Source: a virus. Taken from it: DNA of 56,894 nucleotides. Shown in pieces: positions 1 to 56,894 of this stretch. The stretch covers positions 1 through 56,894 of the IMG/VR virus record IMGVR_UViG_3300032331_001429, one strand, 5' to 3'. Every line of letters starts with the position of its first letter. Position 1 is the stretch's first letter. The position numbers and the translations under genes are program-made. The notes beneath the pieces are model-generated. The model was not told the DNA's origin, did no database searches, and saw only the letters and a list, made by a program, of their open reading frames with translations.

Positions 1-881
1 GATCCGGTTAGGCCGGAGCTAAATACTGTACCAGAGTATCCTCTACTTGCCCAATCAGTTCCGCCTATATTGGTCCAAGCAGGACCGCCAATTGTTATTG
101 GTCCTTCCCCAGATAGATGTCCTTTATATGTTATAAAGTCACCAGTTCTGGATCCTAAAGTAATTGAACTTGTTAAGAGGCCGTTTGATTGAGTGACGTG
201 GAATCCGGTCGCATCTACTACAACAGCATCTGTACTTCTACCTAACTGTATTCTATGGTTAGTTCCTAAACTACCAGCAAGGCTGGGATCATTTGTAGAT
301 CCTATAACAATATTTTGAGCTAGGTGTGAAAGATATACGGCTCTTTGTGCTAACCCACTATAGTTAGCATCATTAGGTAAATCAAAAGAAGCAAAGGCTA
401 AGTTTCTTAATCCAGGTGCACCAGTAAGAGTTGACACGCCCAGATTCTTCTGCATCTCCATTATATCATCTTGCAAAGTATTAAGATGCCAAGCGTTTAA
501 GTAATCAGGAACAGCTATATAAGTTACAGAAAAATCTGAAGTAGGTAAAGCAGTAAAAACAATGTAGGCACTTTTGGCATTAGTTGCACTAGTGTCTAAT
601 AAAGGACTCCCACCACCTTGAACCGTAATCGTAAGAGGAGTTCCATCTGCAGCAACCATTGGCCTATGCCATAGGTATAGTCTGTTTCCTATAAGCTCGT
701 CAACAGTTCTATTTTCTGTTACTGTTTGTGCTCCATCTAGCTCTGATATTTTATTGACATAAGTAGAAAACCTAGTTGGGTAGCCAATATTTCTGCCTTT
801 ATCCGAATATGGATTAGGACTTACTACAAATTTTTGACTTTCTCCTGTTGGAGCGTGAGTAGAGAATGAAGTGTATGCCAT
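1..881 (-). CDS. Partial tail fibre-like virion protein (3' end beyond window)
   Basis: Open reading frame of 293 codons from an ATG at 881 with no stop before the left edge, so the C-terminus is missing. The start overlaps the TGA of the preceding gene by one base (TGATG), indicating translational coupling. The protein is beta-rich and polar, and around residues 135-150 it has a short helical segment (NTLQDDIMEMQKNLG). Segments of this type are common near the N-termini of phage fibre and tail-appendage proteins. After it come repetitive Ser/Thr/Gly/Val stretches (for example HRIQLGRSTDAVVVDATGF) typical of trimeric fibres. As the last visible gene of the baseplate operon, it probably encodes a receptor-binding or fibre component. 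No enzymatic motif is visible. Confidence 0.6.
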   Translation of the reverse strand, partial: MAYTSFSTHAPTGESQKFVVSPNPYSDKGRNIGYPTRFSTYVNKISELDGAQTVTENRTVDELIGNRLYLWHRPMVAADGTPLTITVQGGGSPLLDTSATNAKSAYIVFTALPTSDFSVTYIAVPDYLNAWHLNTLQDDIMEMQKNLGVSTLTGAPGLRNLAFASFDLPNDANYSGLAQRAVYLSHLAQNIVIGSTNDPSLAGSLGTNHRIQLGRSTDAVVVDATGFHVTQSNGLLTSSITLGSRTGDFITYKGHLSGEGPITIGGPAWTNIGGTDWASRGYSGTVFSSGLTG

Positions 882-2494
882 CAGATTACCTGAATTTTGG
901 AGTTTGGATATGATTCAATCATGTATACTTTATTTGTGTCTACGTCATTATAGTAATAATCATAGTACAATCTATAAAATAATTGCCTGCCAAGATTTGT
1001 AGTGATCAACATTACATTAGGATCTACTTCTGAGAACGCCAATGTAGTCAAAATTTCGTCTAATTGACCGACAAAAGTTTTACCCGGAGTAGGTATCTCT
1101 ATTTGAAAGTCTGCAAGAGACTCTAGATAGCTGCCCTTATTAGCAGGCTCTCTTGCGTTACATATTTTTAGAACAAACTTAGTTTCATTTAGATAGGTTT
1201 CTTTTACTAGTATAAATAGTTTTGTTCCTCGCACAGTCAGTAACTGTGGCACAATACTCACACTTGGATCATTATAGGTACCGTAAGTAACTTCTTCACC
1301 TATAGTCAAATCTCTTATATCGTATTCAGCATAGACATCAAACTCTGAAGGACCAAAAGACTTTTCTTTTATTTTACCTTCTTCTACTTTCCAGGTTGTG
1401 TCAAATACTTCATTAAAGAATGAAATCTTTCTGCCTTGAACGTTTGTAACAAACGGTTCTAGATCTTTGTGTATTCCAGTAATTTTTTCTATTCTAGTTG
1501 GTATGTCTATATTTAAAAATGTGTCTTGCGTTAAAACAGGCTGTATAGCAATTTTTTTAGTATCAATTCCAACGTTTCCTATAGCACAGACTTGAGAAAA
1601 GTAGCTAGAGCTATCAAGGTAGGGTAAGGTATCTAAAGTAGATCTTGACCATTTAGTTGCAAAGTTTGAAACTTCGAGCTTAGGCGCATTAAAGTATACT
1701 TTAGAATCAGATTCAGACTGAACAACAAAATGTATTCTGTAAACACTTCCATCAATTCTTATAGAGGAATGCAGTCTCCTCCACTCACTTGACGGAGTTG
1801 TACTTGTTGCTTGAGCATGCTTGACTGTACCATCTTGCATTTCTACTATAGTCAGCAAGGTAACTTTATCTTCAATCAAATTAGATAGGTAGTAAATGCT
1901 AAATGAAATAGTTTCTGCTATACTATTGTTGACATAAACAGATTGACCAAAACTTCCAGCTCCATCTATTAGCATACTATTTGGACATATATAAGCTTTG
2001 TTTTTTACTAGATAAACATTATTATAGTTATTAGAATTATACCTAATCCATCCTAAAGGAAGCTTAGTTCTAGCAGGAGCTAGTATAGAATAATTAGAAT
2101 TAAATAATAAGTTATTAAATACTTTAGTCTCAATAAGTTCTCTATTATATAGATTAGTGCTATAGAGTATACTTCTTTGGAACTTATCAGCAGTGTGCAG
2201 ATGTCGCTCTGTTATATAACTTGCAGTAAGTTCTATAACGTGTTCAAGATTTTGACCCCAAGAATTGACTAGTTTCCAACCATTGGAATCTGTCTTTTGT
2301 CTCATCTCCATCCATTGTGGTAAATTATTTAATATAGCTTGAGTAGCAGGAGCTTGATATCCTTGAGTCTGTGTTGCAAAAGTAGAAGCTACATCAGAAC
2401 TGTAGCCATAAGCAACAGCTAAAGAATTTTTGGTTAGTTGTCTTGTCTCATAGGAGTATCTAACCGGAAGATAATCAACTTTTATATTATTCAA
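881..2494 (-). CDS. Distal tail/baseplate appendage protein with jelly-roll-like domain
   Basis: 537 residues. It starts at TTG (2494), not ATG. The choice is supported by a perfect GGAGG five bases upstream, lying inside the end of the upstream gene, which it overlaps by 8 bases. Residues about 170-290 look like a carbohydrate-binding-module-type beta-sandwich: alternating hydrophobic strands, a SFGQSVYVNNS-type opening and the KVYFNAPKLEVS segment that often closes such domains in phage structural proteins. The C-terminal third is beta-rich without a recognised family. The position between the J-like baseplate genes and a fibre-like gene suggests a baseplate-to-fibre connector or glycan-binding appendage. 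No catalytic residues were recognised. Confidence 0.6.
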   Translation of the reverse strand: MNNIKVDYLPVRYSYETRQLTKNSLAVAYGYSSDVASTFATQTQGYQAPATQAILNNLPQWMEMRQKTDSNGWKLVNSWGQNLEHVIELTASYITERHLHTADKFQRSILYSTNLYNRELIETKVFNNLLFNSNYSILAPARTKLPLGWIRYNSNNYNNVYLVKNKAYICPNSMLIDGAGSFGQSVYVNNSIAETISFSIYYLSNLIEDKVTLLTIVEMQDGTVKHAQATSTTPSSEWRRLHSSIRIDGSVYRIHFVVQSESDSKVYFNAPKLEVSNFATKWSRSTLDTLPYLDSSSYFSQVCAIGNVGIDTKKIAIQPVLTQDTFLNIDIPTRIEKITGIHKDLEPFVTNVQGRKISFFNEVFDTTWKVEEGKIKEKSFGPSEFDVYAEYDIRDLTIGEEVTYGTYNDPSVSIVPQLLTVRGTKLFILVKETYLNETKFVLKICNAREPANKGSYLESLADFQIEIPTPGKTFVGQLDEILTTLAFSEVDPNVMLITTNLGRQLFYRLYYDYYYNDVDTNKVYMIESYPNSKIQVI

Positions 2495-2957
2495 CTATTC
2501 CTCCAACATAGAGTCGAAGCGATGTATAAGGGTTAGACGATTCTATACTAGTCAAAGTTTGACGCAGCCATATGCCCGTAGATTCCGTAGGATGCAGAGT
2601 TCCTATGTCTAGCCCACCTGAATAAGAGTTTGGTGCAACCCAACCATAAAGATCAGATGGTGGACGCTGCACTGATCCAGTCCCTAAAGATCCTGTTTGT
2701 AATGCTAGATAAATCTGTCCAGAAGTATGTTGTGCATCTAGCCATATTCTGGTATCGGTTGAAGTCATAGAGTATTCATTCTTTACAAATACTTTTCTAT
2801 ACTGCACAACTGCGCCAGTGCTTTCTATTGGATAGGCATATTGATGAGCAAAGAGCTCACCTAGGTAACCGCTGAGTTCTGTCTCAACTATTGAACCACC
2901 TACCTTTCCTGTTAATCCCGTAGGATTAAATTGACTTTTAAAGAATTTGAAACTCAT
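2487..2957 (-). CDS. Small baseplate-associated protein, function unknown
   Basis: 156 residues. The ATG overlaps the TAA of the J-like gene (TAATG). The last codons contain the GGAGG that drives the TTG start of the next gene, so the two are translationally coupled. The sequence is beta-rich and Gly/Ser/Thr/Tyr-rich with no signal peptide or membrane segment. The region WLDAQHTSGQIYLALQTG followed by a proline-containing loop and the end TSLRLYVGGIVE suggests a compact beta-sandwich. Sitting between a baseplate J protein and appendage proteins, it is probably a small wedge or fibre-adaptor component. Its family was not recognised. Confidence 0.6.
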   Translation of the reverse strand: MSFKFFKSQFNPTGLTGKVGGSIVETELSGYLGELFAHQYAYPIESTGAVVQYRKVFVKNEYSMTSTDTRIWLDAQHTSGQIYLALQTGSLGTGSVQRPPSDLYGWVAPNSYSGGLDIGTLHPTESTGIWLRQTLTSIESSNPYTSLRLYVGGIVE

Positions 2958-4108
2958 TATAACATCTTTACCGCATCTTCAGCAGTATCATCTGGGACAA
3001 AAAGTTCATCTGCAGCTAATTGTATATTTGACAATATCTTAGGCTTGCCATCCAAACAGAATTCTAGGATTTTTACATCTTTAATTGTAGAACTTGCGGA
3101 GAGTATTGCAGATCTTAATTGATTAAGAACCATCTCCCCGCCCAATGGGATGCTAGCAAAGTAAGCTAGAACAGCGGATTCAGCAGCTCTTCTTGAAGCA
3201 GCTTTTGTGCCTTCTTCCACATTGGCATTAAATCTTAATTGAGCCATTACTTTAAAAGCAACATAGACAGGCTCTCTTATCATTGGGCTTACCCCAAAAG
3301 CAGCAACAGATTCTACAACTCTTCTTGCCTCATCTATAGTGCTTTGGGCTAGTTTATTTCCCTGAGGAATTAATAGTACATCAAAGGTTCCTGCGCCTCT
3401 AGCGTAGGGAACTATTTCTGATCTAGAAACTCCTGGCCTAGAGGATGCCGCAATTTGAATTGCAGTCCTGTTAGCTCCATATTTAGTAGTAAACGCTTTA
3501 GACAATCTGTACTTGTATTGAGCATCAGTTTCTACATCAGAGCCACTGACAATGCTAATATCATTTGTGACCTTGACATTAGGATTTGACAGGCTATGAA
3601 CAACAAGCTGATTAGCGCCTACGTTGAACTCTGCTCCAGAAATAGTAGCTCTTACTGGAACAAATGCGCTTCTTGCGTTAACAGGAAAACTAGTGTCGCT
3701 AGTTACTTGAAATACAATATCGCCTGAAGCATTGCTAACTGTAGTTCCAGCAGGTATCATACCCGATCCCGGAGCAACAGATGGAAGTCTAGATCCTAAA
3801 GTTCCACTATCTACATAGAATCTAACTGAACCATCTTGAATACTAGCTATAGCTTTTCTATCTTTTATTCTAGGCAAACCAAGAAGTTCTCCAAATAGAT
3901 CTAAGTATAAACCTGAAGCCGTACTTAGGAAACAATTATCAAAAGCACCAACAACAAACTCTTGCAGTCTAGAAATTTCTAAGTTGCTGGAATCGACCAG
4001 CGCTTTGACAATTGAACCTTGAGAAAAGTAGCTTAGGTCAGTATTAGCAGAGAGATAGCGTAAGCTCTCTCTAGACATTTCCGATAAAGTTCTTTTTGTC
4101 AGTGGCAT
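2957..4108 (-). CDS. Baseplate J-like protein (Mu gp47 / T4 gp6 type)
   Basis: 383 residues. The N-terminal helical segment, then the loop with SGLYLDLFGELLGLPRI, is characteristic of baseplate J-like proteins. So are the central GSGMIPAGTTV and GAEFNVGANQLV beta segments, the SGSDVETDAQYKYRL motif and the late GVSRSEIVPYARGAGTFDV segment. Proteins of this family form the wedge ring of contractile baseplates. The length is close to the family norm. The gene overlaps the gp25-like gene upstream by one base (TGATG) and the next gene downstream by one base. The gp25-J order is that of Mu-, P2- and T4-type baseplates and supports the call. Confidence 0.88.
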   Translation of the reverse strand: MPLTKRTLSEMSRESLRYLSANTDLSYFSQGSIVKALVDSSNLEISRLQEFVVGAFDNCFLSTASGLYLDLFGELLGLPRIKDRKAIASIQDGSVRFYVDSGTLGSRLPSVAPGSGMIPAGTTVSNASGDIVFQVTSDTSFPVNARSAFVPVRATISGAEFNVGANQLVVHSLSNPNVKVTNDISIVSGSDVETDAQYKYRLSKAFTTKYGANRTAIQIAASSRPGVSRSEIVPYARGAGTFDVLLIPQGNKLAQSTIDEARRVVESVAAFGVSPMIREPVYVAFKVMAQLRFNANVEEGTKAASRRAAESAVLAYFASIPLGGEMVLNQLRSAILSASSTIKDVKILEFCLDGKPKILSNIQLAADELFVPDDTAEDAVKML

Positions 4109-4545
4109 CAGATCACCAGTGGGGTAGGTTCGCCATCAATGTAGGGAAAGCTGTAGGCTATTTTTTGACCTTCTACTTGTACAAATTCTCCACTAATCAA
4201 AAAAGTTCCAGCTAATTCTACAATGCACAAAGCTTCTTCTGTATCAAAAGGGACCACAGTAGCCACAGCATCATTGTTAGAAAAAATTTGATTCTGTAGG
4301 GTTCTATTTATATTATTTTCCATTTTAGCGTGGCTAGCGGGTGTATTTGGTTCACCAATAAAAGCTCCCAGATTACAACCTACGTTCTTGTCTGCTGCGT
4401 AGTCACCGTAATCCGTTCGCAACACAAAATTTGCGGCTCCTTTGTATGTCTCTAAAGTGTCAGCTATTTTTATATCTCCACGTCCATCTAACACAATATC
4501 GCCATTAAAAGTTGCAGCTATATCTTGATCATAGTAAGTTGCCAT
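4108..4545 (-). CDS. GPW/gp25-like baseplate wedge protein
   Basis: 145 residues. Small baseplate wedge protein, next to the J-like gene as in most contractile tails. The N-terminal DIAATFNGDIVLDGRGDI region gives the short strands typical of the family. The NVGCNLGAFIGEPN segment corresponds to the conserved Gly/Leu loop of gp25-like proteins, followed by an amphipathic helix and a C-terminal strand pair. The ribosome-binding site GGAGG lies inside the AGG AGG AGA (Arg-Arg-Arg) codons that end the upstream gene, an economical coupling. The likely role is linking the baseplate wedge to the sheath. Family identity rests on size, position and this motif. Confidence 0.7.
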   Translation of the reverse strand: MATYYDQDIAATFNGDIVLDGRGDIKIADTLETYKGAANFVLRTDYGDYAADKNVGCNLGAFIGEPNTPASHAKMENNINRTLQNQIFSNNDAVATVVPFDTEEALCIVELAGTFLISGEFVQVEGQKIAYSFPYIDGEPTPLVI

Positions 4546-4546
4546 T

Positions 4547-5218
4547 TTATCTCCTCCTTAATATTTCGTTTTCAATTTCTTGATTGTCAATAATTATTGT
4601 ACCAATGTCTCTTTCACTTATTTGCTGTGATAAATTTTTCTTATTGTTTCTTCTGTTTGCTTCTCTTCCTATAAGAATTAAAATTCCTTCTACAAGGGCT
4701 ATGTACACCATTCGTCTATCGGTTAACAAAGTAAATAATCTGAATACCCAATTTTTTACAGGAGTAAAGAAAGAACTAGGAAACTCAGTTGCTAAAGTAT
4801 TCATTTCGTAGCCGCTTACTGTGTCAATGCTGGTACTGCCTAAAGTCGTAGAGCTAGAAGAAGAATACATCTGTGAGTTCTTTCCATCTGCCCTAAAAAC
4901 ACCAGGAGACTCCGCACTGTCAGTGTTAGCTACTATAAATCTACCAAATAAAGGTTGGACGCTTAGTGCTCCTCCTACAAAGTTTGCTGTTTCAAAGTCA
5001 GCAGAATATTTAGTAGTCTTATCTGTATCTAAAAATGAACTAAAGTTATAAGAAACTGCACTACCTATTTTTTCACCAACCTCAGATAGTTCTAAGTCTG
5101 GTTTCATTATGTACTGCGGACTAAACAGAGAAGAAGTATTTTTAATTTCTTCTTGACTTGCCGCTCCAAGGGAAGATCCACCCACAGAGTGGACGTTATC
5201 AAAAGTCATGTCAGTCAT
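4547..5218 (-). CDS. Baseplate-region protein with one hydrophobic segment, unknown function
   Basis: 223 residues. The start overlaps the upstream stop (TAATG). The N-terminal two thirds is polar and Ser/Thr-rich. Residues about 168-185 (MVYIALVEGILILIG) are strongly hydrophobic and could cross a membrane or pack inside the tail. They are followed by a very basic RRNNKKN stretch and end in three arginines whose codons form the next gene's Shine-Dalgarno sequence. A single hydrophobic helix flanked by positive charge is unusual for a baseplate wedge and could suit a tail-tip protein that meets the host membrane. That role is inference; no family was recognised. Confidence 0.55.
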   Translation of the reverse strand: MTDMTFDNVHSVGGSSLGAASQEEIKNTSSLFSPQYIMKPDLELSEVGEKIGSAVSYNFSSFLDTDKTTKYSADFETANFVGGALSVQPLFGRFIVANTDSAESPGVFRADGKNSQMYSSSSSTTLGSTSIDTVSGYEMNTLATEFPSSFFTPVKNWVFRLFTLLTDRRMVYIALVEGILILIGREANRRNNKKNLSQQISERDIGTIIIDNQEIENEILRRR

Positions 5219-5757
5219 TATTGTCTCCAGTCTTTGTACTCATTAGTGTAAGTAGTTGTTGTGTAGACAAACTCCCCATTGATTGCTTGAGAGGTGTCAA
5301 TAGAATCTACGAGTACATCGACCTTCTTTATATTAGCAGGTAAGTTTTTGGGTATAGTCAAAGGATTGATAGCAACCATTATCATATTTTGTTTTAGAAA
5401 GTTTAATAAAGGTTCTTGTCTTCTAAGTTCTTTTTGTAGCTGAAAAGCATTTTGTCTTTCATTGTTTGGGGGAGTTGGAGCAGGATTCTGAGACTGTCCA
5501 GGTCTAAGAGATAATCCAGCTTCGCGAATTAATTGCTCAAATTCTTCATAGTTGTACAAAGGAACAACAAAAACTCTATTTCTATTAGATGCATAAGCAA
5601 TTTCAATATCAGGAAAAATTAATCCTTGAGGTACTAGATTACTAGATACTATAAAGTCTATGACTCTTGCTCCTTTTATAATCCTACAAACAATGCCTTT
5701 ACTAAATCTTCTAGAGGCTAACTTAGCATTTGCTTCTGCTTTCTTAAATGCTCGCAT
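5218..5757 (-). CDS. Baseplate-region protein, unknown function
   Basis: 179 residues, coupled by one-base overlaps to the giant hub gene upstream and to the following gene. The N-terminus is basic (MRAFKKAEANAKLASRRFSKG). A proline/asparagine-rich linker near residues 88-102 separates two small alpha/beta segments. No signal peptide, membrane helix or catalytic motif is visible. It lies directly after the hub and before the gp25-like gene, where phages often encode a spike, hub-associated or LysM-type adaptor protein. None of those motifs could be confirmed. Confidence 0.55.
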   Translation of the reverse strand: MRAFKKAEANAKLASRRFSKGIVCRIIKGARVIDFIVSSNLVPQGLIFPDIEIAYASNRNRVFVVPLYNYEEFEQLIREAGLSLRPGQSQNPAPTPPNNERQNAFQLQKELRRQEPLLNFLKQNMIMVAINPLTIPKNLPANIKKVDVLVDSIDTSQAINGEFVYTTTTYTNEYKDWRQ

Positions 5758-8700
5758 TATTTCACCGTAGAATTAGTTTCTACATAAGAAGGACCGAATA
5801 TAGTCTCAAATACTTGTTCTGCAGACTTATTTAGATCCCTCATACTCCAGAATGTATCATTAAAATTAATTGCCCAAATAGGATCGTCAGTATCCATACC
5901 GGCTAAAAAGGGTAATCCGTTAAAGTAAATTGGACTAAGTATTACAGGTAGTTGTTGAGTTTTTTGTGCGTTTTCTACAAAAGAACTGGTAGTCAATATT
6001 CTAAAACTAGTATGAGTAATTTGATTTGCCAGACCAGTAGATGCCCAATTTAGGAAGTAAGTATTAGCAGCACCTCCATATTTAGCCATAAGTCCGCCTA
6101 GTGCTTTAAATGGACTTCCTCCAGAGCCTAGCAGGATTCTTCCTACCTCAGCAGAGTTTTTTCCAAGTGCTGTTAATCGGCCTACAACTGCTTTTGTTCT
6201 GCCACTAGAAAGCACAGCTTTTAAAGAAGCTTTAATTCCTTCTTTTACGCTAAAAGCTCCAGGAGCCAATGCAGTGCCTCCACCTAGAGAAGCAACAATA
6301 ATTGCTATAGTTATTGCGTCTGATACCCAATCTATGGTTTTAAATACCTTATTAAAGGTATCTTCCATTGCGGCAGTTTGAAGTATTGCTGCTCCAGGAT
6401 TGGCGTCACAGACAGCCTGAGGACCAATATTGGTGACCCAGCCAGCATCAATAGACCAGTGGTGCACAACTGATTCTACCTCAAGCGGTCCAGTCATTTT
6501 TGTATATTCGTCGTTTATAATTATTCTATCATGAGGCTTCATATTTCTTCCTATAAGCATAAGTGTGCCTCTGTACATTCTTCTTATACCATCCGCTAGG
6601 TGAGTGCAAGCTAGCTTTGCCGCTAGCTCGTTGGACTGGCAATTTAGTTCTGTAAATATTTTTAGCTTCTTATTAGCTAAAGTAAGTCCAGGGTGGAACT
6701 GTAATCCCATGACTCCAGACACTTCTTGCTTAGGATAGTACACCCATTTTATACCAGAGTAAAAATCTCCTGACTTAAATAAAGATTCTTCATCATCTAT
6801 TTTAGCCACTGCTTCAGCATGTGCCGGATGCTCTACTATAACAGTATTCCACATATCTTTTGTACTAGCAACTATATCATTTTTTAGTATGTCATGATCA
6901 GAATCTATCCAATGATGCTGCCTAAACACTTGCATATTAGGGGGCAGCAGTCCGTCTATAGTTTTAATTTTATTTATTTCTGCTTGAACTTCTGGATCAT
7001 TACTTTTTAGATACTCATTAAAAAAGTATACAAATAATTTAAGTGTCAAAAGATTACTAGGATCTAGATTTTCATTTGAAGAATATCTTTTAGCTCGAAC
7101 ATTGTCTTCTATATCTACTCTTAGTTTCGCTGCTCTATCAAAAATACCTCTTATATCTTTCACGGCTGGCTGACTAGTAAATTGTAAAATTCCTCCTGGT
7201 CTTGCGTCTCTAATATATTTTCTTGTTGCTTCTTTATTTAAAGAATAAGCAACTACGGCATCTTCAAGACTTTTAACTTCTTTTATCCAACTCAATATAC
7301 TAGTTTTTACTTTATCACTAAGTTTGTCTTGATTAGATTGTAGTAGTTTAGTTGCATTCAGGCTTACCGTATGTTGTGTTATGTCATAATAATTTACAAG
7401 TTGTCCAAGAATATAAGGCTCTTGAACTTCAAAGAATGTTGCACCAACAACTCCTTGATTTGTGGCAACACTTCTTCCAAAGTTATTAGAGTCTTCTGTA
7501 TAAGGTTTATATGTGTCTAAGATACTTAGTATCACATCAGACATATTTTCAGTAAATTTAAATCTGTTTTCTAGCAAAGCATTAATTTCTGCCTCACTTA
7601 TTTCTTTAGAAGGTTGCAGTAGTTTAGGAAATTCAGTCTCTGCTCCTGGCCATTGTGTAAAAATATAATCTAAAGGAGTATCCATAATTGCATTTAAAAT
7701 AACAGGAATAGTGTTTCTTCCTAATTTACTTTGTATATTTCTATATGCTACTAAAGGAAGACTAGAATTGTCTATAGCTTTTTTCATCGCGCCACGGTAA
7801 GTATCCACATTTTTGCGATTGCCAATTAAAGTATTTCCTATTGTTACAACTTCATCTCTTAGCAATTTGTTTAATAATGTAAAGCAAGAAATATTTATAT
7901 TATATTCTAAGTTAAAATTATTGTAACTTCCAACATTTGGAACAAATTCATAGCCAGGCTCATTCCTAAACGCTGCAATTTTTATTTTTATAGATTGTAG
8001 ATCAGTAAGAACTTCTATATCAGAAACACCAGGACCCTGCCTACCGTTGTAGTCAGCAGCCGAAGTTTGATACTCAGTAGAAGTAGATAGATATTTATCT
8101 AGCCGATTATAATTCTGTTGAATATCATATTCTTTACTATTTTTAAATCCTTTTATAATAGAAGTAGTACTCTTGCTTGCATCTTTTTTATTATTGATAT
8201 ATTTCATCCAGCCACGGCGACCAGCTGGACCGCCCTTAGTAAATATATAAGGCTGATCAGGATGTCCAAAGAATAAGGTAGCTTCACCATCATAGGGTAC
8301 AACTGCTACTATTGCATTCCAACAGTGTCTGCTTGCTTCTTTAAAGACTTCCCAGGCAGGTTGCAACGGGACTACCCAGCTGTCGTTTATCTGAGAAGGC
8401 ATTATCTCAGACCAATTTCTCCAACCTACAACGTTATTGTAGGAAGGTAGATCTGCCCACCATATGTTTTTTAGTCTGGTGTCAAGACCTTGATTCTGTT
8501 TAGTTGTAGATTCTAGTCCAAAAAATTCTTTTACTGCATTTGTTATTGTATTGCCAACGTCTCTTGCTCCTGGTACAATGTCTACTCCATCTTGTCTATT
8601 TAATGCAATTTTTACAGCTTCTTGAACATCCTCAGTACGCAAATTTTTCAATATATAGTCACTAGTCATTTGAGGAAAGAAGTCTCCAAAGCCATCTGGA

Positions 8701-11700
8701 TTAGCATGCTGCATAGTCATTATGGCTAAATCTCTAGCTCCCCAATTCTTTACATTATCATTATAAAAGTTTACCTGTCTATTTATAAGTTCTGATTTCC
8801 AGCCTTGACATACAATAGTCAAAACATCTCCTGGTGATATTTCTACAATCTTTCCAGTAAATGCAATTTTTAGATTTTTAGGCATGGAGTCATACCCAAG
8901 TCTTATTTGTATAGCTCTACCTTCTACAATTTTGTATCTTTTTAAGTATCCTTCTACATTACTTCCTCTTAAATTTCCTGTAACTTTTTTAGTTATTGTT
9001 CCATCGTCACCCTTTACTGATACTACACCACCTTGGGGAAAAAACGAACTTTGAAGTAAAAATAACGGATCAGCAATTGTTATCACAGCTAAGTCCGCAT
9101 CGTCTTTATCCATTGTAATATCAACAGACATTATTGGATTTACAGAGAAGAAAGTATCATCTCCGTATAAATCAGACCCACGTTTTTCTAGTAAATAAAC
9201 TTTAACAGCCGGAAACATCTTACATGCGTTCTCATATATATCTGGCATTTGACTCAAGTCAGATCGTAAGCAGGCTGCGGTATTTTCATCAAGTGACCTT
9301 ATAAATTCAAATTCATTTACTCTATCTGCAGATCTTTGTGCTTCATCAGTATCTGAGTGCGGAAGTCTGCTATTAGGCCTAAGCAGTTTATAATCTTTTG
9401 CTACTTTATATATTTCGGCAGCTACTCCTGGTACTGTTAATTGTTTTCTTCTTACCACATTATTATTGTGGTGCACATATACACTAAGTTTTTTATCTCC
9501 TCTCATATACTCTTGCTCAAATTTATCTAGGGCAGCTATAGATAATTGATTCATAGTTTCATTATAAGCTGTCTCATCATTATAATAAGCTTTTTGAAAA
9601 GATTTTCTAATTATTTTAGATAAACTTTCTTGGAGTTTATGCTTTTTCCCTTGTTCAGTTTCTCTTGCCAGCTGACTTGCGAGACCTTCTATTTCGTTTA
9701 TATCATCTACTTCAAACGGTAATGACAATTGAAGTTCGTGACCTATTGCAGAAACATTGTTAGCTCCTGCTCTTATTTCCGCTAATAGTTTTGGTTTATA
9801 TTTTTCATTAAAGAGCCAAGCAGAAGGAGGTACAGTATCATTTTCATCAACAGCTAAGACTAACTGGTCTTCTGCATTTGTTTGATTAGTTCCTTTTTGC
9901 CCACTTGAGTTTACAATACCAAGATCATCGTAAGTTGGAGCAAATTCCTTCCAAAGATCTCCATATAATTTACTATATTTTGGTAAGAACAGATCTTCAT
10001 ATACAGATTTCTTAAAGTAAGAATTTATTGCTGTAGAATTAGAATCAGTAGCACTAGGATCGGTAGGGTAAGTGCCAGAATCTCCAATATATTTAATTAG
10101 TAACTTTAAGAATGCGGCGTCTAACCCTTCAACAGAATATATTTTAGACAAAGATTGTTGGATAGGACCCTTTCTTCTTACTACTACTTCAAATAAAGCG
10201 TTAATAAATTTCTGACTAAACTTTGTTGTAGACTTGGATAAATCTTGAACTGCTTGTCCACTCTCATTTGTAAAATCTAAAAACCCAGTGTAGTCTCCGT
10301 ATAGACTAGCAAACAGCCGTGAGGTAAGGTTATTTATATCAATTGGGTTTAGGGCAGGGTTGTTCTCTGTGCTATTACTGGTAAAGTCAAACATACTTTG
10401 TACATATTCTTTTACTATATTATAAACATTTGCATAATCAATCTCGTCAGGACCAAATACCATAGCTTGTAATTGATCTACACTTTGCCTTACTCTGTAT
10501 ACAATATTAGGCAGGCTTGCTCCTGTAGCTACTTTACCAGAAAAAAGTGGAGTTGCTTCTAGAGCTATAGCAAGTCGTTCGGAATAATCAAAAGAGGAGT
10601 CAAGCAGTACGGCTTTTAAAGTATCTCTATTAAGTATACCAAATGTTTCTAAAGTACCAAAATCTATATTACCATTAACTATTGGCCAAAATGTACTAAA
10701 TGCGTCAAATAAATTAGAGCCATCTGTTGTAGAATCTTGTCCTGTTATTGCATTTGCTAATCCAGATGGATTAGTAATAAGTTGTAGTCTAAATTGATAT
10801 TCTTTTGCTACTAGACCTTTAAAATATTTTTTCAAATCTTCATAGTCAGATCCGCCTTGTAATAGCTTGACTTCTGAATTGGTAAAAAAGTCAATGTTAC
10901 TTTCTGCCATGTCTAGTCTAACAGTTTTTGTAAGAGGCTGTTCTCCATTCTCTATAGAGACATGCAAAGGAACAAATGTATTACTTTTTGGTCTTCCAGA
11001 GATGTATCCTCTGTCTCCGGCTGGTTCTGCTAAAAGTTTAGCAACTGGACTATTAAGTACCCAACCCGCAACTCTTGCAAATCTATCTTTAGCTCGTGCT
11101 ATATAATCTGAACTTTCTTTAAACAAACAGAACTTACGGAAATCTGTATTATTTTCTTGATCAGCAAAAAGTAGATCTACAGAATAAAATCTAGATGTTG
11201 CTCCCATGTGTTGAGGAAAAGGTATGCCTTTGCCTATACAGTTTTTATAAGAAAATAAATTTTTTATATTACTAGATTCACTATAGACTTTAGTATTTTT
11301 ATTGTTGACAAAACTTAACTTAGTAAGGTCTGAAACATTTGGCTCAATTACCTCTCCTGTAGAGTACTCTCCATACCAACTAATTTCTACACCACTAAAA
11401 TCTTCTGCAGTAACGGTAGGAATCATATTATCATCTAAAGCAATATCTAACCATTTATTTAGATAGTAAGCATCCGAGCCATATGGACTTCTTTCTGGTT
11501 TTGTTTTGCCTTGATATAAAAGTTCTCCATTTGGATATATAGCTGACACATCTACCCTAGTCATAGTTAACGTAACGTACAAAGCGTAAGGAATATCTGG
11601 TACAGAAGCTAAAATAAGTTCATCTAGAGCAACCGGAATAAACCCAGTGTAGTTGCTTTTTTTCTTTTGATTATCTGTAGTGGCCGTTAAAGTAGTAGGA

Positions 11701-12008
11701 TCTACTTGGTTTGCAGCCAAATTCCAGCACTCACTTATAAGCTCATTATAAACAGATATAATAGGACAAGATCTAAATAAAGCTATCAGTTTTCTTAGAT
11801 CACTATTAATTTCATAGAGTCCTGTAAAAAGCAACCTGACTATAGCTTTTTGATTAGTAGCACCAGAATCCGAAACAAAATTTTTATTGGTTCTAGTAGA
11901 AGGTAAAACCTGTACAGCTTTTTCTTCTTGAATACTTATGTCCTGTACTTGATATGTAAATCTTAGTGGACCAATCTCAAGGGCAGACTTTGATATCTGT
12001 GATGTCAT
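5757..12008 (-). CDS. Giant baseplate hub protein (gp27/gpD-like with large insertion)
   Basis: 2083 residues, several times larger than a usual hub. Residues about 930-1080 contain a beta-barrel with the segment IVEISPGDVLTIVCQGW, and residues about 1785-1870 contain a second domain. The second has RMYRGTLMLIGRNMKPHDRI, a GPLEVESVVHHWS strand and WVTNIGP. These match the two conserved parts of gpD/gp27-type hub proteins (barrel, then GtL...rP-i-p-D...m-G...V..v.H). About 700 residues lie between them. The N-terminal 200 residues form a separate beta-rich tail domain, and residues about 1890-1915 are hydrophobic and Gly/Ala-rich. It should form the central hub through which the tube contents exit. 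No lysozyme or peptidase motif was found. The gene ends with a TAATG overlap to the next. Confidence 0.72.
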   Translation of the reverse strand: MTSQISKSALEIGPLRFTYQVQDISIQEEKAVQVLPSTRTNKNFVSDSGATNQKAIVRLLFTGLYEINSDLRKLIALFRSCPIISVYNELISECWNLAANQVDPTTLTATTDNQKKKSNYTGFIPVALDELILASVPDIPYALYVTLTMTRVDVSAIYPNGELLYQGKTKPERSPYGSDAYYLNKWLDIALDDNMIPTVTAEDFSGVEISWYGEYSTGEVIEPNVSDLTKLSFVNNKNTKVYSESSNIKNLFSYKNCIGKGIPFPQHMGATSRFYSVDLLFADQENNTDFRKFCLFKESSDYIARAKDRFARVAGWVLNSPVAKLLAEPAGDRGYISGRPKSNTFVPLHVSIENGEQPLTKTVRLDMAESNIDFFTNSEVKLLQGGSDYEDLKKYFKGLVAKEYQFRLQLITNPSGLANAITGQDSTTDGSNLFDAFSTFWPIVNGNIDFGTLETFGILNRDTLKAVLLDSSFDYSERLAIALEATPLFSGKVATGASLPNIVYRVRQSVDQLQAMVFGPDEIDYANVYNIVKEYVQSMFDFTSNSTENNPALNPIDINNLTSRLFASLYGDYTGFLDFTNESGQAVQDLSKSTTKFSQKFINALFEVVVRRKGPIQQSLSKIYSVEGLDAAFLKLLIKYIGDSGTYPTDPSATDSNSTAINSYFKKSVYEDLFLPKYSKLYGDLWKEFAPTYDDLGIVNSSGQKGTNQTNAEDQLVLAVDENDTVPPSAWLFNEKYKPKLLAEIRAGANNVSAIGHELQLSLPFEVDDINEIEGLASQLARETEQGKKHKLQESLSKIIRKSFQKAYYNDETAYNETMNQLSIAALDKFEQEYMRGDKKLSVYVHHNNNVVRRKQLTVPGVAAEIYKVAKDYKLLRPNSRLPHSDTDEAQRSADRVNEFEFIRSLDENTAACLRSDLSQMPDIYENACKMFPAVKVYLLEKRGSDLYGDDTFFSVNPIMSVDITMDKDDADLAVITIADPLFLLQSSFFPQGGVVSVKGDDGTITKKVTGNLRGSNVEGYLKRYKIVEGRAIQIRLGYDSMPKNLKIAFTGKIVEISPGDVLTIVCQGWKSELINRQVNFYNDNVKNWGARDLAIMTMQHANPDGFGDFFPQMTSDYILKNLRTEDVQEAVKIALNRQDGVDIVPGARDVGNTITNAVKEFFGLESTTKQNQGLDTRLKNIWWADLPSYNNVVGWRNWSEIMPSQINDSWVVPLQPAWEVFKEASRHCWNAIVAVVPYDGEATLFFGHPDQPYIFTKGGPAGRRGWMKYINNKKDASKSTTSIIKGFKNSKEYDIQQNYNRLDKYLSTSTEYQTSAADYNGRQGPGVSDIEVLTDLQSIKIKIAAFRNEPGYEFVPNVGSYNNFNLEYNINISCFTLLNKLLRDEVVTIGNTLIGNRKNVDTYRGAMKKAIDNSSLPLVAYRNIQSKLGRNTIPVILNAIMDTPLDYIFTQWPGAETEFPKLLQPSKEISEAEINALLENRFKFTENMSDVILSILDTYKPYTEDSNNFGRSVATNQGVVGATFFEVQEPYILGQLVNYYDITQHTVSLNATKLLQSNQDKLSDKVKTSILSWIKEVKSLEDAVVAYSLNKEATRKYIRDARPGGILQFTSQPAVKDIRGIFDRAAKLRVDIEDNVRAKRYSSNENLDPSNLLTLKLFVYFFNEYLKSNDPEVQAEINKIKTIDGLLPPNMQVFRQHHWIDSDHDILKNDIVASTKDMWNTVIVEHPAHAEAVAKIDDEESLFKSGDFYSGIKWVYYPKQEVSGVMGLQFHPGLTLANKKLKIFTELNCQSNELAAKLACTHLADGIRRMYRGTLMLIGRNMKPHDRIIINDEYTKMTGPLEVESVVHHWSIDAGWVTNIGPQAVCDANPGAAILQTAAMEDTFNKVFKTIDWVSDAITIAIIVASLGGGTALAPGAFSVKEGIKASLKAVLSSGRTKAVVGRLTALGKNSAEVGRILLGSGGSPFKALGGLMAKYGGAANTYFLNWASTGLANQITHTSFRILTTSSFVENAQKTQQLPVILSPIYFNGLPFLAGMDTDDPIWAINFNDTFWSMRDLNKSAEQVFETIFGPSYVETNSTVK

Positions 12009-12016
12009 AATTTGTT

Positions 12017-12679
12017 TTAGATTCTTTTACCTGCAATGCTGTAATGATTTACAAGCGATTTGATAATATTACGTCTATCTTTTGGTGTAGATTTATCTAG
12101 TATATTTTTAGTTAATATTTTTGATTGTATTGGCGACAGATTGTCAACAATACCATTTGTACTCTCATAGGCGTTTAGTGAGTTATTAAACTCTTGTCCG
12201 CCTAATATCTCAGTTCCAACCTTTTGTTTTTCATCTAGTTCTCCCTGGCCTCTATTTGATATTTCAATATCTATGACGTTAGGAATAAAGACTGGGTTAA
12301 ATCGGACATAGACAGAGCCAAACAAAGCTGAGGCTAGAGATTGAACTACATTTAACATTATAGATGTGCCTGTGCCTAATGTTAAAGTAATTGAATTTAC
12401 TTGTGAGACAGATGAAACTGCAGAGCCTATGGTAATATATGAATTTAAAGCTGCCTTGTAGTTAGTATAGGAAGTCCCAATTAAAGCAACCCTAGCTTTG
12501 CCAATAGCATTTGTCCCAGGAGAGCTAGAAACTAAAATGTAACTAGGAGGATTAATTTTAGCGCCAGAACCTACCTCTGAAATTTGTATATAGACACTGC
12601 TGTCCTCCTGAAAGTAAGCTGAATAACAAGAACTAGTTACAGGTGCAGGATAAAAGATTGTTCCAAGTTTTTTTGCCAT
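12017..12679 (-). CDS. Tail protein between giant genes, unknown function
   Basis: 220 residues, separated by only a few bases from the giant genes on both sides. The first ~150 residues are beta-rich with many Ser, Thr, Val and Ile strands. The last ~60 residues are helical and basic (STPKDRRNIIKSLVNHYSIAGKRI). No membrane segment or known motif is visible. The position between a tape-measure-like/RNA-polymerase-like pair and the hub is that of small tube-hub adaptor proteins in contractile phages, so a tail-tip role is likely but unproven. Confidence 0.55.
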   Translation of the reverse strand: MAKKLGTIFYPAPVTSSCYSAYFQEDSSVYIQISEVGSGAKINPPSYILVSSSPGTNAIGKARVALIGTSYTNYKAALNSYITIGSAVSSVSQVNSITLTLGTGTSIMLNVVQSLASALFGSVYVRFNPVFIPNVIDIEISNRGQGELDEKQKVGTEILGGQEFNNSLNAYESTNGIVDNLSPIQSKILTKNILDKSTPKDRRNIIKSLVNHYSIAGKRI

Positions 12680-12681
12680 AG

Positions 12682-15600
12682 TTAGTAAGCGAAATCACTT
12701 TCGCTCTCCATATCCATTTGCCGCCTAATAAGCCAAGAATTATTTCTTGACGCGGTCTTATCCTCAATAATTACACGATTATTTACTCTATTGTCAAAGA
12801 AATTTGAATTTACAGAACCAAATTTTTGATTATATCTAAACCTTCCTGCAGATGGAGTGAAGTTAGAACTGTTAATTCTAGGTGGAGCTTTCATATTGGG
12901 AATGGACGGACCCATATCCATAGGCCTAGAGGTGTCCGAAGGAGGAGGTAAAGAGGCTGTAGATAAATCCGGTGCCGTCATTCTATTGATAGCCCCTATG
13001 CCAGCTAAAGCCGCTACACCTACTAACGCTGGAGCAAAAAGTTTACTTTCACTTAGAGCTCTCAAGCTTCCGAGCATATCAGTTTTTATAGAAGATATCC
13101 TCTGTCCAAATGTACTTGGACCTGGTATTACTGCTTTTCTAACTTTTGCAGCCTGTCCTGGTGTTGCTCCTCCTATGCCACTGCTCAAAACTTTTTCTTC
13201 TTCAGGAGCAAAAATTCCTGCTAAAGGACCAAAAACTTTCTTGAATAAAGTTTTCTGGTTATAGAACATATTTTCATCTTCAGCAAATGCTGCTACTGTT
13301 CCAAGGTTACCAACCTTAGGCGCTATGGCATAGCCAAGACCAATAGTCTGTGCCATCATAATAGACGCCTTCCTAAGCATGTATTCTTCAGAACCTTGCT
13401 GTGCTCCTTTTAAAAGTCCTTCTAGTACCTTAGGAGTGCTTGTTCTATTTAGAATAAATCCAGCTTGGAATATTCTATTTGTATCTTGTCCTTTGATGAA
13501 CTCATAAAACAGATCAGAAGCTTTTTCTATAGACTTAACAATATTTAAACCACCAACTGCAGTCTGTTCTCCTAGTTCTAGTAAGCCTATATTTAATTGT
13601 TCTTGTCCTACCTTAGAAGTACCTTTCTTAACACCTGCTTGAAATAGATACTGAGATAAAGAAAAAGATGCAGCATATTTTTGCTCAAAGAACTTAGTGC
13701 CCGCTCCTAAAATACTTTGCATTTCTCTGAGCTCTGCTTGACTTATATCTACTTTTATGCCTCTTTTTTCAAGATCAAGTATACTACTTGCTCCCGCTAA
13801 AGCTGGTATAAGTCTTTCTACAGTTGGTCTAACTGCTGAATAACCTAAAGAAGCAAAACTTTTTTGACCGGTAAACGCCGCAAAGATGTCCCCTACTACA
13901 GTTTGTTGCGCAACACCTTTAGCTGTGGTTGCAGCATCTCTAAAAAACTGCAATGTAGGTTCTATTGCTCTTGCTTGTCTAGCTATTCTGTTTCTATACT
14001 CTTTTGACCTGCCAGATAATAATGATATTGCTATTGCATCATTATCGACGTCTCTCTCAAACATCTTGAATGCAAGAGGATGCATCTGGACGTCTAGTCC
14101 AAGTTCTGAGACGCGGATATTACTAGCAGCCGTTAGAGGTGTGTCTACAATTCTAAGCCTGAACACTGACATGTGTTCTGCTCTTTGAGTCGGATCTGCC
14201 ATAAACATGGAGTATATAGAATTTTCATATTTAGCCTTTCTTAAAAGCTCGGCATATTCCGCCTTTGACTCCTTAGTAGCATTAGCCCCTAAGAAAAATC
14301 CTTGTCTTCTTTCGATAGAAGCTATTAATTGCTCTCTAGATACAGCTCCCTCAAATATTCTTCTGGAGCTTCCCATATTAGCTAAATCATGTATTGTAGT
14401 TTGCTGAGGAACCAGCCTAGCTCTGTATCCTGCACCAAGATGTATGGTGTTCATTTTTGCCAGGATACCTTTTTTGCCTCCTAGCTTGTCAAATATAGCT
14501 TGGATTGCTCCCTGTACACTTCCTCTAATTTCAGCTTCTGTTTGTCCTGAACCAAGAGAAGCAAGCATCTTAAGAACATTATATGCAGGATGAGTTTTAC
14601 CTAATATAACTCTTCCGTCCGTAGCTTGCTCTGTTCTTAATAGAGCTCTAGGAATAGGTATGTACCTATGTTCAAGTTTTCCTAATATTTCTTTACCTTC
14701 TTTATCAATTCCTTTTCCAAGGAGTCCTAGTTTTCTTTTTTGTCCTAAATCAAGATAAAAGAAATCACCCAAGTCAGGATCAAGGAGTGTGCCTTTTATT
14801 TCGGCCCTTGATACACCGCCAGCTTTTGCTGTAAACTGTTTTATATCAGGTAATTTCTTTATTCCTTTTCCGCCTAGAAGTAATTCACCATTTTGGCCTA
14901 TTGTTATTACTTGACTTTCTAATGGCTTAACAGCACCTGGCTCAGCTAGTCCTTTTAAAAATTGTTTTATGGGATGCTCATCTGCTAAAACAAAATCTTT
15001 CTTAGCATGATCCCATCCAAACATCTTAAATTGGAAGGCAAGATCTCTTACTAATGGATCTTGCATTGCATTTTCATATCCAAGTAGTCCACTGCCCATT
15101 GCGGCAGTCTTAAATTTACCTAAGGTAATTCTAAGTCTGTTTCTTAAGTTTGTATCAAGTCTTTGATCTGATCTTTTGAATCCAGAAACGGATATAATTC
15201 TAGCATCTTCTATAGCATCCTTTAAACTTGTTCCGCCTAAAATTTGCTGGACAGCAGAAGTAATATTAATTCCTTTTCTAGCTTCTTCCGCTATCTTGCG
15301 ATAAGTACCTCCTCTACTTCTTAAATCCTTTATTACTTTTATGGCCTGAGCAACTGCTTCTTTTTTATTAGTTGCCATAGAGGCAGTAAGAGTTTGACCT
15401 CCGACTCTGGCTACTTTTGCGGTTCCTAGTAAATGCTCATATTCACTTGAAACTCCGTGACGATATAACGTTGCGTGGAAGTTGTCTAAAAATCTATCTA
15501 TTTTATCTATTTTTTGTATATCTTGTGATCCTATAACAGCTTCTACACCAAGACCTTTAGCTCCTTTTACTCTATTGGCATCTAATTGATGTAGCAATCC

Positions 15601-17589
15601 TCCTAAAACGTTTCCTTGTCTTACTCCTACTCCAGTTAGTCTTATACCACCTATTACAAATCCTGCAGAGCCAGCAGCCATTTCTTTTATACTTTGAAGT
15701 CTCAACGACAAAGTTCCTGATGTATATTTAGGAGAAACTAGAACTCCTCCGCCTCTTGCTCCCGCAAAATTCATAGGTTCAGCGCCAGGAAGTCTTCCTC
15801 GTGCCAGCATCTCAAATATACCAAAATCCTGCCTAGGAGCCATCACGATCTCTCCGGTGGCTATATCTTTAGTAGGAGCATACATCAATGTGCTAAGAGC
15901 TTTCTCTCTTTGAGTTAATACTTTATTTCTAAACTTTTTCGTGGCTCCTGAATATTTAACAACGTTTTCAAATTCTTGCTCATTGATTTGTAGCATCCTT
16001 AAATTTTCATCAAGAGCGCTACCTCCAGTTAGAGTTTCGTATGCTCTAAGTACTCTACCAGTAGGACCTTTTATTTTAACCGTGTCCAGGTACTGTCGAG
16101 ATGCACTGGCCTCCAAACCAGTTGCTGTCATGAGCATACCAGAATCCTGGAAGACTGTTTGATATGCGTTTGATCCTTTAAGTTTTAAAGATAGAACTGT
16201 ATAAGGACGTCTTGATCCAATTATGTCAACTCCAGTAGCACTTCTAGCTGGTGTACCTGCGTAAAATTCACTTTCTGTCATGAAGTACGGAACAGGTCTA
16301 GCTCCAGCTTTTTGTATTTTTCTTGCTATAGATCGTGTAATTGGAGAAGCTTTATATACCTGATGATAACCTTTTGTTTGAAATCTTTCTGAGAACTGTG
16401 ATCCAAATATATTTGCAGCCTCTGGAACAGGCATTACAATATTCTTTAGTGCATCAACTAAAAAATCTGCTTTTGTTAAAGGATGCATTCCGGCTACGCC
16501 AAGTTTTGCAAATGCAGTCGGTAAGTATTCGTTATAGCTTTTAACTACTTTATAGGCCTCTCTTAAAGCCATAGAAGGACTTATTTTTGCTCCGAGCCTT
16601 CCTGCTCTTATGACATTTAAGAAACCAACGTCGTCGGGAACACTTACTCCTCTACTTTTGATGACTTGACTTATGACTCTTCTAGCTTCAACATACTCTT
16701 TATGCTTTGCAAATATTTCGGCAACCTGTCTAGTCTCTCCCCTGGCTTGGAACTCTTGTAGCACTAAAGCCTGCTGGCCTCTGTACATTGCAGTAAGAGC
16801 AGTATCAGACATTCCTCTAATACTAGGTCCTGGAGCAAGTAGGCTTTTTAGTCTAACCTTCCCTGCTTTAGCAGAAGCGCCAGCAGCAAACCCTCCTTTG
16901 ACTCCTTCACCAATGACGCTTTCTTGGATTCTTCCTAAGCCCCTCATAAACACTGAGAGGTCTTCTGGAGTTACATTTTTATTATACCTAGTAATAAGGC
17001 TATTTAATCTATCAAAAAATTCTTCAGAATATGAGGTTCTTATTACAGGTGCATCTGGTCCATAAAATCCAGGTTCTTGAATTTTTGTAAGTTGATAAGC
17101 AGATCTTCTTGATCTACCTAATTGAACTAAGCCACCTTCTAAAGTTCCTCTTTCGGCTTGAACAGGAAGAGGTGTATAGCCCATGCCCGCGCTACCTAGA
17201 TAAATTTCTTTTCCCTTTCTTAGTATTTCTATATCAGGCATCCTTTTAGATAATATGGCAAACGACTTTCCAGTTTCTTTTCCTCCTAACTGTCTTCCTA
17301 TATCTAAAAATTCTTTAGAATCCGAAGATATTCTTTCGAACTGATTGTATCTTCTAAATATTTGATAAGGATCAGTTTCTCTGATAAGGTGAGATGGTCT
17401 ATCTATCGGAGCAAAACCCAGCAGCTCTCTGAGTCTGCCTAGCTTGGCTAGATAAGTTTCGGCAGGTAAGCTACCTTTAAGATTTTGTTTTGCTGATGAA
17501 CCTTTGTTTATAAAGAGATCATCTATAATAGCTTGAGTAGGATTGTCTCCTTTAGCTCCTAAGTAGTCACCAATATTTTTGCTAGCCAT
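12682..17589 (-). CDS. Giant virion protein with diverged RNA polymerase beta/beta-prime-like core
   Basis: 1635 residues; the ATG overlaps the upstream TAA. In order I see counterparts of E. coli RpoC core motifs: YIPIPRALLR at 976-985 (VLPVLPPDLR), VQGAIQAIFDK at 1025-1035 (LQEAVDALLDN), and ILAKMNTIHLGAGYRAR at 1042-1058 (RFRQNLLGKRVDYSGR). Then comes PTQRAEHMSVFRLRI at 1133-1147 (PTLHRLG...), and HPLAFKMFERDVDND at 1170-1184 (HPLVCAAYNADFDGD). The three metal-binding aspartates are D1180, D1182 and D1184. The distance from the switch-like motif to the DxDxD motif is about 120 residues, against about 115 in RpoC. Residues 470-478 (FQDSGMLMT) resemble the RpoB FEDSILIS motif. A possible bridge-helix region lies near 1311-1340. 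The last 100 residues are low-complexity and polar. Inferred role: a single-chain, multisubunit-type RNA polymerase carried in the virion. The alternative is a second tape-measure-like protein with fortuitous motifs. Confidence 0.7.
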   Translation of the reverse strand: MASKNIGDYLGAKGDNPTQAIIDDLFINKGSSAKQNLKGSLPAETYLAKLGRLRELLGFAPIDRPSHLIRETDPYQIFRRYNQFERISSDSKEFLDIGRQLGGKETGKSFAILSKRMPDIEILRKGKEIYLGSAGMGYTPLPVQAERGTLEGGLVQLGRSRRSAYQLTKIQEPGFYGPDAPVIRTSYSEEFFDRLNSLITRYNKNVTPEDLSVFMRGLGRIQESVIGEGVKGGFAAGASAKAGKVRLKSLLAPGPSIRGMSDTALTAMYRGQQALVLQEFQARGETRQVAEIFAKHKEYVEARRVISQVIKSRGVSVPDDVGFLNVIRAGRLGAKISPSMALREAYKVVKSYNEYLPTAFAKLGVAGMHPLTKADFLVDALKNIVMPVPEAANIFGSQFSERFQTKGYHQVYKASPITRSIARKIQKAGARPVPYFMTESEFYAGTPARSATGVDIIGSRRPYTVLSLKLKGSNAYQTVFQDSGMLMTATGLEASASRQYLDTVKIKGPTGRVLRAYETLTGGSALDENLRMLQINEQEFENVVKYSGATKKFRNKVLTQREKALSTLMYAPTKDIATGEIVMAPRQDFGIFEMLARGRLPGAEPMNFAGARGGGVLVSPKYTSGTLSLRLQSIKEMAAGSAGFVIGGIRLTGVGVRQGNVLGGLLHQLDANRVKGAKGLGVEAVIGSQDIQKIDKIDRFLDNFHATLYRHGVSSEYEHLLGTAKVARVGGQTLTASMATNKKEAVAQAIKVIKDLRSRGGTYRKIAEEARKGINITSAVQQILGGTSLKDAIEDARIISVSGFKRSDQRLDTNLRNRLRITLGKFKTAAMGSGLLGYENAMQDPLVRDLAFQFKMFGWDHAKKDFVLADEHPIKQFLKGLAEPGAVKPLESQVITIGQNGELLLGGKGIKKLPDIKQFTAKAGGVSRAEIKGTLLDPDLGDFFYLDLGQKRKLGLLGKGIDKEGKEILGKLEHRYIPIPRALLRTEQATDGRVILGKTHPAYNVLKMLASLGSGQTEAEIRGSVQGAIQAIFDKLGGKKGILAKMNTIHLGAGYRARLVPQQTTIHDLANMGSSRRIFEGAVSREQLIASIERRQGFFLGANATKESKAEYAELLRKAKYENSIYSMFMADPTQRAEHMSVFRLRIVDTPLTAASNIRVSELGLDVQMHPLAFKMFERDVDNDAIAISLLSGRSKEYRNRIARQARAIEPTLQFFRDAATTAKGVAQQTVVGDIFAAFTGQKSFASLGYSAVRPTVERLIPALAGASSILDLEKRGIKVDISQAELREMQSILGAGTKFFEQKYAASFSLSQYLFQAGVKKGTSKVGQEQLNIGLLELGEQTAVGGLNIVKSIEKASDLFYEFIKGQDTNRIFQAGFILNRTSTPKVLEGLLKGAQQGSEEYMLRKASIMMAQTIGLGYAIAPKVGNLGTVAAFAEDENMFYNQKTLFKKVFGPLAGIFAPEEEKVLSSGIGGATPGQAAKVRKAVIPGPSTFGQRISSIKTDMLGSLRALSESKLFAPALVGVAALAGIGAINRMTAPDLSTASLPPPSDTSRPMDMGPSIPNMKAPPRINSSNFTPSAGRFRYNQKFGSVNSNFFDNRVNNRVIIEDKTASRNNSWLIRRQMDMESESDFAY

Positions 17590-20500
17590 TATCTGTATTC
17601 TCTTCTGTAATTATTTTTTACTTCACTAGATCTATCCATTTGTATTCTAGTAGTAAACCTAGCGCCATGTGAAGTTCCATTCATAGTACTTGCTCCTAGA
17701 CCTTGAGCAATATTTTGCCCAACTGTTTGATAGAAGTTGTTTAAACTAGAGTAGTTAGGTGGAGCTGTAAATGTTACTGATTGCTCTGCAAGATCAGGAT
17801 ATATCTGATTTAAAGTTCTTTCGTGAGACTCATAGAAACCAAATCTATGGTAATTATCTGATATACCATTTAAACCATGTTGAATCATCTTCAGTTTCAT
17901 AGATGGTGTATCCACTGAAGGATGCCATCCTAGCCAATCTGAAGACGGAATTTCTCTTTCGCTGAAGTACTCAGCAACTTCTTGATCTGCTGTTGCTTGC
18001 CTATTCTTACCGCCGGACCAATATCTGTTTAAGGCATAGCCCATGTAAGCAGGCAATCCTTCAACTAGTTCTTGTCTATTTTCTTCCGGGGTTTGCGCAA
18101 ATATGTCAAAGTATCTTTTATCAGATGATCTAGGAAGACTTGCTCTTATAGTCATAGGATTAGTTGCGCCCACCATAGTCTTACCCTGCATTTTCTTAAA
18201 CTGACTAGACAGGCCGGGCATACCTGCAGACAAGGTATAATTTTCTAGAGATCTATTTTTTAGATAGGTAAGCTTGTCTAAGTATTCTACAGCGTCAGAT
18301 TCCGCCTGGACATGTTCAGGCACATAATTGCTTGGTAAGCCTCCCATAATTCTAGCTGTACTTACTCCAGCGCCTAAAACTGCGCCAGCACTAATTGCAG
18401 GTAGGTTAAGGGCGGAATGCAGACCGCCTGCGGCATTAGCCAAAGGATTCATAAATCTTAAAGGACCAGACATCATAAAGGCTATACCGGCGCCTTTTAC
18501 TGCTCCAATAATAGGATTGGAAAGAGCCGTGTCAGTAATTGCAGGACGAACTATATCTTCGTATGGATGGAACCAAGATGGGAATTCAGATCCTTCAACA
18601 TATTGTTTTCTATATTTTTCATAAGGATCTCTAAACGGAGCAAGTTTAGAACCAAGCCATGGAACTTCTGCCAATATATCATGAGTGACAAAATCATATA
18701 GACCTCTAGTTACGTCATATATAGGATTGCTTCCTAGCTCATTATTTATGTTGATCAAAGAATCAATATGTCTAGGATATCTATTTTCTATAGAGGTCAT
18801 TCCTTTCTTATAATCCAAAGCTCGTTCTACTTTTGCCTGATAATAAGGATCAAGCTGCATTCCTTGTACTTGTTTTTTATATGTCTTAAAAGCTTGGCTA
18901 TAGGGAGCAACATCCGCAAGTATCAAAAATTTATCTACAACGTCATACTCTCCAGGTCTACCTGAGTGTAACTTATTTAATGCTTCATATCCAGGTCCAG
19001 GCAATCTAGACTCTGCGTCCTCAATTTTAAGGAATGGATCTCCCGAAGAAAAATCTATAAAGTAACTCTTATCTCTTTCAAACTCGGAGCCTTTTCCAGG
19101 CAAGAAGCTAGGCATTGTGTTCCTAGTTCTATTAACCATTGAAGCAGTGTTAGCCGTTATACCGTAATCAGACAACATAAATCTTCTTAGGAATTCTGTC
19201 TGGCCAAACGCGCCACCTAACTGCATTGCATATAATCTTCTAGCAGGCGAGTCTAGCATACTAGAATCGGCCCTCTCCTGGAAACTAGGAGTAAATTTTA
19301 CTCCAAAGAATTCCATAGCAAATTTATAGACACCAAGCGGTTCTGTAGCAATATTAGCCATTTTCTGCAATCTTGCTATTGGATCATCATAGCTAGGTGC
19401 AGTAGAGTTTATTTCTGGAATGCCCAGGTCTCTGGCAGTACTTGGATCAAGGCCTTCTGGCAGCACTCCTTGGTTGGATAAGTATTTTTCAGGAGGCCTT
19501 TCTATAGTTGGCTTTATAAGTTTACCTATAGTAGATCCAAGTATAGGACCAAATACAGGAACGTTTTCAAACATTGGACCAGTAACTTCATAAGGTCTGG
19601 TGCCTTTGTTTATTTCTTCTAACCTATAAGGATTAAATATATTAAGCAATCCACCTAGATTGCTAGGCGTGGGAAATGGTATGCCAAAAACATTACTATG
19701 ATAAGTATAGTACTCATCTTTTGATCCATAAGTAGATCTATATCTATAATCTGACATTAACTTATGGTACCAGCTATAATCATATCTAGATATTTCTCCA
19801 CCCTCCATGGGTGTATTACCCATGAACCAGAATCTTCCTTTTCTTATAGGTACTTTTCTTTCTCCAGAATATTCTTCAATTAATTCTCCTGGACTTTGTC
19901 CTGGAGACTCTCCGCCTATCAATGCTAGGACAGCACCTGCTCCTGCTAGAGCCTTGCCTATGGTTGTGCTTTTAGCTAACTTTGCAAAGGTAGCGACAGG
20001 AGCTGCAATATTTCTTAATACAAAACCAAGACCGCTGTCTACAGATCCTGGATAGTTTTCTTCTAAAGCTTTTAAGCCTTGCTGTACGCCTACGGCACTT
20101 CTGGCCGACTGTTGAGCAATCCTAAGTCCGGCGTAAATGCTAGCTAAAGTTTTCTTTGGAGATATGCCTGTTATAGATTCTGATACATAGTCGGCGTAAT
20201 CAATAGCTTCTGCTGCGGCTCCATATATTATAGGAACTGCAGCCAGTCTGGTTAAGTTACCGACTAGACTCTTGGCAGGGGCATAGCTTATTCCAGCTAG
20301 GGTTGCCGAAGCTAAATGGGAAGTTCTAAAGGCAAGGTAAGAAGTAAGATCTTTAGTGGAAGTAATTCCAGGAATCAATCTACTCTCTGGAGCAGCATAA
20401 AATAGCGGTTTTTCTACACTAGGCTTAGATCTATATGCCTCATCAAGAGGACTTCTTTTGATAGTGTATCCACCAGATCCTACAGGGGCAGTAAAGTATT

Positions 20501-21899
20501 CTTCTGGTCTTATATAAGTTCTTTCTCCAGCCAGAAGTTTCTGCCTTATTCTTGCTGCGCCAGTATTTTTAACTAAGGAAAATTTAGGACTTAGATCAAA
20601 TATTGTCAATAATTTTTCATACCAAGGTAAGTCTTTAAAGTCTGTACCAGCTCCTACAGCTTTTCCGGCCTTAACAGATTTTTGAATTAACTCTGGAGCT
20701 TCTGCTCCTACAGCTTGATCAACAAATGTAGATATATAATCCTGTTTACCAGTTTCTACAGAAACAAGTTGAGCTTCTCCTTTAATTAAAGCTCTAGTTC
20801 TTTTTATTGGATTTATAAAAGCTAGATCAAAAAATGATCTTCTAGAAGAAAAACTAGTACCAACTCCGGTAAGTTTTTCAAATTTACTTACAAGTTGCCC
20901 TACTGCACTAGTCCTTTGTTTTACATCTAATTGTAATCTATCTTCCCTAGCTGCTCTTATCGGTTCTAAACGATCTCCAATTCTTCTTAATTTTTGTCCA
21001 GTCTGAAGTACTTGTTCTTCTATTACATCTCCACTAACCTTACTATAGCCAAGTACATTCCCTCCAATAAAATACCTAGGACCACTGAATGAGTCGGTAC
21101 CACCTAGGACTGCTACAGCTCTTTTTTCTCCAAACAAAGATTGAAATACATTAAATTGTCCAAATAGATCTACCTTAGGAACAAGACCAAAATTATAGTT
21201 CTTGTCCTGCACAGACTTCATAAACACACTTCTGAGTCTTGTGTCTCTTATAGACCCAGATACAGTTGTGTAAATATTTTTATCTAATACAGTGGAGTGA
21301 GATACTAATCCTTCTTCTACTGCTTCAGTTAAAGTATTCCACTGATTCTTTCCTATAACGTTATACCATCTACTTTGATTGCTAAGAACTTCTCCAACGG
21401 TTGCTCTTTGAAGTTTATCTCCAAAAAAGCTTGTATGGTTACCGTAGTTTACATGGCGACGATTTACAAATTCTGTTAAACGTTCTTTAAGAGTATTTCT
21501 GACTTCTCCGGCAGCTGTGCCTCCCAGGATATCCATACTGCCAGAAAGATCTTGAATAAGATCTATAGGCCCTAACTGTAAAGTGTTTTTCTTTATATTG
21601 AATACACTGTTAAGTAGAGACTTTATACCAGACGCACCGCTAGCTGCTGTAGAAGCACCAGAGTTTGCTATCTTGTCGACTTCTGTATTTAGAGCAGTTG
21701 GATGCCCCAAGAAGTGCAACATGTTAGCATATATATTACCCTCTCTAGCTAACTGAGTTTTAAATATCTTAGCGCCTAGGGCAACAGCGCCTATACCTGC
21801 TGCCCAAGGTAATAACCAGCTAGAGTTATCCCTTTGCTGTTCAGCAATTTCTTGCTGACGCTTTTGAATAATATAGTTTGGTTCTTCTGGAGGGGGCAC
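17589..21899 (-). CDS. Giant tape-measure-position protein, probably internal/ejected virion protein
   Basis: 1436 residues, starting at GTG in a TAGTG overlap with the chaperone-like gene upstream. It occupies the position of a tape measure protein: directly after tube and tail-chaperone genes and before hub genes. It has several Gly/Ala-rich hydrophobic segments (about 28-45 LLPWAAGIGAVALGAKIF, about 540-560, 645-660 and 1145-1190) in otherwise polar, Tyr/Pro-containing sequence. Such segments are seen in tape measures and injected pore-forming proteins. It lacks the long heptad-repeat coiled coil of classic tape measures, so part of its length may be globular. The C-terminus ends in a basic NN/RR tail resembling that of the neighbouring 1635-residue protein. 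Confidence 0.6.
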   Translation of the reverse strand: MPPPEEPNYIIQKRQQEIAEQQRDNSSWLLPWAAGIGAVALGAKIFKTQLAREGNIYANMLHFLGHPTALNTEVDKIANSGASTAASGASGIKSLLNSVFNIKKNTLQLGPIDLIQDLSGSMDILGGTAAGEVRNTLKERLTEFVNRRHVNYGNHTSFFGDKLQRATVGEVLSNQSRWYNVIGKNQWNTLTEAVEEGLVSHSTVLDKNIYTTVSGSIRDTRLRSVFMKSVQDKNYNFGLVPKVDLFGQFNVFQSLFGEKRAVAVLGGTDSFSGPRYFIGGNVLGYSKVSGDVIEEQVLQTGQKLRRIGDRLEPIRAAREDRLQLDVKQRTSAVGQLVSKFEKLTGVGTSFSSRRSFFDLAFINPIKRTRALIKGEAQLVSVETGKQDYISTFVDQAVGAEAPELIQKSVKAGKAVGAGTDFKDLPWYEKLLTIFDLSPKFSLVKNTGAARIRQKLLAGERTYIRPEEYFTAPVGSGGYTIKRSPLDEAYRSKPSVEKPLFYAAPESRLIPGITSTKDLTSYLAFRTSHLASATLAGISYAPAKSLVGNLTRLAAVPIIYGAAAEAIDYADYVSESITGISPKKTLASIYAGLRIAQQSARSAVGVQQGLKALEENYPGSVDSGLGFVLRNIAAPVATFAKLAKSTTIGKALAGAGAVLALIGGESPGQSPGELIEEYSGERKVPIRKGRFWFMGNTPMEGGEISRYDYSWYHKLMSDYRYRSTYGSKDEYYTYHSNVFGIPFPTPSNLGGLLNIFNPYRLEEINKGTRPYEVTGPMFENVPVFGPILGSTIGKLIKPTIERPPEKYLSNQGVLPEGLDPSTARDLGIPEINSTAPSYDDPIARLQKMANIATEPLGVYKFAMEFFGVKFTPSFQERADSSMLDSPARRLYAMQLGGAFGQTEFLRRFMLSDYGITANTASMVNRTRNTMPSFLPGKGSEFERDKSYFIDFSSGDPFLKIEDAESRLPGPGYEALNKLHSGRPGEYDVVDKFLILADVAPYSQAFKTYKKQVQGMQLDPYYQAKVERALDYKKGMTSIENRYPRHIDSLININNELGSNPIYDVTRGLYDFVTHDILAEVPWLGSKLAPFRDPYEKYRKQYVEGSEFPSWFHPYEDIVRPAITDTALSNPIIGAVKGAGIAFMMSGPLRFMNPLANAAGGLHSALNLPAISAGAVLGAGVSTARIMGGLPSNYVPEHVQAESDAVEYLDKLTYLKNRSLENYTLSAGMPGLSSQFKKMQGKTMVGATNPMTIRASLPRSSDKRYFDIFAQTPEENRQELVEGLPAYMGYALNRYWSGGKNRQATADQEVAEYFSEREIPSSDWLGWHPSVDTPSMKLKMIQHGLNGISDNYHRFGFYESHERTLNQIYPDLAEQSVTFTAPPNYSSLNNFYQTVGQNIAQGLGASTMNGTSHGARFTTRIQMDRSSEVKNNYRREYR

Positions 21900-22537
21900 T
21901 AGAGAGCTCTAAACATTTTATTGTCCGCGTCAAAGTCTGGCTTATCAGCAGCTTCTCTTGATAGTATTGCTGCAGCTTCTGGAGACATTTGCTTTTTTCT
22001 TCCTTTCTTGTCTGTAGAAGTAGTCGGAGTCTGAATCTCTAATTTTCTTCCTAGAGTAGACTCAGCTAACACCAGGTATTTACTTTGCTCTCTAGCGGTT
22101 ATTCTTTTGTGCTCTTTACCCAATATATTGCCAGTACCAGCTAATATAGTATTTTCTATTAACCCCTTGTCCGTGCCTATTTTAGCTCTTTCTTCCTCTA
22201 AACTTTTGTTAATGACCTGGATATCCCCAGGAGAAGATAAGAGCAATACAGACGAAGATAGAGCTTCTACAGCCCCTGCTGGGGCGTCATTTAGAAGATA
22301 ATCTTTACCACAGGTAGATAATAATAAAGCTTTAGCTATTATCCACTCGTCAATAATATACTCAGGGATAGTTTCTGATAAGGAAGCTATGGAGTCTAAT
22401 TCAGAAAGATATAAAGGTCTAAATACAAACTTGTCTCCAAATAGCTCATATAAAAAAAGCTGCTCAACCCTCTCGCGAAGATCGAGCAGCAAAAAACTGA
22501 ATTGTTCGGAGGTTATCCTAGATGCGTTAGAGTCCAC
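21899..22537 (-). CDS. Tail assembly chaperone-like protein
   Basis: 212 residues, located immediately upstream of the giant tape-measure-position gene. The N-terminal ~130 residues are mostly helical, with FVFRPLYLSELDSIASLSE. This pattern, an aromatic residue followed by a Leu/Arg-X-E-(hydrophobic) helix, resembles the fold of tail assembly chaperones. The C-terminus is basic (DKKGRKKQMSP). It ends with TAG overlapping the GTG of the next gene. In many myophages two chaperone products coat the tape measure during tube assembly. Here they seem to be separate genes, as no slippery heptamer is visible at the junction with the previous gene. Confidence 0.5.
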   Translation of the reverse strand: MDSNASRITSEQFSFLLLDLRERVEQLFLYELFGDKFVFRPLYLSELDSIASLSETIPEYIIDEWIIAKALLLSTCGKDYLLNDAPAGAVEALSSSVLLLSSPGDIQVINKSLEEERAKIGTDKGLIENTILAGTGNILGKEHKRITAREQSKYLVLAESTLGRKLEIQTPTTSTDKKGRKKQMSPEAAAILSREAADKPDFDADNKMFRAL

Positions 22538-22540
22538 ATC

Positions 22541-22909
22541 TCATAGTTCCTGAGGTTCTACTTCATCACCGAAGCCTGAGGCTTCCATTATAAGCTCAGA
22601 GAGCGAAGGTATAATACCAGCAGGTAAGGTAGCCAGGTCAAGCTGACTTCCTACCTTTGGATGAAGTACTGCGCGCAGGAATAGTTCCTCTTCTCCCTCC
22701 TCTTTCAGGAGGCTGAGTTGCGTATCTGCTGTTTCTTGTGAACTAGCCTTCCTGATAGCCTCAGTTTTGTCCGCCATCTTTTTCTGGATGTCACGGAATT
22801 CTTTTCTTGTTAAGCTTCTATAGATACACTCAATACCGGCCACCTTAGCCTTAAAGACTCTGTGTCCGTTTGCCTTTGCTGTATCAATTATTGATTGTGT
22901 GTCACTCAT
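22541..22909 (-). CDS. Tail assembly chaperone-like protein
   Basis: 122 residues. The pattern VFKAKVAGIECIYRSLTRKEFRDIQKK, followed by a helical middle, EEELFLRAVLHPKVG and LPAGIIPSLSELIMEASGFGD, fits the short chaperones encoded between tail tube and tape measure in contractile phages. In these, a small domain starts with a strand pair and an (S/T)-R-x-E-(F/Y) helix, and a C-terminal helix ends near a Gly. The expected role is binding the tape measure protein until tube polymerisation; it would not be in the mature virion. It is separated from the next chaperone-like gene by three bases and follows the tube-like paralogues. Confidence 0.6.
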   Translation of the reverse strand: MSDTQSIIDTAKANGHRVFKAKVAGIECIYRSLTRKEFRDIQKKMADKTEAIRKASSQETADTQLSLLKEEGEEELFLRAVLHPKVGSQLDLATLPAGIIPSLSELIMEASGFGDEVEPQEL

Positions 22910-22910
22910 A

Positions 22911-23633
22911 TTATTTAATTAACTTTATTTCTCTATTTTGTGCAATAAATTCATAGATCTCATACAGAGGTTCAGAACTACCTTCTGCCCCTGCTTGAGA
23001 AATATTTTGAGATACTTCAGTAAAGTGTACGTTGTTAAACCTTACAAACCAAGTAGAAAGGTCAGGATCTTGATAATATATGTCTATCTGATTCCCTACT
23101 GTAGAACTAGAATCTACAATCAAAGGACTTGGAAAACTTCTTGCTGCAATAAGTTCTGGCTGAGAAGATCTTGCACTATCTATAAATAACTTATTTAATG
23201 CATTTTTAGTAGCATCTTTTGTAGACTTATTTGAAATTAAGCTAGCAATGTATTCTGCTCTAGCTAGTTTGCTGTCTAAGGTGCTGTTTGCAGGTAATTC
23301 ATATTTTAATGTATTAAATAAATTTGCTTGATGCTGTTTTTCGGTAGATGGTCCAATATTAAAATTGTAATTATACAATTTAGGTTCATATACATCCTGC
23401 CGGGAAACTAGCACGCTGTTTAGATAACCTGGAAATGTAAAGTTAATAACAAATATACCTTGTACAATTCCTTTTCCTCTTACAGCTTTTGAAAATTCAA
23501 AATCATTATATCCATAAATAGGCACCTTAGGTATTGATTCTTTATAGTTAAATCCATAAGCCTGTTCAACATGGTAACCATTTATAAAAGCAGCTACAGT
23601 AGAAGCCGTCGAATAGATGTAGGTTTCTGTCAT
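22911..23633 (-). CDS. Tail tube-like paralogue 3
   Basis: 240 residues. It shares with the two tube-like proteins upstream the order PI(Y)G..., an RGK-G-(I/V)-x-G-x-(F/V)-V-(I/V) strand (AVRGKGIVQGIFVINF) and a C-terminal strand ending in FNNVHFTEVSQNIS...YEFIA. It is the most diverged of the three. Tube-fold proteins downstream of the major tube often act as baseplate-proximal tube initiators or hub adaptors, like T4 gp48/gp54, which share the gp19 fold. That role is inferred from position and paralogy. No membrane segment or signal is present. Confidence 0.6.
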   Translation of the reverse strand: MTETYIYSTASTVAAFINGYHVEQAYGFNYKESIPKVPIYGYNDFEFSKAVRGKGIVQGIFVINFTFPGYLNSVLVSRQDVYEPKLYNYNFNIGPSTEKQHQANLFNTLKYELPANSTLDSKLARAEYIASLISNKSTKDATKNALNKLFIDSARSSQPELIAARSFPSPLIVDSSSTVGNQIDIYYQDPDLSTWFVRFNNVHFTEVSQNISQAGAEGSSEPLYEIYEFIAQNREIKLIK

Positions 23634-23642
23634 AGTACTGCT

Positions 23643-24581
23643 TTAAAAATCTGGTACTAGTCCCTGCTCTCTCAGTATCTGCCTGCGCCGTTCTAGATCT
23701 TGTTCTTGTTGATCTTTTCTTAAACTATATGCTCTTCCTACTTGTATAGACTCTTCAACAGTTTTAAACAGATCTCTTTCTACTCTTGCTGTTATCGCGT
23801 TTTGCTGTATACTTACTAGTTTATTGTAGGCTGCGCCCATGCTATCTTCTACTAATTTACTTAAACTACTAAATGCAGCCTTAGCGCCTAACTCTCCATA
23901 TCTAATTGCTTGTTTAGTAATATTTTGGTAAGAACTCCCAGCTGTCAGTGGCATGACATCCGTTGCTACATAAGTATATGTAGTTTCTGTATATAAGTCA
24001 TCTACGCTATATGTAGTTCCGTAATTAGTTATGGTTATTCCATGTATTATTTGAGATGCAACAGCACCTGCTTCAGTACAAGCTGTAATGACTATAGAAA
24101 AAGGAGGAAGCTGGTCTGCGACTAGTGAAGTTGTAGCATTAGCAAAACTTTCTCCTATGCCAACATCTACTACATCATTAAAAGGATCTTTTTTAATTGT
24201 TGCAAACACAAGACTTCCAGCAAAAGTTCTTGCTCCTCTAGTGTACCCTATAGGACTAGATCTTCCAAATACTCTTATAGGAGAAACTGATCTAGTAGAA
24301 GAAATAGATATAGTTTGTAGATCTGCAAATATTTTAAACTTACGAGAATCTTCTCCTACCAAGGATCCTTTAGTAAGAAGTGGTAAGTATATAGCTGCTT
24401 TGATGTCGGGACCGGCAAACGTCTGGTACTCTTCGTACTTGCTCCATCTAGCAGAAGCATCTTTTTGATATCTCTTAGCCTGTAAATCAGTTATCTCATT
24501 GGCTAATGTATTAGCATAGTTTTTATAATAGTAAGGACTAGCTTTATAATGAGCTGGATTAGGTGATTGAAAACTAGTCAT
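23643..24581 (-). CDS. Tail tube-like paralogue 2 (extended)
   Basis: 312 residues. The core matches the 228-residue tube protein upstream: PIRVFG at about 101-106, RGARTFAGSLVFATI at about 115-129, then FSIVITACTEAGAVASQIIHG and SVDDLYTETTYTYVAT. It has an extra N-terminal ~60 residues and a helical, charged C-terminal extension (RKDQQEQDLERRRQILREQG). A second, larger tube-fold protein suggests a tube initiator, terminator or baseplate adaptor that caps one end of the tube. It is preceded by a strong GC-rich hairpin at 24604-24631 that could reduce its expression relative to the major tube. Confidence 0.68.
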   Translation of the reverse strand: MTSFQSPNPAHYKASPYYYKNYANTLANEITDLQAKRYQKDASARWSKYEEYQTFAGPDIKAAIYLPLLTKGSLVGEDSRKFKIFADLQTISISSTRSVSPIRVFGRSSPIGYTRGARTFAGSLVFATIKKDPFNDVVDVGIGESFANATTSLVADQLPPFSIVITACTEAGAVASQIIHGITITNYGTTYSVDDLYTETTYTYVATDVMPLTAGSSYQNITKQAIRYGELGAKAAFSSLSKLVEDSMGAAYNKLVSIQQNAITARVERDLFKTVEESIQVGRAYSLRKDQQEQDLERRRQILREQGLVPDF

Positions 24582-24603
24582 AGCTACTCTCTTAAATGGA
24601 AAT

Positions 24604-24631
24604 GGAGGAACGGACTGTTGCCCGCCCCTCC
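24604..24631 (-). terminator. GC-rich hairpin after the major tube gene (possible partial terminator)
   Basis: On the minus strand GGAGGGGCGG pairs with CCGTTCCTCC across an 8-base loop: ten pairs including two G-U wobbles. It lies between the tube gene stop and the next start. The tract that follows (ATTTCCATTT) is only weakly T-rich, so it may act as a leaky terminator or a 3' mRNA-stabilising hairpin, not as a full stop. Confidence 0.45.
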
Positions 24632-24650
24632 ATACTACGTGTCAGAAATA

Positions 24651-25337
24651 TTAGCCAGCAACGAATGCAGCCGACTTACCATCGCTGTTGACCTGGACGA
24701 ATCCTTGGTTACTCCAAGGAGTTATTGCAGTAGCAATAAATGTGCAGGCCTCATCTGTGGTTATGTCGTCGATAGACATTGACGATCCGACGTTCATAAC
24801 TTCAACGCCGTGGATCATCATTCTGGCCACCGAGCCGTACTCGTTAGATGCAGTCAACACAATGTCGAAGGGCAGAACTTGATCCAAGTAGTTAGGTTGG
24901 GCAAGGACCTTATCAAGAGCAATTCTTGATACGGTAGGCGATGCCGAACCAACTGCTGGACCTATAATGCCAGGAAGGACTTCGATAGTATTGATATTGA
25001 CGTCAGCAATCTCAAATCCTTGAGGAATCGAGTAACGGTTAGCTATATATGGTCTATCCTTCATCACCTCTAAGAGTGACGATCTATCAAACACGGTGAA
25101 GACTATAGAGCCAGCAATACCTCTCTTTCCACGGGAGAAGGATCTAGGATCCGCGTCTCCCATGGTGTAGATTGGAGCTTTCTCTCTCTGCACTGTGTAG
25201 GATATGCCCTGAAGTTCTCCTATAATCTTTCCTCCGAAAGTGGCGACCATGTCGACACCGGAGAAGCTATTATAGGTTTTAGAGAACGATGAGCCTGACT
25301 TTTGTGAGCCAGATGGTGATACGCCTTTAGTCGCCAT
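24651..25337 (-). CDS. Major tail tube protein (tube paralogue 1)
   Basis: 228 residues, immediately downstream of the tail sheath as expected for a contractile-tail tube protein. It is beta-rich with YTVQREKAPIYTMGDADP, the RGKRGIAGSIVFTVF strand, IVLTASNEYGSVARMMIHGVEVMN and SIDDITTDE...FIATAITP. This order is typical of myophage tubes whose subunits insert into ring interfaces. It has a canonical GGAGG site before the ATG. Its codons are visibly richer in G and C than the neighbouring minor tail genes, as for other high-copy virion proteins here. This suggests it is the major tube and that the two downstream paralogues are minor. Confidence 0.82.
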   Translation of the reverse strand: MATKGVSPSGSQKSGSSFSKTYNSFSGVDMVATFGGKIIGELQGISYTVQREKAPIYTMGDADPRSFSRGKRGIAGSIVFTVFDRSSLLEVMKDRPYIANRYSIPQGFEIADVNINTIEVLPGIIGPAVGSASPTVSRIALDKVLAQPNYLDQVLPFDIVLTASNEYGSVARMMIHGVEVMNVGSSMSIDDITTDEACTFIATAITPWSNQGFVQVNSDGKSAAFVAG

Positions 25338-25351
25338 TTTGCATTACCTCC

Positions 25352-27031
25352 TTATAGTTCCTTACTTAAGGAAACTACTAGGTTAATTTCCTGTATCTCG
25401 AATGCTGGGACTAGCGTGAGGTTGATATCAAGCTGTCCTAACACTCTCTGATCTGGAGTAGAAGAAATAGAGAAGTCATAGGAGTTTAGTGCTCCCTGTC
25501 CCTTCATGGACAGCAGTAACTGATCTATTTCAGCATCCAGAGCGTTCATCTGAGGAGCGTTGTTTGGCTCTCCGATGTATTTGTCTCCGACTGCTCTGAT
25601 CAGGTCTGCAGCAGCCGCTACAATTCTCATTGTGGTCAGTCTGGTGTAGTCTGATCTGACGTACTTAGTAACATTAAAGGCGCCAGTGATGCCGCTTGCG
25701 ACAGTTAGGCCTTTTGTTCTAGAATACATTGTTACGTGACGCATACCCGTCATGTCGTTTGCTTGTCTAGCAGACAGCAATCTAAGCGCCGTCAAGCCAC
25801 CGATTTGCTTATTAGTAGTCGATGACTGAGGAGCAAGGCTTGCGATCTTACCAGCGTAGGCCGATGCACAAGAGCTGTTTCTGCTTGTGTTAGCAGGAGA
25901 AGCACCAACGCCAAGAGCCACGGTTCTTGTTAGTGTACCAACGGTTCTCAGAGGAGCACTAAAGACGCTTATGTAAGCACCAGCGTCAATCTTGTTTCCT
26001 CTTGCGTCAGTTACAAGATTATCATCACTGTCCTGCGCCTGCCATCTTCCGAAGTACTCTGTCTTAACACTTGTAGAGCTTGTGGCCGATGTATCCGACA
26101 ACATGTTGCCAGCTTGATCGGCTGCGCCATACAGCCAGTACAGGTAGCTTGTAGCGTAGTTTGAAGCGTTTGTAATGTTTACTTCAGACTTGGTAGAGTC
26201 ACCTGGGTAAGTGTGGTATGCCTGCCACTCATTTATGAGCGAAGCAGAAGGTACACCAAACTCTATACCTGCGGCGATGCTTGCTTTTATTGCGTCTGTG
26301 AATATAGTAGAGTTACCATAGTGACCAGTAAGCAAGTTTGTTTTTGGCAATCCACCTTCGACAAGGCCAAAGAGTGAAGTGATTTCTCCGCTATAGGTAG
26401 TATTCTTGCCCAGTTCTGCTCTGTTGTCAAATATCCATTGAGTTGGAGACTTGACCGAGATAACGCCTACCGCCGAGTTAGACTCGCTAGTAGAACGATA
26501 GCAGAAATCAGCAAGTTGCTTACCAAAGTTCCATGTCTCAGGACTATATTCAAAGCTTCCTGTGAATCTCTCGTCGATAGCGACGCCGACAGGTACAACA
26601 ACATCAAGGTCTCTATTTCTGAGAACTTCATAGGCACCTGACAAGTCAACATATCTTCCCGAGTGGTTTGTGCTTGGTTGGATGTAGCTATGCAAAGCTG
26701 CTCCGTTCAATATATTTATAACCATTACTTCAACGTTAGGAGCACCTGCGTTTATAGCTTCTTCTATGGCCAAGGCAAGCTCGCCAGGAACTCTGCCGTT
26801 TTCGCCATAAGTTCCTTCACCTACCGACCCAGGATAAATAGTTTTGGGTAGATCAAAGTAAAGTGTGTTCATTGCCTTTTCCACAGAAGCAACTGTGTAG
26901 GGCTCTCTTATTTTTATGTTTGGGTTAGAAGTTACTCCAAGCAGAGTAACCTTTGGACCAGCGGGCGGAGGTGCTATCTTTAGCCCTAGGTCGTTTAAAG
27001 TAACATTGATTCCTGGAAGGTAATCAGCCAT
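25352..27031 (-). CDS. Tail sheath protein
   Basis: 559 residues, the contractile outer sheath. The N-terminus MADYLPGINVTLNDLGLKIAPPPAGPKVTLLGVTSN is typical of sheath proteins: a PGI/PGV start, then a strand leading to LLG. A Rossmann-like middle includes VEVMVINIL and DLDVVVPVGVAID. The C-terminal domain has RLTTMRIVAAAADLIRAV, and DQRVLGQLDINLTLVPAFEIQEINLVVSL is the closing strand donated to neighbouring subunits. It has a GGAGA ribosome-binding site and GC-richer codon use than the minor tail genes. It is followed by the tube gene with a 14-base gap. Its presence makes the phage a myovirus type. Confidence 0.93.
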   Translation of the reverse strand: MADYLPGINVTLNDLGLKIAPPPAGPKVTLLGVTSNPNIKIREPYTVASVEKAMNTLYFDLPKTIYPGSVGEGTYGENGRVPGELALAIEEAINAGAPNVEVMVINILNGAALHSYIQPSTNHSGRYVDLSGAYEVLRNRDLDVVVPVGVAIDERFTGSFEYSPETWNFGKQLADFCYRSTSESNSAVGVISVKSPTQWIFDNRAELGKNTTYSGEITSLFGLVEGGLPKTNLLTGHYGNSTIFTDAIKASIAAGIEFGVPSASLINEWQAYHTYPGDSTKSEVNITNASNYATSYLYWLYGAADQAGNMLSDTSATSSTSVKTEYFGRWQAQDSDDNLVTDARGNKIDAGAYISVFSAPLRTVGTLTRTVALGVGASPANTSRNSSCASAYAGKIASLAPQSSTTNKQIGGLTALRLLSARQANDMTGMRHVTMYSRTKGLTVASGITGAFNVTKYVRSDYTRLTTMRIVAAAADLIRAVGDKYIGEPNNAPQMNALDAEIDQLLLSMKGQGALNSYDFSISSTPDQRVLGQLDINLTLVPAFEIQEINLVVSLSKEL

Positions 27032-27041
27032 TTTTATTCTC

Positions 27042-28106
27042 CTATTGACGCAACTCTATACCACCAAATTGGTATTCGCCAGACCTGTAGAATAGTTCGC
27101 GGTACTCAGAATCGGTTAGCTCGCCAGTTACTAACTGATCGGCTATCCATCTAGGTGCATTGAACTTTCTATTTTTTACATCATTAAATTGCACGTCTAA
27201 GTTTATATCTATGTTTAGTATATCTCTACTGTAGACGGCTTCTAATTGCTCAGTCCTTAAATAGTACTGAGTGCCTCTAACTGAAAATGCCTGTCTCCAA
27301 GTCTTATCATATTGATCTTCTGATCTCTTAAAGAAGATAAGCTGACTAAGACCGTGCTGGATAAGGTTCCCAGTTTTTAGGCGCATGAATTGATCAAACC
27401 ATCTAATCAGTCTATCGCTGGTTCGCGGATCGTTAGACCAACTAGAAAATTCTACAATGTTATCAAAAAATTGTCCATAAATCTCAACAGTATGTCCCAT
27501 GACAAAGGGGTCTTTTACCGACTCTCTTAGTCTTGGTTTGTATTCCTTTTTGGAGTCAAAGACTCTTCCTAGGCTTCCGGGTTCCACGGATTTTACTGTC
27601 CAGGTTATGGTTGGAAATATAGGTGGAGGCTGTACTAACAGCTTCTCTAGGTTTGCTCCTACCAGATTTGGGATCTCATCTGGCATCTCGTGCCTGAACC
27701 TAATATATTTATCTTTAGCACTAAAATATTGAAGATGGTGAGAATGTTCTAGTGAAGGAGGATGTATAAGATCAAATTTTATAAGTCCTTCCCACAACCC
27801 GGTTTCTGGGTTTTTAATAATTTGGTCAACAGTATATACTTCACCAGTATTGGTATTTAATATTTTGTCGCCTTTAACAGGCTCAACAAACATAAATGGA
27901 AACAGTATAAGATTTTTATTAGTCTTATTAGGCACATAAGTCATTTGATGCCGAAGCATAAATAGACCTATATGTTCTATAGCATCTAATAAAGATAGAT
28001 TGCCTTCGTTCCGTGACTTTCTTCTTATTTCAAAACTTTGCAGATAAGAGTCAAAATATTGTATATAATTGTCACTAAACTCTGGGAGTTCATTGAGGTT
28101 CTGCAT
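27042..28106 (-). CDS. Neck or tail-completion protein, unknown family
   Basis: I place the start at the ATG at 28106 (MQNLNELPEFSDNY, about 354 residues). The longer frame from an ATG at 28160 would overlap the upstream gene by 71 bases and has no Shine-Dalgarno sequence, whereas 28106 has AGG just upstream and overlaps by only 17. The protein has an N-terminal helical part (LLDAIEHIGLFMLRHQM), a central mixed region and a C-terminal beta segment (FSVRGTQYYLRTEQLEAVYSRDILNIDINLDV). It lies between a zinc-motif neck-type gene and the sheath, the usual place of tail terminator or sheath-capping proteins. The function is inferred from position only. Confidence 0.6.
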   Translation of the reverse strand: MQNLNELPEFSDNYIQYFDSYLQSFEIRRKSRNEGNLSLLDAIEHIGLFMLRHQMTYVPNKTNKNLILFPFMFVEPVKGDKILNTNTGEVYTVDQIIKNPETGLWEGLIKFDLIHPPSLEHSHHLQYFSAKDKYIRFRHEMPDEIPNLVGANLEKLLVQPPPIFPTITWTVKSVEPGSLGRVFDSKKEYKPRLRESVKDPFVMGHTVEIYGQFFDNIVEFSSWSNDPRTSDRLIRWFDQFMRLKTGNLIQHGLSQLIFFKRSEDQYDKTWRQAFSVRGTQYYLRTEQLEAVYSRDILNIDINLDVQFNDVKNRKFNAPRWIADQLVTGELTDSEYRELFYRSGEYQFGGIELRQ

Positions 28107-28698
28107 TAGACCTATTACCTTTATATTCAAATTCCACGCCTTGTCCGGCAAACCTACCATCGTCCAGATTGCGTTCCTCTAGACTGCATCTCCAGTACTC
28201 TATTCTGCCGTTCTTTCCTCGTAGAGATAGTGAGTCTTGTACAGAAAACTCTCTCATGACTTTAAAAGGTTGCATTATTTTGCCAGTCTCTGACTCAATA
28301 TCTAATACCAAAACTTTATCAAATTTATTTACTGGCCTATCATGTTGAAGCACTAGATTGCGCCTTTGGGTAGATATATCTCCCGTAGAAGTTCTAAACT
28401 CAAATCCCATGGCGCTAAGCCACATATAGCCTTTTACTATGTAGTCTGTAAACAAGAATCCTATTCTGAAACATCTTTTGCATTGAGCAGTAGATTGATT
28501 AGTAGCCTGTTTGCAGGTGCATGGCTTACTAAAATCTATCTGACGTAATCCAAACCACTGAAATCCATTCTCCATCATTTCCCTCATAAAATTATCAAAG
28601 GAATCGTTGAGATCAATTTGAGTGGTCTGGATCTGTTCAAGCTGTTTCCTTATATCAAGGAAGTAAGTATCAATTGGATTTACTTCCTTGTTATGCAT
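28090..28698 (-). CDS. Neck/head-tail connector-type protein with Cys motif
   Basis: 202 residues. N-terminal helices (FLDIRKQLEQIQTTQIDLNDSFDNF) are followed by CTC-x10-CKRC near residues 60-75, a likely zinc-binding knuckle. A beta-rich C-terminal half follows (FDKVLVLDIESETGKIMQPFKVMREFSV). The gene lies between capsid-block genes and sheath-side genes. Head completion and neck adaptors in this position often have a small beta-barrel such as the C-terminal half here. No name can be given safely. It ends inside the first codons of the next gene. Confidence 0.6.
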   Translation of the reverse strand: MHNKEVNPIDTYFLDIRKQLEQIQTTQIDLNDSFDNFMREMMENGFQWFGLRQIDFSKPCTCKQATNQSTAQCKRCFRIGFLFTDYIVKGYMWLSAMGFEFRTSTGDISTQRRNLVLQHDRPVNKFDKVLVLDIESETGKIMQPFKVMREFSVQDSLSLRGKNGRIEYWRCSLEERNLDDGRFAGQGVEFEYKGNRSNAEPQ

Positions 28699-28701
28699 CT
28701 A

Positions 28702-29190
28702 TCAAGACCAGTTTATGATACCTTCGTTATTCCAAACAATTTGGAACGTGCCCGCGCTTGACGATTGGTTGCCTCCGAAGTCGATAAATGCAACAAGGTA
28801 AGATAGGTTCTTTGAAGCAGTGTCGTTCATATTAGACAAATCTCCAAATTGATTGGTAGATCCAGATACATAGATAATTGCTCCTGAAGCAGTTATAGTG
28901 CTGCTCGTCCAGGAAACATCGTCAGCATCAAAGACGCCTTCCTTGTCTACAGTATCGGCAGTAACTGTTTTGTTGGTAAGTATCTTACCACCTTTAACAT
29001 ATCCGCCGCCTTCTGCAATCTCGTAAGCCTTTACGTCACCAGTTAGGAAGTGAGTATTTTGGGCGTTGCTTGAATTGATCTGAGCAGCGTAAGTCCCATC
29101 TACCAGCATCACTTTGATGGTGTGTCCGGTTAGATTGATTGCTCCAGAGAGAGCCGATGCCTTGTATTTTGTGTAAAGAAAACTTGCCAT
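28702..29190 (-). CDS. Beta-rich virion protein of a widespread phage family (fibre or decoration type)
   Basis: 162 residues. The layout MASFLYTKYKASALSGAINLTGHTIKVMLVD, then FLTGDVKAYEI, DADDVSW, a GAIIYVSGS strand, LVAFIDFGG and a closing FQIVWNNEGIINW is one I recognise from many phage genomes. In those it is an abundant small virion protein of uncertain attachment. The sequence is all-beta with no Cys. The gene is GC-richer than its neighbours, like the capsid and sheath genes, which suggests high expression. A decoration or short-fibre protein is the likeliest role. Confidence 0.65.
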   Translation of the reverse strand: MASFLYTKYKASALSGAINLTGHTIKVMLVDGTYAAQINSSNAQNTHFLTGDVKAYEIAEGGGYVKGGKILTNKTVTADTVDKEGVFDADDVSWTSSTITASGAIIYVSGSTNQFGDLSNMNDTASKNLSYLVAFIDFGGNQSSSAGTFQIVWNNEGIINWS

Positions 29191-29196
29191 GATTTT

Positions 29197-30552
29197 TCAC
29201 CAGAATGGGTTATTTGTTTTTGCGTGTCTATTGAGATACACGTTAGCAACAGGTAGGTTCCATTGATAGAATTTATAGTTTGTGTCAGTGTATCTCCAAT
29301 TGACATCATACCATAATCTATCGCCTTGAAATAAAGATGCTCTTGTGGATCCTGCAAGGGACTTAAATTGCCATCCTTTAAACAAGGTCTCAAAAGCTAT
29401 TTCCCGTTCTTTCTGTACTCTAGCTATTTTTAAAGCTAGCCTTCCTATAGGATTATCTACAGAGACGTTTAAGTCTCCAAGTTGTCTTCTTGTTCCGCCT
29501 AGTACAAATTTATGATAATCCTTATCTTCCATTATATCTAGCAGAGTAGTAAGCAGTATATAGCGTTTACCGGCAAAAGGAAGATTGCCTAGATTTATTC
29601 CTCTCCCCGTTTTTTCCCATAAGAATATAGAGTTCTTAAAAAGAAGAGCACCAATATAGTCGTCATACAATTGATCACTTATGGAAGAAAGTTCTCTTTT
29701 AACAACTTCTGGCCCAAAAGCATTAACTGATAACTCAGTGTTAAATATATAATTAAGTGCGCCGCCGTATTCATCATTGTCAATAGAGCGTATAGAACTA
29801 TTTAAATCTATTGTAACGGCAAGGTTTTTAGGTAGCCCAGTAACAAATGTCACCGTCAGGTCTTTGTCACTAGCAGAGACTGAGTAAGTTGGAATTCTAG
29901 ATACTAAATTTTCTCCTGTCATTCCGCCTTCTCCTAAATATAAAAAATCCTCAAGGATTGGATATAACTTTATGTCAAGCCAGTTTGAATAGTTTTGGCC
30001 TGTCATTAAAGCTTTAGTAAAGCTAAATCTTATAGTATTGTCTCCAGTTATATTTACATCTACCCCATGACTGTGATTCTTAGGGCGGACTGCTGCAATA
30101 GTAAAGTCATAACCAAGGGCTTTGACATTAGTAGGAAGAAATAAGTCGCCCTCTAAAGTTAGATTACTTGCTTGCTTTTCTAAGGTAGTATCAATTTGAT
30201 AAACAGAATCTCCTGTAGCAAATATTACTGTAGTTGTTGTAGTTAATAGATCACCATTGGTTGCAGATAAAGAGTATCCAATAAGTTGATCTGTCCCAAT
30301 AACAATTACTCTATAGTTAGTATTCTCTCTTAGATTTACTAGAGGAGTTATGACAATAACTCTAGTATCACTTGACTTTAAAGCAATTGTTACTGGAACA
30401 TTTTGATTGGACCCTAGGTCCATTAGATATATAGAGTTGTCAGTCAGACTCGATGGAGATATAGGTTCATTATAAGTCAATTCTATTGACTTGTTTATAA
30501 AAAAATCTGTAGTCCCGGTTACCGGGTCTGAACTGACAAATGTTAAGGCCAT
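29197..30552 (-). CDS. Virion protein with N-terminal Ig-like domain
   Basis: 451 residues. Residues about 1-110 look like a bacterial Ig-like domain of the Big_5/SbsA type: SSDPVTGTTDFFINKSIELTYNEP, a serine-rich loop, VIVITPLVNLRENTNYRVIV. A second beta domain follows to about residue 260. The C-terminal ~180 residues are mixed, with a helical KIARVQKEREIAFETLFKGW segment and a Trp/Tyr-rich end. Ig-like domains on phage particles commonly bind glycans or mucus. The gene lies just after the capsid block and before the neck genes, so it could be a capsid- or neck-attached appendage (whisker or collar). Confidence 0.65.
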   Translation of the reverse strand: MALTFVSSDPVTGTTDFFINKSIELTYNEPISPSSLTDNSIYLMDLGSNQNVPVTIALKSSDTRVIVITPLVNLRENTNYRVIVIGTDQLIGYSLSATNGDLLTTTTTVIFATGDSVYQIDTTLEKQASNLTLEGDLFLPTNVKALGYDFTIAAVRPKNHSHGVDVNITGDNTIRFSFTKALMTGQNYSNWLDIKLYPILEDFLYLGEGGMTGENLVSRIPTYSVSASDKDLTVTFVTGLPKNLAVTIDLNSSIRSIDNDEYGGALNYIFNTELSVNAFGPEVVKRELSSISDQLYDDYIGALLFKNSIFLWEKTGRGINLGNLPFAGKRYILLTTLLDIMEDKDYHKFVLGGTRRQLGDLNVSVDNPIGRLALKIARVQKEREIAFETLFKGWQFKSLAGSTRASLFQGDRLWYDVNWRYTDTNYKFYQWNLPVANVYLNRHAKTNNPFW

Positions 30553-30555
30553 TTA

Positions 30556-31287
30556 TTATGAGAAGATTTCATTAACTGCTTGCGAAGCAGTCTTGTTACC
30601 TTTTACAAAGTCTTTGGGCGGAAGTGGTTCTGCCATTGGTTTTGCGACTTCGGCTCCCGAGTTTGTAGTAAGTTTAACCGTCCCATCAGGATTAATTGTA
30701 ACTTTTTTGATGCCTTCGGCCTCATCAGGTGGGTCATATAGACGGACAGGTCCATCATAATTCTTTGCAACTTGGTCTAGGAGTCTCAGGACTTCCTTTC
30801 TCTTTTTACCCTTATTTTCTTTTTCAATACAATAGTTAACTATCTCTAGAGCAGTCCAGCCTGAGTCGGATCCTCTCTTTATAAGCATCGCAAACTCACT
30901 CTTAGCTTTCTTAGAATCTAAACCACCTTCCTTTATCATTAGCCAGTATTTTTCTAAAGTGTTTGATGCTTTATCAATAGGCGGAATAAATACCTTACCA
31001 AGAACTATAGTTCCAGCTTGTAGGGCCTTGTCAATAATATTATAGTCATTAGGTGTCAAGTTGTCAGGTATAGTGCACCAGTAAGCATCTGGACTAAGCC
31101 AAATACTACCGACGCCAAAATAAGTTTCTCTCTTTAGATTTATAGAAATTTCTTTTCCAACTAAAGAGTTGTTAATTTTTTGAGGAGTAGGAGTATCAGT
31201 TACTACTACTTGAGAAGGATCAGGTACTAACGATCCTACTGTAGTTACAATCAAACCAGGGTCATTTGTCTTTTTATTTTTAGACAT
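30556..31287 (-). CDS. Unknown protein downstream of structured RNA region
   Basis: 243 residues starting after AAGGATG, which places AAGGA about six bases before the ATG. The N-terminal ~45 residues are Pro/Thr/Val-rich and probably disordered. The middle is alpha-helical with Trp-containing segments (GVGSIWLSPDAYWCTIP; KYWLMIKEGGLDSKKAKSEF; EVLRLLDQVAKNY), and the C-terminal ~50 residues are again flexible and Pro-rich. This architecture suits a small adaptor or packaging-associated protein. It follows a hairpin-rich intergenic island carrying a terminator, so its expression may depend on read-through or processing. No family was recognised. Confidence 0.6.
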   Translation of the reverse strand: MSKNKKTNDPGLIVTTVGSLVPDPSQVVVTDTPTPQKINNSLVGKEISINLKRETYFGVGSIWLSPDAYWCTIPDNLTPNDYNIIDKALQAGTIVLGKVFIPPIDKASNTLEKYWLMIKEGGLDSKKAKSEFAMLIKRGSDSGWTALEIVNYCIEKENKGKKRKEVLRLLDQVAKNYDGPVRLYDPPDEAEGIKKVTINPDGTVKLTTNSGAEVAKPMAEPLPPKDFVKGNKTASQAVNEIFS

Positions 31288-31303
31288 GCTTCATCCTTGA
31301 ATT

Positions 31304-31339
31304 AAAAATCGGGAGGACATAGTCTTAGTACGTCCTCCC
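31304..31339 (-). terminator. Rho-independent terminator (minus strand)
   Basis: On the minus strand a perfect 8-bp stem GGGAGGAC/GTCCTCCC with a 13-base loop is followed by GATTTTT. It lies after the 1133-residue protein gene and just before the ribosome-binding site of the next gene, so it would separate these two transcripts or attenuate between them. Confidence 0.7.
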
Positions 31340-31435
31340 TAGGCCATACCAAAGGTAGCGTTGGTATGATATGGCCGGTTAAGCGGTAGAGGCTGTGCCC
31401 ACACACCGCTCGGTCCTTGGCCCCCGTTAAGGGCC
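31311..31435. ncRNA. Candidate structured RNA island of four hairpins
   Basis: A non-coding stretch with four consecutive stems: GGGAGGAC/GTCCTCCC (31311-31339), CATACCAA/TTGGTATG around an 8-base loop just after it, AGCGGT/ACCGCT (31382-31410), and GGCCC/GGGCC (31419-31435). Its outer stem-loops are terminator-like on both strands: a T-run follows on the minus strand at the low-coordinate end and on the plus strand at the high-coordinate end. Its strand is therefore uncertain. It could be a small stable RNA, a processed mRNA leader or a two-way insulator. The GC-rich composition stands out from its AT-rich surroundings. No known RNA family was recognised. Confidence 0.4.
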
Positions 31436-31450
31436 TAGTTTTTATTTTTT
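31419..31450 (+). terminator. Terminator-like hairpin reading on the plus strand
   Basis: GGCCC-(7-base loop)-GGGCC is followed on the plus strand by TAGTTTTTATTTTTTT, a good rho-independent terminator shape. No plus-strand gene precedes it. It would end an antisense transcript or a small RNA coming from the hairpin island. On the minus strand it lies just after the stop of the 1133-residue protein gene. Confidence 0.45.
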
Positions 31451-31453
31451 TGT

Positions 31454-34400
31454 TCATGCTATTGTAATAGGATTTACAGTATAAGGATAGGTCAAAGGTT
31501 TTCCAACATCTTCGTTGTCTATAGTGCTTCCTGGCTCTGTGCTTCCTGGTTCACTAATAGGTATATCTGGGTATTCTTGATACACAGGAACGTTATCTGG
31601 ACTTGTAGACAGTTTTGGTCCATCTATAGATAATTGAATTATTGCATGTATTTTAGGTCCACGTAAATTTGCTGTAGTAACTATAAGAATTTCGTTAACA
31701 ATACTTTCTCCTTCTACTTCTTGAGGCTCTTCATGAGACCAATCATATGACAGTCTTATATCTTGCACAGCAAATTTATATAAAGTATCTCCTACTGCTT
31801 TAACCGATATATTAGCATTTGTAGGAGTTACGCAGTAAACAGTAAATGGGAACACAATTGATCTGGCCTGTAATAGAACTTCGGTTTCCTCGTCCGAACC
31901 AATCTTTTTCCCAATCGTAACCGATCTAACATTATTAGTTTGAATGTCAGGTTCATTTACTACAGCGTTTCCGTCTAAAGTTGAGACTGCTTTTATCATA
32001 TCACCATTACCTAAAAAATCTTGGTAGATAGCTAAAAAAGGCCAAGCAGCTCTATCCCATTCTCCAATATCAAAAGAAGCTTCTGCTAGTTTAAAGTCTA
32101 CTATAGCTTTAGCTTTGCTATACAAAGCTGCTACAGAGTAGTTTGGATCGTTTGATGTATAGTAATTATTTTTTATACCATTAAGAACCACGCTAGCGCA
32201 CACTGCCTGCCAAACACCGTAATAAGGATCAAATTGTGCCCATCTTGGACCCTCTTGAGTGTATATATTCCATATACATCTTGTGTCAGTTTCTTCTAAA
32301 TCTGTTTTAGTTAATGGCTTTCTGTAACTTGGAGCGTCTTTTCCAAGACCATATTTATCAAAGCAGTAGCTACTTATTCCATACCAGCCAATTACAGAGG
32401 TTGCCGTTCCTTCATTTGGATTAGGTTGATATTGATTTGAGTCATAAATAACTTGACCATTTACAATGACCTCCAGGGGTTCTGATATATAAGATCCAAT
32501 ATAATTAAAACCTGGACTTGAAACATTTTTAAGTGCAATTGCTACTTCACTTACTAACGATCCTCCACCAGGGAAGGCTCCTCCTTCTAATCTATTAATA
32601 ATTGCAGTAGTACCAGACACTGTACCACGGATAGTAGCCCCAACTGGGAAACACTGTATTTTTCTTGCTGGAGAATCAGCAAAAAGTCCATTTCCTGCTA
32701 CAACCTTTACTAGAAGTCTAGTCCAGTTATATTCTGATCCTGGTCCGAAATAATGAGTACAGTGCATAGTCACGGTAGCAGCAAGATCCCATGCAATATT
32801 TCTAGGTATACTATCAAACAGTGGTATTGATCCTGGAGCTATTGATTGACCAGGACCAGTAAGTTTTGTTATGGTATAACCACTCATGTAAGCACCAAAA
32901 GGAAATAGATCTTCAAACATTCTTTGTAGAGCTACATAACTAGCAACCACAAACGCAGACTGCCATGGAGTCATCCATGGATTTGCTCCAGGCTGGAAGA
33001 CAAACAAACCACCGACAGGAATTTCAGGATCTCCAATCTGATCTAACCTTCCAGGGAGATAATAATTTCTAGACCCATCTGACCAAGAAAATGGAGCGTC
33101 AATAAACTTTAATTTTTCTATGCCTCCTGGATTGCCATACTCCCAAGACAACTTGACAGTGTTGCCGAGCCAATATCTTCTTATTACTGCTTTTAAAAGA
33201 TCTTCAATCCCTGTAGCATAGTATAAAACTATCCCTGTCTGAAGCATTCTAGCTGACGCTCGGTCTGCTTCCCAAGAATCTATAGTTGGATTATTTCTAA
33301 AATATAGTGGCATACAAGCGGCAAAGTTTTCTGCCCAAGATTGAGCAAAACAATCTAATAAAAAGTAATCTGCTGAAATAATAGCAGCAAGTGCTTCTTG
33401 ATGACTAGAGCAGTGCTGTCTATCTAATCCTGCCCACTCTTCTGCAGGTTCTTGTGCTGTTGCTGCTTGAACTGGCCAGCTAAATTCGTGCATTCCCATG
33501 TAGTCGGGACTGTATCCCTGAACTTCTCCAGACCATAGCAAGACATCTGGATAGTTCTGTATTTTAAATATAGTTCCATCTTGCTCATATAACCACATTG
33601 GTCGTTGTCCCCACAGCCCTACAGAGTGAACAATATAAGGTATTTCTCTTGAGTAAGACGCTAAAATAGTGTAATATAAAGGGTTATTATGGAATGCATT
33701 TCCTAAAACACCTTGATTTCCGCCTCCAGGAGCAAATGGTCTAAGACCATATGGTCCTACAGGAAATGGCATAGGCTGGCGTCTTCCTAAATTCTCGTAG
33801 TAATTATGACGACTAAACATCATGCGATCTATTCTAGCAGTCTGATCTGCTCTGTCACTAGGATCTACATTAGGAGGAAATGGAGTATCTAGGAAGGCAG
33901 GCGGTACATACTTGCCCCAGCCTTCTGCAATTGCGCTAAGTTCTTCTTGTCTTTCTGCTAGTATAGTAGACCTTTGGTTATTTCCTAAAATTAGACATCC
34001 CCTAAAGTTTCTACAAGTTGCATACTTCATCCCATCGGTATGCCTTTCTCTCATAAAATTTGGATCTTCCAAGACATATAAATAACCATTGGTTGTAGGA
34101 TAATTAGAAGGGAAGTTGTTTAAATTTAGTTTAGAGTAAATGTGCTCTTCAAATCTAAATAAAGAATCACACCCAGCAATAGTTAGTGCTGTGTAGTCTG
34201 TAAGGACATGATGCCGTTGTTGAAAGGCATACTGTCCAATACTTTGTCCACCGCCTCTTGAGATATGCGAGCAGCCGTATCTAAACCAGAAATTTACATG
34301 TTCTATAGGCGTGCTGCTAATAATATTTTGAGTTGCTCCATAAATACCTAGAGAGGGTACATCAAAAGTCATTTCTACCCATATCCATTGCATAGTTTGG

Positions 34401-34855
34401 AATGGTCTAGCAAAGTATTTATACCTTCGATAATGAGTGTCAGACCCTCCAGTGCTTATTAAGGTTAGCTGATTGAAGTCTAATTCAACTTCTTGACCGT
34501 TCATTGCAAAATAAAATCTGATACCCCTAAACATATTATACACAGTCGCATCATAGGGAACTGTAGTATAGGATCCGCCAGAAGGATTGACTACTGCACG
34601 ACGCTCAGAGTTAGCTGCAACGTCTGCTCTAAATGCTATCTTTCCATATCTATAAGATCCATCTTCGTGGTTAGCACCATAAGGTTCCCACTGAACTTTT
34701 TGAGTAAAGGTTGGATCAGATCCCAGGCCATTAGCCTGCGATACAGTAATAATTTGATTTAAGGAGGTTACTTCACCTTTGTCAAAAGGAAAACCACATA
34801 TTACTATTCCACTTCTGTTGTGATTTGTTTTGTTTAAAACATAAACTGGTCTCAT
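31454..34855 (-). CDS. Large glycan-lyase-like virion protein (RIFT barrel plus alpha-toroid type)
   Basis: 1133 residues with a strong AAGGAGG site. The N-terminal ~170 residues resemble the RIFT-barrel domain of exo-rhamnogalacturonan-lyase/YetA-like proteins: GIVICGFPFDKGEVTSL, then a DGSYRYGKIAFRADV segment and beta-sandwich strands. The middle (about 430-750) has many Trp/Tyr/His residues and helices such as NPWMTPWQSAFVVASYVALQ, as in (alpha/alpha)-toroid polysaccharide lyases. The C-terminal ~150 residues are beta-rich and end in a Pro/Glu/Ser tail. It is encoded right after the major capsid gene and is bounded by hairpins on both sides, so it may be independently expressed. Predicted role: a capsid- or neck-borne polysaccharide-binding or -degrading protein. 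Catalytic residues could not be assigned. Confidence 0.5.
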   Translation of the reverse strand: MRPVYVLNKTNHNRSGIVICGFPFDKGEVTSLNQIITVSQANGLGSDPTFTQKVQWEPYGANHEDGSYRYGKIAFRADVAANSERRAVVNPSGGSYTTVPYDATVYNMFRGIRFYFAMNGQEVELDFNQLTLISTGGSDTHYRRYKYFARPFQTMQWIWVEMTFDVPSLGIYGATQNIISSTPIEHVNFWFRYGCSHISRGGGQSIGQYAFQQRHHVLTDYTALTIAGCDSLFRFEEHIYSKLNLNNFPSNYPTTNGYLYVLEDPNFMRERHTDGMKYATCRNFRGCLILGNNQRSTILAERQEELSAIAEGWGKYVPPAFLDTPFPPNVDPSDRADQTARIDRMMFSRHNYYENLGRRQPMPFPVGPYGLRPFAPGGGNQGVLGNAFHNNPLYYTILASYSREIPYIVHSVGLWGQRPMWLYEQDGTIFKIQNYPDVLLWSGEVQGYSPDYMGMHEFSWPVQAATAQEPAEEWAGLDRQHCSSHQEALAAIISADYFLLDCFAQSWAENFAACMPLYFRNNPTIDSWEADRASARMLQTGIVLYYATGIEDLLKAVIRRYWLGNTVKLSWEYGNPGGIEKLKFIDAPFSWSDGSRNYYLPGRLDQIGDPEIPVGGLFVFQPGANPWMTPWQSAFVVASYVALQRMFEDLFPFGAYMSGYTITKLTGPGQSIAPGSIPLFDSIPRNIAWDLAATVTMHCTHYFGPGSEYNWTRLLVKVVAGNGLFADSPARKIQCFPVGATIRGTVSGTTAIINRLEGGAFPGGGSLVSEVAIALKNVSSPGFNYIGSYISEPLEVIVNGQVIYDSNQYQPNPNEGTATSVIGWYGISSYCFDKYGLGKDAPSYRKPLTKTDLEETDTRCIWNIYTQEGPRWAQFDPYYGVWQAVCASVVLNGIKNNYYTSNDPNYSVAALYSKAKAIVDFKLAEASFDIGEWDRAAWPFLAIYQDFLGNGDMIKAVSTLDGNAVVNEPDIQTNNVRSVTIGKKIGSDEETEVLLQARSIVFPFTVYCVTPTNANISVKAVGDTLYKFAVQDIRLSYDWSHEEPQEVEGESIVNEILIVTTANLRGPKIHAIIQLSIDGPKLSTSPDNVPVYQEYPDIPISEPGSTEPGSTIDNEDVGKPLTYPYTVNPITIA

Positions 34856-34874
34856 TGTATTTTCCTCCTTATTG

Positions 34875-34911
34875 AAAAAGGGATGACCCCAGCTTTGGCT
34901 AGGATCATCCC
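34875..34911 (-). terminator. Rho-independent terminator after the major capsid gene
   Basis: On the minus strand GGGATGA pairs with TCATCCC around an 18-base loop and is followed directly by TTTTT. It lies 25 bases after the major capsid gene and overlaps the leader of the next gene, whose AAGGAGG site follows. It probably gives the capsid transcript a defined 3' end and lowers expression of the following large gene. Confidence 0.78.
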
Positions 34912-34935
34912 CTCTTAGTTACATATTATCAACTA

Positions 34936-36315
34936 TCAGACTGTGCCGCTCTGGCCATCGTAGCTCAGATTAGCAGCAGCGCCAGTCGTGGTGATGTAGA
35001 TCTTATCGGAGAAGTCGAACGACTTGCCTACACGGATGCTCTTCATCAGACCAATGCCTCTGCCATCATTCATAACCGCAACACCGTAACGCTCGCGCAT
35101 CTTGATCTTGCGGATATCTCTTGCGGGATCTGTCCACTCGTCCGTGGTCAGTTCTTCGTCAACTACAAGCAAGCCAAGCTCGTTCGAATCGCAGAGGACG
35201 ATGTCCGTGCGGAGCGAAGTGGCATTGTATGGCATGTAGGGGCTGACAACAATCTTGAACGATGTCGGGAATGGCGACGGAACGTTCGTGAAGGTGGTAG
35301 CTAACTGCTGTGGCGACGAGACATAGGTGTTCTGGTTCAGACCACCGACTCTCCACTGGTTAGCGTTACCAGCCTGGCCCTGAGGCATCTGCCACATCAG
35401 CGGCGACATGCCATTGATGAAGCCGAATGCACGGGCGATACCCTCTTGCGAGAAGATCTGCCATGCAAAGGGATGCATAATCAGGGTGTTAGGCGTAAAG
35501 CCTCTGTCGACCATCGCCGCATAGGCGTAGTACAGGTCGTCAAGTGTTAGGGTGCCATTGTACGCACCGTTCGAATCACGACCAGTTGTTGATCTGTAGT
35601 TCGCCGTTGAGTTATCCAGCACGGTAGTGCCGTAATCAGCGGTGATCAGATCCGCAACCTTCTTCTCCTTCAGACGAGCCATGGCGCGGCCAGCTGCACG
35701 TGTCTGCATCGAGACAACGTCGTAAAGGCTGTAACGGAGAGTCTCTTCGGTAACCTTTAGGGCAATACCTGACTTTCCAATCGTAGCCTCTACCTGACCA
35801 GCCAGCTCCATGCTGCCTTCTGGATATTCTTCACCTTCCGAAAGGTCAGCAGCCTGCATAGCTCCACCCCAGGCTGGGAACACGATTCTCGTTCCGTTGT
35901 TGAACGTGATTCTGTTCAGGAGGCCGGTAAGAACTAGGTTAGGCTCAATAGCTTCGCGGGCTATTGTCGAAATCGTTCTGGGCAGCAACAGTGGGTGATC
36001 TGTCGAGAAGTTGTCACGCATCTGCTGGGTAAGCTCTACGTCCTTGCGGAATAGATCTTCCATCTTGATGCGCTCTCTAGCTCCATCGACATAACCATTG
36101 CTCTTCCAGAGCTTTGTCATCTGCTCAAGTCTCTTGCGATCCTTGACTGCAGCCTTGGCGTCATCTGAGCTATTGAGGAATTCTTCCTCGCCTCTCAGCT
36201 CGCCGACTCTCTTGCTTACTTCCGAATCGACCTGGTCCTTTAGCTGCTTGTACAGAGCTATTGCGACCTTCTTTTGGTCTTCGGTAAACGTTGCATCCAA
36301 TTTGACGTCTTCCAT
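34936..36315 (-). CDS. Major capsid protein (HK97-fold)
   Basis: 459 residues. The N-terminal ~100 residues are charged and helical (delta-domain-like, probably cleaved by the prohead protease). HK97-type landmarks follow: TISTIAREAIEPNLVLTGLLNRI, RIVFPAWGGAMQAADLSEGEEYP (E-loop/spine region), a long helix EETLRYSLYDVVSMQTRAAG and the P-domain helix. Then come TPNTLIMHPFAWQIFSQ and a C-terminal RDIRKIKMRERYGVAVMNDGRGI. It has a strong AAAGGAG site, a downstream terminator and markedly GC-richer codons than the minor genes, all consistent with the most abundant virion protein. It lies downstream of portal, protease-scaffold and accessory genes in canonical order. Confidence 0.9.
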   Translation of the reverse strand: MEDVKLDATFTEDQKKVAIALYKQLKDQVDSEVSKRVGELRGEEEFLNSSDDAKAAVKDRKRLEQMTKLWKSNGYVDGARERIKMEDLFRKDVELTQQMRDNFSTDHPLLLPRTISTIAREAIEPNLVLTGLLNRITFNNGTRIVFPAWGGAMQAADLSEGEEYPEGSMELAGQVEATIGKSGIALKVTEETLRYSLYDVVSMQTRAAGRAMARLKEKKVADLITADYGTTVLDNSTANYRSTTGRDSNGAYNGTLTLDDLYYAYAAMVDRGFTPNTLIMHPFAWQIFSQEGIARAFGFINGMSPLMWQMPQGQAGNANQWRVGGLNQNTYVSSPQQLATTFTNVPSPFPTSFKIVVSPYMPYNATSLRTDIVLCDSNELGLLVVDEELTTDEWTDPARDIRKIKMRERYGVAVMNDGRGIGLMKSIRVGKSFDFSDKIYITTTGAAANLSYDGQSGTV

Positions 36316-36334
36316 TTTTTTTCTCCTTTATAGA

Positions 36335-37273
36335 TTACATTCTTACCAGAATGGTCAACGCCCAGTAACGCTTGTTAGCGTCTGCACGTGCACCTAGCAG
36401 GAATGTCGGGACGCCCTTAGTTTCAGCGCCCGAAAGCGTGAGACCTGGGACCGTCTGGACTCTCTCTAATCCTGCGAACTCTGCAGCCAAATCTGAAGCT
36501 GCGGTAAAGTCCGAAAGACCGTCCTTGAGCAGGCCTCCTACCGAAGTCGACGAACCGCCGGTTCCGATAAAGGTCTTCTTAAGGCATCTACCAATGATTC
36601 TTTCCTGAGCCTTATAGGCGTCGGAATTAAACTTGGCGTATCTACCTGCCTGACGTTGAGCATCGTAGAAATCAGTTGTTCCGATTCCATAGTGGAAACC
36701 ACTGCCCAGCATTACCACGTCGCCAGCGTTTATGATTGTTTCTTCGACGTTTGTTGCAGGTACCTGAATTACATACTGCGTGACAAAGCCTAAAGAGTGT
36801 TGTCTCTTGTAGTTTGTAAACGCTGTAGTGAGGTACGAGCTGTAGACAGGCTGCGACACAACGCCAATTGGCTTAACTTCACCAATTAGCAGTGCGCCCG
36901 AAGGACCAGCCATGCCCCACGTGGTAGTGGCCTCTGTTGATCCTAGGTTGACTAGCATCTGGCTATCTATTGACGTAGATATATTAGTAACTGGTATGTT
37001 TCCTGTTCTCATCATGGCAGGAACAAACGAACCGCTTGCACCTGCACTGAAGACACCGTACTGACCGGTTGCACCAGTCAAACCAGTTACAACGCCGATA
37101 ATGGTACCGGCGTCAATCACGATAGGATCGTGATGTACTTCGTCTACTCTGACGTGTGCGAGTCCTGAGTGGGGCAGTCGTGGGGCTGCCTGGCTGTTAG
37201 GTCTAACGCCTTCAGAGACTTCGCGGAAGTATGGGCGGTTTACCGCATATCCACGTGGGATTCTTAATGCCAT
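36335..37273 (-). CDS. Capsid accessory/decoration-type protein
   Basis: 312 residues between the protease-scaffold and the major capsid genes. It is all-beta in character (GTIIGVVTGLTGATGQYGVF; EETIINAGDVVMLGSGFHYG), Gly/Thr-rich, with no Cys in the first half and no membrane segment. GC-rich codons like those of the major capsid gene point to high copy number. Proteins in this slot are usually decoration, vertex or head-fibre-anchor proteins, or assembly factors. The size favours a virion component over a scaffold. The spacing to the next gene is short (19 bases, holding the capsid gene's ribosome-binding site). Confidence 0.6.
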   Translation of the reverse strand: MALRIPRGYAVNRPYFREVSEGVRPNSQAAPRLPHSGLAHVRVDEVHHDPIVIDAGTIIGVVTGLTGATGQYGVFSAGASGSFVPAMMRTGNIPVTNISTSIDSQMLVNLGSTEATTTWGMAGPSGALLIGEVKPIGVVSQPVYSSYLTTAFTNYKRQHSLGFVTQYVIQVPATNVEETIINAGDVVMLGSGFHYGIGTTDFYDAQRQAGRYAKFNSDAYKAQERIIGRCLKKTFIGTGGSSTSVGGLLKDGLSDFTAASDLAAEFAGLERVQTVPGLTLSGAETKGVPTFLLGARADANKRYWALTILVRM

Positions 37274-37292
37274 AATTAAACTCCGTTAATTA

Positions 37293-38864
37293 TTAATCTG
37301 AAAAAGCCTGATCAATAGGCTTCTTTAAATTGTCCTGAGTCTTAGAAGGCTTTTTACTTCCAGCTTGGACAGTGTTCTTGCTATCGACAAGAATCGGTGA
37401 TGTTACCTTATCTTGTGAAACAATATCGTTGATGACCTTAGCGTCACTAGCTTCCTTTACTTGATTCTTTGCGTTAGCAAGTTCAAGGATCAGATCGGCT
37501 AACGAGTCTTTGAGCGAGTCTACAGAACGCTTAGATAGCTTCTCTGAGTAATCAGAAAACTTATCTACGCTATCTAGACCAGAAGCATCAGGCTTCTTCA
37601 ATTGCGCTCTAACCGATGCCAGTGCTGTTGCCAGCGCCTTTGACATCTCTACCTGCATATCCATCTGAGCCTTTGTCAGGCGTTCAATTTCAGATGTCTT
37701 AGTCTCAATCGTCTTCTCTAAGTTAGTAATCTTAGTAGATGCAGTGGACAGGTCCTGTTGCATCTTTTCTCTCTCTTTGGTAAGGGCCTCAAGCGAGGCG
37801 GACATGATAGCAGGATCTAACTTGCCATCTGTCACTTTGGTTTCCTTAGTTTCCATTGTTTTAGCTTCCTTAGCTTTAGATTTTATTTCGGTCCTTTCCG
37901 AATCCATATGTACATCCTGTTTAGACTTATTTAAGTGAGTCTGAGGGACATTGCTAGTCTCTTCAGATACTGAATTGTCTTCGTTAGGAGTAAGTTTTGG
38001 ACCGGCCATGTCTATAACTGATTTCTTATTAGCACTTATAGAAGTGCCTTTAAGAAGGTTATATTCCCCACTGTCGTCTTGAAGAGAGAAAGCGCGAACC
38101 ATCGCCTTTTTGCCTCTAGTCATAGACTCAATAAGGATGTTATCTTTTTTAAGTGCTTCAAATTTATTACAGTCTTCCCACTTAAAATTGATTAATTTTG
38201 CTGGTGGCTGGGCAGGCATATTTACAAAGCTGGCTTCATTATATTGCATGTTACCCGTTATGTAGTAACACATTCTGCCGCCTTCTTCGATAGCATCTTC
38301 AGCTTCCATCTCCTCGCCACCTGGTCCATAGACTTTACCAGGAGTATGCTCGCACTTAAATATATTACCACCACATACAGAGCAAGTTACCGAATCAGTG
38401 CTGTGACCTACCGATACGCTAAGATATCTGCCGTCAATAATTTTTTGAATAGACTCAGGATCAGTGATAATTGCATCAATGGTTACAACTCCAGAGCCCT
38501 TTGACCCCTCTGGATCTGGCGTCTCATAGTCATTCTCAAAGTCCCTTCCTGACTTTAAGGGAACAAATGTAGCCTTTACGATTCTACCGATAGGATCTTC
38601 GTTGATCGAGTGATGGCGGAGAACTGGCTTATCGTATTCAGCTTCACCACCAGAAGTCTTGCTAAAGAACGTCTTATATCCTTTTTGTACTTTGATACCA
38701 GGATATACTCTTCGGTTAGTTATAACTCCAGAATGGGTAGCATCCATCGATACTTTAAGTCTTGGATTCTTTCCATTGTTTACAACGCCAGCTATATCAC
38801 TTCTGATAGCCATGTCTGTTGGCTGGTCGACTAGTACAGAGTCAATGAATTTAAATGCTTTCAC
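37293..38864 (-). CDS. Prohead protease fused to coiled-coil scaffold
   Basis: 523 residues starting at GTG; AGGAG lies in the last codons of the portal gene. Residues about 1-230 look like a capsid maturation protease: VLRHHSINEDPIGRIVKATF (His84/85), the YLSVSVGHS strand (Ser149/151 as candidate nucleophile) and NEASFVNMPAQPPAKL (Glu210), the usual order in serine-type prohead proteases. A CSVC-x6-CEH zinc finger (161-173) is inserted. Residues about 350-480 form a coiled coil (LTKEREKMQQDLSTASTKI...). The end is Lys/Ser/Asp-rich. The fusion would act as scaffold, self-cleaving to trigger capsid maturation. It lies between portal and capsid genes, as expected. Confidence 0.72.
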   Translation of the reverse strand: MKAFKFIDSVLVDQPTDMAIRSDIAGVVNNGKNPRLKVSMDATHSGVITNRRVYPGIKVQKGYKTFFSKTSGGEAEYDKPVLRHHSINEDPIGRIVKATFVPLKSGRDFENDYETPDPEGSKGSGVVTIDAIITDPESIQKIIDGRYLSVSVGHSTDSVTCSVCGGNIFKCEHTPGKVYGPGGEEMEAEDAIEEGGRMCYYITGNMQYNEASFVNMPAQPPAKLINFKWEDCNKFEALKKDNILIESMTRGKKAMVRAFSLQDDSGEYNLLKGTSISANKKSVIDMAGPKLTPNEDNSVSEETSNVPQTHLNKSKQDVHMDSERTEIKSKAKEAKTMETKETKVTDGKLDPAIMSASLEALTKEREKMQQDLSTASTKITNLEKTIETKTSEIERLTKAQMDMQVEMSKALATALASVRAQLKKPDASGLDSVDKFSDYSEKLSKRSVDSLKDSLADLILELANAKNQVKEASDAKVINDIVSQDKVTSPILVDSKNTVQAGSKKPSKTQDNLKKPIDQAFSD

Positions 38865-38866
38865 TA

Positions 38867-40978
38867 CTAGGATTCTCCTAAAGGTAATCTTATCTCACAC
38901 TCTACATTTTTATCCGTAGGAATAAACTCTTTATAGATTACATCCGATATATCTATTTGCTCAACTACTTCTTTGCTGGTATTGTCTACCAATTCAATAA
39001 ATTTGTAACCCATTCTTTTTGCAAATCTTATGAAACCATATCTAAAAGAAGTATCTACCTGATCTTTAAGTAACGATTCAATAGATTTTTTGATGATCTC
39101 TATATTTTTGATGGCTAAGAATGAGCTAGAATTCTCGTCTGCATCTGGAGTTAAACTTTTGATTATAGGAGCCTTATGAGGATTCAGTACTTTCCAGTAT
39201 GATCCGGTTATAAAGTTAGTCTTAAATCTAGAGATTGCTCTTTCTCCAATTGGCTCAACCTCATCCTTGAAATCAGGATTTTGCTCTAAATATTGCTCCT
39301 TAGCAACAGAGAAGCCAGAGTCTACTATATCAAGCAAACTATCTGAAGTTGAATTCACACAGTCTTTTACGAATGTAACTAGTGCGGCATTTACAGCATC
39401 TTCAATAGTCAGTTCTCCAGTTGGTGTTATACTCATTATAGACTTTTTAAGAACGTCTATGTGACTTTCTACAGAAGTCATTAAGTCATTCTTAGTAAAT
39501 CTACTTTTAACTTTAGACCCATACTGATTTTTTGGCTTGGCCTTGTTTGCGGTAGCGTTAGAAACCGACTTAACAGGAGAGCTAGGCGCTGCTGGTGCCA
39601 TACCTGCCTTTGCCTTAGCGGTGACCTTTGCTAGCTTGATTTGATTCTCAAGCTGCTTAGTCATAACAGTATCTAGAACTTCTTCATCTGTAAGAGCAGG
39701 CTTGTTTAGATAATCTCTTCTAAATTCTTCAATAGTTATAGCACTGCCTAGCATAAGCTGGAGTCCTTGATTCTGCTGGGCTCTCTCTTCTTCCTTTGTA
39801 ATGTGTGGGAAGGCAAAGTAAGCCATATTATCAAGGGTTACATCAAAACCACCTTCTAAGAGCAAGGGAACCACTAGGAATTGAGTGAGGGCCGCTGAAA
39901 TAGCAACCTGGTAGTCCTGAGCTGAGTCCTCAAGATTTTGACTTACGCTTGTAGCAGTTCCTCTATTAGCTGTATCTCCTCTACCTAAATCTAGAGGCGA
40001 GAGAGATAAGCCACCCAAAACTCTAGCCTCAAAATATTGCAACAAAGGCTCTAAGTCCATAGAAGACTTATCTCTGCTTATAAGGTGGACATCATGTCTT
40101 TCACTTGTTATAATATAACCTTGAGAAGGCATTGATTCTAGCTGAGCAAGTACAGTATCAACCTCGTTAGATCCATCGTCATAGATCATCGCGGGTCTAT
40201 CAGGTGTACCTACCTTGTAGTGGTAGAGAGGGAATGCTTCTCTTTCTGCTAAAACTAAGCAAAGTTCTTCTAACTTTCTAAGTGCTCTAATATCATCTAG
40301 AACACTAATTAAATAAGGAGTACCAAAGGTAAATCCAGTCTTTCTATCTATGGCCACATGGATAATATCTTCTACATCAAATATCTTTTCAACTTTTTGA
40401 CCGTCTGTGCTATATAGGGCCTGTCTCCACTTTATAGGAGTTCCATAGATATCAACCTCTACTTCAGCAGTTAGAGGATCCATGACAAAGATACCAGCTA
40501 TTGGGTTTATAGTTCTGCCAAACATCCTAATAGGCTTACCAGAAGATCTTGATTCATCTCTTCTGATAGCTAGGTATCCATTATGGTACATGATAACATT
40601 AGTTATAAACTCCCTAAGCCACGTTAGTGTGGGTATGCCGCTGATAAGAGCAATCTCATATAGTCTATTTTTTACATAGTTAATTGTCTTTTCATTCTTT
40701 CCTATAATGTCGTAACCTTCTTTAAGTATATTAATTCTATGCTTCCGCACAGAGTTCATGACATAAGGTTCGACGTCGGCTGCCCTTGCTATTTCCGAAA
40801 GGTCATAGAGAGGAGCAATAAATTTAGAGTTTCTTGTAAAGTTCTCTGTATAACCTTTAGATTCATAGCTCTTAGTCCTGCCAAGAATTTTGCTTCTTTT
40901 CTGAAGCGCTACCTGTATATTGTTTATGGTAGCCTGTGACAGGGCTAGTTTAATATCCTTAAGCTTTATATTAGCCAT
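38867..40978 (-). CDS. Portal protein
   Basis: 703 residues. The ring-forming portal core shows the usual succession: a helical N-terminus, EIARAADVEPYVMNSVRKHRINI, LREFITNVIMYHNGYLAIRRD, the DPLTAEVEVD...WRQALYS wing strands and FDVEDIIHVAIDRKTGFTFGTPYLISVLDDIRALRKLEE. The crown/stem helices with a LSPLDLGRGDTANRGTATS motif and SAQDYQVAISAALTQFLV follow. About 200 C-terminal residues, with a linker rich in Ala/Pro/Lys and a helical domain, extend beyond the usual portal length and may bind scaffold or DNA. It ends in TAG, overlapping the leader of the protease gene. The upstream neighbours (terminase and a large helical protein) fit a packaging operon. Confidence 0.88.
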   Translation of the reverse strand: MANIKLKDIKLALSQATINNIQVALQKRSKILGRTKSYESKGYTENFTRNSKFIAPLYDLSEIARAADVEPYVMNSVRKHRINILKEGYDIIGKNEKTINYVKNRLYEIALISGIPTLTWLREFITNVIMYHNGYLAIRRDESRSSGKPIRMFGRTINPIAGIFVMDPLTAEVEVDIYGTPIKWRQALYSTDGQKVEKIFDVEDIIHVAIDRKTGFTFGTPYLISVLDDIRALRKLEELCLVLAEREAFPLYHYKVGTPDRPAMIYDDGSNEVDTVLAQLESMPSQGYIITSERHDVHLISRDKSSMDLEPLLQYFEARVLGGLSLSPLDLGRGDTANRGTATSVSQNLEDSAQDYQVAISAALTQFLVVPLLLEGGFDVTLDNMAYFAFPHITKEEERAQQNQGLQLMLGSAITIEEFRRDYLNKPALTDEEVLDTVMTKQLENQIKLAKVTAKAKAGMAPAAPSSPVKSVSNATANKAKPKNQYGSKVKSRFTKNDLMTSVESHIDVLKKSIMSITPTGELTIEDAVNAALVTFVKDCVNSTSDSLLDIVDSGFSVAKEQYLEQNPDFKDEVEPIGERAISRFKTNFITGSYWKVLNPHKAPIIKSLTPDADENSSSFLAIKNIEIIKKSIESLLKDQVDTSFRYGFIRFAKRMGYKFIELVDNTSKEVVEQIDISDVIYKEFIPTDKNVECEIRLPLGES

Positions 40979-40983
40979 ATTAG

Positions 40984-42924
40984 CTATTCTTCATTTAGGA
41001 TCGATTTTAGTTTATTGACGATTTCGTCGAGAGCATCTTTAGGAAGGGGATCTGCACAAGCTTTTCCTTCCTTGCTCTTAGAATTTTGCATGTCTAGTAT
41101 TCCGTATTTAAACTTAAGTCTTTGACTGGTCTTAGATTGTAAATCTGGAAAGTATTTCTCAATTTCTTGATTGCTTAAGTTTAAAGTAGGAGGCGGCTTA
41201 CCTATAATTTTGTAGATTACATCAGCGGCTGTAAGGTCTTTTATTTCTACGTTTGTTAATGGAACTGTCCCGTCATCGGTTCCTGAGGTATCGCATACCT
41301 TTGCCACATCTATTCTTGCAGCCACTACCTCAAGTATTCTAGCTATGCCTAACAAATGTCTTCTATCTGCTGCTACCGACCAAGTCATGTTAGCTCCCAT
41401 GCCATAGTCGTTAATGATAGATATAATCTCTCTGATCAGTTCTTTGATCATTTTAAACAGGGCTTGGATAGAATTAATAATAGCCCATCCTATACTAAGT
41501 AGACCTATACACTGTTCCAGTCCTGGTATGCTCACAGTAAAAGTTTTTACTAGTTTTAGTAAAACTTCTTGCATCACCTTATCCATCTGAGCAACTAACT
41601 CAAATATAGCCGCCATCAACATATTAGAGATTGCTTTCTTTATAGCATTGAGGAGATTTGCTATCTCTCCAGCCAGGTCCATACACAGTATTCTTAATAC
41701 TGCCGCAATAGTTCGTAGCATGTCTGTGTCGTTGAATGCGCCAAACAAAGACACTAGACAGCATATATCTTGATCAGTAATTTGGTACATAAAAGCATTA
41801 AGAATATCATCATAGATAGTATCGCTTTTTTCTTTAAGAGTCTTAGTAACACTTACTAATTGTATAGATATATCTATTTTTGGAAAACTAGTATCAGTGG
41901 TATCTGTTGTTGTAGAAGATATATTAGGGTTTTCTCCTCCTGCTCTTATTGAAGAAAACTTTTGAGAATAGGCATCTGCGTTGTTTAAAGCTCCTCTAAC
42001 TAATTGTTGATTTTGAGATACATGCAAATAAGCAATCCAATGATCTATAGTAAGATAACCGTTGGGCTCAATAAGTCCACCGTAGCGGCTGTAGTAATCT
42101 CCTACATAGTCTACAATTTTTTTGTTATCGTTTGATAAAAACGAATTTTTCAGATCTTGATGATCTATGCCAACTGCCTCTAAAGCTCTACTTCTTTCTT
42201 CCTCACTATTGGCCAGTTTGTTTACATCTTCTTCTGGAATTTTGACATTTAAAGATTTTAATAACTCCATAATTTTATAGACTTTAAACCCTAGCTCTAG
42301 TAGCAATGCTATACCGGCTGATACTTTAACATAATGTGCAACTTTGGCCTCAAATTCTTCTTCTGTAAGAACACCAAAGACATCTAGTAAAAAAGGAGCC
42401 ATAATTAATGTAGCAAGGAAAGCTCCTTCTACTCCACTGCCTTCTATAAAGGCTTGGAGCATACCCTTCTGAGTAGTTGTCTGCGTAGTATTTGATATCA
42501 ACTCCCGCTGCCCTGGTCCAGTAACTGGTATTCCAGTATTAAAATATCTTCTTCGTATTTCCCATTTCTTGGCATATATTTCATCTACACATTTTTGAAA
42601 CATTGAATAAGTTATAATAGTGCCATCGTTAGACTGTTCCTTATTTAATCTTCTAGCTGCTGCTGCAACTTCTCCGGCGCTAGCTTCAATTGGGATATAG
42701 TTAGCTGGATCCATACCAGCTAAGCCCTTCTTTAGTTTTTCTCCCTTTAGATATGTTGTAGCTAACTGTCTAAATATTTCATAGGTAGCTTCTTCTCTAC
42801 TATCTACCGGAGGAGGCTTTAGATCAGCCTTAGGAGTATTTGAATCATATGGAACGTTATCTTCAACAAGTTTTCTTGGCTTGTCAAATTCTGGGATACC
42901 GTTATAACCTATTTTTTGAGCCAT
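40984..42924 (-). CDS. Large helical protein with hydrophobic segments, portal-adjacent
   Basis: 646 residues; the ATG overlaps the terminase TAA (TAATG). Mostly alpha-helical, with hydrophobic stretches near residues 165-190 (AFLATLIMAPFLLDVFGV), 200-220, 405-450 (repeated helix-rich LRTIAAVLRILCMDLAG) and 470-505 (LLSIGWAIINSIQALFKMI). Several cysteines lie in helices. The N-terminal ~110 residues are polar with a DSREEATYEIFRQLATTYLKG helix. No signal peptide or known catalytic motif is visible. A protein of this size between terminase and portal is unusual. It may be an internal head protein ejected with DNA, or a portal-associated core protein. Confidence 0.6.
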   Translation of the reverse strand: MAQKIGYNGIPEFDKPRKLVEDNVPYDSNTPKADLKPPPVDSREEATYEIFRQLATTYLKGEKLKKGLAGMDPANYIPIEASAGEVAAAARRLNKEQSNDGTIITYSMFQKCVDEIYAKKWEIRRRYFNTGIPVTGPGQRELISNTTQTTTQKGMLQAFIEGSGVEGAFLATLIMAPFLLDVFGVLTEEEFEAKVAHYVKVSAGIALLLELGFKVYKIMELLKSLNVKIPEEDVNKLANSEEERSRALEAVGIDHQDLKNSFLSNDNKKIVDYVGDYYSRYGGLIEPNGYLTIDHWIAYLHVSQNQQLVRGALNNADAYSQKFSSIRAGGENPNISSTTTDTTDTSFPKIDISIQLVSVTKTLKEKSDTIYDDILNAFMYQITDQDICCLVSLFGAFNDTDMLRTIAAVLRILCMDLAGEIANLLNAIKKAISNMLMAAIFELVAQMDKVMQEVLLKLVKTFTVSIPGLEQCIGLLSIGWAIINSIQALFKMIKELIREIISIINDYGMGANMTWSVAADRRHLLGIARILEVVAARIDVAKVCDTSGTDDGTVPLTNVEIKDLTAADVIYKIIGKPPPTLNLSNQEIEKYFPDLQSKTSQRLKFKYGILDMQNSKSKEGKACADPLPKDALDEIVNKLKSILNEE

Positions 42925-44795
42925 TAGAAACCTTTTCTCTTAAAGCTGCCGCCTAGACCTTTTCTGCCCGAACTTCTGTTTGTATTGCTTCTCATTACTT
43001 GATTATATTTTGATCCTAGACGCTGAGAAGCTATATCAAAGTCCCTAGGAGCCGGTGGCTTGCCTTGTTGACTAACTTTTCCAGTAGTTCTTTCTAGACG
43101 CCATTTCATAGCATCTTCTATTCTTTCTTTTTCTGTAGCACCAAGTTCTGGAGCACTTTTTCCATCTACCTTGACACCTATAATTCTTGTAGAATACTCT
43201 ACTTGCTTTAGGTCGCCTTCTTCTAATACGAAGCAAGCACAAGCAATCATAAATGCTGTTAAGGTGTGATCTTCGCCCTGACTAAATCTTGCCAAGCCAT
43301 ATATAGAATAGTTTTCTACCCTATAGTTTCTCATTTGCTGAATAAGTCCCATTTGCTTAGAATCAACAGTGCTTATAGTGTCTTCTGATTTAGGTAGGAT
43401 AATTGCACCATCCTCTAAAAGTTTTACAGTTTGTTGAACTATAAATTGCTTAGCAAACTTTTTAACAGGTTGAGCAGTTATAGGATCCAGTATTTCCACA
43501 TTTTGATTCATGTGCAGGGCCTGTACTTTATGAGTCAGTCCTGACATAGGATTCTTTTGACCATATCTCTTAAGCATTTCTATTTGAGTTGTGCCATAAC
43601 CGGCATCTGCAAATATGTGCTTAAACTTCCATATCTCGTTCAGTCTTATGATTTCATTGACAGACTCAGTTTGCATGTACTCAGATTCTTGTATAATAAT
43701 TTTATTTACTAGTTTGAGCCTGCCTGCGTTCCATCCCATAATAACCATATGGGTACCAGCGCTCTTATTCCAATCTATGCCTAGTACATACTTCCAGTCT
43801 CCTTCTGGAGTTGTTGTATACTGATAATCTTGTATAGATTTATCAATATGACGTCTCTTAAAGACACCGTCTTCTAGGTCTCCAAAGTCAGCTAAGAACT
43901 CATGAGTAAAAGCCGCTTCGTTATATGAGTTTCTAAAGTATTGTTCTTGCTGATCTGTCCAAGTAGGATTTTCTGCTGATATGAACCAAAACTCTTTATA
44001 GCCTATATCTTTATTTACTACATAGCTATAGAACTTTTTACGCCAACCTTGTGGAGTAGACGCAGCAATTACTCTGGCATCTGGGTGAGACGCCAAGATA
44101 GCCATAATAGCGTCAATATCTTTTTCTTTGATAAAGTCTAATTCGTCAATTATAATTAAGTGTGCGTCTTGTCCTCTGATTTTATCAGCGCCATTTGAAC
44201 TAGCTGGACCGGCAGAGAATCCGAGTGCTTTTGATCCATTCTTCAGTTCTACAAGATTAGGACCTTTAGTGGATCTTGCTATAGAGTTAGTTATATTCTG
44301 ACTCTTCTTTATAAACTTGCGCATCTCATCAAAAAACCTACTTACTAGACGCTCGCTAGGAGCGATTACTAGAACTGTGTGGTTGTCGTTGGTGCATAAC
44401 TCAAACAGTATCTCGATAACCATTGTCTCCGATTTACCGGCACGACGACCACCCCTGATCAGCTTCTTATCAGCTGTGCAAGATAGTATTCTTTCCTGAT
44501 ACCATCTAGGTTCCCACTCAAACTCAGAGTAGGCCCAGCTTATTGGGTCAGATATAATTTTTGCTAGCTCGTACTCATCGTTGTCCCTAAAATCAGTAGG
44601 ATTTAAGGAGTTAGCAACATTGGATATGTGTCTTTTACAGTTAGGCGGGAACGGAGATTTAGATACACCTGTTTTGTAGAGCTTATCATAGTAGGCAATG
44701 CAATTTCCACACAGATCCCCCGGAGGAGCTTCTTTTAATGGCTTAAAATTTAATGCTTTATAGTCTATCTCTGGAATGTATTGTATATCAGTCAT
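42924..44795 (-). CDS. terL: Large terminase subunit (ATPase-nuclease packaging motor)
   Basis: 623 residues. The ATPase domain has Walker A RGGRRAGKS (114-122), Walker B LIIIDELD (213-220) and the coupling motif ASTPQG (245-250). The RNase H-like nuclease domain has VLGIDWNKS (Asp341), HIFADAGYG (Asp397) and a late GEDHTLTAF motif supplying a further acidic residue. An N-terminal extension holds CGNC (29-32) and CKRH (53-56), a probable zinc finger not found in most terminases and possibly used to bind DNA or a small subunit. The protein cuts concatemeric DNA and translocates it through the portal. It is followed by a helical protein and the portal and preceded by an exonuclease. A small terminase was not clearly identified. 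Confidence 0.93.
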   Translation of the reverse strand: MTDIQYIPEIDYKALNFKPLKEAPPGDLCGNCIAYYDKLYKTGVSKSPFPPNCKRHISNVANSLNPTDFRDNDEYELAKIISDPISWAYSEFEWEPRWYQERILSCTADKKLIRGGRRAGKSETMVIEILFELCTNDNHTVLVIAPSERLVSRFFDEMRKFIKKSQNITNSIARSTKGPNLVELKNGSKALGFSAGPASSNGADKIRGQDAHLIIIDELDFIKEKDIDAIMAILASHPDARVIAASTPQGWRKKFYSYVVNKDIGYKEFWFISAENPTWTDQQEQYFRNSYNEAAFTHEFLADFGDLEDGVFKRRHIDKSIQDYQYTTTPEGDWKYVLGIDWNKSAGTHMVIMGWNAGRLKLVNKIIIQESEYMQTESVNEIIRLNEIWKFKHIFADAGYGTTQIEMLKRYGQKNPMSGLTHKVQALHMNQNVEILDPITAQPVKKFAKQFIVQQTVKLLEDGAIILPKSEDTISTVDSKQMGLIQQMRNYRVENYSIYGLARFSQGEDHTLTAFMIACACFVLEEGDLKQVEYSTRIIGVKVDGKSAPELGATEKERIEDAMKWRLERTTGKVSQQGKPPAPRDFDIASQRLGSKYNQVMRSNTNRSSGRKGLGGSFKRKGF

Positions 44796-44798
44796 ATA

Positions 44799-45548
44799 TC
44801 AGATTGCTACAGTCTTAACTGCGCACCCTTGCGTCCAAGCACCGCAATCTTTACAAAAGTATCTATGAAACTTGTTACATTTTGTATAGTTATATCCTCT
44901 TCGCTGTACGTTATGTGAACCACAGCAATGGCAGACATCAGTAGACTCTTCTGTTACTCTAGGATGTATCTTAAGCCAAGATCTAAGTCTCATATATACT
45001 TTTTCTAGCAACAGCACATCTTGCTTATTATACTTCTTCATTTTAGCCCAGGCTTTCTTGTTGCCTTGCATACACTCTTCCCATAACTTAAACCCACCTG
45101 TGCTGACTTTTTCGCCCACGCCTAAGATTTTACCTAGGTCATCTAGTCTGTTGCTGTCAAATGCAAAATATTTTCTTGCGATTTTTAAAGTGTCTATCGT
45201 CTTATATGGACTAGGCGGATTTAGGCCATGAACCAAGAATCTTGCGTTGGACTTCTTTATATCAAACTTATCACCATTGTGAGCAATTATTATATCTGCC
45301 TCATCCATTAAAGCCCACAGTTTCTCAACAAGATACTTATCATTTTCTTTATTTTTTGAGTAACCTGGGAAGTCAGGTAAGGCATAGTTCATAATCTTAT
45401 TAGAGCCTAACCATTTTGCAGCAAATGATAAAATATACCAATGCTGCTCAAAACTGATTACATCTTGTTCAAATTTACCCCATACCCAGCCCAAAGACGG
45501 AGCTGTTTCTATGTCAAATATTAGTACCTTAAGTTTACTAGGGAACAT
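44799..45548 (-). CDS. DEDD-type 3'-5' exonuclease (RNase H-like) with C-terminal zinc ribbon
   Basis: 249 residues. The exonuclease core is clear: FDIETAPS (Asp12, Glu14), AHNGDKFDIKKSNARF (Asp96) and YNKQDVLLLEKVY (Asp177), the order expected of DnaQ-like/RNase_H_2 exonucleases. The C-terminus has CHCCG (206-210) and CKDC (232-235) around a basic RRGYNYTKC loop: a zinc ribbon for nucleic-acid binding. It sits immediately before the terminase with a 3-base gap, suggesting DNA-end processing or clearing of branched DNA during packaging. The promoter-like stretch upstream is only 44 bases long. Substrate (DNA or RNA) cannot be told from sequence. Confidence 0.83.
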   Translation of the reverse strand: MFPSKLKVLIFDIETAPSLGWVWGKFEQDVISFEQHWYILSFAAKWLGSNKIMNYALPDFPGYSKNKENDKYLVEKLWALMDEADIIIAHNGDKFDIKKSNARFLVHGLNPPSPYKTIDTLKIARKYFAFDSNRLDDLGKILGVGEKVSTGGFKLWEECMQGNKKAWAKMKKYNKQDVLLLEKVYMRLRSWLKIHPRVTEESTDVCHCCGSHNVQRRGYNYTKCNKFHRYFCKDCGAWTQGCAVKTVAI

Positions 45549-45592
45549 CGATTTTATCCTTTTAACGGCTTATATAAATTACGTGTGATAAA

Positions 45593-46249
45593 TTACCGAT
45601 GCATAAATTGTGCTTCGTTCCCTATAACCTGACGAACGTTCATCATAGAGTCATGTATAGCCATCACGGCTCTTTGACGCATGGTGTAGGAACCTTGACT
45701 ATCTAGCGCGGTCCCTGAGCTAGTCATAAATTGTTGTTCTTTTTGAGCCGCAACTTTGCTAATACCTGGGGTCGCAAGAGCCTCTATTAACTCAAAGCCT
45801 GCGGATAGAAGCATTGTTATACCAATTCCTCTAAATAGACCTCTAGAGCCTCTTAAGTTTCTTGTAAAAGCTTTTTCTGCTTTTGTAATATTTGGATCGT
45901 ATTTTCTACTGACGGCCTTGAGTTCGGTATTTCTTTGTGCTCTGACTCTTCTAAAATCTGCAGCTTTTCTCTTTCTGACGTCGCTACCTTTAGTAGCCTT
46001 CTTTATATCAATTTTATCAATACCTTCTACAGCTCTTTTGTACTTACCTACTATCTCACTTCTTTGTTTAATAAGATTTTTTCTTGGAGAAATATTCTTA
46101 CGAAAATATTCTACAGCATGCTTTTCAAAGCTAGAGTGAATAGTTTTATCAAATAGAAACGCACCGACTAAACCTGCTACTCCAGAGTTTATAGTGCTAT
46201 CATAGTCATATCCGCCACTTGGGCTAAGTAGGGCTTCAACATTTACCAT
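45593..46249 (-). CDS. Basic helical protein, possible internal virion cargo
   Basis: 218 residues, coupled by TAATG overlap to the Arg-rich gene upstream. The sequence is helical and strongly basic in the middle (KKATKGSDVRKRKAADFRRVRAQRN), with one hydrophobic helix near residues 135-155 (GLFRGIGITMLLSAGFELI). It ends in a segment RAVMAIHDSMMNVR that resembles the IVQSIHNNRRRM end of the upstream protein. Together with that protein it may be packaged with the genome. No enzymatic motif is visible. Confidence 0.6.
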   Translation of the reverse strand: MVNVEALLSPSGGYDYDSTINSGVAGLVGAFLFDKTIHSSFEKHAVEYFRKNISPRKNLIKQRSEIVGKYKRAVEGIDKIDIKKATKGSDVRKRKAADFRRVRAQRNTELKAVSRKYDPNITKAEKAFTRNLRGSRGLFRGIGITMLLSAGFELIEALATPGISKVAAQKEQQFMTSSGTALDSQGSYTMRQRAVMAIHDSMMNVRQVIGNEAQFMHR

Positions 46250-47532
46250 TACATTCTCCTTCTATTGTTGTGAATAGATTGGACAATACCTGCCGTAGAG
46301 TAATTTAATTTACTAGTTGCCGATTCTCTTGCATAACTAACATCTTCTATATTTCCCTCTGCAGCAGCGTAATGTTGCCTGCTTAATCCGATTGCAGCGC
46401 CTGCGGTTAGAGCTCCAGCACCTGCAATTGACTCTACAGGATACTTTGTTACAAATTTGCCTATTGCTTTACCTGCTGGCGATAATGTTAGTCCAAGTCC
46501 TACACTAGCAATTGCCATACCAAGACCAAAAGGAGAATCTGCTGCCCCTAGTACACTTGCTCCAGCTGCACCAGCTATTATTGCTGTTCCTAAAGGAATA
46601 GTGTGCACTCCTCCAATAAAAGCGCCAGTCTTTTCTAATCTTTTTTGAGCTCTAGTTAATCTTCCTTGCGCATACTTTCTTTGAGCACTTCTTGGGACAA
46701 CAGATCCTCTACTTAAATATTCTTGCTGAGATCCTCTTAACTGAGCTTCCTTACGCGCATTTAGTTGTTGCTGGCGTCTTTCTGCTCTAGTTCTTGGTGT
46801 TCTTCCACTTCTAGCAGTTGCTTCAGCTCGTCTAGAAGCTCTACTTGTTGCTGTGGGTCTTATTGGCGCAGTTGCTGTTGGGGAAACGGGCCTACTTATT
46901 CTTGCGTAAGTAGCTTCCCTTCTTCTTGCTCTGCCATAGACTGCACTAGCTCTTCTAAATTTTTTAAATTGTTTAGCTCCGGCAATCGCTCCTTGTACGG
47001 GATTAATTCCCAGAAGTGATTCTATACCTAAAAAAGTTCCAGCTCCTCTCACAATACTAGCTGCTGTTCCAGCGGCTGTCCCATACTGAGAAGTATATGC
47101 TTGTTCCCCCATATAGGATCTTTGCATTTCTGCTCTATTCTCAATAAAAGCTCCTCCAACTTGGCCTGCAGCGTAGAATCCGGCAGCTGGTAGGAGCCTA
47201 TTTAATCCAAAGTTTATTGCACGCTGTCTAGAAGCATAAGCTCTCTCGTATCTTGCTGTATTTTCCGCTAATCTAGGGGATCTAGCGAAGCTCATGCCTT
47301 CCTTCCGCATGATCCTTTCTTGATAATCAGCCGACCGATTTATAATTCTATTAGCAGTCTGCTCTTCCCTCCCTAAAATTCTTCCTACTTTTCTAGAAGA
47401 AGCTCTACCTGCTGCTTTTAATTCTTGCCCGGTAAGTCCTGTAGCATATCTAATGAAGTGACCAGCGTCACCTGCTGCTCCTAGGCCTTTTTCTAGGACA
47501 GAACCTAAGCCTTTAAATAGTGCACCAAGCAT
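46249..47532 (-). CDS. Arg-rich, Gly/Ala-rich internal virion-type protein
   Basis: 427 residues. A basic region from about 185 to 300 is very rich in Arg (RARRREATYARISRP; RASRRAEATARSGRTPRTRAERR) and would bind nucleic acid. It is flanked by Gly/Ala hydrophobic segments (about 108-130, TIPLGTAIIAGAAGASVLGAA about 307-328, and 362-378) that look membrane-active. The C-terminus ends in HNNRRRM, whose codons hold the AGGAG site for the next gene. This mix of DNA-binding and hydrophobic segments is typical of proteins packaged in heads and ejected. It ends four bases before the cargo-like 218-residue gene start. Confidence 0.6.
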   Translation of the reverse strand: MLGALFKGLGSVLEKGLGAAGDAGHFIRYATGLTGQELKAAGRASSRKVGRILGREEQTANRIINRSADYQERIMRKEGMSFARSPRLAENTARYERAYASRQRAINFGLNRLLPAAGFYAAGQVGGAFIENRAEMQRSYMGEQAYTSQYGTAAGTAASIVRGAGTFLGIESLLGINPVQGAIAGAKQFKKFRRASAVYGRARRREATYARISRPVSPTATAPIRPTATSRASRRAEATARSGRTPRTRAERRQQQLNARKEAQLRGSQQEYLSRGSVVPRSAQRKYAQGRLTRAQKRLEKTGAFIGGVHTIPLGTAIIAGAAGASVLGAADSPFGLGMAIASVGLGLTLSPAGKAIGKFVTKYPVESIAGAGALTAGAAIGLSRQHYAAAEGNIEDVSYARESATSKLNYSTAGIVQSIHNNRRRM

Positions 47533-47534
47533 GG

Positions 47535-47765
47535 TTATTTACCGTACCTTAGAGCGCGTGACCTATTGAGTGTTCTTACACTACTTCTACCTGCCATTTT
47601 CCTAGTCACTGCGTTCCTTTTGGCCATGTTGTGCAAAGTCATAAGGGAAACATGTCGAGAAGCCAAAGGAGCTATCCTATGGGTTTTTATAGCAGAGGCA
47701 GCAAATTGGCTTTCGCCCTTAGAGCTTTTAATAAATCTTGTTAAAAATTTACTTACTAAATTCAT
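47535..47765 (-). CDS. Small highly basic protein
   Basis: 76 residues with many Lys, Arg and His (ASRHVSLMTLHNMAKRNAVTRKMAGRSSVRTLNRSRALRYGK) and few acids. It overlaps the end of the Cys-cluster gene by 17 bases and ends two bases before the Arg-rich gene start. It is probably a nucleic-acid-binding virion or packaging factor. It is too short and basic for family assignment by eye. Confidence 0.6.
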   Translation of the reverse strand: MNLVSKFLTRFIKSSKGESQFAASAIKTHRIAPLASRHVSLMTLHNMAKRNAVTRKMAGRSSVRTLNRSRALRYGK

Positions 47766-48612
47766 CTTTTATTGTAAAGTCTGCATCTCTTATTTTTTCT
47801 GAATTCAACTGTCTACGCATTTTATTGATTTCTGCAGCTTTCTTGCGTAGCTCAGCAGCTTTTTGAGTAGCATCAATAGCAACCTGACCGGCAGTAATTT
47901 GAGCCTTTCTAGTAGCTAGCAATGCATCTCTAATCTTTGCGACGTTCTTACCTGCCCTTTCCATTGCCTCTATAACAGGATTCATAATATCAGCAAACAA
48001 AGGCGTGCCTTGGAAAGATTCCCCTACCATCTTGGCTTCTACTATGTTAGGATTCTTTGCCATGTAAGAACCACAGCGCCATCTTATCAATTCTTGACCA
48101 GCAAGCTCATAAAGCATGTCCATGTCAAAGCTATTCTCGGGAGCGTCAATATTTTCAATTCCTAGGGCGTTTAAATGCTTGTTAACCCACATATAGACAA
48201 TGCTTTCTTCTACTGGGCACCTTTGACCCACTGGGAGCTTTGATTTTGCCTCTTGCAGCGGACAAGAATGTATAAATGGGCACTGCATGCCTTTACATAT
48301 CATAGGCATGGTACCGGCAAATCCCCGGCTACTTCTAGCTATAAAATTTTTGAGTACTTGGACTGATTCTGGACTTAGGTCCGGGTTTAACCCTTGAGCC
48401 GCTGTGATAAGTCCATTCTCTGCGTTTTGGACAGCCTCAGAGGGTCCTGAAAACGCCGGACTCAATACTGGCAAGCAACTGTTGCCGGTTATTTCCCAAT
48501 TCTGAGTTGAAGATCCGCTTAAGTGCTGCTCTGGCAATGGGGCAGTCTGACCCTGAAGATTTTCTAAAACGGTGGTAATACTCGTATTCGTAGCTATAGT
48601 TGGCTTTGACAT
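47749..48612 (-). CDS. Cys-cluster packaging-region protein
   Basis: 287 residues, with AAGGA ten bases before the ATG. A cysteine-rich motif near residues 100-130 (CKGMQCPFIHSC, then RCPVE) looks metal-binding, zinc or Fe-S. The motif form CxGxxCP-x4-CP...CP recurs in phage proteins near terminase genes as I recall, without a settled function. The C-terminal ~90 residues form a long charged helix (KKAAELRKKAAEINKMRRQL). The first ~95 residues are Gln/Ser/Pro-rich and lie in a region shared with another reading frame, so the true start is uncertain. A small-terminase-like DNA recogniser is one possibility. Confidence 0.65.
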   Translation of the reverse strand: MSKPTIATNTSITTVLENLQGQTAPLPEQHLSGSSTQNWEITGNSCLPVLSPAFSGPSEAVQNAENGLITAAQGLNPDLSPESVQVLKNFIARSSRGFAGTMPMICKGMQCPFIHSCPLQEAKSKLPVGQRCPVEESIVYMWVNKHLNALGIENIDAPENSFDMDMLYELAGQELIRWRCGSYMAKNPNIVEAKMVGESFQGTPLFADIMNPVIEAMERAGKNVAKIRDALLATRKAQITAGQVAIDATQKAAELRKKAAEINKMRRQLNSEKIRDADFTIKDEFSK

Positions 48613-48673
48613 ACTCTATGAATCCTTGATCCTCATTTATCCATTTAGTTAACAAATCAAAAGGTATGTTCAT
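48437..48673 (-). CDS. Small overlapping ORF, possibly a real 78-residue protein
   Basis: 78 residues. It starts one base after the TAA of the preceding gene (TAA-A-ATG), a coupling typical of this genome, and overlaps the N-terminal 58 codons of the Cys-cluster gene in another frame by 176 bases. The sequence is ordinary and helical (FDLLTKWINEDQGFIEYVKANY; ARAALKRIFNSEL), while the overlapped N-terminus of the other frame is low-complexity. Either it is real and the other start is wrong, or both are translated. There is no suitable later start for the other gene until residue 98. Confidence 0.42.
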   Translation of the reverse strand: MNIPFDLLTKWINEDQGFIEYVKANYSYEYEYYHRFRKSSGSDCPIARAALKRIFNSELGNNRQQLLASIESGVFRTL

Positions 48674-48674
48674 T

Positions 48675-48986
48675 TTAGGCCTGATTTGTTTTAATTTTAT
48701 GTTTAATTATGTCGTCTTTTGATACAGCTAACAAAAAGGCTGTATTCAAAAGTGCTTGAGCTACAGCCCACTTAGTTGCATCAGTAGCTTGAACTTTACC
48801 TACTAGCTTTTCATTTAGTACTTTATTTAATGTTTCCTCATACATCTTGTGAGGAACTATAATATCATTTTCTAGTAAGATCTTTATTACATTATCAAAA
48901 GAAATTCTTATAATGCTTTTATCAGCCGAGTCAAAGTGTACATGGGCTAATAGTTGATTTATTAGTATCGTGCTTTGCTTTATCAT
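48675..48986 (-). CDS. Small helical protein, unknown function
   Basis: I place the start at ATG 48986 (MIKQSTILINQLL, 103 residues). A longer frame could begin at GTG 49016, but that lies inside a terminator hairpin. There is no obvious Shine-Dalgarno sequence for 48986, and the transcript may start just upstream or come from read-through. The protein is alpha-helical with alternating hydrophobic residues (IISFDNVIKILLEND-like; ALLNTAFLLAVS). It may be a small structural or regulatory protein. The tail overlaps closely with the following ORF start. Confidence 0.55.
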   Translation of the reverse strand: MIKQSTILINQLLAHVHFDSADKSIIRISFDNVIKILLENDIIVPHKMYEETLNKVLNEKLVGKVQATDATKWAVAQALLNTAFLLAVSKDDIIKHKIKTNQA

Positions 48987-48993
48987 GTTATTA

Positions 48994-49035
48994 CAAAAAA
49001 TAAGGGCCTGCAACACTTTTCAGTGATGCAGACCC
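48994..49035 (-). terminator. Strong rho-independent terminator
   Basis: On the minus strand GGGTCTGCATCACT pairs with AGTGTTGCAGGCCC around a GAAA loop: 14 positions, one wobble and one mismatch. A TTATTTTTT tract follows. It lies downstream of the 160-residue gene and before the small-gene/packaging cluster, so most transcripts should end here unless the antiterminator form described for 49004-49082 is used. Confidence 0.8.
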
Positions 49036-49082
49036 GAGTTGCTTACCTAAGTGTTGCCGTTGAGTTGTTATGCGTCGGTAAG
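49004..49082 (-). promoter_or_regulatory. Candidate attenuator with alternative RNA pairing
   Basis: Upstream of the terminator on the minus strand, GCAACACTT (49049-49057) is perfectly complementary over nine bases to AAGTGTTGC (49010-49018), which is part of the terminator's 3' arm. The two pairings cannot coexist. The GCAACACTT segment sits in the loop of another possible stem, CTTACC/GGTAAG (49077-49082 with 49042-49047), which could hold it away. This is the layout of a conditional terminator. It is inferred from pairing alone. Confidence 0.4.
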
Positions 49083-49091
49083 ACACACATA

Positions 49092-49574
49092 TCAACTACC
49101 GTCTTCCTCAAGTTCCCTAAGTGAGGAAAGTCTTTGTTCCATTGCGGCCATTTCGTAGGCTTGATAACCTTCCGGGTTGCCCACAGCAAGGTTAGCCAAC
49201 TTTATAGCCTTCTCAATTTCAAAAATGACGCGGTCCTTAATTTGCTCCAGACTGTCTGATGCAAAGAACTGACTTTGTGTTTGAGGGATCATTATAGGCC
49301 CAGTGGGGGCCTTGTTGAGCTCAGGCATTACCGAGAAGGACAGAGTTACTCCCCAACGAGGATTCCTCTTTCCACCTGTAGCAATGTCAGGTAATGACTT
49401 TAAACCTTGCGGTACAGTTATTACCTCCATAGTCTCATGGTTCTGAACCTCTCTACACGCTTCTGGAGGCGTTTGCTTAACGACCTCGTCAAATTTAGCT
49501 ATGAAATCCTGCACGCTAGCGGCAGACTGGGTTGTCTTGCCAGCTCCTGGGAACTTGATGATTGTGTCGGCCAT
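49092..49574 (-). CDS. Small acidic/neutral protein, unknown function
   Basis: 160 residues; the start overlaps the stop of the upstream zinc protein gene by one base (TAATG). The N-terminus (MADTIIKFPGAGKTTQS) contains GAGKTT, but this lacks the GxxxxGK(S/T) spacing and following fold of a P-loop ATPase, so ATPase identity is rejected. The middle has strands (WGVTLSFSVMPEL) and the C-terminal ~60 residues are helical (LEQIKDRVIFEIEKAIKLANLAV; MEQRLSSLRELEED). The likely role is structural or regulatory and unknown. The gene is followed by the terminator region. Confidence 0.6.
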   Translation of the reverse strand: MADTIIKFPGAGKTTQSAASVQDFIAKFDEVVKQTPPEACREVQNHETMEVITVPQGLKSLPDIATGGKRNPRWGVTLSFSVMPELNKAPTGPIMIPQTQSQFFASDSLEQIKDRVIFEIEKAIKLANLAVGNPEGYQAYEMAAMEQRLSSLRELEEDGS

Positions 49575-49771
49575 TATTCGGTTATTATTATCTTAGTTAA
49601 AGGTTCATGTATGTGTTTTTTGCATTTATCACACACATCGTCATTAACTACGTTTGCATTTTGTATAGTTCTAGTATTTGTAAATCTGCAGTTAGGCTTG
49701 TCACATACCCATATGATATTTTTGATTTTACGTTTGGCTTTATTGGGTTCTTTCACTTTAGCCTCTGCCAT
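49574..49771 (-). CDS. Small zinc-ribbon protein
   Basis: 65 residues. Two Cys pairs (CDKPNC and CDKC, 25 residues apart) followed by KKHIHE form a likely zinc ribbon, preceded by a very basic N-terminus (KVKEPNKAKRKIKN). Such small proteins bind nucleic acid or partner enzymes. It is the first gene after the terminator that closes the CTGC-protein array and is separated from that terminator by a leader with a perfect 14-bp palindrome, so it may begin a separate transcript. Confidence 0.72.
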   Translation of the reverse strand: MAEAKVKEPNKAKRKIKNIIWVCDKPNCRFTNTRTIQNANVVNDDVCDKCKKHIHEPLTKIIITE

Positions 49772-49814
49772 TTTGGCCTATGGTTTTGGAAGCACCAAGT
49801 GGTACTCACCGTAT

Positions 49815-49828
49815 TTGCTGTACAGCAA
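49815..49828. promoter_or_regulatory. Perfect 14-bp palindrome in a gene leader
   Basis: TTGCTGTACAGCAA is a perfect inverted repeat, located between the 49837-49866 terminator and the zinc-ribbon gene start about 45 bases away. Size and symmetry suit a dimeric repressor operator. No matching second copy was seen, and the hairpin it could form is short. Confidence 0.3.
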
Positions 49829-49836
49829 TATAGTTA

Positions 49837-49866
49837 AATAAAAAAGGGGGCCTTTTGGACCCCCTA
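49837..49866 (-). terminator. Rho-independent terminator at the end of the CTGC array
   Basis: On the minus strand AGGGGGTCC-AAAA-GGCCCCCT, a stem of about nine pairs with one T-C mismatch, is followed by TTTTTTATTTAA. It lies 28 bases after the last gene of the tandem CTGC/CxxC array, so that array ends its transcript here. Confidence 0.82.
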
Positions 49867-49893
49867 TTTCTTGATTTAGATTAAATTATTAAA

Positions 49894-50514
49894 TCAGCCG
49901 GTCGTGCAGGGTGTGCACTGCAAGAATATTGGCTCAATTGTTTGAGACCACAGAGAAGTTCCAAAGGAACTTGGAATCGAGTAAATAGCTTGCAGGTAAG
50001 TTGTAAACTGCTGACCACATGGAGTAACTTTTTCTGCATTTCTCATTTTTACTGTAGCAGTTCTGGCACCAGAGTACGTTAGTGTTGCAACGTGAGTTAC
50101 GCCACCACCGTAGATGTCAAAAGTCAACAGCTGTATGTTTGCAGTTCTATTAGCATTCAGGAGACCTGAAGCTGCCGTTATGTCTATGTAGACGTTAGCG
50201 CCACAACCAAACTCATCTCTCATAGTGCAGCCCGTGCTGTCTATGATTACAAGCCCTGTTCCTCCGCCAGTAGTTCCTGTATATCCAGTTCCTGGGGTGA
50301 TTACGTTATAAGTAGTTTCAGAGCATTGACCAACATAAGGATTGGTATACCTTACTGTATAGGTAGCACCTATCCATGATCCTGCTGGGTTTGAGAACAG
50401 CAGTGGCTCTGAGTATGGTAGACCTCCGGTAGTTCCAGTACAAACTGCAAAGTTTAAATTACCGTAGTTATTTACTGTAGATAGAACCGGGACACATCCT
50501 GTGCAAATTACCAT
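49894..50514 (-). CDS. CTGC...CxxC paralogue A1 (beta-rich virion-type protein)
   Basis: 206 residues. Begins MVICTGC and ends with EPIFLQCTPCTTG, the terminal cysteine signature shared with four other genes in this cluster. Between them the sequence is all-beta and Gly/Thr-rich (GYTGTTGGGTG; DIYGGGVTHVATLTYSG). Internal cysteines near residues 93-103 could form another pair. There is no signal peptide, so it is probably cytoplasmic until virion assembly. As the last gene of the array it precedes a terminator. The function is unknown; an exposed decoration or adhesive fibre-type subunit is the leading inference. Confidence 0.6.
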   Translation of the reverse strand: MVICTGCVPVLSTVNNYGNLNFAVCTGTTGGLPYSEPLLFSNPAGSWIGATYTVRYTNPYVGQCSETTYNVITPGTGYTGTTGGGTGLVIIDSTGCTMRDEFGCGANVYIDITAASGLLNANRTANIQLLTFDIYGGGVTHVATLTYSGARTATVKMRNAEKVTPCGQQFTTYLQAIYSIPSSFGTSLWSQTIEPIFLQCTPCTTG

Positions 50515-50538
50515 TGTGTTTTCTCCTTTAGTTATTTA

Positions 50539-51180
50539 TCAGATAGGTGGTAAGTAAGAACCAGAACTGCATGGAGAGCAGTTGTAAACGTGCGTAGAAT
50601 TGTGCTCAAGATAACCGCTAGTTCCCACTAATCCAAATTTAAAGTTAAAGCCGTAGTACTCAGAGAATCCACAGTTTAAAGCGTTGTTTGGAGTAGGATT
50701 CAGAATCATTAGACCAGTTGGAATCACCGCATCCGGTAATGTCACATTTCTTACTGATCCAATGCCGCCTCGGGTGTAGTCGTAGACCGTTAGAGTTCCA
50801 TAAGGAGTTCCTGGCCAACCTGACCAGAATAAAGGATCTCCTGAGAACTCAATTTTAAAGTCTCCGCCTTTGCACCAACCTTGTCCAGTGCATCCTGAAC
50901 CACTGACGAATGTGATTCCGCCAGATATCCCGGTTGCGCCTGTAGTAAAGTACCGTCTAGCGTATTCTCGGCAGTATCCTGACAAGAATAGGTTTGAATA
51001 GACGTTAATCGTTCCTAGTGAAATGTTTGTTCCTGACCAGCCCTGGAATGCACCAACTCCAGTAGCGGTCACATACATTGATAGCACATTTTGATACGAG
51101 GTAGCCGATGTTCCCGTGTATTGCAGTATGACGCTGTCAAATGACGGGGAGCATCCGGTGCAATTTAGTGTATTAGCCAT
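50539..51180 (-). CDS. CTGC...CxxC paralogue A2
   Basis: 213 residues, with terminal motifs LNCTGC near residue 7 and YNCSPC near the end, followed by a short tail. The middle shares FSGDPLFWSGWPGTPYGTLTVYDY with the FSGNP..Y..AP element of the other A members. The CREYARRYF and GCTGQGWCKG segments supply additional Cys, conserved in number if not position in several paralogues. Upstream lies an 82-base gap with AT-rich, repeated GTAAAATA-type elements that may hold a promoter. Function unknown. Confidence 0.6.
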   Translation of the reverse strand: MANTLNCTGCSPSFDSVILQYTGTSATSYQNVLSMYVTATGVGAFQGWSGTNISLGTINVYSNLFLSGYCREYARRYFTTGATGISGGITFVSGSGCTGQGWCKGGDFKIEFSGDPLFWSGWPGTPYGTLTVYDYTRGGIGSVRNVTLPDAVIPTGLMILNPTPNNALNCGFSEYYGFNFKFGLVGTSGYLEHNSTHVYNCSPCSSGSYLPPI

Positions 51181-51206
51181 TAATAATCTCCCTTGTATTC
51201 TTCCTT

Positions 51207-51231
51207 CTATTTACTGCACAAGTATTTTACA
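51207..51231 (-). promoter_or_regulatory. Candidate AT-rich promoter element (TGTAAAATAC...GTAAATAG)
   Basis: On the minus strand, in the gap before paralogue A2, TGTAAAATAC is followed by GTAAATAG. The same 10-mer TGTAAAATAC and a GTAAAATAG occur in the gap before paralogue A5 (54010-54039). Recurrence in two gaps of this operon makes a phage-specific promoter or a processing signal possible. No start site is known. Confidence 0.3.
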
Positions 51232-51262
51232 TATATGACAGAACTGGCTAAAAATTTAACAC

Positions 51263-51712
51263 TTAGCTAGTGGGACTACATCCCAGTGTCCAAGATCTAT
51301 CTGCAGTAAGATTACCAGCAAATGGAGGCAGCATTGTAACTACTTTAATCTCAATGCCATCTGTCGCTCCACAGGTAAGTTTATCAAATTTTACTACACC
51401 AAGTTTGTCTAAAGATAAATCTTTTTCAAAGTTATCTTTTTTGCTTACTTGAGTAACATATATTTCGGCTCTTGTGTTAGTTATAATGAGATTAAAGGTA
51501 AAATCCTGACTAAGGGCAATTAATAGAGGATTGACTCTAAACTTGGGGTGAAGATATACGCAATCCTCAGTATCCTCTACTGTCAGGGCTAGATCACCTA
51601 CATAGGTATTAGTAGCTTTCTCTAAGGTCCCAAATCCACTAGCGTAAAGAGGGGTCCAAGTTACCTCAGATCCCTCTACTACCAGCTTACAACCTTCGGG
51701 ACACTTTACCAT
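51263..51712 (-). CDS. Divergent short member or neighbour of the CTGC array
   Basis: 149 residues. Begins MVKCPEGCKL, a CxxxC near the N-terminus instead of CTGC, and ends WTLGCSPTS with one Cys. The body is beta-rich (WTPLYASGFGTLEK; DFTFNLIITNTRAEIYVTQVS). It may be a shortened relative that lost one terminal Cys, or an unrelated small virion protein inserted in the array. It lies between A2 and A3 with a short gap to A3 and a long one to A2. Confidence 0.55.
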   Translation of the reverse strand: MVKCPEGCKLVVEGSEVTWTPLYASGFGTLEKATNTYVGDLALTVEDTEDCVYLHPKFRVNPLLIALSQDFTFNLIITNTRAEIYVTQVSKKDNFEKDLSLDKLGVVKFDKLTCGATDGIEIKVVTMLPPFAGNLTADRSWTLGCSPTS

Positions 51713-51719
51713 GTTAAGG

Positions 51720-52385
51720 TCAGTTGCTGCATTCTTTGCAGTAAAGAGTGAAGTAGCACTGACTTCTTATAGATCCAGTGTACCCAGGAATTAATGTTTG
51801 AGCTTCAATGAGTGCATCATATCTATTACCACAGTCTATTCTCACATTTGTCATGGAAAGACTTCCAGACGGTAGGTAAGAATTACCAGATGAAAGTACA
51901 CCAAAATCTAGGGCAGGAGGTAATCCGTTAGTTGCACTGGAGACCCACGCATAAATTGATGTTCTTGCCGAGGGCGCTCCTATGTAAAGGTCGGGATTGC
52001 CGCTAAACGAGAACCACAACTTACCTACCTTGCAAGGATTTCTTTGATCGCATCCTGTTCGATAAGAATATCCAATATTTCCTGTAAAATCGTTCTCGTA
52101 CATCGGATTTCCGCTGTACAGACCAGTAATTTGTACACCTGTAACAGTCTGGCACAGACCGCTATATCTACGCTCAACATACATATTTAAGGTGCCCAAG
52201 CTATAGCCAGTTATACCGGTCAAAGATCCAAGTCCATCTCCAACCATGTCTATTCTGGTTACAAAAGAAGGCACATATCCATACGGTCCTATAGAGTTAT
52301 TTACTGCTCCGTATGAGCTGCTGTAGACTCTTGTAGGGGCGCTAACAGCATGTGCATAATCTAGGTTACATCCTGTGCAGGGCAT
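51720..52385 (-). CDS. CTGC...CxxC paralogue A3
   Basis: 221 residues: MPCTGC start, YCKECSN end. It shares LTGITGYSLGTLNMYVE with A5 (LSGITGFPLGWINIYLN) and A4 (LSGVTGFYLGYMAVN), and FSGNPDLYIGAPSA with A5 (FSGNPNVYVAAPNGA). These shared blocks, not composition alone, show a tandem-duplicated family. Further Cys lie at internal CDQRNPC, the same region as A5's CTGDIRGC. No signal or membrane segment is present. Confidence 0.65.
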   Translation of the reverse strand: MPCTGCNLDYAHAVSAPTRVYSSSYGAVNNSIGPYGYVPSFVTRIDMVGDGLGSLTGITGYSLGTLNMYVERRYSGLCQTVTGVQITGLYSGNPMYENDFTGNIGYSYRTGCDQRNPCKVGKLWFSFSGNPDLYIGAPSARTSIYAWVSSATNGLPPALDFGVLSSGNSYLPSGSLSMTNVRIDCGNRYDALIEAQTLIPGYTGSIRSQCYFTLYCKECSN

Positions 52386-52408
52386 AATCGAATTTCCTTT
52401 TTAGTTAA

Positions 52409-53041
52409 TTATCCTAATAAGCAGGGCTTACAAATTGTTTCTAGCATTACGCTATTCTCTACTTGACCTGAGTAACCAGGGATTCGTAAAGAGTAGGTCA
52501 GGTTAGCACCAATTGAAGTGCCGCAACTTACTGGCACGTTAGTATTTATATTTCCAGAGAAGCTTTGATTTCCTGAAGTTAGTGCTCCTGCAAAATAAAC
52601 ATTTCCATAGTTATAATCCTGAACTTGAATTGTTACAGTAGCATAGGGAGCGTAGTTCCATATATTGGGATTTGCAGAAAATGAAACTGCTAAATTGCTA
52701 ATGCAAGGAGATGCGCCTGTGCATCCTGTAATTCCTTGTGCCTTCCATCCAGTTAGTCCAGTTAAACCTGTTGAGCCAGTAAAGGTCAGAGAACCGGTAA
52801 CCGCCGTGCAATTCCCTGTCAAGCTCCTTAAGCTATTGACTGCCATATAGCCTAGATAGAAGCCAGTCACGCCAGACAGGGCTCCTCGTCCAGATCCAGT
52901 TATTGCTATATAAGGTATTATGGACGAGCTTACTCCAGTTCCTATCGGAGCACTGATTGAGCCATACGGGGCATAAGCTTTAAGGTGTTGCGAGCATCCT
53001 GTACAAAATTGCTGAAGTTCTTTAGGTGCGGGACCGGCCAT
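52409..53041 (-). CDS. CTGC...CxxC paralogue A4
   Basis: 210 residues. A short N-terminal extension precedes FCTGC, and the protein ends ETICKPCLLG. Family blocks GALSGVTGFYLGY and FSANPNIWNYAPYATVTI are present, with internal CTGASPC. The segment near residues 85-105 is a collagen-like TG-rich run (TGSTGLTGLTG). Such runs vary among the paralogues and could reflect slippage-driven diversification. It sits between A3 and a 75-residue gene. Confidence 0.63.
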   Translation of the reverse strand: MAGPAPKELQQFCTGCSQHLKAYAPYGSISAPIGTGVSSSIIPYIAITGSGRGALSGVTGFYLGYMAVNSLRSLTGNCTAVTGSLTFTGSTGLTGLTGWKAQGITGCTGASPCISNLAVSFSANPNIWNYAPYATVTIQVQDYNYGNVYFAGALTSGNQSFSGNINTNVPVSCGTSIGANLTYSLRIPGYSGQVENSVMLETICKPCLLG

Positions 53042-53059
53042 TTTTGTTATCCTTTAAAA

Positions 53060-53287
53060 TTAAAAGCTATTCATTAGTTCGACTACTATATCTTTATAAG
53101 TATCTTGCATGATATGTACACCAAGAACCACATCAGGGCTTCCACAGCAACCTTCTGGTGCTTCTGCTAGTGTCTTTTCAATTTTTGACAATATAGTTTG
53201 TTTCTTTTCTTGGCTTATATTAGTTAGTGCTGAAACGTTAGTCTTAAGTTCATTAAGCTTGTAAATTATTTGATCTTTAACTGTCAT
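53060..53287 (-). CDS. Small helical protein within the CTGC array
   Basis: 75 residues with an amphipathic helical N-terminal part (DQIIYKLNELKTNVSALTNISQEKKQTILSKI), CC near residue 47 and a helical end. It is packed tightly between A4 and A5 without extra gaps. It is unlike the beta-rich neighbours and could be an assembly partner or chaperone of the array proteins. No family recognised. Confidence 0.55.
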   Translation of the reverse strand: MTVKDQIIYKLNELKTNVSALTNISQEKKQTILSKIEKTLAEAPEGCCGSPDVVLGVHIMQDTYKDIVVELMNSF

Positions 53288-53288
53288 C

Positions 53289-53987
53289 CTACACTCCGCC
53301 TGTTCCTGTCTGGCAAGTTGTGCAATTTATGTAGTAATAATAAGTTGCTCTTAGAGATCCAAATACGTTTGGAACAAATGCTTCAAAGGTAAGTTGACTT
53401 CTTGCTATTCCGCCGCAGCTTATATAAACTTGATCTTCTGTGAGGTTTCCAGAAGTAATATTTTGGTTTCTTACATTCAGGCCAGTTGGGGTGTGATACT
53501 TTGTAGGCGCAACATAGCTAGGATTAGATCCAGGAGCCGAGGAGTACGGATTCTGATACATAGCAGTTGAGTAAACGTTCATTGCACCATTAGGTGCGGC
53601 TACGTAAACGTTAGGATTACCAGAGAATTCAAAGTATAGATTGTTTATGGTGCAACCACGGATATCACCAGTGCAGTATTCTGTAGAAGCGTTATAAGAT
53701 ATTCCACTTGATCCAGTAATCAGCTGACCACTTGTAACTGCTGGAAGAGTTAACTGTCCTGTTATACCAACGCAACTACCATCGGTAGGATTGTTTAGGT
53801 AGATATTAATCCAGCCCAGAGGAAACCCGGTTATACCCGAAAGTTCTTGCTGACCAACTCCTTGTACTACATGACTGTATAATTGTATTCTAGGGCCACT
53901 TGAAGTTATGTTTGTTACCGGGCCTTGGAAACTGGCCGCGTCATAACTCATATTTGTTGTTAATTTACATCCTGTGCAGGTAGGCAT
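53289..53987 (-). CDS. CTGC...CxxC paralogue A5
   Basis: 232 residues: MPTCTGC start and YYYYINCTTCQTG end. Shared blocks ELSGITGFPLGWINIYLN and FEFSGNPNVYVAAPNGAMNVY match A3 most closely. It has the internal CTGDIRGC pair and a DQVYISCGGIARSQLTFEAFVP strand matching A3's VRIDCGNRYDALIEAQTLIP. The upstream gap of about 60 bases holds GTAAAATA-type repeats (54010-54039). Confidence 0.65.
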   Translation of the reverse strand: MPTCTGCKLTTNMSYDAASFQGPVTNITSSGPRIQLYSHVVQGVGQQELSGITGFPLGWINIYLNNPTDGSCVGITGQLTLPAVTSGQLITGSSGISYNASTEYCTGDIRGCTINNLYFEFSGNPNVYVAAPNGAMNVYSTAMYQNPYSSAPGSNPSYVAPTKYHTPTGLNVRNQNITSGNLTEDQVYISCGGIARSQLTFEAFVPNVFGSLRATYYYYINCTTCQTGTGGV

Positions 53988-54009
53988 GATTACTATCCTA
54001 TGAAGTTAA

Positions 54010-54039
54010 CTATTTTACGTGTTTTCTGTGTATTTTACA
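54010..54039 (-). promoter_or_regulatory. Candidate AT-rich promoter element with two GTAAAATA copies
   Basis: On the minus strand, TGTAAAATAC and, 20 bases on, CGTAAAATAG lie in the gap before paralogue A5. The octamer ACACGTAA in it recurs in the gaps before 54921 (54976-54983) and before the exonuclease gene (45579-45586). It is a candidate late promoter or factor site; evidence is recurrence only. Confidence 0.3.
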
Positions 54040-54048
54040 ATTTATTCT

Positions 54049-54921
54049 TTATCCACATGGAGTAGAGTAAAGATAGATGCGGCCTTGTACTGCTATATAT
54101 CCTTTATTAAATAATTGACCAGGTATAGCACTTCTTCCCCCGTTAAACGCTGCTCTATAATGTAACTCAGAAACAGATCCCCTAGTTACAGTAGTTTCGT
54201 ATACATTTGCTGGCCTAGTGGGCAGTAACCTAGCCATATCTGTTCCTAAGGACCATACTAATGACGGTCGAGTAGGATTAGGGATAGTATTTACAAAGTT
54301 TACCCAATCCACAGTCAAAGGAAAGGTATTTAAGTAGTCTAGACAAACTAGTTTAGGGTAGTATAGCGGTATGTTTGGAGCAAGTGGCAAAGAGTGAGCT
54401 AGTATTTCTCCAGGTCCAAATCCATAGCTAATTAAAAACTGACCGTAAGGACTATCAGATCCGACTACGACAGGAAGATTAAAACCTAAACTTGAGCCCA
54501 CGGGGGCTGTCGATGAGTTTTGTAAAGGTCTGTAATAAGGTTCAGTAAAAGTTATATTTAGGTATTTAGTTAAATCTGATGTAGACAGCGGCACGTCTAT
54601 GTCACTTATAAACGCAGGATCGGGATACCATTCAGCCGCAAGAGTCGCCTCGCCTATACCATCACCCTTTAAGGCGCACTCAGTTATTACTCTATTTTTT
54701 CTAGGATCAATATATCTTGTTTCTCTACATGTTGCATAGGTAGCAGGACCATCTGTAAAAATTGATAATTTACCTAATCTTACATTTGATGGGCCATTTA
54801 CAACATCTCCGTAAATATCGGTAGAGCTTACTTGTTGGTATCTGCTACTAGATGTTCTAGTAGGTAGTAGGGTTGAGCCTCCTATCCACGATATACCTAA
54901 TTCTCCCCCGGTACATGCCAT
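54049..54921 (-). CDS. Cys-terminal family B protein 1
   Basis: 290 residues: MACTGGELG start and LYSTPCG end, a reduced form of the terminal Cys pattern. The block NLPVVVGSDSPYGQFLI, then FPLTVDWVNFVNTIP, parallels the DPTSP-(C/L)-G...(L/P)-L-T-(H/V)-(D/N)-W segment of the two B proteins upstream, so it appears to be a diverged relative. It is beta-rich and proline-rich with several Tyr. It is preceded by an 80-base leader with the ACACGTAA octamer. Confidence 0.58.
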   Translation of the reverse strand: MACTGGELGISWIGGSTLLPTRTSSSRYQQVSSTDIYGDVVNGPSNVRLGKLSIFTDGPATYATCRETRYIDPRKNRVITECALKGDGIGEATLAAEWYPDPAFISDIDVPLSTSDLTKYLNITFTEPYYRPLQNSSTAPVGSSLGFNLPVVVGSDSPYGQFLISYGFGPGEILAHSLPLAPNIPLYYPKLVCLDYLNTFPLTVDWVNFVNTIPNPTRPSLVWSLGTDMARLLPTRPANVYETTVTRGSVSELHYRAAFNGGRSAIPGQLFNKGYIAVQGRIYLYSTPCG

Positions 54922-55001
54922 AACTTAGGTCTCCTTGATGCTTGTTGCGAGCTACATAGTTTCCGTATTACTTGTTTACGTGTCAAAATTATAACTACAA
55001 A

Positions 55002-56096
55002 TTACTCGCATGGGCCACAAACTAAATCAATATATACATAGTCAGGGAATATGACCTGGAAACCGCCGAGGCTAATCCAGTTAGAGCATTCTATTATAAA
55101 TCTGTACACCTTACCTGGAGTCAAAATTAATGCTCTTGGTACACCGAAATGATCTTTAGAATTTGTGTACAATTCGTTTTCATTAAATGGATTAAACAAC
55201 TCAAAAGGTCTATTTCTAGGATGCCCTAAAGGTGCCGCTATATAAGCATCAGGTGGCGCATTTGCCGACAGAAGTGGCTCCCATTTTGATTTTCTCCATG
55301 TGTAAGGCGGATTCTTGTCTATTGGCCAATTATGGGTAAGGGGAGTGTCAACTATAAATCCTCCTGCAAATGCCATAGGAGCTTCAAAAATTACACCAGG
55401 AAGGGTACCCCATCCCGTACCTCCTCCAAACAACGGAACAGGATTAAATAACTGCTCACCGTACTGTATGCCTGGAGTAACTCCGCCAGCAGATGGAACA
55501 CCAAGTCCTAGACCGCATGGGCTAGTTGGGTCAACTATAAAAGGTAGCCGTCTACCAAGGTACCCCCATCCTCCCCAAATTCCTTCTAAGTTATTTGGCA
55601 CTCTGTCAAGAAAATTTGAAGCGTGCTCATACAATGTAAATATATTCTTTTTTGGTAAATTGGCTAAAGCACTGTAATTTGCAGTTGCATATACTAAATT
55701 AGGAAATCCTTGTAGAGGATCCGTACTAGGTGGAAGGGGGATAACATCTACATAAAGTTCTATACTTCCATTTGACGCAGGAGCGCACCTATTTGTTGAG
55801 ACTAAAGTTTTATTCTGGGTATTGACTATTGTTTTAGGCTGACATACTGGTTTTATAGGCGTGTCTGCTCCCTTTCTAAATTTTAGGCCTACTGCAGCGG
55901 TTGGTATACTAACACTTGGATTAAAAGGATTAATCTCACTCATAACAAAGGTCGCGATAAGGTTCATACCGGCTGTTGTTGTGTTTAGATCAATATTATA
56001 AGAACCTATTGGGACTCCTTGTACACTATTAACAGTATAAGATTGACGACTAAGATTTACCGTAAGTTTTCCACCGTTGTCTGAACATGTTGCCAT
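55002..56096 (-). CDS. Cys-terminal family B protein 2
   Basis: 364 residues: MATCSDNGGK start, YIDLVCGPCE end. Central blocks LPFIVDPTSPCGLGLG, PGIQYGEQLF, TPLTHNWPIDKNPP and the terminal HFGVPRALILTPGKVYRFII...VYIDLVCGPCE are nearly repeated in the gene upstream. The first ~110 residues are beta-rich, with ITN-type strands. No signal peptide or membrane helix is visible. Function unknown; a virion surface or appendage subunit is inferred from family and placement. Confidence 0.62.
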   Translation of the reverse strand: MATCSDNGGKLTVNLSRQSYTVNSVQGVPIGSYNIDLNTTTAGMNLIATFVMSEINPFNPSVSIPTAAVGLKFRKGADTPIKPVCQPKTIVNTQNKTLVSTNRCAPASNGSIELYVDVIPLPPSTDPLQGFPNLVYATANYSALANLPKKNIFTLYEHASNFLDRVPNNLEGIWGGWGYLGRRLPFIVDPTSPCGLGLGVPSAGGVTPGIQYGEQLFNPVPLFGGGTGWGTLPGVIFEAPMAFAGGFIVDTPLTHNWPIDKNPPYTWRKSKWEPLLSANAPPDAYIAAPLGHPRNRPFELFNPFNENELYTNSKDHFGVPRALILTPGKVYRFIIECSNWISLGGFQVIFPDYVYIDLVCGPCE

Positions 56097-56176
56097 GATT
56101 AATCTCTTAAATTTTCTTTACTTTATTAAAAAAATTTACACATTACTTAGTTGTGTATTAAAATTACAGCTAAGTA

Positions 56177-56894
56177 TTATTCGCATGGACCACAAACTAA
56201 ATCAATATATACAATATCCGGCCACTCAATTCTCATAGGACCCAGATATAATGGACTTGTGACTACTATGCCAAACCTGTATACTCTGCCTGGAGTTAGA
56301 GTTAATGCTCTTGGCACACCAAAATGATCTCTAGGAGTTGGATATATTCCTTCGTAAACAAAAGGAAGGAATATACTTTGAGGAGTATTAGTAGGAGTTC
56401 CTAGTGGTCCCGTTGGATTTACATTAGGAGGAGTTAATATATAACCTGGAGGTTGCCATCCACCTAATGTTGTGGAGTCAACAATATTCCAGTCGTGGGT
56501 TAGTGGCTGATCAAACATCGAAAATCCGGCAAAAGGGAACGGCAAGCTGTGCGGCCCCGGCTGAGCTGGATTTAGCGGATAGTCTAAAGATATGCGACTC
56601 CACAATAATTCATTATACTGTATGCCTACTGGTTGCCCAAAAGGTCCTATATCTCCAAGCGATTGACCCAAAGGACTAGTGGGGTCAATTACAAGAGGCA
56701 AAGATCTTGAAAGATAACCTTGGTTACCTAATATTCCTGGATAGAAATTAGAAAAATTGCTTATTAGGTTTGAAGGGTGCTCACAAAGATAAAACCTATT
56801 TTTTCTAGGAAAAACATCAAACGTCGGGAGTAAGGCGAAATTACTTATAGTGGGGATTTGCTGTAAAGGGTCTAAAAATATAGGATTAGAAATA
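56177..56894 (-). CDS. Cys-terminal family B protein 3 (5' end beyond window)
   Basis: The reading frame stays open to the right edge, so the true start is outside the window. An internal TTG near 56701 is not the start, because the codons before it (including FYLCEHPSN and NQGYLSRSLP) continue the match to family B protein 2 (FTLYEHASN and GWGYLGRRLP). The downstream blocks VIDPTSP, GIQYNELLW, PLTHDWNIVD, HFGVPRALTLTPGRVYRF and the end YIDLVCGPCE match as well. It is evidence of recent tandem duplication that probably continues to the right. Confidence 0.68.
   Translation of the reverse strand, partial: ISNPIFLDPLQQIPTISNFALLPTFDVFPRKNRFYLCEHPSNLISNFSNFYPGILGNQGYLSRSLPLVIDPTSPLGQSLGDIGPFGQPVGIQYNELLWSRISLDYPLNPAQPGPHSLPFPFAGFSMFDQPLTHDWNIVDSTTLGGWQPPGYILTPPNVNPTGPLGTPTNTPQSIFLPFVYEGIYPTPRDHFGVPRALTLTPGRVYRFGIVVTSPLYLGPMRIEWPDIVYIDLVCGPCE

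Follow-up and report, generated by a model that had tools for sequence, protein, structure and literature searches.

The stretch of DNA analysed here, hereafter the window, is the whole of a linear IMG/VR record of 56,894 bases, with all of its substantial genes on the minus strand. Judging by these genes, the 56.9 kb represent part of the structural region of an uncultured large myovirus in the 0305phi8-36 lineage. Among annotated phages, its capsid (29-34% identity) and sheath (30-40%) proteins match only those of Moorella phage MTATph1, Bacillus phage KLEB27-3 and Acinetobacter phage ME3, and the gene order from portal to baseplate is broadly alike in the window and in these three phages. 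The depositors of ME3 annotated its genes as homologous to those of Bacillus phage 0305phi8-36, and we therefore placed the phage in this divergent lineage of large myoviruses. Upstream of the terminase, portal, capsid and sheath genes, and on the same strand, lies an array of five genes encoding cysteine-rich proteins. In the direction of transcription the array is followed by several small genes, an exonuclease-like gene, and the genes for the terminase, the portal, a possible protease and the major capsid protein. Beyond the latter come the tail sheath, two probable tube proteins, proteins of 1,436, 1,635 and 2,083 aa, and the baseplate genes.

Two features of the structural genes deserve separate mention. 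Two adjacent genes (23643-25337, minus strand) match PHROG 9206, which is named major head protein. They follow the sheath directly, at the place where the KLEB27-3 annotation has tail tube proteins, and the label is probably wrong for them. Directly after the major capsid gene lies a gene (31454-34855, minus strand) for a 1133-aa protein with 14 cysteines and no match in Pfam, PHROG or PDB sequences. Its counterparts in relatives (1164 and 1142 aa) occupy the same place and are only 35-39% identical, and the flanking DNA is 68-73% identical between the window and the relatives. By these comparisons the gene is fast-evolving within an otherwise conserved block.

The five array genes, all on the minus strand, are given here in the order of transcription, with the ends of their products. 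The first (53289-53987) encodes 232 aa, from MPTCTGCK to CTTCQTGTGGV, with 8 cysteines. It is followed by a 210-aa member (52409-53041; FCTGCS near the start, CKPCLLG at the end, 8 cysteines) and a 221-aa member (51720-52385; MPCTGCN to CKECSN, 9 cysteines). The last two are a 213-aa protein (50539-51180; MANTLNCTGC to CSPCSSGSYLPPI, 8 cysteines) and the most divergent of the five, a 206-aa protein (49894-50514; MVICTGC to CTPCTTG, 9 cysteines). The initial annotation had reported CTGC at the N-terminus and CxxC at the C-terminus of five proteins, and all five open reading frames bear this out, with CTGC within residues 3-16 and CTPC, CSPC, CKEC, CKPC or CTTC at the other end. The motif TGYACNGGNTGY has six occurrences in the window where 0.22 would be expected, and five of these six are array N-termini. 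The genes had also been described as a tandem array. The five do stand in a row, though one broken by two genes that cannot clearly be counted as members: one encodes a 149-aa protein discussed below, the other (53060-53287, minus strand) a predicted 75-aa protein without the CTGC/CxxC design. The array is closed by an intrinsic-terminator-like hairpin just past its last gene (49845-49865, minus strand), with a stem of 8 bp followed by a T-run and a folding z of -2.28. Just after this hairpin, a small gene (49574-49771, minus strand) encodes a 65-aa protein with CDKPNC and CDKC motifs that looks zinc-ribbon-like by eye.

The five proteins share 20-36% pairwise identity. Leave-one-out HMM scores range from 26.9 to 80.3 bits, above the best score of 9.9 among about 500 shuffles of each, and the five are therefore true paralogues. 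The count of four shared cysteines first proposed is too low: the terminal four are indeed invariant, but so are four internal ones. In the numbering of the 206-aa protein the eight are C4, C7, C64, C96, C104, C166 (followed by Gly), C200 and C203, and the middle pair of the internal set is spaced C-x(5-7)-C. Since cysteines can drive an alignment, we masked all of them and realigned the proteins with L-INS-i and G-INS-i. With L-INS-i, four cysteine columns were complete, three held four of the five members and one held three; in one of the complete columns, one member contributes its neighbouring cysteine. G-INS-i gave a similar result, but lost most of the second N-terminal cysteine (C7) and the column of C104. 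When cysteines were placed at random, no column collected more than four in 20,000 trials, and none ever reached five. Hence, the eight-cysteine alignment appears largely robust to masking.

Two sequence blocks had been put forward as shared by the family, and neither is common to all members. FSGNP is exact in two proteins, nearly so in two others (FSANP and FSGDP) and absent from one, whereas ITGxxLG is clear in three (as ITG or VTGxxLG) and partial in a fourth. The suggestion that the array is diversifying found no support, and we rejected active diversification of the five: the paralogues diverged anciently, there are no tandem DNA repeats, and the repeats inside the five genes are short. 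Their composition is distinctive. Cysteine makes up 3.88% of the residues, against 0.44% in the portal-to-baseplate genes and 0.57% in the rest of the window's genes. Charged residues (K+E+D+R) amount to about 8%, against about 22% elsewhere in the window. The proteins are rich in G (13%), T (11%), S (10%), Y (7%) and N (7%), and His is rare (0.6%).

Cysteines at both ends are also found in neighbouring proteins. The interval first proposed, 49894-54000, holds the five genes, but the terminal-cysteine design continues beyond it into a 290-aa protein (54049-54921, minus strand; MACTGG to YSTPCG) and a 364-aa protein (55002-56096, minus strand; MATCSDNGG to VCGPCE), both of which have cysteines among the four residues at the start and the five at the end. 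The C-terminal half of the design extends to the gene at the end of the contig (56177-56894, minus strand), a truncated paralogue of the 364-aa protein that is 45% identical to it, also ends in VCGPCE and runs off the contig. A direct repeat of 79 nt, 80% identical between its two copies (54960-55038 and 56135-56213), spans the 3' ends of both genes and the intergenic DNA after them. This pair is likely a comparatively recent tandem duplication, the one such likely newer event, and lies outside the five. Profile and alignment comparisons did not show the 290- and 364-aa proteins to be homologous to the array. The 149-aa protein inside the array (51263-51712, minus strand; MVKCPEGCK, an internal LTCGATDG, LGCSPTS at the end) is probably a reduced relative of the family: its last 39 residues match the array profile, CG motif included (11.4 bits, against 5.0 for the best shuffle; hhalign P 0.015). 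Composition-matched shuffles of the 149-, 290- and 364-aa proteins place cysteines at both ends with frequencies of 0.016, 0.005 and 0.006, respectively. In all, eight genes (the five and these three) encode cysteines in both the first and the last 13 residues, as against none of the 36 other genes checked, and the eight form an unbroken row but for the intervening 75-aa gene. The terminal sets of the three neighbours are incomplete, with CPEGC and CSPT in the 149-aa, CTGG and STPC in the 290-aa, and CSDN and CGPC in the 364-aa protein. Of the four terminal cysteines, each retains no more than two or three, and their cysteine numbers are odd.

The array family appears new to the sequence collections that we searched. 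Searches with array proteins, taken singly or as a three-member alignment, found no homologue in the viral or the genome contig collection. The 364-aa protein and the alignment of its pair likewise had none in the viral contigs. Searches with tblastn in phages and plasmids, and a profile search of PDB sequences with the array, returned chance matches only. None of the five matched a Pfam or NCBIfam family at E <= 1, and matches to PHROGs were weak and inconsistent, the best being phrog_27937 (E 0.001, over 38 residues of one protein). Two further hits were also taken as chance: a 12-residue match (L015), and a match in the PDB between a variable lymphocyte receptor and the 364-aa pair (E 0.028). 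Searches based on the terminase retrieved five related contigs (terminase 76-83% identical) and, in a scan of the genome contig collection, no relative. The 5' ends of these five contigs stop 0.9-3.1 kb upstream of the terminase, short of the position of the array. Because they end between terminase and array, its absence from them says little about close relatives. These ends may reflect the end of the genome, a variable region that breaks assemblies, or coincidence. The array is also absent from MTATph1, KLEB27-3 and ME3, which is informative, although these cultured relatives are distant. Among approximately 1,050 open reading frames of at least 80 aa from these three phages and the related contigs (the stretches overlap slightly), only one, of 83 aa and zinc-ribbon-like, has CxxC near both ends.

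We modelled the 210-aa member as a monomer with AlphaFold2, using the five-row alignment, and read the positions of its strands. The model has a mean pLDDT of 60.8 and a pTM of 0.58; its better parts reach 70-82, residues 1-14, 25-40 and 73-111 fall below 50, and the terminal residues lie at about 38-61. Fold searches with it returned generic beta-sandwiches only, none at E <= 0.001. Together with the strand list, these matches identify a beta-sandwich with moderate confidence. In the model, CTGC (residues 13-16) leads into the first strand (15-24), and C204 and C207 close the last strand (193-206). The two termini would thus be neighbours if the first and last strands pair antiparallel, and a terminal clamp joining CTGC and CxxC is plausible on this model. 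C78 and C107 lie just inside the two ends of a long glycine/threonine-rich loop (74-112), and C113 and C173 close to the ends of strands, positions that suggest two further staples. The AlphaFold model of the 364-aa protein (pLDDT 29) was useless.

These observations lead us to favour, tentatively and at somewhat less than even odds, the view that the array encodes stapled beta-sandwich subunits of an outer virion structure. The five genes and at least one shorter probable relative would build an extra structure on the virion, such as a fibre, a collar or a decoration of the head surface. CTGC, where the first strand begins, would meet CxxC, where the last one ends, either at one end of the same sandwich or between neighbouring subunits, and the disulfides formed there would staple the subunit or join it to the next one. 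The internal cysteines would fasten two other places: the turn that follows strand 8, and the glycine/threonine-rich loop linking strands 4 and 5, which would be held at its base. Here we infer the virion location, the disulfide chemistry, the pairing of the cysteines and linkage within or between subunits. That these are surface proteins is indirectly supported, because the array lies in the structural region and its products have few charges and abundant G, T, S, N and Y.

Disulfides are not the only chemistry that would suit these cysteines. The cytosol in which phage proteins are synthesised is reducing, and CxxC...CxxC is an equally classic zinc-knuckle spacing; both points count against the disulfide reading. 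A serious rival, although a somewhat unlikely one, is that the terminal pairs form a Cys4 zinc site, a zinc-ribbon-like clamp closing each sandwich, with the internal cysteines either making up another Cys4 site or pairing as two disulfides. The reducing cytosol would permit zinc binding, the terminal four cysteines are invariant in all five proteins, and two CxxC knuckles, a zinc-ribbon feature, are present in each. However, the family matches no zinc ribbon in Pfam or NCBIfam, the model is a beta-sandwich, and the middle pair is spaced C-x(5-7)-C rather than CxxC. The second cysteine of each terminal pair is never followed by Gly, unlike in many knuckles (V, S, N, S and K at the start; T, S, S, L and Q at the end). 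The three neighbours offer a further comparison. If outer cysteines pair with outer ones and inner with inner, one possible pair is left in each neighbour, whereas the alternative pairing leaves none in the 290-aa protein, and a four-cysteine metal site from the terminal residues is possible in none of the three. If the design is shared, and only then, the incomplete sets would favour disulfides over a four-ligand metal site.

An iron-sulfur cluster like that of the lambda tail-tip protein gpL would be another use of these cysteines, and we consider it highly improbable. A four-cysteine [4Fe-4S] site in a virion protein has a precedent in gpL (PMC10721106), and the cultured phage with the best capsid match has an anaerobe, Moorella, as its host. 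But gpL carries one such site in one protein, as against eight cysteines in five paralogues here, and PHROGs and Pfam gave no sequence match for this reading. The array proteins could also be made by the phage to work inside the host cell or on it rather than as parts of the virion, as their separation from the terminase-capsid genes by the terminator-like hairpin and several small genes, and their absence from the cultured relatives, would allow. We regard this as unlikely, given that the array adjoins the structural region on the same strand, that its products have a low-charge, beta-rich composition and several paralogues, as expected of surface assemblies, and that inspection of their N-termini revealed no apparent secretion signal.

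Known structures show what disulfide-stapled subunits could resemble. In the collar protein gp13 of the Agrobacterium phage Milano, Cys22 and Cys23 near the N-terminus bond Cys211 and Cys229, respectively, near the C-terminus of neighbouring subunits, and the N-terminal Cys3 and Cys7 of the linking proteins LP1 and LP2 anchor a protein with an Ig-type domain (PMC10491603). The array shares with Milano cysteine-rich phage proteins with cysteines near both termini. However, the whole structural proteome of Milano is cysteine-rich, whereas in our phage only the array block is. Since its main structural proteins are cysteine-poor, the phage is unlikely to have a Milano-type network spanning the entire virion. 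As for homology, the PDB-wide sequence search gave chance matches only, and the PDB-wide fold search, with a query model of only moderate quality, gave none at E <= 0.001. In Bacillus, the N-terminal Cys10 or Cys11 of Ena1A/B/C bonds Cys109 of another subunit and yields a covalently joined fibre (PMC12921279). Like the array, these proteins form a small group of paralogous subunits, and the cysteine positions of the array would be compatible with such linkage, but they are bacterial spore appendage proteins with a different cysteine layout, and our family and PDB searches gave no match to them beyond chance. The curly-fibre modules of 0305phi8-36 come from the same lineage as our phage. That a hitherto undescribed family builds a covalent chain or coat on the virion, in which each CTGC bonds the CxxC of the next subunit and paralogues occupy successive positions, while the phage's other structural proteins have almost no cysteine, seems to us improbable.

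The array thus presents a family for which the collections searched yielded no detectable relative, and whose chemical design is simple and testable. Should zinc be bound at its termini, a virion would contain a beta-sandwich of an unusual, metal-closed kind. If the termini are disulfide-linked between subunits, it would provide another, apparently unrelated covalently stitched phage structure beside that of Milano, confined to one module.
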